Of a DNA stretch of 30,414 bases, positions 1 through 30,414 are shown piece after piece. Within the stretch, counting starts at the first letter, position 1; each line of letters begins with the position of its first letter. The notes under the pieces were generated by a model. It did not search any database. It saw nothing but the letters and a program-made list of their open reading frames with translations, and was not told where the DNA came from. The DNA is from a virus: positions 1-30,414 of the IMG/VR virus record IMGVR_UViG_3300001472_000093. The stretch is one strand, 5' to 3'. Position numbers and translations under genes: made by a program.

Positions 1-566
1 CCATAGAGCCAGCGGTTGATAAGCGAACCAAGGTTGGCAAGGCGGAGTACGCTGAGTGGCTTGAGGATCTGGGTGATAAAACGGCCTGCAAGCAAGACCT
101 GTACGACATCTGCATGGAAAGGCGCGAGGTTGTTTCTGAGTTCATTCCCCAGCCAGATCACGGTGTTGAGCTGACGCTGTGCTGGATCTGGAATGGTCAG
201 CAGTGTAAGGGCAAACTTGACTGGCACACTGGCACTGACATTTGGGATTTTAAGACCTGTCGTGACGCCTCACCTCGTGGCTTCAGGAGCGCGATCAACA
301 CGTTCCGCTATCATCAGCAGGCTGCTTACTATCTGGCTGGCTGCAAGGCCGTGGGACTGCCCACAGAGAAGTTTTACTTCTTGGCTCAGGAAAAGGCTCA
401 CCCTTATCCATATGGCGTCTACACGCTGAGTGATGAAGCCATCGCTTATGCTGACGCCCAGAACGAGCAGGCGATGGCTGTTGGCATCAAGTGCCGTGAG
501 CAAGACCTGTACCTGCCCTACAACCAAGACGGGATCAAAGAGTTTGGCCTTACCGACCTTAACTGA
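1..566 (+). CDS. RecE-like PD-(D/E)XK exonuclease, 5' end outside window
   Basis: The reading frame is open from base 3, so the start lies upstream of the window; 187 residues are visible. The nuclease core is clear: CKGKLDW followed by IWDFKTC gives the D...DxK catalytic pattern, and YHQQAAYYL is the Q-x3-Y helix typical of RecB/RecE/Cas4-type nucleases. Spacing and wording are closest to the RecE C-terminal domain (exonuclease VIII, DUF3799 type), which degrades one strand of linear duplex DNA for single-strand-annealing recombination. A partner annealing protein (RecT or Erf type) would be expected next to it, probably left of the window; none is seen to the right. The fold is well supported. 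The exact activity is inferred. A Cas4- or lambda-exo-like nuclease is the alternative. Confidence 0.8.
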   Translation, partial: IEPAVDKRTKVGKAEYAEWLEDLGDKTACKQDLYDICMERREVVSEFIPQPDHGVELTLCWIWNGQQCKGKLDWHTGTDIWDFKTCRDASPRGFRSAINTFRYHQQAAYYLAGCKAVGLPTEKFYFLAQEKAHPYPYGVYTLSDEAIAYADAQNEQAMAVGIKCREQDLYLPYNQDGIKEFGLTDLN

Positions 567-756
567 AGAAGAGCTGGCCCAAGAAAAAGAATGGGCTGAG
601 CAGAAGATGTATCACGCTGCGCGGTGGTGTTGGAAGCGTCGGCACCATGCCACCCCAAACAACCCGCCGCATCGACGGGTCACTTGGGAGCAATGGTTTG
701 AGAAAAAGTTCGGTGAACCGCTCTTAGATTACGCTGAGCGCATGAGAAAGAAATGA
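544..756 (+). CDS. small unknown protein overlapping the exonuclease end
   Basis: This 70-residue frame continues past the exonuclease stop in the +1 frame and fills the space up to the next gene. It is rich in charged and aromatic residues (HAARWCWKRRHH, then VTWEQWFEKKFGEPLLDY near the end). I recognise no family. The start is uncertain. TTG at 544, 23 bp inside the upstream gene with AAAGAG just before it, would couple it to the exonuclease. ATG at 607 would leave 49 residues. The frame is also open further upstream, but that part looks like a shadow of the exonuclease. It ends in an ATGA overlap with the lipoprotein gene, which supports it being translated. Confidence 0.5.
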   Translation: MALPTLTEEELAQEKEWAEQKMYHAARWCWKRRHHATPNNPPHRRVTWEQWFEKKFGEPLLDYAERMRKK

Positions 757-941
757 AGTACAAAATATTATTTATGGTCTTCTTTGTTTTTGTTGTGCTT
801 CTGATGACTGCGTGTTCTACGGCAGGCGTAAGCCAGTGGGAATACTTTTCGCCAGAGAAAACTAAGTGTTACCCTCGAAAAGAAATCAAGATATGCAGGC
901 AGTATGGGCCGCACCTGATCTGCCAGTGTGCGGCTTACTAG
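753..941 (+). CDS. small phage lipoprotein
   Basis: The product has 62 residues. Two lysines are followed by a strongly hydrophobic run (residues 5-18) and a lipobox LMTAC with the lipidated Cys at 21, so export and lipid attachment in the cell envelope are expected. The mature part is about 41 residues, basic, and carries four further cysteines (KCYPR, KICRQ, LICQC), so disulfides are likely in the periplasm. It starts in an ATGA overlap with the gene before it and sits in an accessory or early-type cluster far from the lysis genes. It lacks the proline richness of Rz1-type spanins. A superinfection-exclusion or receptor-masking lipoprotein is a possibility by analogy with other phage lipoproteins, not shown here. 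Confidence 0.65.
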   Translation: MKYKILFMVFFVFVVLLMTACSTAGVSQWEYFSPEKTKCYPRKEIKICRQYGPHLICQCAAY

Positions 942-952
942 GTTGCTGAAAA

Positions 953-1162
953 TTAGTTTAGCTGCTCTCTTACAACGCGAGTTGAGTGCATCTCGCTGAT
1001 TGAAGACTCGACGTGCTCATCGAGAATAATTGCCGAGCCTTGAGAACAAAAAGACACTAAAAATTCTTTAAGCGTTTCGTTGGTTTCGTGGTGGTCGCGC
1101 ATCAATTTGCGGATCACTTCTGCATCAACGTCAAGGGTAAAATCTACTCGTACCTTCATCAT
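953..1162 (-). CDS. small unknown protein, third gene of minus-strand operon
   Basis: The product has 69 residues and starts MMKVRVDFTLDVDAEVIRKL. The pattern of one beta strand followed by two predicted helices (about residues 14-26 and 29-42) loosely resembles small ribbon-helix-helix or antitoxin-like proteins, but no diagnostic motif is present. The start is supported by GAGGAAAAG directly before a double ATGATG, the same context as the two genes upstream. The gene lies 17 bp after the 52-residue gene and ends 11 bp from the converging lipoprotein gene. Function unknown. Confidence 0.6.
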   Translation of the reverse strand: MMKVRVDFTLDVDAEVIRKLMRDHHETNETLKEFLVSFCSQGSAIILDEHVESSISEMHSTRVVREQLN

Positions 1163-1179
1163 CTTTTCCTCAGTTGGAT

Positions 1180-1338
1180 TTATGGCGTCTCAAAAGCTTT
1201 AAGTTCGCGGTACTCGCCGCCAGCAGGGTAAACGTAAAACACGGCTTCCCCATTGCGGCATAGCGCCCCAATCTCTGGGTGCGAACGCAACCACATGTGG
1301 ATGAATTCCCAGCTCATTGCGTAATCAATTTTCATCAT
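1180..1338 (-). CDS. small unknown protein, second gene of minus-strand operon
   Basis: The product has 52 residues beginning MMKIDYAMSWEF. A GTG further upstream (1389) would extend it by 17 residues. I chose the ATGATG at 1338 because it is preceded by AAGGAAAAG at ideal spacing, and because the longer form would translate a perfect inverted repeat (1377-1395). Aromatic and hydrophobic residues alternate (EAVFYVYPAGGEYREL), suggesting a small beta-rich domain. No family recognised and no signal peptide or membrane segment. It shares its leader layout with the genes on either side. Confidence 0.55.
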   Translation of the reverse strand: MMKIDYAMSWEFIHMWLRSHPEIGALCRNGEAVFYVYPAGGEYRELKAFETP

Positions 1339-1376
1339 CTTTTCCTTAATTGGTTTTCCAAGACCTTTCGGTTTCG

Positions 1377-1395
1377 GGGCGGGAACCACCCGCCC
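1377..1395 (-). other. intercistronic inverted repeat in small-gene operon
   Basis: A perfect 7-bp repeat GGGCGGG / CCCGCCC encloses a 5-base loop in the gap between the first and second genes of the minus-strand operon. No T-run follows on either strand, so it is not a typical intrinsic terminator. In the transcript it would form a very stable hairpin that could protect or punctuate the message. Confidence 0.55.
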
Positions 1396-1412
1396 AGCTC
1401 GTCAGTTGGAGG

Positions 1413-1607
1413 CTACTTTTTCTCTTCATCCCGCCTGTCTTTTGCAAAACGGTTTGCAGATAAATATGACGAATACCCGCAAGTGCCTTTGTCGAAATGT
1501 TTTTCATGAGATAGACCGGGGTTTTCGACACTGGGCCACCGAACCGTCCATCCGCCTATAGAGTTTTTATTCAGCGTTACCAGTGAGTTCTTGAATGTCT
1601 TCATCAT
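1413..1607 (-). CDS. small unknown protein, first gene of minus-strand operon
   Basis: The product has 64 residues starting MMKTFKNSLVTLNKNSIGGW and ending in a very charged tail (FAKDRRDEEKK). The start is ATGATG at 1607 with CGGAG upstream. No family recognised; composition is polar with no membrane segment. It is the first gene behind the shared 27-bp upstream element (1662-1688) and behind a leader hairpin, so it probably sets expression of the three-gene unit. It could be a spurious frame, because its sequence is not obviously domain-like, but the start context repeated at four genes argues that it is real. Confidence 0.5.
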   Translation of the reverse strand: MMKTFKNSLVTLNKNSIGGWTVRWPSVENPGLSHEKHFDKGTCGYSSYLSANRFAKDRRDEEKK

Positions 1608-1621
1608 CTTCTCCGTTAGTG

Positions 1622-1638
1622 GGGAGGGTCATCCTCCC
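1622..1638 (-). promoter_or_regulatory. leader hairpin upstream of small-gene operon
   Basis: GGGAGG and CCTCCC flank a 5-base loop, giving a perfect 6-bp GC-rich stem in the untranslated leader, 14 nt before the ATGATG start and just upstream of its CGGAG ribosome binding site. It could influence ribosome access. One arm itself resembles a Shine-Dalgarno sequence and would be hidden in the stem. Confidence 0.45.
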
Positions 1639-1661
1639 GACACAGATATAATCTCATAATG

Positions 1662-1688
1662 CCGTGTCGTTGTACACACATTTGTGCA
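1662..1688 (-). promoter_or_regulatory. shared 27-bp upstream element, copy A
   Basis: Read on the minus strand it is TGCACA, six bases, TGTACA, then A, then CGACACGG, followed by CATTATGAG and an AT-rich stretch. Copy C at 20624-20650 has the same layout: TGTACA, six bases, TGCACA, T, CGACACGG. Here a consensus -35/-10 pair is weaker than in copy C; the best -10-like string is GATTAT or TTATAT about 40 bases before the start codon. It is probably a regulator binding site within a promoter. Confidence 0.6.
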
Positions 1689-1703
1689 AAATAGTGTAAA
1701 TAG

Positions 1704-2417
1704 TTATGTGATATTTGCAGCGTTTTCTAGAAGGCGTTTCTTGTTGTAGAGCCAGAAGACCAATAAGTACCTGTCGCCGCCCTCAACGGCCAGCCCTCGG
1801 TGCATGTTGGTGAAGCTTGGGAAGATCAGTGCGTGACCGCTGGGCAGTGGGCTAAGCGTACCGTGGTTGTGAAACTCTGTGCCGCCGCCTTTGTAGTCGC
1901 CCGTGTTGAGCGGAACCACCACACTAATATCGGCACTCTCGTCGTGGTGCCAAGCGCCCTGTTGCTTCTCTTTGAGGTTGTAGTTGGCTATCTGGATGCT
2001 CGATACGTCTGCACAGTCGCGCTGGTAAAGCGCCAAGAAGATTGGATTGAGCACGTTCTGCACAACAAACCACATGGTTCGATAAAGCTCTGGCACATGC
2101 TCTCGAAGAACAATCTCAGGGATCTGCCTCAGCTCGTCCTCGTCATCGTTGGTTTCAAACGGTATCTCTTTGACCATGCTGTCGATCTCTTCGACCAGCA
2201 TCTTGCAGAACTGCCGCCTGAACAAAGGCACCTTGTAAACGTCTGGAAACACCTTCTTACAGAGCTGAGAGACGGGTGTGGGCTGCATCTTATCGACCCC
2301 CATCCTAGCCCTAAACTCGGCAATAACAGGCACAGTCTTTTGCACAGCCTCGTACAAAGGCTGGTTCACCATCCAATGCGACTGCATCGACAGCATATAG
2401 TTTTTTATTTCATACAT
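1704..2417 (-). CDS. 2-oxoglutarate/Fe(II)-dependent dioxygenase, prolyl-hydroxylase-like
   Basis: The product has 237 residues. The C-terminal half is a double-stranded beta-helix oxygenase domain. The metal triad is visible as H157-x-D159 (in AWHHDES) and H206 (in SFTNMHRG). R216 (GGDRYLLVFWLY), ten residues after the distal His, fits the 2-oxoglutarate carboxylate clamp. The GGGTEF segment with PSGHALIFPS between them is typical of the P4Hc/2OG-FeII family. It should couple 2-oxoglutarate decarboxylation to hydroxylation of a substrate; protein, nucleobase or small molecule cannot be told from sequence. Residues 1-130 are helical and not recognised. The start ATG coincides with the predicted transcription start, so the message may be leaderless; no Shine-Dalgarno is visible. 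The internal ATG at codon 8 is the alternative. Such enzymes are common in marine phages, mostly with unknown targets. Confidence 0.88.
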   Translation of the reverse strand: MYEIKNYMLSMQSHWMVNQPLYEAVQKTVPVIAEFRARMGVDKMQPTPVSQLCKKVFPDVYKVPLFRRQFCKMLVEEIDSMVKEIPFETNDDEDELRQIPEIVLREHVPELYRTMWFVVQNVLNPIFLALYQRDCADVSSIQIANYNLKEKQQGAWHHDESADISVVVPLNTGDYKGGGTEFHNHGTLSPLPSGHALIFPSFTNMHRGLAVEGGDRYLLVFWLYNKKRLLENAANIT

Positions 2418-2445
2418 TGTACAATTCTACACAATCTTGTAAAAT
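2417..2445 (+). promoter_or_regulatory. promoter for the ribbon-helix-helix operon
   Basis: TTGTAC (2417-2422), a 17-bp spacer and TAAAAT (2440-2445) form a good sigma70-type promoter with a predicted start near 2452, about 20 nt before the ATG at 2472. The -35 lies in the palindrome TTGTACAA and touches the start codon of the divergent oxygenase gene. It overlaps the opposite-facing promoter. Confidence 0.6.
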
Positions 2446-2452
2446 CCATCAA
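2424..2452 (-). promoter_or_regulatory. promoter for the 2OG oxygenase gene
   Basis: On the minus strand TTGATG (2452 to 2447), a 17-bp spacer and TAGAAT (2429 to 2424) form a sigma70-like promoter. Seven bases downstream of the -10 is position 2417, the A of the oxygenase ATG, predicting a leaderless message. It shares 22 bp with the + promoter, so both can hardly be occupied at once. Confidence 0.5.
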
Positions 2453-2471
2453 TCTTTGACAGAGAATTGCT

Positions 2472-2645
2472 ATGCAACCAGAAGAAGAGCCTGTCGAGCG
2501 TCAGCGTAAGTCGTTGGCAATCGACAAAGACACCTACGACCTGCTTCGTGAAATCTGCGCCAAGGAGCGTCGCTCTTTGATCCATCAGTTACAGCGTTTG
2601 ATTGAGGCCAAGCACCAAGAGTTGTTTTACAAGGATTACCTTTGA
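2472..2645 (+). CDS. ribbon-helix-helix (Arc/CopG-like) DNA-binding protein
   Basis: The product has 57 residues. After an acidic, basic-tipped N-terminus (QPEEEPVERQ), the stretch RKSLAIDKDTYDLLREICA gives the RHH strand (RKSLAID) and helix A. RRSLIHQLQRLIEAKHQEL gives the turn and helix B. The family dimerises, reads the major groove with its paired strands and acts as a small repressor, often of its own operon. The start ATG has only a weak AGAGAA ahead of it. The gene ends in a TTGA overlap with the next gene. It is driven from a promoter that overlaps the divergent oxygenase promoter, so it is the natural candidate regulator of that switch-like region; this is inference from position. 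Confidence 0.72.
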   Translation: MQPEEEPVERQRKSLAIDKDTYDLLREICAKERRSLIHQLQRLIEAKHQELFYKDYL

Positions 2646-2887
2646 GAAATCCTTTTAAGGCCAAAGCCGTGCCTCAGTCTTACCGCCCAGTGCTTGAGGC
2701 TAGAGAGGTTATCGAGTTGTTTGGCCGACTAACCATGCACCAGCAGGCGGCTCTTATGCGCCTAATGAGCCGTAACCTAATGATCGAGGTCGATGGTGGC
2801 GCACTCATGGGTTATGACCTTGGCTATGAGGTCGAGGGCGCTATGATCGTTGCGCGTGAGGTAGAGCCTGAACCGCTAGACGAGTGA
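2642..2887 (+). CDS. unknown 81-residue protein, TTG start, coupled to RHH gene
   Basis: The frame begins at TTG 2642, sharing TTGA with the stop of the RHH gene. AAGGA seven bases upstream supports this start, and no ATG occurs before codon 32. The middle is helical (VLEAREVIELFGRL, then HQQAALMRLMSRN) and the end is acidic (VAREVEPEPLDE). No family recognised. Tight coupling suggests that it works with the RHH protein or is co-regulated with it. Its last 12 bp overlap the converging end of the late operon at 2876, with no visible terminator between the two. Confidence 0.6.
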   Translation: MRNPFKAKAVPQSYRPVLEAREVIELFGRLTMHQQAALMRLMSRNLMIEVDGGALMGYDLGYEVEGAMIVAREVEPEPLDE

Positions 2888-5575
2888 AGCAATACCGCCC
2901 AAGTTACCCCTAGTCCGCATGGCAATCTCTCTGTCCTTGTCGAGCGGCACTATCGCAGAAGAAAGCGCAAGATCAAGGTTACCCGTTGCAGGCGCTGGCT
3001 GGGTGTCTGGGAGTGGCTCAAAAATATCCAAATCGATGGGTGATACGTTGGACTGAGGCGGAGCAACCGGATTTGGTTGATTTTCTTCATCCATAATACG
3101 AGCAGCCTCACGAGCACGCTCAATAGTTCGCTCACCCTCTGATCCTCGCACCATGCCGGTGGCAGTAGGGCCGGGGCCGAAATCACCTTCTGTAAGATTC
3201 TCAAACACCTCTTTACCGCCTCTAGCTACAGCTTGAGTGGTGAAATAAACCAAGGGCTTGACCTTGTTGATCGACTCGGCAAGCTCTTTTGCAAACGCGG
3301 GATCGATCAAAGCCTGAATCAATTGGTCTTCGTAAGCTTCCCTTTGGAACGTAAGCGTAGCTCTGGCTATGTCATCAAACCCGCGAACCAACAGGCGCTG
3401 TGGTATTTCAAACACTGCTCGCAGGGCGTTCTGAGCAACTCGGCCCATACCGGCAGTTTCTTTTTCTAAGGCCCGTTGTATGACAGTGAACGGCTGTGTT
3501 GGTGAGGAGCTTTTGGTTGCAATGAAGCTTGTAGCTTGCATTAGCTCCACTAGGTCTACAAAGTTTTGCAGCTCCTGCGGATCCATAATGGCTTTCAGTG
3601 CCTGCGCTTTCTTGCCGCGCAATTTTAAGTTTTCAGCAGATTGCTCACGAAAAATTTTAGACGCCTCACTAGACTTTACTTGCTGCTTGGTGATCTGCGG
3701 ATTGTCTCTTAAAAATTCGTTGAAGCTCTGGCGAGGGCGACCAGAAAAACCTATACGACGCAAAAAAGTATTCGTAGCGCCAAGCGGATTGGTGGTTGTC
3801 CCGATGGCGTCATCAAGCTGTGTGCGGAGCCAGTTGCCTTTCATGTTCTGCCAGACTTGCGGATCTTCAGTCTCAATCAAGCGACGCAACATACGGATAT
3901 CTTTCGGCTTGGCTTTTCCGCTAAACAATTTGTCGGTCAGGCGTATCGCTGTTTCGCCACCTATGCTCGCCGCTTTAGCGAAGTTGGTCACAATACTTGC
4001 TTCCAACGCTTGCAAATGTCCTTTTGATGGATCGTAAATTTCTGTTGCGCGTTTATATTCGGGATTCAGCCCCTTCATCCTTTCAGAAATCTGTTCTCGA
4101 ATCTGGCTGACCTCTCTTTTCAACGATCTTTGACCGTCTTTAGTCAAGCCTTCAATCAGCGGTCGAAAATCATTTTTGAGGGCGCTATGCAACATCTGCG
4201 TGTTATCTTTCAACGCCAACGTGCCTTGGTTGGTAACCAGTTGGTTTTTTGACAGGCCAGAAAAATCCGTTAAAGAATCTAAAAGTTCCTGCTTAACGGT
4301 ACGGGCCTTGCCCCTCAGATTTGGATCAGACAGATCCATCTGTAGTTGTCGGGCTATGTCACTCACATCAATTTCTAATTCAAGTTCGTAAGCATTTTTG
4401 TAAACTTGGTTTGCTCGCTCCTGTCTTTTCCCTGCTAGTTTTTTCAAAACTCGGTTGGACGCCTCGGCTAAATCGTCCTCAAACTCAAACCCAGTTTTCC
4501 CACTGAGACGGCCTTGTTTTAATTTTGTGAGAAAATCTCCGCGTAAGACTTGGTCAAAAAACTCATCAGCAGCCTCTTCTACCTGTAAGGCTCGATTGTG
4601 GTAGAAGTCCCATAGTTTTTGTGAACCCGGCTGCATCTGCATATATCTTTGCAACTGAGCTGTGTTATTAATGATTCCCTCTGCCTCGCCGCGAGTGAGC
4701 ACGACCCCAAACCTGTCTTGAGCAAAATCAATTTTTTCATCTGCTGTTTTGCCACCTTCTCGCATGATCGTTTGAAGTGCTGTTAGACCTTCGTCTCCGA
4801 CAAATTTGGACTTCACACTACCGAGGGTTTGAGCCAAACCTTTTGCGCCGAATGAGCCAAAAGGAAAAGCTCCGAATCCAGTGGCGTACATGAGATCTTC
4901 TTTGGCTTGGGCGACGTTGAGGGGAGGCCCATCAAAAGCGGCAGATATACCTAATCTACCCGCGCCCGCTGCACCGCCACCTGCTGCCGTTCCTATGCCT
5001 CCACCGGCAATAGCGCCGGGTATACCGAGAGTAAATCCACCAGCGGTCATGCCAGCAGTTCCGAGACCAGCTTCTGCAATGAATTGCATCGTAGGGCCGA
5101 CCATCCCTGCTGTGTCCATTACATCGTACTGGGGTAGCGGGTTCAGGTAGGTTCTCTCAGAGTCGCTCAACAACCCTTCTTTGAATTCTTTCACGACGCG
5201 GCCAGTGTTGGGGTCAACGTAAGCGATGTCCTCGTCCTCATCGACAAAGTAAAACTCGACTGGATCAATGCCGTCCCTTTCAAGTAAACCGGGAAACCTA
5301 CGTCGCGCTAACCATGCCAGTTGGTATGCTTGATCGTTCGACATACCGGCTAACAAAGCTGTCAAAAACCCAGATTTTTCATCCTCTTCTTTTTTCTTGA
5401 GACGATCTTCTGGTGACGGCGCAATCAATTTACGGGCTTGTATCTTCATGTTTTCAGCATGAGCAGCCTCGAACCCAGACTTTTTCAACAAGTCTTCCAA
5501 AGTGTCATCTGCGCCGACCGTATACGGTATTCCCATATACGTTATTTGTTTGGTCGCTTTGTTGGATTCTGCCAT
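2876..5575 (-). CDS. large internal-virion / DNA-ejection-type protein
   Basis: The product has 899 residues and is the last gene of the late operon. Most of it is predicted helical and charged. A marked exception is residues 156-213, a Gly/Ala-rich hydrophobic segment (AEAGLGTAGMTAGGFTLG, AIAGGGIGTAAGGGAAGAG) of the glycine-zipper type that could enter a membrane. No transglycosylase or peptidase motif was found. Size, position after the tail hub genes and a membrane-active segment within a long helical protein match internal or ejected proteins of short-tailed phages (T7 gp14-16, P22 gp7/16/20), which carry DNA across the cell envelope. The assignment rests on context and composition, not a recognised family. 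Confidence 0.6.
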   Translation of the reverse strand: MAESNKATKQITYMGIPYTVGADDTLEDLLKKSGFEAAHAENMKIQARKLIAPSPEDRLKKKEEDEKSGFLTALLAGMSNDQAYQLAWLARRRFPGLLERDGIDPVEFYFVDEDEDIAYVDPNTGRVVKEFKEGLLSDSERTYLNPLPQYDVMDTAGMVGPTMQFIAEAGLGTAGMTAGGFTLGIPGAIAGGGIGTAAGGGAAGAGRLGISAAFDGPPLNVAQAKEDLMYATGFGAFPFGSFGAKGLAQTLGSVKSKFVGDEGLTALQTIMREGGKTADEKIDFAQDRFGVVLTRGEAEGIINNTAQLQRYMQMQPGSQKLWDFYHNRALQVEEAADEFFDQVLRGDFLTKLKQGRLSGKTGFEFEDDLAEASNRVLKKLAGKRQERANQVYKNAYELELEIDVSDIARQLQMDLSDPNLRGKARTVKQELLDSLTDFSGLSKNQLVTNQGTLALKDNTQMLHSALKNDFRPLIEGLTKDGQRSLKREVSQIREQISERMKGLNPEYKRATEIYDPSKGHLQALEASIVTNFAKAASIGGETAIRLTDKLFSGKAKPKDIRMLRRLIETEDPQVWQNMKGNWLRTQLDDAIGTTTNPLGATNTFLRRIGFSGRPRQSFNEFLRDNPQITKQQVKSSEASKIFREQSAENLKLRGKKAQALKAIMDPQELQNFVDLVELMQATSFIATKSSSPTQPFTVIQRALEKETAGMGRVAQNALRAVFEIPQRLLVRGFDDIARATLTFQREAYEDQLIQALIDPAFAKELAESINKVKPLVYFTTQAVARGGKEVFENLTEGDFGPGPTATGMVRGSEGERTIERAREAARIMDEENQPNPVAPPQSNVSPIDLDIFEPLPDTQPAPATGNLDLALSSAIVPLDKDREIAMRTRGNLGGIASLV

Positions 5576-6973
5576 CTAGCTAAAGTCCGTGGTCATTTCT
5601 TCATCATCGTCGGCCATTTGCTCGCTAGGAGCTGATTCCCCCTTACCATACAGTTTATTCAAGAAACTTTGGCCGAAAGCTTTCGCAGCAGCCGGTTGCT
5701 TATCTGCTAAATCTCGTAAATTTTGCAGCTCGCTTGCATCGAAGAACGGGTTTTCTAATCTCCAATTCGTAATCCACGCACGAGCCTGACTGAGTTTGTC
5801 GGCATCTGTTTCCATGCCATTGAAAAGACCGTTCTGAACTGCAAGACCATATTCCCGTTGTATTTCCACGTTCCGATTCGCCATGCGCTGTAAAAAACTG
5901 GCTTGTTCAAGTGCGCCATAGTAAGTTGACGCTAAGCTAGGCGATGCGGCGATGAATAGCCGCATTTCCATTTCGGTGATTGCCCCTTTAGTTTGGCCGA
6001 CCAGACCCATAGCAATTCGAGTGCCTAGAGTGTTAGCCAATTCCTGAGCTGAGAAAGTCTTGTCTTCTTCTGTAAACAAACCTAACTCGGACAAAACTTT
6101 TCTGGCTTGCAAGGTTTGGCTTTGAAGCGTCCCAAAATTTTCCTCGCCCAACTCCTCGACTACGTTCAAAAACATAGTGGTCAATTGGTTCTGATTAGCC
6201 GCGTCTTCCGCCGCTTTGAATATGTCTGACTCAAGTTTCGCTAAGGCTTCCCCAGCCTTAACGTCATATCTAGTCGGTGTTCTGGGGGCTTCAACCGTGG
6301 TCGTTATGCTACTTTGCGGCGTTCTGATAAGCCTAGCACTGGGATCGTCTTCTATCGCCTTCACCTCGATCTTGTTTCTGGGATCGACGCGAACCTGCTT
6401 CCTGCCAATGACTTGTCCTTTGCTATCTTTCTCATCGATTTCGTAAACGAGAGGATCGAAAGGTTTGGCGTCTAACTTTAAACGCTCCAAATCACGTTTG
6501 TTCAAATAGTCCCTCGCTGCCGCTTCATCCGCCCGTGCAAGCTCAAAAGCTTTCAGTCCAATTGATTGATCAATCAATCTCTTGTCTTCTCGTGACTTTC
6601 TCAACCGTTCATTGAACGCAGTAAAACCTGCACCGGCAGACCTAAAAGCGCCAGCCGTCGGGTCTGCTGACAACATCGCAGCGCCGACATCGCTCGCCAA
6701 GTCAAAAAGTGTTGGTTTTTGTGGCGAGCTGAATAAAGGAGTTAGCTTTTTAACGTAATCATCGTAACGATTACTAAACATCCCAGTTTTCTCTGCGACC
6801 CCGACCTTTTGTTTCGCTTGGTCGGCTTTGAGAGCTTCTGTAATAGCAGCTTCTAATTGAGCAATGGGATCAGGCTCGTCAAACTGCTCCATGTCCAACG
6901 GCTTTAGGCCGGGAGCACCAGTGGTGTAATCGTCAAACGGGTCTATCCCCTGAACTGGCTCTAATCTTTCCAT
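5576..6973 (-). CDS. putative internal virion protein
   Basis: The product has 465 residues, mostly helical, with a proline- and acid-rich N-terminus (PVQGIDPFDDYTTGAPGL), a basic helical stretch (RLRKSREDKRLIDQSIGL) around 130-145 and a very acidic end (MADDDEEMTTDFS). The segment with GLVGQTKGAITEMEMRLF and AASPSLAST resembles a motif I have seen in helical structural proteins of marine podoviruses. It abuts the 899-residue gene with no gap and follows the 582-residue gene by 3 bp. The three are probably made together and packed inside the capsid or tail. No enzyme motif seen. Confidence 0.55.
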   Translation of the reverse strand: MERLEPVQGIDPFDDYTTGAPGLKPLDMEQFDEPDPIAQLEAAITEALKADQAKQKVGVAEKTGMFSNRYDDYVKKLTPLFSSPQKPTLFDLASDVGAAMLSADPTAGAFRSAGAGFTAFNERLRKSREDKRLIDQSIGLKAFELARADEAAARDYLNKRDLERLKLDAKPFDPLVYEIDEKDSKGQVIGRKQVRVDPRNKIEVKAIEDDPSARLIRTPQSSITTTVEAPRTPTRYDVKAGEALAKLESDIFKAAEDAANQNQLTTMFLNVVEELGEENFGTLQSQTLQARKVLSELGLFTEEDKTFSAQELANTLGTRIAMGLVGQTKGAITEMEMRLFIAASPSLASTYYGALEQASFLQRMANRNVEIQREYGLAVQNGLFNGMETDADKLSQARAWITNWRLENPFFDASELQNLRDLADKQPAAAKAFGQSFLNKLYGKGESAPSEQMADDDEEMTTDFS

Positions 6974-6976
6974 TCT

Positions 6977-8725
6977 TTAACCCGCTTGTTGTTGAGGCTT
7001 TCCGTAAAAGTTGCCCAAAGCGCCTAGTGTCGCCAAGCCAGTGCCTACACCCGCCTGCAACGCAGAAGGATCAGGCGTAAAGTTGGTTTGGAACTGGGTC
7101 TGCCCTGCGGGAGCCATGTTCACGAATGGCATCAAGGCTTGGTATTGAGCCAGCGGAGCCTGTTGCGCCTGCAACAAGCCAGCGCGTTGTGCATCAAGCT
7201 GCGCCTGTCGGTTCTGCTGAGCCATTCCACCAATGCCCTGCAACGCTGCAACGTCTTGCGCCCCAGCCTGCTGTGCCTGCCCCCCAAGACCGCTCAGGAA
7301 GCTTCCATAGCCCGTCTGAGCCGCGCCAAGCTGTTGTCCTGCCTGAGCCTGCTGTTGACCTATCTGCCCGTACTGACCCGCTAGAGTGCCTGCTACGCCC
7401 ATGCCAGTCTGTCCTGCCATCTGACGTGCGGCTGCATCTTGCTGACCCAAGCCAGAAAGTGTTTGACCTAAGCCAGTACCAGCCGCAAATCTTTGCTGGG
7501 CCGCTTGCCCCATTTGACCGCTAAGTTGCTGCTGAGCACCTAATTGTTGTTGGGCGCTTTGCTGAATGAGGTTTCCGTAGCCAGTTCCTGCTGCCAGTTT
7601 GGATTGAGCTGCCTGACCTAGCTGACCAGTCACATCACGACCTGCGCCATAAGATTGACCTTGCAATCCTGCCAAACCAGCCGATGCTGTTCTGGCGGCT
7701 TGCTTCTGGCGCTCATCTTCTGCAATTGCAGTCTGTTGAGCCTGCTGGAAGCCCTGTGAGCGCAATGCACCAACACCCTTTGACAAACCCCTGCCCATCG
7801 CTTCGGCTCGCTCAGCGGCGCTTAGACGCGCTCTGGAGCCGAATGCTGACTCTCCACCAGACGATACATCACGCGCATACTGCGTTAAATCTTGTTGAGC
7901 CAAACCCTTAGTGGCGTCATCAATCATCTGTTGAACGACGGCGTCTTCGTATGGGTTTTGATATTTAGATGTGGCTTCGGCTATGTCGAGTGCGCCAGTT
8001 GTTCCGCGCAATAATCCCTCAGACTCGCCCAAGCCACTGCGAAAACGCTCGGCCTCAGTCATGCTCATGCCGACTGTGTCGGTTATGTCTCGGCCAAACT
8101 CATCGTAAGTCTTGCGGCCCTGCTGTTGAGCGCGAGCCAAGTCCATTCCAAATCTTTGGGTGTCACGAATACCCTTTCGGCTCATGTCACCAAGGTCGCC
8201 ACGAAGCCGCTCTTCAGCCGCTATCGCTCTGCCTCTGCCCTGCTGCGACCCTCTCATTGAGTCCATTAGAGCGCGATCTCGTTGGTCTAGTGCAAAGCGT
8301 GAGCCTTCACGAATAGACTCTAGCGCCTGCTGCGACGCTACTGCTTGATCGCTCAAGCCGCCTTGTAATGAGTCGATCCCCATCTGGCCTCGGCGCATAG
8401 CCTCTTCAATGAATGGCTGTTGAGTGCCGACATTGGATCGAGCCAGTTGCATGGCCCTGATTTGATCTGGGCTAAAGCCTGCAATCTCTTGAGGTATGAC
8501 GATGGGTCGGCCCTGCTCGTCAAAGAAAGTACGCTCAGCAGCCTGAAACGCGCCCGGTATGAAGCCGCCTTCGCCATCCAAACCAAACAGCAGTTGCTGG
8601 GTTATCGGATCAAGGCGTGTTTCGGTTTTGGTTACGCCTGAAACAAAAGGCTGAGACGTATCGGCTGTACCGCCTTCTTGAAACTTACGAACCCTTTGCA
8701 GTTGTGCTGGCGTCAGAATGCTCAT
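6977..8725 (-). CDS. Gln/Gly/Ala-repeat virion protein, possibly ejected
   Basis: The product has 582 residues. Residues 1-340 are helical and include YQNPYEDAVVQQMIDDA (255-271), a motif that recurs in phage internal-virion proteins. Residues about 350-530 are low complexity with degenerate repeats: QLGQAAQSKLAAGTGYG (368-384), QMGQAAQQRFAAGTGLG (404-420) and QQLGAAQTGYGSFL (464-477). The first two are 36 residues apart. Such Q/A/G repeats form long helices or coiled coils and would suit an elongated or channel-forming role during DNA entry. It starts in an ATGA overlap with the 598-residue gene. Function is by context only. Confidence 0.55.
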   Translation of the reverse strand: MSILTPAQLQRVRKFQEGGTADTSQPFVSGVTKTETRLDPITQQLLFGLDGEGGFIPGAFQAAERTFFDEQGRPIVIPQEIAGFSPDQIRAMQLARSNVGTQQPFIEEAMRRGQMGIDSLQGGLSDQAVASQQALESIREGSRFALDQRDRALMDSMRGSQQGRGRAIAAEERLRGDLGDMSRKGIRDTQRFGMDLARAQQQGRKTYDEFGRDITDTVGMSMTEAERFRSGLGESEGLLRGTTGALDIAEATSKYQNPYEDAVVQQMIDDATKGLAQQDLTQYARDVSSGGESAFGSRARLSAAERAEAMGRGLSKGVGALRSQGFQQAQQTAIAEDERQKQAARTASAGLAGLQGQSYGAGRDVTGQLGQAAQSKLAAGTGYGNLIQQSAQQQLGAQQQLSGQMGQAAQQRFAAGTGLGQTLSGLGQQDAAARQMAGQTGMGVAGTLAGQYGQIGQQQAQAGQQLGAAQTGYGSFLSGLGGQAQQAGAQDVAALQGIGGMAQQNRQAQLDAQRAGLLQAQQAPLAQYQALMPFVNMAPAGQTQFQTNFTPDPSALQAGVGTGLATLGALGNFYGKPQQQAG

Positions 8726-10518
8726 TTCTTTTTAGCCCTCTTTGGCTTGGGCTTATCCGCAAACTCGGCAAACAAGTCCATCATTTCGTACATGAGCGCG
8801 GTGCCATCGCCACGGCTTTCACCGCCATTTGGCGTGAGCGTAATGATGCCGCCATCACCCTTAGATAGATCAAAGGCTCCCGCACCACGAACCGCTTGGC
8901 CCGTCATAACGAACTCGCCGTCCGACAGCATCGCTGGCACATCGTCACTGGTTTCAGTGCCTTCGCCGTTGATACCGCCGTTCATGCGCTCAAAGTCCTC
9001 TGTGGCTACGTTACCGCCCTTGGCGTAAGCCATTGGCATGACCATGCCGCCGTAACGCATACCCGTAGCAGCTTCTTGTTGAGGCGGCTTGCCGCCGCTC
9101 AGGGTAGGTATTGTTCCCTTTGGTAACAAACCGAATTCAACAGGGTTGGGTGCAGGCTGACCAGTGCGCCGTGCAATTTCGGCTTCAATGTTGTATCGGC
9201 CAGTAGATCCCTCTTGAGTGAGCGGGGTAAGGGCTACGCCTTTTCTGTTCTTGGCTTCATCATAAGCCAGCTTGCCAAGCAAGCCTGCTGCCGCAAGACC
9301 GCCAGCGCCACCCAGAAGTCCACCAAGACCGCCGCTGCCTGTGCCTGTACCTGTGCCTAAACCGCCGCCAAGGAAATCCCCTAGAGCGCCATAGTTGCCT
9401 TTGCCGTCAGCTCCGCCGCCACTAATTAGGTTGCTGAAGAAGTTGCCTCCACCCTGACTAACCAAATCCGATAATCCGGGAGTGCCTTTCAACGCTTCTA
9501 AAATCTGCCCTTCATTAAGACCAGCTTGTTTAAAGCCTTCTATTGTTTTCGCAAAGTTTGGGTTCTGGCTTACAAACTGTTCTAATGTGGAGCCATCAGC
9601 GCCTCCACCCATCAAGCTTCCGATGCCACCACCAAAGAAATCACCTATTTTTCCAAACTTTCCTACTCCGTCAGCTCCACCGCCTTTGAAAATGCTTCCT
9701 ATTCCTTTGCCTAGATTGCTAAAAAAGCCGCCGCCGCTGCTTGCCGCACTACTTGCTCCGCTTGCCGCACCACTTGCTCCGCTTGCTGCGCTTGCTGCGC
9801 CACTACCTAAGCTGCCAATGCCGCTGAGCAACTTACCAGTGCCATAGCCACCAAGCGCACCACTTATAGCGCCTTTCAAGCCCTTGCCGCCAACCACGTT
9901 GGTTGCAGCGCCAATACCAGCAGCGATCAAAGGCCCAACGCCGGGTATAAAGTTAGCCAGTGGGCCAGCTACAGGCGCTATCTTCTTTGCAAACTTCTTG
10001 ATGCTCTTGCCAAGCTTCTTGAAAAAGCCAAACTCTTCCAAGCCAGTAATCGGGTTCAGGCTTGCAATGCCCATAGCCACAACGTGACGCTCAGGGTCGA
10101 TGTCCAGCTCGTTGAATCTATTCTCTACTGCGGCCTCAAACTGAGCGTCATCAAACATCTCAGGTGGAAGCACAACCTCGCCGGGTCGTAAGTGAGCCAA
10201 CACCGTGTCATCACCGCGACCTTCGGCTGCAAGCATTTGCGCTTGCTCGGCCATAGGAGCGTTGGCTGCATCGCCCATGCGCTCATACATCTCTTGCTCA
10301 ACGGGATCTTCTGCCATGCCCTGTTGCATCATCAGCTCGTTTAGAGCCATCTCAAGACCAGCATTTGAGTTCTGTTGCATCTCAGGCGCAGCTTCAGCTA
10401 TTGCCATCTCAGGCATAGCCATTTCAGGCATCGGCTCTACCATCCCGCCCTCAGCCATTTGAACAGGCATGTCACCGCCAATGAGGTTTTGAATTCGACT
10501 CTGAAGCATTGCATCCAT
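8722..10518 (-). CDS. Gly-rich virion protein with duplicated GEFV/GEVV motif
   Basis: The product has 598 residues. Residues 28-70 are Met/Pro/Glu-rich (PEMAMPEMAIAEAAPEM). GDDTVLAHLRPGEVVLPPEMF (102-122) and SDDVPAMLSDGEFVMTGQAV (524-543) are two copies of the D-x-V-x-A-x-L-x-x-G-E-(F/Y/V)-V motif seen in many tape-measure and internal virion proteins. An amphipathic basic helix FFKKLGKSIKKFAKKIAPV (165-183) leads into a Gly/Ala hydrophobic region (GPLIAAGIGAATNVVGG). It is followed by an ASGASGAAS repeat and two modules with FFSNL, GGGADG and GDF(F/L)GGG (265-300 and 360-388). The end is basic (KPKPKRAKKK). A membrane-interacting internal or tail-tip protein is likely. It begins on the last base of the preceding gene's stop. 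Confidence 0.55.
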   Translation of the reverse strand: MDAMLQSRIQNLIGGDMPVQMAEGGMVEPMPEMAMPEMAIAEAAPEMQQNSNAGLEMALNELMMQQGMAEDPVEQEMYERMGDAANAPMAEQAQMLAAEGRGDDTVLAHLRPGEVVLPPEMFDDAQFEAAVENRFNELDIDPERHVVAMGIASLNPITGLEEFGFFKKLGKSIKKFAKKIAPVAGPLANFIPGVGPLIAAGIGAATNVVGGKGLKGAISGALGGYGTGKLLSGIGSLGSGAASAASGASGAASGASSAASSGGGFFSNLGKGIGSIFKGGGADGVGKFGKIGDFFGGGIGSLMGGGADGSTLEQFVSQNPNFAKTIEGFKQAGLNEGQILEALKGTPGLSDLVSQGGGNFFSNLISGGGADGKGNYGALGDFLGGGLGTGTGTGSGGLGGLLGGAGGLAAAGLLGKLAYDEAKNRKGVALTPLTQEGSTGRYNIEAEIARRTGQPAPNPVEFGLLPKGTIPTLSGGKPPQQEAATGMRYGGMVMPMAYAKGGNVATEDFERMNGGINGEGTETSDDVPAMLSDGEFVMTGQAVRGAGAFDLSKGDGGIITLTPNGGESRGDGTALMYEMMDLFAEFADKPKPKRAKKK

Positions 10519-10829
10519 TACGGTGTACTCACTGTTACAGACCCTAAGCCAAAGGTGGCGGACTGGCCTGTTGGGTAGGTTTGATGGCTATACAAGTCCC
10601 TAAACGTAGTGCCATCAAACGCCTGATGTATCTCTGTCGTAGTATTGAAGATAATAGCACCTGTTGCAAACTGAAGCGTACTGATTTCATTTGCGTTGAA
10701 GTGCGGAGATATTGTGATGTCTACGCTTCCAAGGTTCAGCTCAAGCACACGAACCAATCGGTTAAACGTGCCAGACTCGACCTTGTCGCCTTGGGCGGAA
10801 GGAAGCCTTGTTTCCAAAAGGCGGCTCAT
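10518..10829 (-). CDS. small tail-associated protein
   Basis: The product has 103 residues. The C-terminal half GAIIFNTTTEIHQAFDGTTF followed by RDLYSH resembles the short beta-rich repeat of phage tail fibres and head decorations, where F/Y-N-T and DGT-x-W/F recur. That suggests a structural beta-sandwich or a fibre adaptor. The N-terminus (MSRLLETRLP) is not recognised. The gene is directly adjacent to the gp10-like gene (stop and start abut) and shares one base with the next gene. Too short to be a full tail fibre. Host-range fibres are not otherwise obvious in this window. Confidence 0.55.
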   Translation of the reverse strand: MSRLLETRLPSAQGDKVESGTFNRLVRVLELNLGSVDITISPHFNANEISTLQFATGAIIFNTTTEIHQAFDGTTFRDLYSHQTYPTGQSATFGLGSVTVSTP

Positions 10830-12722
10830 CTAGCGCCTGCCGCTTTGCTGAAGGTCTAGCCTTGTGGCACCAAGCCTCCACTTATAACCAACCTGATCGC
10901 CGCTTGATGCGTCATCATCAGACTCAAACCGCAACACCACCTGACGCGCTCGGCTTCTCAGGCTGTTGAACGTAGAGCTTTCAGTCACCTGAGTAGTGGA
11001 GTCAGTGGTCAAAGACTGACCGGGGAAGTCTCGACGCTTCAGCACAATATTCATAGCGGGGGTGTTGCTGACGGTGGCGTCTTTAATAAACGCAACGTCA
11101 GGAATCATTCGTTTCACGAAAGCAAAGTTTTCGCCGTCAGATATGTCAATGTCCGCTGACTCAATGAAAACACCAGTCATGGGCTGGTTGTAATCATCAA
11201 ACCCAGTCTCGTGGTTGAATATGCAGTTTTCGCTACTCGTTAAGCCAGCCGCCATAGGCTGATCTTCAATACCAGCATCGATCCACGAGTATCGAATCAA
11301 AGACCCGACAGACCATGTGTTTTCTTCGTAGTTGTAGATAACGTATCGGCTTATCTCGCCAGTGCCATCTGTAAGGCTTGGGTAGAAGAACCACATCTCA
11401 CCAAACTCTGAGTTCAGCCCCATAAAGCACTTGAACGCCTGACCAAGATCGAGGTCTTCAAAGACATACTCTTGCACGGTGCAAGGAAGCTTCTGAACAG
11501 CTCCGTTGTAGAAGTAGAACCCTGTCTTGCTTGCGTAGTACACGCCGTTTGGAGCGTTTACAGCGGCCTTCGGGCCAACAATGCCAGAGCCTTCGTTGAC
11601 TAGGTTGATCGCAAAGGTAAGCGGAGGCCCGATAAAGCTCATCGAGTACAGGCTGGTGTCTGTCCAGATCAGTATTTCTTGGCGCGACTTCATTCCACCA
11701 ACAATAAACGACCCGCTAGACAGCCTTACAGAGCCTGCGCTGTTGGTTGCCAATGGCTCAAACTGCAAATCATCTTCAGACGCACTGAAAGCAACAAGCA
11801 TTGGGTCAATAGCTCCAGACCTCGAATTATTCACTATCGGGTCAGCGCCAAGCACAATGAGGTGCCTGTCGGTTTCGGAGGTTATGACCTGCAAACCAAG
11901 TGTTGGGACTAAGTTTGCGCCCGTAATCCCTGAAAGCAAAACTGCTGGCTCTGAAGTCCCGCCATTCTCAAGCCATCTAAAGATGCCAGCTCCACGCGGG
12001 TTGATAATGAGGTTCTCGCCAAAGTTGTCATGCGTCCAAAGCCTAAGCTGGTTTACTGCGCTAATGGCTGATGCAGATCCGTACCCACCAGCGCCCCAAG
12101 TGCCAAGACCCCAGCCAGACCCTTGAACGTAGGTGTCTAGCCCAACATTTATCTGATACGAGCCGTCAACGCCTGAGCCGCCGTTGCCCGTGTCAGAAGA
12201 GTTGGCTGTGACAGTTGCGCCGTCTGTGTCTTTTGCAGTGATCGTGTAGGTGTTTGTGCCAGTCACTAACAGTATTTGATATTCCTGATTCAAAACCTCA
12301 GCGGTGATTAACCCACCAAGACTAACCGCGCCTGAAAAAGTGACAAAGTCGTTGGTTACAGACCCGTTGCTTGAGTCTGTAACAGTGATGGTTGATGAGC
12401 CGTTGGTAGCGGCAAAGGTGATGCTGTTGGTCGAGGTCTTTCGTATCGGCGTTACGTCGTAATATCTGTCGCCTTCCTCGATGTAGTATTTAACCGTGGT
12501 GCCTAAGCCAAGGTAGCGAGTTCCCGCCAAAGATATCCAGCTATGCAGTGCGCGGCACGACCCAAGAAATGATTGAGTTCCACGCTTGTACCATCCGCCC
12601 ACTTTCTCTGGGCGACCCTTTCGGAATCGAATAAGGTTTCCGTCTACCCATCCGCCTTTGGCGGCTAAGTCGGTTTCTTCTTTATTGATTCCCGGCTGAA
12701 AATCTATCCTTGATAATGGCAT
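10830..12722 (-). CDS. tail hub / packaged-DNA stabilisation protein, P22 gp10-like
   Basis: The product has 630 residues. The N-terminus (RIDFQPGINKEETDLAAKGG, then W-x-D-G-x-x-I-R-F-x-x-G-x-P-E-K-x-G-G-W) is the classical opening of the phage stabilisation family typified by P22 gp10, where a beta-propeller ring closes the portal channel and anchors the tail spikes. The rest is beta-rich with Trp/Tyr-containing blades (GSGWGLGTWGAGGYG, IFRWLENGG, WFFYPS, YNYEENTWSVGSL). An inserted Thr/Ser-rich domain around 100-190 (SITFAATNGSSTITVTD, NTYTITAKDTDGATVTA) looks Ig-like or BIG2-like and makes it longer than P22 gp10 (about 470 residues). It lies 6 bp after the preceding gene. Assignment is from pattern recognition and context. 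Confidence 0.72.
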   Translation of the reverse strand: MPLSRIDFQPGINKEETDLAAKGGWVDGNLIRFRKGRPEKVGGWYKRGTQSFLGSCRALHSWISLAGTRYLGLGTTVKYYIEEGDRYYDVTPIRKTSTNSITFAATNGSSTITVTDSSNGSVTNDFVTFSGAVSLGGLITAEVLNQEYQILLVTGTNTYTITAKDTDGATVTANSSDTGNGGSGVDGSYQINVGLDTYVQGSGWGLGTWGAGGYGSASAISAVNQLRLWTHDNFGENLIINPRGAGIFRWLENGGTSEPAVLLSGITGANLVPTLGLQVITSETDRHLIVLGADPIVNNSRSGAIDPMLVAFSASEDDLQFEPLATNSAGSVRLSSGSFIVGGMKSRQEILIWTDTSLYSMSFIGPPLTFAINLVNEGSGIVGPKAAVNAPNGVYYASKTGFYFYNGAVQKLPCTVQEYVFEDLDLGQAFKCFMGLNSEFGEMWFFYPSLTDGTGEISRYVIYNYEENTWSVGSLIRYSWIDAGIEDQPMAAGLTSSENCIFNHETGFDDYNQPMTGVFIESADIDISDGENFAFVKRMIPDVAFIKDATVSNTPAMNIVLKRRDFPGQSLTTDSTTQVTESSTFNSLRSRARQVVLRFESDDDASSGDQVGYKWRLGATRLDLQQSGRR

Positions 12723-12728
12723 TTGGCA

Positions 12729-13157
12729 TTAGGCCAACCGAATGATTGCGCCAGTCGCTGTTGGGCTTGGAAAGACAACAGTGAAGTTGCCAGCGGTAGA
12801 TGTCTTGTCACCACCAAAGTCGATGATAGCAACCGCCTTATCAGACTGGGTGTCGTTATAGATCATGCAGCCTCTCGCAGTGACTGTTGCTGTTCCAAAA
12901 GTCAGGTCTGCAAAATCGCATACAGCAGTCGTGCCGCTCAGCACAGGCGTTACGCTGGTTAAGGCGTTACCGCCGCTGGTGTAGTTCGTGCCGCTGGCTT
13001 GACCTGTTGTAGTAAAGGCCGTCGTAGCAGCGCCCAGTGTTGCGCTGGAGGTGTACAGCGCAAGCTTGAAGCTGTTGCCGCTTGAAGCTGTAAAGTTGTG
13101 AGTGCCAACAAGCACTTCCTGCTTGAATGACGAACAAATTGCAGATGTGATAGCCAT
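12729..13157 (-). CDS. beta-rich virion structural protein
   Basis: The product has 142 residues, Thr/Ala/Ser-rich and almost without lysine. N-terminus AITSAICSSFKQEVLVGTHN is followed by SFKLALYTSSATLGAATTAF, and a C-terminal block ends FTVVFPSPTATGAIIRLA. I have seen this type of small structural protein, with the F-K-L-A-L-Y-T segment, in other marine phages, in the same position next to the tail hub. It is presumably a beta-sandwich tail or head-tail component. The start is backed by AAGGAG eight bases upstream. Role unknown. Confidence 0.6.
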   Translation of the reverse strand: MAITSAICSSFKQEVLVGTHNFTASSGNSFKLALYTSSATLGAATTAFTTTGQASGTNYTSGGNALTSVTPVLSGTTAVCDFADLTFGTATVTARGCMIYNDTQSDKAVAIIDFGGDKTSTAGNFTVVFPSPTATGAIIRLA

Positions 13158-13158
13158 G

Positions 13159-13446
13159 TCAAAGCTCCTTTATGATGTTAGCCATGTCTTCATGGCCCTG
13201 AGCAATAAGCTTACCCCTAATTGTGACACGATCAGAGGTAATTGCATTACCAATTCCACTCAATACTACGTTATAAATATACTTTCTGAAAGCCAACGCT
13301 TGCTGCCTGACGTGCGGCTCCGCGTTCTCTGACACAGATACAATCTTGTTTGTGATCTGCTCAGCCCAAAACTCAGGAGGGTGGCCTTCATTGTCAGTGG
13401 TAAAAACCATGACGTTGCCAAGCTCAATATTTCCTTGTTCACCCAT
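13159..13446 (-). CDS. conserved small phage protein of the tail cluster
   Basis: The product has 95 residues. The N-terminus is extended (IELGNVMVFTTDNEGHPPEF, then WAEQITNKI), and the rest looks helical (RQQALAFRKYIYNVVLSGIG, LIAQGHEDMANIIKEL). The G-H-P-P-E-x-W-A-E phrase followed by helices recurs, from memory, in marine phage genomes between connector and tail genes. It could be a small assembly factor or minor virion protein. It sits 1 bp from the gene after it and 2 bp from the Rossmann-fold gene before it. Confidence 0.55.
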   Translation of the reverse strand: MGEQGNIELGNVMVFTTDNEGHPPEFWAEQITNKIVSVSENAEPHVRQQALAFRKYIYNVVLSGIGNAITSDRVTIRGKLIAQGHEDMANIIKEL

Positions 13447-13448
13447 GA

Positions 13449-14171
13449 CTATCCCTTGTACGGCTCTGGTGAGCGTGGCAGCTCAATGGTTTCTAGGTTG
13501 TGTTTTTTAACCATGCTGGCAAGCTCGGATCGATTGCACACAACCCACTCACCCTGCGGATCTGGCATCGCAATCTTTGGGTTAGCCAGCCTGTGGAAAC
13601 CATACAGCCTCTCTTCAAGATCGACGTTCTGATCCAGCAGCGAAGACCTTGGGCTAACGCCTACAACAACCCCAATAGATATTAGCTTGCATATCCAAAA
13701 CTCAAGACACGCTCTGCCAGCTTCCGCAAAGTGCAGATTGTTTTTGTAGCTGAAGTCCATGCCAAAAAGGTCTACCTGACCGACTTTGTTGTAGGCTGCA
13801 AAAGCCAGTGAGTAAGCAACCGTGGTGTTTAAGTAGGCGCAGCGTTGGTCTTTGATGACCTCTTCTATGGGGAATACGGTCAGCGCGGGTACGCGCTCGT
13901 CTAGCTCGCAAGTATAGATCGGCTTGTCAAATGTGGGCAGAAGCTTGCGCATAACACCAGTCTGGTTACCCGCATCATCTGTATCCAGAAATCTGCTGGC
14001 TGGGTCGAGCATAAACACTCGGTCACACTCAAAAACCGATAAGGCCGAGTTGATAACCCAGACCTCATCCCACTCTTCGCTGTTTTCTTTACCGATTACA
14101 TAGTCGATCTGAGAGGCTCCCAGACCGATGATTGCTATTCTTTTGCCTTCAAGCTCTTTGATTGGTTCCAA
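13449..14171 (-). CDS. Rossmann-fold protein, DUF115/MAF-like
   Basis: The product has 240 residues. It opens with a nucleotide-binding strand-loop (KRIAIIGLGAS, residues 10-20). Further on come CAYLNTTVAYSLAFAAYNKV (111-130), the strand end DLFGMDFSY (134-142), H147 and AGRACLEFW. The T-x3-A-x-x-x-A...I-x-L-x-G-x-D order fits the DUF115/6-hydroxymethylpterin-kinase-like fold, which also covers motility accessory factors and sialyltransferase-like enzymes. It would bind a nucleotide or nucleotide-sugar. An enzyme-like gene inside a run of tail genes is unusual. The start is TTG at 14171, straight after the preceding stop, with AGGGGTGA upstream; the first in-frame ATG is at codon 54 and would delete the Rossmann loop. 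Substrate unknown. Confidence 0.6.
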   Translation of the reverse strand: MEPIKELEGKRIAIIGLGASQIDYVIGKENSEEWDEVWVINSALSVFECDRVFMLDPASRFLDTDDAGNQTGVMRKLLPTFDKPIYTCELDERVPALTVFPIEEVIKDQRCAYLNTTVAYSLAFAAYNKVGQVDLFGMDFSYKNNLHFAEAGRACLEFWICKLISIGVVVGVSPRSSLLDQNVDLEERLYGFHRLANPKIAMPDPQGEWVVCNRSELASMVKKHNLETIELPRSPEPYKG

Positions 14172-14822
14172 TTAGGTCACCCCTGTACGCAATAAGTCAT
14201 ATCTGAATTCATCGCGGGTGTTTCGGCCTTCACTCAGATTCTTCATTCGAGAGACAGCTTCCTTGAACCGCGCTTCAAAATTGGCAATTACGTCAGGGGT
14301 TTCTTTAAGGAAAATCGCGCCCTCAACTAACGTGCCGTACAGCAGCGCGTCGGGGTGATCAGTTGAAAGCACAGTGGTTCCACTGTCTGAGCCTACCGTC
14401 AGGGACGCAGGCTTGTGCAGATAGTGAAGCTCAACCGTGTAGTTTGAGTTGGGTACAGGCGACATCTCAAAGGCCGACTCATCAAACAAAGAGTAATACT
14501 TTGGCTGACCAGTGACTGTGGATGTGGGGCTGTACTCTTTCAAAAAAGACGGGTGCTTGAAATCAAGGTAAATGTACTTGTTGTTACCATCGATTATGGC
14601 AAGCGAAAACGGTGCAAAAAAATCACTTGGCGTTGCCAAAAACCGATTACCTAATGAGGCCGTGCCTTGGACGTTCTTACGCTGCTCAGGAAGCTGCACC
14701 ATCTTGAAGATGCGGCTTTCCGACTCTTGAATGAACGTGTTGAGCTGGCTCGTAAACGTGGTTTCTGAAACCTGCAAATAATCTTGAACCGCTGTTTTCA
14801 GCGTTGCCAATGTAAAACTCAT
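14172..14822 (-). CDS. head-tail connector / adaptor-like protein
   Basis: The product has 216 residues. The pattern of an N-terminal helical domain (TLKTAVQDYLQVSETTFTSQ, then L-N-T-F-I-Q-E-S-E-S-R-I), a central beta region (PSDFFAPFSLAI, YYSLFDESAFEMSPVP, YTVELHYLHKP) and a C-terminal helical part (YGTLVEGAIFLKETPDV) is that of phage adaptor proteins that sit beneath the portal (T7 gp11 / P22 gp4-like and DUF6682-type). Position between head and tail hub genes agrees. It starts in an ATGA overlap with the preceding gene. Not a certain family match. Confidence 0.6.
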   Translation of the reverse strand: MSFTLATLKTAVQDYLQVSETTFTSQLNTFIQESESRIFKMVQLPEQRKNVQGTASLGNRFLATPSDFFAPFSLAIIDGNNKYIYLDFKHPSFLKEYSPTSTVTGQPKYYSLFDESAFEMSPVPNSNYTVELHYLHKPASLTVGSDSGTTVLSTDHPDALLYGTLVEGAIFLKETPDVIANFEARFKEAVSRMKNLSEGRNTRDEFRYDLLRTGVT

Positions 14823-15142
14823 GACGTGGTTACCTCCACAGTACCAACACTACACGTTAGTCCAAAAGTTTGCAAAGTTGTGCCTAAAATACCATTGCCA
14901 ACATTTGTGTAGACGGTGAAAAAGTTGTTGTCATTACCGCCAGCAGCTTGGTCTGGCCTAGACACTTGCAAAGCCTGTGGATCTGCGGGTACAGGCTTGG
15001 GCATAAGCTGAGGATGCTTGGGCGACCACTGATCTGGGCCAACCAAAAAGCCGTCCCACGTCATACGCATGTCCTTCAAGCGATATCTGAATCCCGTGAT
15101 ATCACAAATCCCATAGGCCCGATGGTTGGATGCAAAAGACAT
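14819..15142 (-). CDS. conserved small virion-associated protein
   Basis: The product has 107 residues. The first half reads YGICDITGFRYRLKDMRMTW, then DGFLVGPDQWSPKHPQL and a proline-rich strand (PKPVPADPQAL). This C-D-x-x-G-F-R-Y-x-L-K-D-M-R, W-D-G-x-x-V and K-H-P-Q-L series recurs in short proteins encoded beside connector genes of many phages, as I recall. The C-terminus is Gly/Thr-rich and beta-like. It is probably a minor structural or assembly protein. It shares one base with the gene before it and four with the one after. Confidence 0.55.
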   Translation of the reverse strand: MSFASNHRAYGICDITGFRYRLKDMRMTWDGFLVGPDQWSPKHPQLMPKPVPADPQALQVSRPDQAAGGNDNNFFTVYTNVGNGILGTTLQTFGLTCSVGTVEVTTS

Positions 15143-15837
15143 TACGCTGAGTTGTAATTTCTAAGGTCTGGGGCTACTCGAAACGACGCACGGTCTTCAT
15201 CTTGACTGAGTGCGCGTTGAAACTCTTCTTCGTACAAGCCCTTGAGCATACCGACCTTCTCAGGCGCTCTCTTTAGCGCCAAGTAATAGGCAAGGCCAGC
15301 AGCCAGACACGGGTAAAACCGAAACGGTATCTGCATGGTGTTTGCCCCAGCGTCGGCGTCATCCATTCGACTTAGCACGTTGAGGTACAAGTCGTACTTG
15401 GAGCTTTGATCTGGTGCAGGCCAAACCGTCACGGTAGGGCTAATTTGCTTGTCTACAAAGTATTGGTTGGGCTTGCCAGTGGTGGCTTTTGTAGACAGAT
15501 TCGCGTATTCGCTGCGAGACATGCGGTTTAACGGAACGTCAGTGCTCACACCGCCAATGGTTTCTCTGATAAACACGTCGAGAACGTCAATTGTTGCTGT
15601 GGGATTTGTGGTGTCTATGGTGTACGAGGTCGTGTCTTTGACCATCGCTAAAATCTTTTGATTCACAGTCCACTGGTTCAAACCACGGTTTGCCCACTCT
15701 GCAAGCATAAGATTCAAAGAGCGGTTGGCTGTCTTCAGGTCATAGCCCGTGCGAAGCTCCAAGCCGCAACGCTCAAAAGCTTCTTCAACATAGTCAGCTA
15801 CGTCTAACTCAAAATCTTTACTTCCGCTTACCGCCAT
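15142..15837 (-). CDS. head-tail connector-like protein (P22 gp4 type)
   Basis: The product has 231 residues. The helical opening VADYVEEAFERCGLELRTGY, then D-L-K-T-A-N-R-S-L-N-L-M-L-A-E-W-A-N-R-G-L-N-Q-W-T-V, is a hallmark of phage connector or packaged-DNA stabilisation proteins. It is followed by a beta domain (TTSYTIDTT, IDVLDVFIRE) and a C-terminal helical part (FRFYPCLAAGLAYYLALKRA). It would bridge portal and tail hub, matching its place just before the second adaptor-like gene. The start ATG lies 20 bp inside the upstream gene. Confidence 0.62.
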   Translation of the reverse strand: MAVSGSKDFELDVADYVEEAFERCGLELRTGYDLKTANRSLNLMLAEWANRGLNQWTVNQKILAMVKDTTSYTIDTTNPTATIDVLDVFIRETIGGVSTDVPLNRMSRSEYANLSTKATTGKPNQYFVDKQISPTVTVWPAPDQSSKYDLYLNVLSRMDDADAGANTMQIPFRFYPCLAAGLAYYLALKRAPEKVGMLKGLYEEEFQRALSQDEDRASFRVAPDLRNYNSA

Positions 15838-16516
15838 CTTTTGTGCCTGCGTAGAGGTTGTCGAATACCTGATTCACGTCCAACGTGTAGTCTAAATCAC
15901 TTTTGCTGTAGTGGATATGCTGACTCGGTTTAAAGTCTGGAGCGCCTTCGCCTGTCTCAAACCACGCTGGGTGGGTAACTCGCACACGATTGTTGGGTAA
16001 GGCGATTATGTTGCCAGTCCACGGCCCTGCGTCGAGAAGCTCCATCACATGGCTTTGCTTGTGCTGCGCGGGATCGTCCGCTATCTCATTCTCCGCATAA
16101 TCGACGGTAAAGAGATATCGGGCAGCATAAAACTCTCCGTCAATCTTCGCCATCCACGGGCAAGGGGTGCAGCGATCCAGCACATAAACAGCATGGTTAA
16201 GAGAAGAACAATCCCAAGGCTGCGCAGCCCAGACTGGCATCGGCTCAGGCCATTCTTCAAATGGGGTGTCGCCCACGAGAGCAGTGATCGGCATTCTTGC
16301 CCACATCGCTCCACCATGTACGTTAGGTTCGTTGTCATCGTCGTAAGACTCCGCACCCGTAAAAATCACCTGAAAGCTCAGGCACCTTGTCGGCATCGTA
16401 GTTACAGCAATAACCATAGCGTGTAGAAACTCGCCATGATACTTCTCGTGATTTGCCGTGTACTCTCGCCTAACCCACGCCTTGAAGTGTGGGATATTGC
16501 TCTGCAAGTAAGACAC
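15818..16516 (-). CDS. conserved phage structural protein of unknown role
   Basis: The product has 232 residues, Trp- and Pro-rich. Segments include FKAWVRREYTANHEKYHGEF, FTGAESYDDDNEPNVHGGAM, PVWAAQPWDCSSLNHAVYVL and KIDGEFYAARYLFTVDY. It appears to be a globular beta-rich protein without signal or membrane segments. I associate this kind of sequence with proteins encoded beside connectors in marine phages, but I know no function. Cysteines in WDCSSLNH and LDRCTPCPW could form a metal or disulfide site; this is speculation. One-base overlap with the preceding gene. Confidence 0.55.
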   Translation of the reverse strand: MSYLQSNIPHFKAWVRREYTANHEKYHGEFLHAMVIAVTTMPTRCLSFQVIFTGAESYDDDNEPNVHGGAMWARMPITALVGDTPFEEWPEPMPVWAAQPWDCSSLNHAVYVLDRCTPCPWMAKIDGEFYAARYLFTVDYAENEIADDPAQHKQSHVMELLDAGPWTGNIIALPNNRVRVTHPAWFETGEGAPDFKPSQHIHYSKSDLDYTLDVNQVFDNLYAGTKDGGKRK

Positions 16517-17040
16517 TATCTACGACCAAATAAACCACTCTTCTTGGTTGAAGGCTTTCTCATGCCGCCTTTTACCGCGCCCTTTGGTTTGGCTGCTCCA
16601 CCTTTAGCGTAGCCTTTAGTCATCATTTTGCCGCCCTTAGCCATACCTTTTGGCTTCATGGCTGACCCGCCTTTCTTCATGCCGCCGGGCATCATCATCT
16701 TCTTCTTGCCGCCCATTGCGCCACCCTTCGTACCCATCTTGCTTTTCATTCTCACGATTTCGCCTCCATCTCTGGCAAATGTTTTGACGTTAGTCGGCTT
16801 GCCGCCTACGCCCTGTTTCTTTGATCGCTTACGGCTAACTGCCGATGCGATTTCTTTTTTTGACATACCGCTTGCGATTGATGATGGTACGCACTTAGGG
16901 TAACCGCGCTTGGAATCCTTTGCGCTGCCACGTCCGCACTTCTCAAAGCCGCCGCCTTCCTTTGGAGCTGAAATATCAACCCAGTTCCCTTTTGGCCCTT
17001 TGCCAAACCACTGCTTGAGTCCCTTCTTTGGCTTAGCCAC
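16516..17040 (-). CDS. basic Gly/Lys/Met-repeat virion protein with CGR-YPKC motif
   Basis: With the chosen start the product has 174 residues. An N-terminal domain carries W-V-D-I...FEKCGRGSAKDSKRGYPKCV, a two-cysteine motif common in small marine phage proteins. After residue 100 it becomes a low-complexity basic tail of K-G-G, M-x-K-G-G and P-K-G repeats (GGKKKMMMPGGMKKGG, KGMAKGGKMMTKGYAKGG). The overall charge is strongly positive, so DNA contact inside the head or a disordered linker is plausible. The start is GTG at 17040, overlapping the previous gene by 8 bp with AGAG upstream. GTG at 17085 would add 15 residues and overlap by 53 bp. Function unknown. Confidence 0.55.
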   Translation of the reverse strand: MAKPKKGLKQWFGKGPKGNWVDISAPKEGGGFEKCGRGSAKDSKRGYPKCVPSSIASGMSKKEIASAVSRKRSKKQGVGGKPTNVKTFARDGGEIVRMKSKMGTKGGAMGGKKKMMMPGGMKKGGSAMKPKGMAKGGKMMTKGYAKGGAAKPKGAVKGGMRKPSTKKSGLFGRR

Positions 17041-17395
17041 GAGGCACTCTAGTTTTCTTTTGTTTGCTGGGCATAATCGCGCCACAGCCTCGGCCTTGCA
17101 CCATAACGCTTCCGCCCATATTCATGTTCTTTGCCATGCTCTTGGCGATTGCGGTGCCGCGCTTACGCTCATATCGGCTTAGCTTGCCATCCTTGTCGAG
17201 ATCGCTTTTCTTTGGGTCAAGCGTCACTTCGCCTCCAGTAGCGCCTTTATATTTACCACCCATGCGTTTGTACTCCTGCACCATCCAGCCGCTCGAATAT
17301 GCACTGGGCCAAACATCAAACTTGGCTTTGGCCTTTGCTCTCGCTTTCCTGTACAAAGAAGGGTTCGCTACATTCTTTGGCACTTCGCTTGCCAT
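17033..17395 (-). CDS. DUF5872-like protein with an EF-hand loop
   Basis: The product has 120 residues. The N-terminal part, NPSLYRKARAKAKAKFDVWP with SAYSSGWMVQEYKRMGGKY (residues 11-49), matches the small phage domain I know as DUF5872. It is followed by D65-L-D-K-D-G-K-L-S-R-Y-E76, a textbook 12-residue EF-hand loop (Asp at 1, 3 and 5, Gly 6, hydrophobic 8, Glu 12), then KRGTAIAKSMAKN. A calcium-binding role in virion stability or assembly is inferred. The end is basic with one Cys. It shares TAATG with the preceding gene and overlaps the next. Confidence 0.62.
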   Translation of the reverse strand: MASEVPKNVANPSLYRKARAKAKAKFDVWPSAYSSGWMVQEYKRMGGKYKGATGGEVTLDPKKSDLDKDGKLSRYERKRGTAIAKSMAKNMNMGGSVMVQGRGCGAIMPSKQKKTRVPRG

Positions 17396-19167
17396 TACAT
17401 AAAGCTCATATTTTGTAGCCTGAAAGCGGCTGGGTTAAATGGAGTCTGCTGCCTTCGCGGTGCGCCGCCTTGAACCGCTGGCGGTGGCGCTACTGCCGCC
17501 TGTTGTGTGTCTTTTTTGCTTCCAAACTGAGCTGCAAATTCTTCTGGAGACTGCCTCTTAAATTGGTTTGCGCCCTGAAAACCCATGCCGCTAAGGTCGG
17601 TTACATACTCGCCCGTAAGAGGATCAAATGTAGCGGTAAGGCCAAAGTTTTTTGAGGCGTCGTTGGTGTTGAATTGATCCAACAATCCTTGATCTACTTG
17701 ATACTGGTTATCAGGCATTACATGAGTAGCTTGAGCTGGCAATGCGGCTACGCCAGATGAGCCAGACTGCTGCCCCTGACTAGGGTTTGTGCTTCTTACA
17801 TAATCACTTGGATCATATTGGGTGTAATCTATACCCGATGAATCAAACTGGCCCTGTCCCATTTCGTTTCCAATACCAGCGCCATCAAAGTATGGCGTAG
17901 CGCCCATCTCGGCAGCGCCCTCAGTCGTTGGCACTCCGGTGTTTACTCCAGTGCTACCTCCGGTGTAAGGAACCCCGCCTGCGCCGACTCCTGCTGATAC
18001 GTTTGGATTTACGCCTGTTGGCACGTCTGCTGTAGCGCCACCACCTTGTTGGCCCACCTGACCCATTACTTCTTCAGTAATCTGCTTACGCAGCGCATCA
18101 ACATCAACCTCTGCTGGAATTTGCCCCTGCAAGGATGTTATCTGCTCTTGAAGGGGGTTGAGTGCAGATGAAATGTCAGTGCCGCGCTGCTCAGCAATTG
18201 ATTGAGACAGGCTTGAAAGGTCTTCTTGGCTCAAAGCGCCAGTTTGCAACGCATCTATCATCGAGGCTAGGTCTGCTCTTTCGCTTGTCGCGGAGTCAAC
18301 CGCCGACTGAAACTGAGCCGTTTGGTCGCTCAACCCAGACAATTGATTTTGAATTGACTCAATTGGCAAGGAGCCAAGGTTTTCTGCCACACCACCAATT
18401 TGTTGCTCTAAAGCCGATACAAGGTCTGCTGTTTCGCTTCTTATTGCCTCAGACTGTGCTGCGTTGCCCGAATCTACGTCGGTATACAGTGTTTCTAGCT
18501 GCTGGTTTAAAGAGTTAATCTCACTCTGAGTTGCGTCAGCAGAACTTTTTTGAGCCTCATTAAGCTGGGAATAGTTGCCTTCAATGACGCTGTTGATGTC
18601 TGTCAGGTCGCCCGACAAAGAACCAATTCTGGTTTTTAAGTCGCCAATCAAAGAGCCTTGGCGGTCACTCAGGTCGCCAATAGCAGCGGTCTGAGCTTCT
18701 CTAACTAGCTTGTCGCCTTCCTCAATCTGCCTAGCTAACTCAGACCTTTCATCTAAACCAGCTTGTCGCAGGTCTAGCGTTTCTGCGTCAACGCCTCGGC
18801 GCAGCTCGTCAATTCGACCTTCTAAAGCCGTAGTTAAATCAGATCGCTGAGACAACGCGGCGTCTTCGGATGACGCCAACTCTTCTCTCAAAGCGTCTCT
18901 AAGCGCATCAATCTCGGTTTGCCTAGCTAAACCAGCCGCTTCGTTTGCAGCAGTTTGCTCAGCCATAATGTCTTCATATTGCTTTGCAAGAAGATCCTCT
19001 GTGGACGGCTGTGTAGCGTCCAAGGTTCTCATTGTTGGCCCAACGGGGTCAGCCCTTGTGCCACGGTCATAGACTGGTCGCTGCATCAAATAGCTGCTCA
19101 GATCAGCATAGGGAGACGCCGCACTGCCGTACTCGTCTTGCGCTCTGCTTAAATCACTTTCTGCCAT
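17395..19167 (-). CDS. long coiled-coil virion protein
   Basis: The product has 590 residues. Residues about 55-380 are a near-continuous heptad-like helix (EIDALRDALREELASSE, TALEGRIDELRRGVDAE, LNQQLETLYTDVD, DLVSALEQQIGGVAENL), so an extended coiled coil is likely. Residues 385-500 are Gly/Thr/Ser-rich and probably disordered (GVGAGGVPYTGGSTGVNTGV). The C-terminus contains FDPLTGEYVTDLSGMGFQGA and a basic Pro/Gln-rich tail. Such proteins are often mislabelled as chromosome-segregation ATPases, but no Walker motif is present. It could be a fibre, a core protein or an internal scaffold. The ATG at 19167 is 5 bp downstream of the preceding stop. Confidence 0.55.
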   Translation of the reverse strand: MAESDLSRAQDEYGSAASPYADLSSYLMQRPVYDRGTRADPVGPTMRTLDATQPSTEDLLAKQYEDIMAEQTAANEAAGLARQTEIDALRDALREELASSEDAALSQRSDLTTALEGRIDELRRGVDAETLDLRQAGLDERSELARQIEEGDKLVREAQTAAIGDLSDRQGSLIGDLKTRIGSLSGDLTDINSVIEGNYSQLNEAQKSSADATQSEINSLNQQLETLYTDVDSGNAAQSEAIRSETADLVSALEQQIGGVAENLGSLPIESIQNQLSGLSDQTAQFQSAVDSATSERADLASMIDALQTGALSQEDLSSLSQSIAEQRGTDISSALNPLQEQITSLQGQIPAEVDVDALRKQITEEVMGQVGQQGGGATADVPTGVNPNVSAGVGAGGVPYTGGSTGVNTGVPTTEGAAEMGATPYFDGAGIGNEMGQGQFDSSGIDYTQYDPSDYVRSTNPSQGQQSGSSGVAALPAQATHVMPDNQYQVDQGLLDQFNTNDASKNFGLTATFDPLTGEYVTDLSGMGFQGANQFKRQSPEEFAAQFGSKKDTQQAAVAPPPAVQGGAPRRQQTPFNPAAFRLQNMSFM

Positions 19168-19172
19168 CTAAA

Positions 19173-19466
19173 TCACCAATTTTTGCAAGACCAATATGAA
19201 GCTGCGAATACGTCTTTCTTCTTCTGAACCGCATCGCAGTTGTGGCGAGCACGAAAGTTGCGCCGACGCTCTGGGTTGTCGCGCTTGATCTCCATATTCG
19301 GATCACCGTATTTTACAATCTTTACCTGATCGCCCTTTTTGGCTAAAACTTTGAACTTCTTGTTTTCACCAGAGGTGCGAACCTGCTTGTTATAGCCGGG
19401 AAACGTCTGCCCTCTGTAGGACAAACGCCCAGACTTGGTTCTTGTCACATCGCTCGTGTCAGCCAT
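19173..19466 (-). CDS. small basic phage protein with RHNC...YWSC motif
   Basis: The product has 97 residues, strongly basic. The core KKFKVLAKKGDQVKIVKYGD, then PNMEIKRDNPERRRNFRARH with N-C and a final YWSCKNW, forms a recognisable family found in many marine phages including T4-like cyanophages, where the RH(N/R)C and (Y)WSC ends recur. The two Cys and nearby His could chelate a metal or form a disulfide. Its function is not known to me; proximity to the head genes fits a minor head component. One-base overlap with the gene before it. Confidence 0.6.
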   Translation of the reverse strand: MADTSDVTRTKSGRLSYRGQTFPGYNKQVRTSGENKKFKVLAKKGDQVKIVKYGDPNMEIKRDNPERRRNFRARHNCDAVQKKKDVFAASYWSCKNW

Positions 19467-19870
19467 CAGGCGTAAGACTTAATCATTTCCAAAACAATCA
19501 TATAGGTGTCTCCGCTGGTATGACCAACGGTTGTAAAATCAAGATCGCCCGTAATTCCAGCTCCTGCATTATTGGGTATGCCACTAAAGTCGCTGTAGTC
19601 GTGGTATCCGTTTGAGTCTTCACTCACGCCTATCGCCAATACATTAGCCGTTGCATCGAACTCAATTTTTACCGACATCCCAGTACACTGCCACCAAATC
19701 TTATTGATTGTCACGCGGTTGCATGACAATCCAGCCGAGTTAGCGGCTAGTGCCGAGACATCTACCTTTTTGACTGCGGACTCACCTGTGCCATCGCTGG
19801 CGTTGGTGAACTTCAACACTGCTTTACGCTCGCCATCATGGATGGTTTGGCTTGTTACTGCATCAGCCAT
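19466..19870 (-). CDS. virion structural protein, beta-rich
   Basis: The product has 134 residues. It alternates strands and loops (HDGERKAVLKFTNASDGTGE, RVTINKIWWQCTGMSVKIEF, GDTYMIVLEMIKSYA) and looks like a single beta-sandwich. The SALAAN...RVTINKIWW segment recurs in small structural proteins of marine podoviruses in the same order after capsid genes. It may be a decoration or tail-tube-like protein. AGGAG sits eight bases before its ATG. Confidence 0.58.
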   Translation of the reverse strand: MADAVTSQTIHDGERKAVLKFTNASDGTGESAVKKVDVSALAANSAGLSCNRVTINKIWWQCTGMSVKIEFDATANVLAIGVSEDSNGYHDYSDFSGIPNNAGAGITGDLDFTTVGHTSGDTYMIVLEMIKSYA

Positions 19871-19883
19871 GATTTTCTCCTAT

Positions 19884-20501
19884 CTAGGAAGCTACGTCGA
19901 AGCCAGTGATTTCGATGAGGAAACGTCCAGCAGTATAAGTCGCGTCACCCGTGCCTTGGCTCACGAGATACAAGAATTGGTCAGCAGCTATGTCGCCACC
20001 AGCAACCATTGTTCCAGCAGAAGCAGCGCCAGCGTTGATGATTTGCGTTTCGGTCAGGTCACCAATTGCAGTGTCGTTGACACCAGTGCCTTCGGTTGCT
20101 GAGAACAGATCGATGTCTGTGCTGCCGCCTGCGGGTGTTTCCACGCAAGTCATGGTCACGCCAAACACGCTGCCTTGGTTAGCTGCGGTCACCTTGCCTA
20201 TAAATGCAACGCCAGAGCCATCCTTACCAATGATGTCGCCAGCGGTGCCGCCGTCTTTCAAGCCAGTAAGGTCAATCATGATCGTGGTTTTCACGATGTT
20301 GACGTTAGTCGCCACATCGCTTTTAAGGCGGTTAACCTGAGTAACGTAAACGGCAGCGGTTCCCTCGATACCAGCTCCGCCAGTAGCTTCAGTTGCCATT
20401 TTGATGCCGCTATTAACGGTGATTGTGCCGTTAGCTGCTTTTGAAATTTGTTGAAACCCGTTCTCTGAGCGGACTGGGCCGTTGAAAGTTGTTGTAGCCA
20501 T
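19884..20501 (-). CDS. capsid-associated / decoration-like structural protein
   Basis: The product has 205 residues. I take ATG 20501 (MATTTFNGPVRSENGFQQIS) because AGGAG lies just before it; an in-frame ATG at 20522 would place that binding site inside the gene. It is Gly/Thr/Ala-rich and beta-like (GTITVNSGIKMATE, GTAAVYVTQVNRLKSDVATN, AADQFLYLVSQGTGDATYTA). The N-G-P-V-R-S-E-N-G-F start recurs in marine phage structural proteins near the capsid gene. It is the first gene after the inserted + strand cassette and is probably transcribed from the promoter at 20561-20589. Role inferred from context. Confidence 0.6.
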   Translation of the reverse strand: MATTTFNGPVRSENGFQQISKAANGTITVNSGIKMATEATGGAGIEGTAAVYVTQVNRLKSDVATNVNIVKTTIMIDLTGLKDGGTAGDIIGKDGSGVAFIGKVTAANQGSVFGVTMTCVETPAGGSTDIDLFSATEGTGVNDTAIGDLTETQIINAGAASAGTMVAGGDIAADQFLYLVSQGTGDATYTAGRFLIEITGFDVAS

Positions 20502-20560
20502 GTTGATCTCCTGTCGTGGCAAATGTCAGACGCGGGATTGCGGCTGTCAGGATCTTACCT

Positions 20561-20589
20561 TTTATACCACACAGGCTAGAAACGGACAA
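20561..20589 (-). promoter_or_regulatory. promoter restarting the tail-side late operon
   Basis: On the minus strand TTGTCC (20589 to 20584), a 17-bp spacer and TATAAA (20566 to 20561) precede the structural gene at 20501 by about 50 nt of leader. It faces away from the + promoter at 20635-20662 and would supply tail transcripts downstream of the terminator at 21524. Confidence 0.55.
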
Positions 20590-20623
20590 TTTAATAGGAC
20601 ACTAAAATAAATGCTGTTTGGGG

Positions 20624-20650
20624 TGTACACACACTTGCACATCGACACGG
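20624..20650 (+). promoter_or_regulatory. shared 27-bp upstream element, copy C
   Basis: TGTACA, six bases (CACACT), TGCACA, T, then CGACACGG. It is the counterpart of the element at 1662-1688 on the other strand. The second TGCACA overlaps the -35 of the promoter at 20635-20662, so a bound protein would directly affect polymerase. Confidence 0.6.
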
Positions 20651-20662
20651 GATGAGTATAAT
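20635..20662 (+). promoter_or_regulatory. promoter of the inserted OB-fold gene
   Basis: TTGCAC (20635-20640), a 16-bp spacer and a perfect TATAAT (20657-20662) form a strong sigma70-like promoter; the start would be near 20669, about 17 nt before the ATG. The first half lies in the shared 27-bp element. Confidence 0.7.
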
Positions 20663-20685
20663 AATAGCCATCACAACGGAGAACG

Positions 20686-21516
20686 ATGATGGAAAATTTA
20701 CAAGAGTTGGTTCAAACAGTCACTGATCGCGTAGAGAAGTTTGATGCGAGATCTGCTGCTGCCAGAGCTGCGCGAGATGAGCGGTTAAAGAAAAATGTTA
20801 CGTTGAACAAGGATCTTGAGCCTATTTACAGCGACGCAGGTATCCACGCCCCTTGCGACAACTACCACTGGGTGTGGAATTTGTACGACACCTTGGGCGA
20901 TCTTTACGATATCTGCGAAAACACGTTTATGGCTGGCGAGTTCCTCCCTTGGGACAAGAAGATCAAGCTGTTTTGCAGCAACTACGCTGACAAGCGCAAT
21001 GACTCACCAGTCCGACGCGTTACCTACATCTCCGTTGATCGAGCCAACGCCGTGATTGATGCCTTGTCAGATGTCGTTGAGATTTATACGGGCGCTGCTT
21101 TCGAGGGTCGAAACGGCGATCAAGTTGTTTACGTCTACATCGATGAGCGTTGTAAAGACGTAGCAGACGCTGTTGAGGCTTACCTTGATGCTCCTAAAGT
21201 TGCAGCCGCTGCTGCTGCCAAAGCCGCTCAAGAGGCTGAGCGTGATGCTGCCGACCCATGCCCTACTGGTCGCGTTGTCATTACTGGCGAGGTTTTGAGC
21301 ACCAAGTTGCAAGAAAGTTACTACGGCAGCACATGGAAGATGCTGGTCAAAGATGACCGAGGCTTCAAGGTGTGGGGCAGCATCCCATCATCACTTGACG
21401 CTTCTCGCGGTTGCCGAGTGACATTCACTGCTGCTATCGAACCATCAAACGACGATGACAAGTTTGGTTTCTACAAGCGTCCCACCAAAGCGGAAATACT
21501 AGAGGAGGCCGCGTAA
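20686..21516 (+). CDS. inserted accessory gene with C-terminal OB-fold-like domain
   Basis: The product has 276 residues and is encoded against the surrounding late genes. A coiled N-terminus (ELVQTVTDRVEKFDARSAAARA) leads to an unrecognised alpha/beta domain (APCDNYHWVWNLYDTLGDLY, FLPWDKKIKLFCSNYADK), then an alanine-rich linker (KVAAAAAAKAAQEAERDA, about 180-197). The C-terminal domain, GRVVITGEVLSTKLQESYYG and KMLVKDDRGFKVWGSIPSSL, then R-V-T-F-T-A...D-D-K-F-G-F-Y-K-R-P, has the five-strand spacing of an OB fold and recurs at the ends of phage and plasmid proteins; nucleic-acid binding is inferred. GGAG precedes a double ATGATG start. It has its own promoter and terminator, as expected of a moron. 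Confidence 0.75.
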   Translation: MMENLQELVQTVTDRVEKFDARSAAARAARDERLKKNVTLNKDLEPIYSDAGIHAPCDNYHWVWNLYDTLGDLYDICENTFMAGEFLPWDKKIKLFCSNYADKRNDSPVRRVTYISVDRANAVIDALSDVVEIYTGAAFEGRNGDQVVYVYIDERCKDVADAVEAYLDAPKVAAAAAAKAAQEAERDAADPCPTGRVVITGEVLSTKLQESYYGSTWKMLVKDDRGFKVWGSIPSSLDASRGCRVTFTAAIEPSNDDDKFGFYKRPTKAEILEEAA

Positions 21517-21523
21517 CAGGCAC

Positions 21524-21555
21524 AAAAAAAGGGGGCATAAAGCCCCCTTTCTTTT
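21524..21555. terminator. bidirectional intrinsic terminator
   Basis: A 6-bp GGGGGC/GCCCCC stem with an ATAAA loop, extended by AAA/TTT pairs, has TTTCTTTT on the + side and an uninterrupted run of seven T on the - side. It lies between the convergent ends of the OB-fold gene (stop 21516) and the capsid gene (stop 21565) and should stop both transcripts. Confidence 0.88.
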
Positions 21556-21564
21556 GCTTGGTTT

Positions 21565-22482
21565 CTACGCCCCTTGCGAGCCGTAGATGCCGCGCCAGTC
21601 ACTAAAGCCGAAGCTGTAACGCTCACGAGCCTTGTAACGGATGTTACCAGTCGTGAAGTCAGGCTCCATCGTAGTTTCCATGCCAGTACGCTGGAACATC
21701 TTCAAGCCTTCGCCAGCGTCAGTAACGCTAGTCAGCAAGAAGAACGCATCAGGATCAGTCAGGTAATGGTTTACCGTGTAACCGCCGGGCAATACACCCG
21801 TGTTGCGTATAGCGTTGATGTCGTTGTCGGCAGTACCAGAACGCAATGTTGAGTTCAGGATACGGTCAGCAACAAACACTAACTGAGGTGGAACAACAAG
21901 CTTAGTGGCTTGAACGGAGATCGTTAGACCCTTGTCATCGGTGAATGTGCTGATATCAATCAACGCATCTTCCAAAGACGTTTCGTTCAAGTCAGCCATT
22001 GAAGCCGCACGGTTTGCAGCAGTGCCGCCACCAGCCAGTGGGTGGGCTGTATTAATCAGCGTCACTCCATCTCCACCAGTGAAGTTGGTGTCAAACGCAT
22101 TGTTCAATACGTCAGCGCCTTTAACTTCTTTGGTGTTAGCCATAGATCGGGCCAGAGCCTTCACATATCGCTTGCCCAGTGAGTCGTAAAGGTTGTCCTC
22201 TACGGCTTCATCGGTCAAAGCAAAAGCTAACGCAACAGTGTCGTGCGTGTAGCGAGCTGTATAAGACTCAGAAGCATTGTCGAAAACAACGCCTTGGCCT
22301 TCAGTTTTAGTTGGCGCTCCACCGAAGCCAGTGATCAACACCTCTTCCTCGAAGGCTCGCTGCGAGTCCTCGATAGCGAAGACTTCTTCGTACTCGCGGT
22401 CATATGAGTCGTAGCTCATGCCGAAAAGCGAGTTCAGACCCGGCTCTAGCTCTTTGGCTAGTTGTGCTCTTGAGATAGCCAT
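21565..22482 (-). CDS. major capsid protein, HK97 fold (Mu gpT-like)
   Basis: The product has 305 residues. Landmarks are ELEPGLNSLFGMSYDSYDRE, an E-E-E-V-L-I-T-G-F-G-G-A-P-T-K-T-E-G segment (47-63), RYTHDTVALAFALTDEAVED (77-96), LARSMANTKEVKGADVLNNA and FTGGDGVTLINTAHPLAGGG. The C-terminus ERYSFGFSDWRGIYGSQ is typical of gpT-type capsid subunits. Together these are the E-loop, spine-helix and P-domain regions of an HK97-type subunit. It should build the icosahedral shell on the scaffold encoded two genes upstream. AGGAGG precedes the ATG at ideal spacing, matching high expression. Length fits the family; no N-terminal delta domain or protease gene is seen. Confidence 0.88.
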   Translation of the reverse strand: MAISRAQLAKELEPGLNSLFGMSYDSYDREYEEVFAIEDSQRAFEEEVLITGFGGAPTKTEGQGVVFDNASESYTARYTHDTVALAFALTDEAVEDNLYDSLGKRYVKALARSMANTKEVKGADVLNNAFDTNFTGGDGVTLINTAHPLAGGGTAANRAASMADLNETSLEDALIDISTFTDDKGLTISVQATKLVVPPQLVFVADRILNSTLRSGTADNDINAIRNTGVLPGGYTVNHYLTDPDAFFLLTSVTDAGEGLKMFQRTGMETTMEPDFTTGNIRYKARERYSFGFSDWRGIYGSQGA

Positions 22483-22496
22483 TTTTTAGCCTCCTG

Positions 22497-23081
22497 TTAC
22501 GCTAAGCCAGCGCCTTTGACGCCGAATACCGAGTTTTGAATAACTACAAGCACGTTAGTGTTTGCAGCCCCTGTGTCCGAGTTATTCGGATCTTCTGAGA
22601 TATCAATCGCCTTGATAGGCAAGGTTGTTGCTGTCGCACCAGTGGTTACGTCCAGCTCAGCACCTGATATACCAGTCGATGTGCTACCCGCGCTGGTGTA
22701 GACAATATCGAAGTTGCCGAAAAGATCGGTAACTGGAAATGTGTCATCAGCCTGCACTTCGTAAACAACATCTGGATCATCAATGATGAAAGCGATGATG
22801 TCTGAAGCATTCGTGCTTGCAGGGTAGTAGTTGCTAAATACTTGATCGCCAGAAGTCGGATCAGTGTATTGAACACCATTAAAAACACCAACTACAGGCA
22901 CAGTGCCTCCGTCAGCGTGTACTTCCACCGTACCGCCAGTGACCTGAGCAACCATGTCGCCTTGAAATATGGAGGTTCCATAGTTCGCAGCAATACGATA
23001 TCGACTCTGACCGCCTGAGTAGGGTGCGCCGCCAATCATTCTGACTGGCTTCATTCCAAATGCAGCGTTTTTGTTCGCCAT
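22497..23081 (-). CDS. capsid decoration-like structural protein
   Basis: The product has 194 residues between scaffold and capsid genes. It begins ANKNAAFGMKPVRMIGGAPY and is rich in Gly, Thr, Val and Asp with a beta pattern (GDMVAQVTGGTVEV, VVGVFNGVQYTDPTSGD, SDIIAFIIDDPDVVYEVQAD). It has a Ser/Thr-rich loop (SAGSTSTGISGAELDVTTG) and almost no lysine after the N-terminus. The G-M-K-P-V-R start and the V-G-V-F-N-G-V-Q-Y-T-D-P phrase recur in structural proteins encoded beside capsid genes of marine phages. Head decoration or stabilisation is inferred. The start has GAGGTAA upstream. Confidence 0.65.
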   Translation of the reverse strand: MANKNAAFGMKPVRMIGGAPYSGGQSRYRIAANYGTSIFQGDMVAQVTGGTVEVHADGGTVPVVGVFNGVQYTDPTSGDQVFSNYYPASTNASDIIAFIIDDPDVVYEVQADDTFPVTDLFGNFDIVYTSAGSTSTGISGAELDVTTGATATTLPIKAIDISEDPNNSDTGAANTNVLVVIQNSVFGVKGAGLA

Positions 23082-23093
23082 TTGTAATTACCT

Positions 23094-23567
23094 CTATCTA
23101 CGTCCAAATGTTACGTTGGTATCGCGCTGAGGATCGTATTTAACATAACGGCTATCGCCACGGGTTTCGTTGAACATATTATTGTCCAACGCATCAGTGG
23201 CTTCTTGGCTCTTAGCCTTGTAATAGGCTCTTCGCTCTTCTACCGTTTCGTTAGGGATCTTCGCTAATAACAACCCTTCGTTGTAAACCACGCCCTCATG
23301 CCGCCCGTTGTCCATTGTTGGTAAAGAACGCCACTCTGGAGGTAGGTCGGTGCCTCTTACGAGTTCCCAACCTTCTCTAAGGCGACGCGAGACATTAGCT
23401 CGGTCTTCTTGTCCCAACATAGACTCCCTGATCCATCGGTAGGTATAACCTTCAGGTGGAGGAGGGGTTTCTAGGCTGCGTACTGGACGCCACGGTTTCC
23501 TGCGAGTCTGATTATCGTGTGACTGCGAATCACGGGAAGAACGTGCGCTTGCTTTTGCTTCTGTCAT
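23094..23567 (-). CDS. unknown head-region protein
   Basis: The product has 157 residues from ATG 23567, which has AGAGG upstream; an in-frame ATG at 23591 would overlap the scaffold gene. The N-terminus is basic and Ser/Arg-rich (SARSSRDSQSHDNQTRRKPW), followed by PPPPEGYTYRWIRES, RANVSRRLREGWELVRG and ERRAYYKAKSQEATDAL. The P-P-P-E-G-Y-x-Y-R-W phrase recurs in proteins placed between scaffold and capsid genes in marine phages. A scaffold partner, capsid pilot or minor head protein is possible. Confidence 0.58.
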   Translation of the reverse strand: MTEAKASARSSRDSQSHDNQTRRKPWRPVRSLETPPPPEGYTYRWIRESMLGQEDRANVSRRLREGWELVRGTDLPPEWRSLPTMDNGRHEGVVYNEGLLLAKIPNETVEERRAYYKAKSQEATDALDNNMFNETRGDSRYVKYDPQRDTNVTFGRR

Positions 23568-23568
23568 T

Positions 23569-24528
23569 TTAACTTGCCTCTCTTGATGCAATTTTCTGCT
23601 TCTCTTTCGCTACCCGCTGCAACCATGCCTCTTCAGTCATGTTATGCGGCTTTAAGTTTCTGAGTCGCTCTAGTTCTGACTTAGAAAAGCTTACGCCATT
23701 CTTGTTGCCTCGTGTTTGTGACCGACCCCCTTGAGGGGCTGAAGCAACTCTTTGCACGGCGGGTTGCTTTTCACTTCTAACGGCCTTCGACCCACTATTA
23801 GCAGATCTTGTGTGAGGATAAACCGTCCCGACACGGCTGTCCAACTCTTGATAATACTCGTCTGAGCCTACATCAAAGCCCTCATTGGCTAGGTTGTAGT
23901 GGACGTAATAGGCGTACTGCGTAGCCTTCAAGTTATCTTCGTTTTCACCGTCTCCATACCACTCGTTTCGAGAATGCCACTCTAAAGCGTCTTCGGTAGG
24001 CTGAACCTCTTGCTCGGCCTGCTGAGACTCTTGCTGCTGCACAACGCGCTCGTTGCCCTGAGAGACGTATTGTTCCTGCTGGGCGGCTTGTTGTTGCTGC
24101 CTGTTCTTGGCAACTCGAAGCTTTTCTTTCTGGATAGAAATGTCATTCTGAAGCTTGTTGGCTTTAGTGATTAAATCGGCATCGCCAGACTCAACGGCCT
24201 TGCGATAAACGTCATCAATCTGGGCCTCTTTAGACACCAAAGCCTCTTCTTCTTTGGCTAAAACCGCATTTGATTGCTGGGCGCTATACTGCCGATACTG
24301 TTGAAGCTCGGCCTCTTTTTGCAGCGCAATCTGCTCTAATTGTTGCGCCCTAGCCTCAGTCTCTCGATTCTTTTGGTTTAGCTTGTTGATCCGCTTGGAA
24401 ACCGACTTGGTGTAGTTCTCAAGCTCGTCACCGCCAGAGTCTTCTGACTCTACAACGTCTTCTGTGACCTCAATCTCAACCTGCTCTTCTTCAAAGACTT
24501 CTTGCTCTGCGTTTTGATTCTCAATCAT
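23569..24528 (-). CDS. capsid scaffolding-like protein
   Basis: The product has 319 residues. The first 40 are extremely acidic (EEEQVEIEVTEDVVESEDSG), followed by a coiled coil (about 45-150: KRINKLNQKNRETEARAQQL, LQNDISIQKEKLRVAKNRQQ). A Gln-rich linker comes next, and a basic C-terminus with FSKSELERLRNLKPHNMTEE and WLQRVAKEKQKIASRE. Acidic start, central coil and basic end are the usual makeup of phage scaffolds, which guide capsid assembly and then leave. The place two genes before the capsid gene agrees. No protease domain. It starts in an ATGA overlap with the co-chaperonin gene. Confidence 0.75.
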   Translation of the reverse strand: MIENQNAEQEVFEEEQVEIEVTEDVVESEDSGGDELENYTKSVSKRINKLNQKNRETEARAQQLEQIALQKEAELQQYRQYSAQQSNAVLAKEEEALVSKEAQIDDVYRKAVESGDADLITKANKLQNDISIQKEKLRVAKNRQQQQAAQQEQYVSQGNERVVQQQESQQAEQEVQPTEDALEWHSRNEWYGDGENEDNLKATQYAYYVHYNLANEGFDVGSDEYYQELDSRVGTVYPHTRSANSGSKAVRSEKQPAVQRVASAPQGGRSQTRGNKNGVSFSKSELERLRNLKPHNMTEEAWLQRVAKEKQKIASREAS

Positions 24529-24944
24529 GTGAAACTCACTATGTCATCAGGGTTAAGGATGGTGCCAATAACTTCATCGTCATTGATCATTCTGACCTCT
24601 CCGCCGTCTTCCAGCTTGAAGCGAGCGCCTGAGTAACGGCCAATAAGAACCCACTGCCTCTCTTGGCACCAAGGCGTGTCGCCAAACTTTTCGGTGTCGC
24701 TATAGCAGAGCGGCCCCATCTTGACAACGTAAGCCACAACCGTGGCAAGCGCATCTCGTTCTATGGTTTCTTTTAAGAGGTGAATTCCGCCATCTGTCTG
24801 GGCCTTACCTTTGTAGGGTAAAACTAGCATCCTCCAGCCCGATGGGTCTGGCATTCGCTCTAGGGCGGATTTATCAAGCAGGGTTGGATCGAGAACGCGC
24901 TCTTCGTTTGTAACGTAAGCGGATTCAGTCGTGGGCGTAGTCAA
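24525..24944 (-). CDS. GroES-like (Cpn10) co-chaperonin
   Basis: The product has 139 residues. Residues about 36-136 follow the GroES layout: GWRMLVLPYKGKAQTDGGIHLL (the mobile loop with the GGI-H-L tip at 52-56 expected to bind GroEL), ATVVAYVVKMGP, QWVLIGRYSGARFKL and VRMINDDEVIGTIL. About 35 extra N-terminal residues and a loop with two Cys near 80-93 (LCYSDTEKFGDTPWC) make it longer than bacterial GroES (about 97). It should act with host GroEL, as T4 gp31 does, to fold the capsid protein; its place directly before scaffold and capsid genes supports this. The start is TTG at 24944 with AAGGA eight bases upstream. Confidence 0.82.
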   Translation of the reverse strand: MTTPTTESAYVTNEERVLDPTLLDKSALERMPDPSGWRMLVLPYKGKAQTDGGIHLLKETIERDALATVVAYVVKMGPLCYSDTEKFGDTPWCQERQWVLIGRYSGARFKLEDGGEVRMINDDEVIGTILNPDDIVSFT

Positions 24945-24945
24945 T

Positions 24946-25128
24946 TTAAATTTCCTTATAGAACTCTTTAATGGTGTCCTCGACCAAGTTTATAACAGTT
25001 AGCTCGCCCTGCAAACTTTTATAATGTTCTATATCTTTTAACATACCTTCCATCATGACCTCGCGGATAAGCTCTCTCCGCTCGGCCATGACTCTTTTCA
25101 GGCGCGATCCAAGGTCAATATCGTCCAC
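24946..25128 (-). CDS. small helical protein of the head operon
   Basis: The product has 60 residues from a GTG start at 25128 that overlaps the preceding TAG by one base; GAGA lies upstream. It looks like two charged helices (SRLKRVMAERRELIREVMME, LKDIEHYKSLQGELTVINLV). No family recognised. It may be a small assembly factor between portal and co-chaperonin genes. Confidence 0.5.
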   Translation of the reverse strand: MDDIDLGSRLKRVMAERRELIREVMMEGMLKDIEHYKSLQGELTVINLVEDTIKEFYKEI

Positions 25129-25304
25129 TAGACTTTCTCGTGAAAATCAAACCCACGAGTTGCAGCTCCAGCTCCACGAGCTTTAATTACTTTGATCTTT
25201 CCGCCCATCGTGCGGCGAACCAATGCAGGTGCCGTGGGGATAGATTTGATGCTTTCCTTTGGAGAATCAACCTTCTCAACTCGGCTCATATCTTTAATTT
25301 TCAT
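25128..25304 (-). CDS. small basic protein with RGAGAATRGF motif
   Basis: The product has 58 residues: ATG at 25304, stop TAG ending at 25128. The C-terminal phrase KARGAGAATRGFDF is a short motif I have seen in small proteins near portal genes of marine phages; the N-terminal half (MSRVEKVDSPKESIKSIPTA) is polar. Net charge is positive. It overlaps the preceding gene by four bases and the next by one. Function unknown. Confidence 0.55.
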   Translation of the reverse strand: MKIKDMSRVEKVDSPKESIKSIPTAPALVRRTMGGKIKVIKARGAGAATRGFDFHEKV

Positions 25305-25666
25305 TTTTTAGTCCCTTTCGGAGTGGTTTTCTTTGCAGGCGCTTTCTTTGGTTTGGGTGCTTTTTTAGCCGCAACCTTCTTTGGCTTCGCTGGAGCTTCT
25401 TCTGCTTCTGGAGTTGCAGGGCTTTCAACGACTGGCGCTGGCGCTTCTACTGGCGGAGGCGCTTTTAGTGGAACAGGGGCATCGGTGCCGTTTATTCGAG
25501 CCAGCTTAGTGGCAATCCTGTGATCACTCAGACGCTTTTTTTCTTCTTGCTCAGCCGCCTGCTTTGCTGCTAAGGCTTGCTCAACCTCGCGCATCAATTG
25601 TTTTTGTTTGCGTAACTCGTCTACGCGATCACGCACATAGCTAGTAGATGAAGTAACTGTTGCCAT
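25301..25666 (-). CDS. histone H1-like Lys/Ala/Pro-tailed protein
   Basis: The product has 121 residues. The N-terminal half is a charged helix likely to coil (DRVDELRKQKQLMREVEQAL, AAKQAAEQEEKKRLSDHRIA). The middle is proline-rich (PLKAPPPVEAPAPVVESPAT) and the last 30 residues are a K/A/P tail (KPKKVAAKKAPKPKKAPAKK) like histone H1 or bacterial HU-type tails. Binding to packaged DNA or a polyanionic surface is inferred. GGGAGG precedes the ATG, which shares TAATG with the portal stop. Confidence 0.6.
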   Translation of the reverse strand: MATVTSSTSYVRDRVDELRKQKQLMREVEQALAAKQAAEQEEKKRLSDHRIATKLARINGTDAPVPLKAPPPVEAPAPVVESPATPEAEEAPAKPKKVAAKKAPKPKKAPAKKTTPKGTKK

Positions 25667-28173
25667 TATCGGCCTCCCATATTTTTGTTTTGCATGTCGA
25701 GCAGCTTTAGCTCAGCCTGTTGATCAAGACGGCGGATAGCCACATCGAGCTTATCGTCGGCTACGTCTTTTTGGACGCCAAGCCGTTGTTTTGCAATTTC
25801 GTTTTCTAATAGCTTCTCTTGAAGCCGTTGTTGTTGTTTGGACTCAAACTGCTGGTTATCAGAATCAATTTCTTTCTCTCTCAGGGACAACTCTTGCTCA
25901 CGAATCTGAACGAGCGGATCAGTCTCATCACCCTGACCAATTGACTCAAGCAGCTCTTGGGTAAGCTGAGCCAAGACTGGAGAAGAAAACTTTTCGATAG
26001 CCATTTGCACTTGGCTGCTCATCTGTTGCAGTTGATCTGGCGGAACCTGACCCGATTGCTGAGCCTGTTGAACCTCCTGCATCTGCTGCTGCACCTCTGG
26101 CGGTAGCTGGTTTTGAACCATCTGCCCAGCCATGAACTGTAGGTGCTGCATCATATGCCCAATAATCATGCCCTGTAGCTGAGGGTTCTGCTTTACCACA
26201 TCGGTCAGGAACAACGACCTGTGAGCGTCAATGTGCGCCTGATGGTTTTGCTGCTCAAACGCCTGAGCAGGCTGACCCATCAAGAATCCTGAGTTCTCGA
26301 TGCCAGCATCAATCGGCATAGGTGGCTGTGGAGGCGGTGGAGGCGTCAATAAGCTGTCAATGTCGTTTATGCCAAGTGCGGCGTACATGCGCCTGTAAGC
26401 CTCGTAGATGCCGTTTGGCCCGTGTATCTGAGGGTTAGACTGCACCATCTGCAACAGCTCTTGAGCCATAGTAATGCGTTGGCTTTGGCTGAATATGTTG
26501 GGGTCAGATACAGGTATCACGTCCACTCGACCATCAAAGTCCTGACCCATAATCTCTTGTGGGCCGTTCTTTGACATATACGGGTAGCTTTGGGGCAGGT
26601 ACTCAGAAAAGACCTTTGCCAGAAGCTGAAACTCTAGCCTTTGGCTGTAGTGCAATCGCTTGTGGATTGCGCTCATGACCTTGGTGCCACGCTCCAATAA
26701 AGCCACCGTAGTGCCTACAGGCATGGCTTGGTTTACATCACCGATGTTTGTGTCAGCGATAGAGGCAAACCGCTTGCCAGACTCCACAAGCAGTCCTAGT
26801 AGCTGCATGAGCACGTTAGAAGGCTCTTTGATCGGCAGCGGGATCAGGTTCTCGCGCAATGACGCGCCAGTCGTATCGATGTCTCGGAACTCGCCCGGCT
26901 GTAGTGGGCTGTCTTCGTCACGAATACGCATACCGCGAGCCTTGAAGCCTGCTGGTAAGTTAGCCAGCGTACCCGCATCGATGAGCTGGCGCAGGATGGA
27001 CGTTACTGATTTCGAGATGCCGCCAATCATGTGGCTTAGGCCCAAACCATAAAATCCTAAGCCGGGCAAAAATTTGTACTGAACGAAGAAGTTAATCTTA
27101 TTCTTGAGCGGATCACCCTCCGCATAGTTGCGCGAAATACGCAAAACTTTGCGGCTGCTTTCATCGACAGTCACAATGTAAGGCAGCTTTAGTCCTGTAG
27201 GCTCACCATCTTCGCCTACGTCTTCAAAGCCGGGTAGGTCTAGTATCGTGTGGGTTTCAAAGACAGAGCGATCACGGTCTTCTTGATAAGAAGGCTCCAT
27301 GCCCTCAATCTCATCAATCTCTTCTTCGATCTCGCTACGGCTAACAGCAACGCTGCCGCCTTTTAGCTCAATATCTGCATAAAAACCGTTGAGCTGCTGC
27401 TTCTTAATCTCGTTTCTGCTCATGCTGATAACGTGAGTAACGCGCTCAGCCGTAAATAAATCGGTAGCCTCGTAAGGCACAACCAAGTCTTCTGGCGCAA
27501 TGAACTTGCTCATAGCGCGACTTGCGCCAGTGTCAAAGTAGACCTTCTTAAATGCAGAGCCTGCCAACGGCAAATAGAACAACAGCATATCCAGCTCAGG
27601 ATCGTACTCTTGCATGATGTTCATGATGTAGTAATTCATGAAGTCTTGAACACGCTCAGCCTGCATCTCAGACTCGGCGTTGCGGTTTCCAATCACCTCA
27701 GTCTTTACTGGGCCTTTGGCTGGCAATAATTCTTTGTACGCCTGCGCCTGAAACTGAGTGACAGACTCAGCCAGTATCGGGTGTATCACGCCAGAAGAGC
27801 CTTCAAAGGGCTGGCTTCTGGAGTCATCGAACTTCATGCCCAGATACTTTAGCCCGTCTTTGTAAGTCTTCTCCCACTCTGAGCGGCTTTCTTTGTCAGA
27901 CTTGACTGAGTCAATAATTTCGCTGGCAAGCTTTGAAAGGTCGCTATCTGATACTAGGTTTACAAGGTTTTCGTTGAAGCCAGCTTCAATGGGCATTTCT
28001 TCTGGCGCATCGATTTCATCGTCAATCAGGATGGCTTCTTCGGTAACCAGTATTTCAGCGGCGTTGCGGATCTCGTCGTTCAGAGTCATCTCAGGCTCGA
28101 CCTCGATGGCGCTGCCCATCGGCATAACGTCAGGATTGTCTTCTGTACCTAAACCGCTTTTTTCAATAGCCAT
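25666..28173 (-). CDS. portal protein, P22 type
   Basis: The product has 835 residues. An acidic N-terminus precedes the portal core. That core has YKDGLKYLGMKFDDSRSQPF, PLAGSAFKKVYFDTGASRAM (clip/stem side), LGFYGLGLSHMIGGISKSVT, S-I-L-R-Q-L-I-D-A-G-T-L-A-N-L-P and GDVNQAMPVGTTVALLERGT (around 490). The C-terminal third is Gln/Met-rich and helical (PPEVQQQMQEVQQAQQSGQV, REQELSLREKEIDSDNQQFE), suggesting a long barrel-like crown as in P22 gp1 (725 residues). Twelve copies would form the vertex ring through which DNA passes. It starts on the last base of the terminase stop and lies immediately after it, the classical order. Confidence 0.86.
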   Translation of the reverse strand: MAIEKSGLGTEDNPDVMPMGSAIEVEPEMTLNDEIRNAAEILVTEEAILIDDEIDAPEEMPIEAGFNENLVNLVSDSDLSKLASEIIDSVKSDKESRSEWEKTYKDGLKYLGMKFDDSRSQPFEGSSGVIHPILAESVTQFQAQAYKELLPAKGPVKTEVIGNRNAESEMQAERVQDFMNYYIMNIMQEYDPELDMLLFYLPLAGSAFKKVYFDTGASRAMSKFIAPEDLVVPYEATDLFTAERVTHVISMSRNEIKKQQLNGFYADIELKGGSVAVSRSEIEEEIDEIEGMEPSYQEDRDRSVFETHTILDLPGFEDVGEDGEPTGLKLPYIVTVDESSRKVLRISRNYAEGDPLKNKINFFVQYKFLPGLGFYGLGLSHMIGGISKSVTSILRQLIDAGTLANLPAGFKARGMRIRDEDSPLQPGEFRDIDTTGASLRENLIPLPIKEPSNVLMQLLGLLVESGKRFASIADTNIGDVNQAMPVGTTVALLERGTKVMSAIHKRLHYSQRLEFQLLAKVFSEYLPQSYPYMSKNGPQEIMGQDFDGRVDVIPVSDPNIFSQSQRITMAQELLQMVQSNPQIHGPNGIYEAYRRMYAALGINDIDSLLTPPPPPQPPMPIDAGIENSGFLMGQPAQAFEQQNHQAHIDAHRSLFLTDVVKQNPQLQGMIIGHMMQHLQFMAGQMVQNQLPPEVQQQMQEVQQAQQSGQVPPDQLQQMSSQVQMAIEKFSSPVLAQLTQELLESIGQGDETDPLVQIREQELSLREKEIDSDNQQFESKQQQRLQEKLLENEIAKQRLGVQKDVADDKLDVAIRRLDQQAELKLLDMQNKNMGGR

Positions 28174-29657
28174 TAGTAATATACCTGTCTGTCACGCCTC
28201 AAAAAATCCGCCTCTTCAGGATAATCATTATCCAAGGCTAAGAAGCCGCCCTGCCTAAAACGCATCAACGCCATCGTTGAGCTGTCGCAATAGTCATCGT
28301 GCTCGCCAAATGGAAACGAGGCCATCTCTTCTATGACCTCGTCGGCAAAGACCTCGTCTGGTGCCCAAACCATTCCCGACTCAAAAATCGGGGCAACACT
28401 ATTCATCCGCGCAATCTTATCTTGACCTCGGCTTGGTGTATAGGCGGTAACAGGTATTCCCATACGACGCAACTCTTGGGTAAGCGGTGTGCCTGAAGCC
28501 TTGGCCTCTATCAAAACGCAGTCAGGCTCCCAGTATTTGTACTCTTCGTAAGCAAGTTTTTTAAGCTCAGGAAAGTCCAGCCGAACACGCTTTGCGTCTA
28601 GTAATATGATCTGCTCAGCGTCGCTGTTTGGCGGCGTAAAAATAGCCCAAGTGGTGATGGCGCTGTAGTCGGCGGTTTCTTTCTTGCTGAATGCGGTGTC
28701 GTAAGACTGAATGACATACTCGTAAGCAGGCACATGCTCATAATCCCACCGATTCCACCATTCGCGCTTTACGATAGAGCCAGCCTCTGCCGTGGGGTTC
28801 TGCATCCACTGGCTATTCCACTTGCTGATTGGCAACGACGCTTTGACAGACAGAAGCTCTTCTTTCTTCCAGAATTCAGGCCAAAGCGGTGTGTCTGACT
28901 CAGGCATGATCGCTGGAAACTCAACGACCTCCCACTGGTCTGCGTGTTCATCGCCCTGTTTCTTGAGAACCTTGCCAACCAAGTCTTTCGTAGACCAGCG
29001 GGTCATTACGATGATGATAATGCCGCCCGGCTGGAGACGTTGACGCGGCCCTGACGTGTACCAGTCATAAGCTGATTCCATCGCCGTGGGCGACAGCGCG
29101 TCCTGCTCAGAGTGAGGATCGTCAATGATCAAGAGGTCAGCACCACGACCCGTGATTGCACCGCCCACACCAGCATAGAACGATTCGCCCTCGTGGTTCG
29201 TTGTCCAACGACCCGCTGACTTGTTATCTGATTGAAGCTTTACGTCTGGAAATATTTGTGAGTAATCGTCCGAGTCAATAAGGTTTCTTACCTTACGACC
29301 AAATCGTACAGCCAGCTCAGCGGTGTGCGTGGTTTGAATTATCTTGAGGTCTGGCCGTCTGCCCATCATCCAACTTGGGAAGTAGGTGCTGGCAAACTCA
29401 GATTTTGAGTGTCGAGGTGGTAGACAGACGATCAGGCGCTTGAGCTTGCCCTGAGCAATCTTATTAAACTTCTCACCGATGATCTTATGGTGCCGACCAA
29501 GTATGCAGTCAGGCCACATATGCTGAACAAAGCCAATGAAGTCGTTCTGGCACTTGTCCTGCTTGTCCATCTGGTCATAACGGGACAGCAGGGCCAGAGC
29601 CTCGTTTTGATCCTGCTCACTTAGGATCTCAAAATCTTTGAGCGATAACTCAGACAT
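28173..29657 (-). CDS. terminase large subunit (ATPase-nuclease)
   Basis: The product has 494 residues. ATPase: atypical Walker A LPPRHSKSE (79-87), Walker B LLIIDD (175-180) with the following PHSE, and coupling motif MTRWS (218-222). Nuclease: D320 (SYDTAFS), E384 (VLIEAKASG) and D454/D455 (GEHDDYCDSS) form the RNase H-like metal site. This is the Terminase_6-type motor that translocates DNA into the procapsid and cuts it. No small-subunit gene is seen next to it; it may lie beyond the right edge or be unrecognised. No strong Shine-Dalgarno is visible before the ATG. It follows the endolysin gene by 5 bp. Confidence 0.93.
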   Translation of the reverse strand: MSELSLKDFEILSEQDQNEALALLSRYDQMDKQDKCQNDFIGFVQHMWPDCILGRHHKIIGEKFNKIAQGKLKRLIVCLPPRHSKSEFASTYFPSWMMGRRPDLKIIQTTHTAELAVRFGRKVRNLIDSDDYSQIFPDVKLQSDNKSAGRWTTNHEGESFYAGVGGAITGRGADLLIIDDPHSEQDALSPTAMESAYDWYTSGPRQRLQPGGIIIIVMTRWSTKDLVGKVLKKQGDEHADQWEVVEFPAIMPESDTPLWPEFWKKEELLSVKASLPISKWNSQWMQNPTAEAGSIVKREWWNRWDYEHVPAYEYVIQSYDTAFSKKETADYSAITTWAIFTPPNSDAEQIILLDAKRVRLDFPELKKLAYEEYKYWEPDCVLIEAKASGTPLTQELRRMGIPVTAYTPSRGQDKIARMNSVAPIFESGMVWAPDEVFADEVIEEMASFPFGEHDDYCDSSTMALMRFRQGGFLALDNDYPEEADFLRRDRQVYY

Positions 29658-29662
29658 TGTTA

Positions 29663-30082
29663 TTACTGATATTCACCAGTTCGTATCATCTCGGTTACTT
29701 CTACAGCACGATTGCCAACCTGTTGGCTCCAACGGCTGTCCATAAATTCATCAGCAGCAATGTCAAACTGCTCGCGGGACATGGCTTCAACGGCTTTGAC
29801 AAACCCACGCAGCCTTGTCTGACCCAGATTAAAACTGATGTCGATCATTGCATCTTGCCGCGCTTCGTTAAGGGCAGGGAACCAGAAGTAGGCGTCTGTC
29901 AGTTCTTGTCGGACGCGCTCTATATCATTATTTAAAAGGTAGTCTATTTCATCATCAGACAGCCCAAGGCCAGAGTCGCTGATATTTCTCCCGACGCCCA
30001 AAGTTTCATACCCGGCTGAGCACAGGTATACATGACTACGCACACCCTCGTGCAGCTTTAGCATTTCAATTAGTTTTGTCAT
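29663..30082 (-). CDS. T4-type lysozyme / endolysin (GH24)
   Basis: The product has 139 residues. The catalytic E-8aa-D/C-5aa-T signature is E12 (LHEGVRSHVY), C21 (LCSAGY) and T27 (ETLGVGRNI). The remaining family marks follow: EARQDAMIDISFNLGQTRLR and SRWSQQVGNRAVEVTEMIRT. It hydrolyses the peptidoglycan glycan strand at the end of infection. There is no signal peptide, so release depends on the holin encoded just before it. GGGAGA precedes the ATG, which shares TAATG with the holin stop. Cys at the second position of the triad is usual in phage endolysins. Confidence 0.94.
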   Translation of the reverse strand: MTKLIEMLKLHEGVRSHVYLCSAGYETLGVGRNISDSGLGLSDDEIDYLLNNDIERVRQELTDAYFWFPALNEARQDAMIDISFNLGQTRLRGFVKAVEAMSREQFDIAADEFMDSRWSQQVGNRAVEVTEMIRTGEYQ

Positions 30083-30414
30083 TACTTCTCCCGACTAACG
30101 CCTCTAGTTTTTTCGTAGCTTCTCATAGCGCCCAAACCTAACATGCCAGTCATAGTAGTCATCAATAGCGATGGGTCTATCTCTGGAACTTCTACCCATA
30201 TGCCTGCGATGGGTGCGATCAATACATGATACAGAAGACCCAGACTACAGCACCAACCGATGCTAGGACGCCACCCAGCCACAAACAACGACTTGTGTGC
30301 AGCCTCGACCTTATTGATCTCCATCTGTCCCTTGGCAAGCTCAGCGGCATGGCGCTCTGCAAGCGTGCTCAACTCAAAGGCGATCCGATTCTTCTCGTCT
30401 TTGTCTTCAATAAC
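30082..30414 (-). CDS. holin, GTA 3TM-type, N-terminus outside window
   Basis: The frame is open to the right edge (the outermost visible codons read VIEDKDEKNRIAFELSTLAE), so the real start lies beyond 30414; an internal TTG at 30372 is unlikely to be the start. The part seen has a charged helix (ELAKGQMEINKVEAAHKS), then VAGWRPSIGWCCSLGLLYHV as a membrane segment, a second hydrophobic stretch (LLMTTMTGMLGLGAM) and a basic end (RSYEKTRGVSREK). The W-R-P-x-I-G-W and L-G-L-G-x-M-R-x-x-E-K marks fit the GTA_holin_3TM family (PF11351). It is next to the endolysin and should open the inner membrane for it. Confidence 0.82.
   Translation of the reverse strand, partial: VIEDKDEKNRIAFELSTLAERHAAELAKGQMEINKVEAAHKSLFVAGWRPSIGWCCSLGLLYHVLIAPIAGIWVEVPEIDPSLLMTTMTGMLGLGAMRSYEKTRGVSREK

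Follow-up and report, generated by a model that had tools for sequence, protein, structure and literature searches.

A probable stop/restart node with a structured leader RNA downstream of the phage capsid gene and its moron guest

Introduction

Phage morons are inserted genes which are transcribed independently. Here, we analyzed a gene of this kind, termed the cassette throughout the paper, which is located between the major capsid protein gene and the following genes of a virus record. This record of 30,414 bases, possibly a fragment, is called the window. The cassette resembles known phage morons in having its own predicted promoter, in its sporadic presence, in its orientation on the opposite strand, and in being an accessory gene. 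It differs from them by entering a pre-existing terminator-promoter node, the resident terminator of which it would use, and by a promoter block which is common to a divergent gene pair outside of the late region.

A second described element at this locus is the Mu-gpT-DE RNA (Rfam RF03012). The window contains a member of this family 3' of a gpT-type capsid gene. Rfam lists the RNA under the type “Gene; sRNA,” whereas in the window it appears to form the 5' leader of the downstream gene. Among cultivated phages, HTVC023P-type pelagiphages and CRP-901-type roseophages are the closest counterparts, as they possess a capsid protein of the same lineage (58–61% identity) and the same order of capsid gene, hairpin, leader and D1, the gene downstream of the capsid gene. 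HTVC023P carries a pseudoknot leader 5' of gp41 and CRP-902 a Mu-gpT-DE leader, both without the cassette, while in HTVC027P two small genes, gp60 and gp61, are inserted between the capsid gene and D1 (L371:9967–10384). Finally, capsid cement proteins are of relevance for the function of D1. The heads of phage GP4 are reported to contain capsid and cement protein in equal copy numbers (PMC9698820).

Results and Discussion

Layout of the Capsid–D1 Junction in the Window

The Mu gpT-like major capsid protein gene of the window is found at positions 21565–22482 on the minus strand (Pfam PF25209 and PF10124; PHROG 371, major head protein). D1 (19884–20501) is located on the same strand and would be the first gene of a restarted operon. 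The plus strand in between carries the cassette gene, an open reading frame of 276 amino acids at 20686–21516, as already recognized in an initial inspection of the letters without database searches (the sequence-only reading). The strong terminator facing both ways, which had been postulated there, was also found at 21521–21555. Its stem (21528–21550) shows a folding energy of −24.2 kcal/mol (z −4.1) and is flanked by T-rich tails on both sides, so both convergent transcripts, those of the capsid gene and of the cassette, can end there according to the prediction. The predicted cassette promoter (20635–20662, plus strand) consists of the block TTGCACATCGACACGG at 20635–20650 and a −10 region TATAAT at 20657–20662, with the Shine-Dalgarno sequence GGAGAA of the cassette gene at 20678–20683. 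Its former description as near-consensus holds for the TATAAT and was generous for the −35 region, which is weak, with only TTGCAC at a spacing of 16 nt. The minus-strand promoter TTGTCC-17-TATAAA, proposed to serve the downstream genes, is present at 20561–20589 (GGACAA at 20584–20589 and TTTATA at 20561–20566 in plus-strand letters). It has a conserved −10 region and a counterpart in a closely related locus (L036), and its predicted start near 20553 coincides with the beginning of the Mu-gpT-DE leader RNA (20499–20552, minus strand).

We are aware that a consensus scan did not reveal promoter-like sites above chance at this locus (3 found versus 3.8 expected from shuffles). Therefore, conservation was used as evidence for promoters instead, and it raised the promoters of the window above chance by means of the TTGCACATNGACACGG block and of the leader-proximal −10 region. 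Minimum-energy folding of the window leader was uninformative (z −0.4), and the Mu-gpT-DE assignment is based on the Rfam covariance model, which scored 63.7 bits versus a gathering threshold of 49 bits. The location downstream of a gpT-type capsid gene (PF10124/PF25209) agrees with this family. The outer stem CCUG/CAGG of the RNA takes in part of the Shine-Dalgarno sequence.

Predicted Stop and Restart Across Related Phages

Four capsid queries yielded 320 loci from viral contigs and cassette queries yielded 34 loci. Isolates, among them phage DSL-LC04, the pelagiphages HTVC023P and HTVC027P and the roseophage CRP-902, were added, and duplicate contigs were collapsed in the counts. A terminator just 3' of the capsid stop codon was identified at 218 of 262 distinct junctions (median stem start at 22 nt) when the scan let A/T pairs run into the T-tract, and at 199 of the 262 otherwise. 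Dinucleotide shuffles gave 3–8 and segments within the capsid gene 0 of 261. The terminator was mostly present without any insert, and at many of the other 44 junctions a GC hairpin was followed by a poor T-tract. One case is L036, with a D1 protein 95% identical to that of the window. There, the terminator, a promoter TTGTCG-17-TATAAC and a Mu-gpT-DE leader are found within 145 nt, and the cassette is absent. Throughout the family a −10-like hexamer precedes the leader by 6–9 nt. At least 5 of 6 matching positions were observed for 31% of the Mu-gpT-DE-type leaders (7% for shuffled sequences) and for 64% of the pseudoknot-type leaders described below (11% for shuffled sequences). Judged from these comparisons, both the predicted stop and the predicted restart are features of the phage family, a large marine and freshwater group, and not of the inserted gene.

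Some junctions deviate from this pattern. Several CRP-901-like relatives (L339–L370) combine a poor T-tract with a hairpin that touches the leader and leaves no room for a −10 region, so restart is not universal there. These junctions speak for an alternative which we regard as rather unlikely, namely that the post-capsid hairpin mainly represents a stabilizer of the mRNA 3' end or a processing site with leaky read-through, while the leader would act as a 5' stabilizer or as a translational gate after processing, and the promoter would be weak or absent. The full T-tract of most relatives and the −10 region at a near-fixed distance from the leader start argue against it and for stop and restart. 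In L045 (6906–7040) and L056 (2106–2235), the 3' arm of the terminator, TTGCCC, is located 17 nt upstream of the −10 region and could double as the −35 region of the restart promoter.

Mu-gpT-DE and a Double-Pseudoknot RNA as Proposed Leaders of D1

Where inserts intervene, the leaders accompany D1 and not the capsid gene. The Mu-gpT-DE RNA looks like a 5' leader, as it begins where the promoter is predicted to start transcription, shares bases with the ribosome-binding site and remains next to D1. The RNA itself is known, whereas we newly propose from its position that it acts as a leader beginning at a promoter start.

In many relatives a different leader takes the place of Mu-gpT-DE upstream of D1. 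From its 5' end it is composed of P1, the 5' strand of P2, GACTGR, P1', CAGAC, PK5', AGAC, P2', a spacer, PK3' and the Shine-Dalgarno sequence, with P1 crossing P2 and P2 crossing PK. Examples of this double pseudoknot are L124:4994–5075, L123:4957–5037 and L002:7922–8006, and about 110 other loci carry it. After anchoring the sequences without the use of pairing, an exact P1 partner was found upstream in 49 of 49 sequences with ten different P1 sequences, while a foreign P1 met a partner in 4.4%. A PK helix of at least 5 bases was observed for 41 of these 49 sequences versus 164 of 688 swapped controls. In a MAFFT alignment of 33 pseudoknot leaders, 95.3% of the cells pair, two-sided changes occur at all 13 tested P1 and P2 pairs, and the covariation score is 0.773 versus 0.06–0.15 with the partners slid; during trimming, complementarity served to locate the P1 strand, which biases these values toward P1 pairing but not toward P2 pairing. 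In 1.28 Mb, a covariance model of P2 only produced 114 matches with E-values up to 0.01. Each matching locus had a single match, always on the capsid-sense strand, and many of the matches came from a subtype outside of the model. For loci with this leader, Rfam gave no match at the gathering threshold. At E-values up to 1, L002 and L009 returned nothing except a sub-threshold PrrB_RsmZ match, and the HTVC023P segment gave sub-threshold Rfam matches only, the best ones over the terminator hairpin. Within the scope of Rfam and the open-access literature, the pseudoknot leader may be an undescribed RNA and a candidate for a new RNA class.

We lean toward the view that a family of leader RNAs located at the transcription start controls the first post-capsid gene. 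It would comprise Mu-gpT-DE and the double pseudoknot, the latter with P1 as the first transcribed bases, P2 crossing P1, and a third helix whose end immediately precedes the Shine-Dalgarno sequence. Inserts would dock in the insulated stretch separating the terminator from the leader, using start and stop modules that can be interchanged.

D1, a Probable Capsid Cement Protein

The sequence-only reading had taken the genes downstream of the restart for tail genes. The next gene, D1, has not been demonstrated to be a tail gene, and some members of its family turned out to resemble cement proteins. The proteins of this family share the conserved N-terminus MATTTFNGPVRSENGF (TTFxGPV), while their C-termini are variable, and a homologue in phage DSL-LC04 carries a cement protein annotation. 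For a related D1 from L249 a structure model with a pLDDT of 80 was analyzed. Its best structural matches include capsid/cement entries of Pam1, KHP30, KHP40 and GP4, and the tail-complex protein of phage R4C was also found near the top. The predicted fold of this related D1 thus has cement proteins of Pam1, KHP30/KHP40 and the Ralstonia phage GP4 among its best matches in solved structures; D1 shows no detectable sequence match to solved structures. None of the capsid, D1 and cassette proteins had a meaningful match in sequence searches of the PDB. Since D1 did not match a structurally characterized cement protein there, it is filed as a probable cement protein and not as a member of this group. 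The D1 of the window is probably a capsid cement protein, based on the shared N-terminus and on the model of the related protein, and its C-terminus differs from that of the modeled L249 D1.

A third leader type, CTRATGGT..GGGC/GGGG..ACTGGTT, was seen in L008 (1374–1520) and L012 (6916–7045) before another D1 family (MTTHFTSGVTNVG).

The Cassette as a Moron Between the Capsid Gene and D1

D1 was located at 201 distinct junctions. No gene was found in between at 153 of them (median gap 145 nt), while 48 contained an insert, 40 times on the same strand, 7 times on the opposite strand and once mixed. The empty site of L036 reads GTGCCTGT, AAAA and ATTGTC in direct succession. With the first and the last of these as flanks the ends are tight, and comparison by eye placed the insert of the window at approximately 20592 to 21515. 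When the translations were inspected by eye, other inserts just 3' of the capsid gene in L061, L078 and L050 resembled Hsp20, GNAT acetyltransferase and 2OG-oxygenase genes.

All cassette loci that include the region contain the promoter block TTGCACATNGACACGG without a mismatch, and it is one mismatch off in L024, where a same-strand gene (SNF2-like by eye) is found, and in L037. Allowing up to 3 mismatches, 29 matches were counted versus 8 for the reversed pattern. In the records G001 and G002 the other block matches (up to 2 mismatches) represent a divergent promoter pair outside of the late region (G001:42933 with 1 mismatch, G002:46079 exact). The leader AACGGAGAA is common to the cassette gene and the genes of this divergent pair. 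The block in common with a divergent non-late pair suggests that the cassette is transcribed independently of the surrounding operon, and the sharing of the promoter together with the gene neighborhood indicates that its expression is probably early and separate from that of the late genes.

Several loci document exchanges. In G003, the capsid gene of which is 90% identical, the cassette is found at another site, after a 2OG-oxygenase homologue and with a similar promoter. The window itself has a 2OG-Fe(II) oxygenase gene at 1704–2417 near the late-gene end (PHROG 61), the G003 counterpart of which adjoins the relocated cassette. L004 contains the exact TTGCACATNGACACGG block and an unrelated opposite-strand gene, flanked by the promoter and the 3' end known from the cassette, while in L098 and L001 the promoter and the C-terminal domain were kept and the N-terminal two thirds replaced. 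L084 and L085 contain a homologue of the cassette gene, which in L084 is located downstream of a DNA primase gene and on its strand. The relocation in G003 and the swaps in L004, L098 and L001 indicate that the cassette unit moves and recombines at its borders. Instead of a mobile moron, one might see in the cassette a gene resident in the family which occupies an opposite-strand pocket, and its occurrence at the capsid–D1 site in at least ten related loci would be in favor of this. We consider such a resident gene improbable, given the 153 empty junctions, the different location in G003 and the exchanged genes and domains of L004, L098 and L001.

Overall, sequence comparison points to the cassette as a self-contained moron at an unusual site, in agreement with the sequence-only reading. 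Its own predicted promoter includes the TATAAT and the block that is exact in the cassette loci, it is missing with sharp ends in L036 and is not found at the empty junctions among the relatives compared, and its 3' end lies at the post-capsid terminator facing both ways, of which a counterpart exists without the cassette. The additional proposal, that the insertion created a transcription block for which the minus-strand promoter then evolved as compensation, could refer to the bidirectional terminator directly 3' of the cassette stop codon and to the two back-to-back promoters, yet it is most improbable and was rejected, because terminator and restart promoter occur in cassette-less relatives and at empty sites such as L036, there along with the leader.

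The cassette protein belongs to PHROGs 4750/4265/18425, which are of unknown function, and did not match Pfam. Its AlphaFold model (pLDDT 84) shows a helical/mixed N-terminal part and a C-terminal OB-fold-like domain. LEF-3, Rim1 SSB and RPA were among the best Foldseek matches with E-values of about 0.006–0.03, none being below 0.001, and some phage records label homologues as ssDNA-binding. The protein is predicted to bind nucleic acid via the OB-fold-like domain.

The sequence GCCGCGTARGCGGC was encountered 16 times in the fetched loci, some of which overlap (e.g., L092:4887–4900 and 5823–5836, L084:4972–4985, L116:6137–6150). Several unrelated genes end in this sequence, and their in-frame stop codon is always found in the hairpin loop (C-terminus -AA before the stop). 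In some cases T's follow (terminator), in others the ribosome-binding site of the gene further on. The sequence may represent a mobile stop module paired with the start module.

A Proposed Fixed Node for Transcription and Gene Insertion

With good confidence we propose that the junction between the capsid gene and the downstream genes is a fixed stop/restart node with a structured leader and a hot spot for insertions, the guest in the window being a moron. The loci compared show directly how the junction is arranged, that this arrangement is conserved and that the insertion is polymorphic. According to the proposed mechanism, an intrinsic terminator would end most capsid transcripts, and a separate promoter would start a new transcript, the first nucleotides of which form the structured leader. 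This leader would overlap the ribosome-binding site of D1, the probable cement gene, or lie next to it, and would provide the second mRNA with a structured, probably translationally gated 5' end. The node would allow the levels of the capsid mRNA and of the cement/downstream mRNA to be set separately. A device of this kind had been considered in the sequence-only reading. The idea fits, except that the node is family-wide and not part of the cassette, and that the gene served looks like a cement gene instead of a tail gene. The original interpretation is thereby partly supported, and the cassette appears neither to create nor to repair the transcription block.

The gap between the terminator and the restart promoter would be transcriptionally insulated and would therefore tolerate new genes, which makes it an insertion hot spot. 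In the window the guest would be a moron with an OB-fold-like domain, placed on the opposite strand. It is equipped with a promoter of the type found at the divergent non-late pair, and for this reason probably has an early expression, separate from the late genes. Its transcript would use the capsid terminator from the other side.

These results add a strongly covarying pseudoknot RNA without a match in Rfam, and they provide a concrete context for the known but unexplained Mu-gpT-DE RNA, which would serve the first post-capsid gene as its leader. Moreover, a single odd cassette becomes a family-wide rule for widespread aquatic phages, in which capsid and cement-type genes appear transcriptionally uncoupled and accessory genes would dock in the gap of the stop/restart node.
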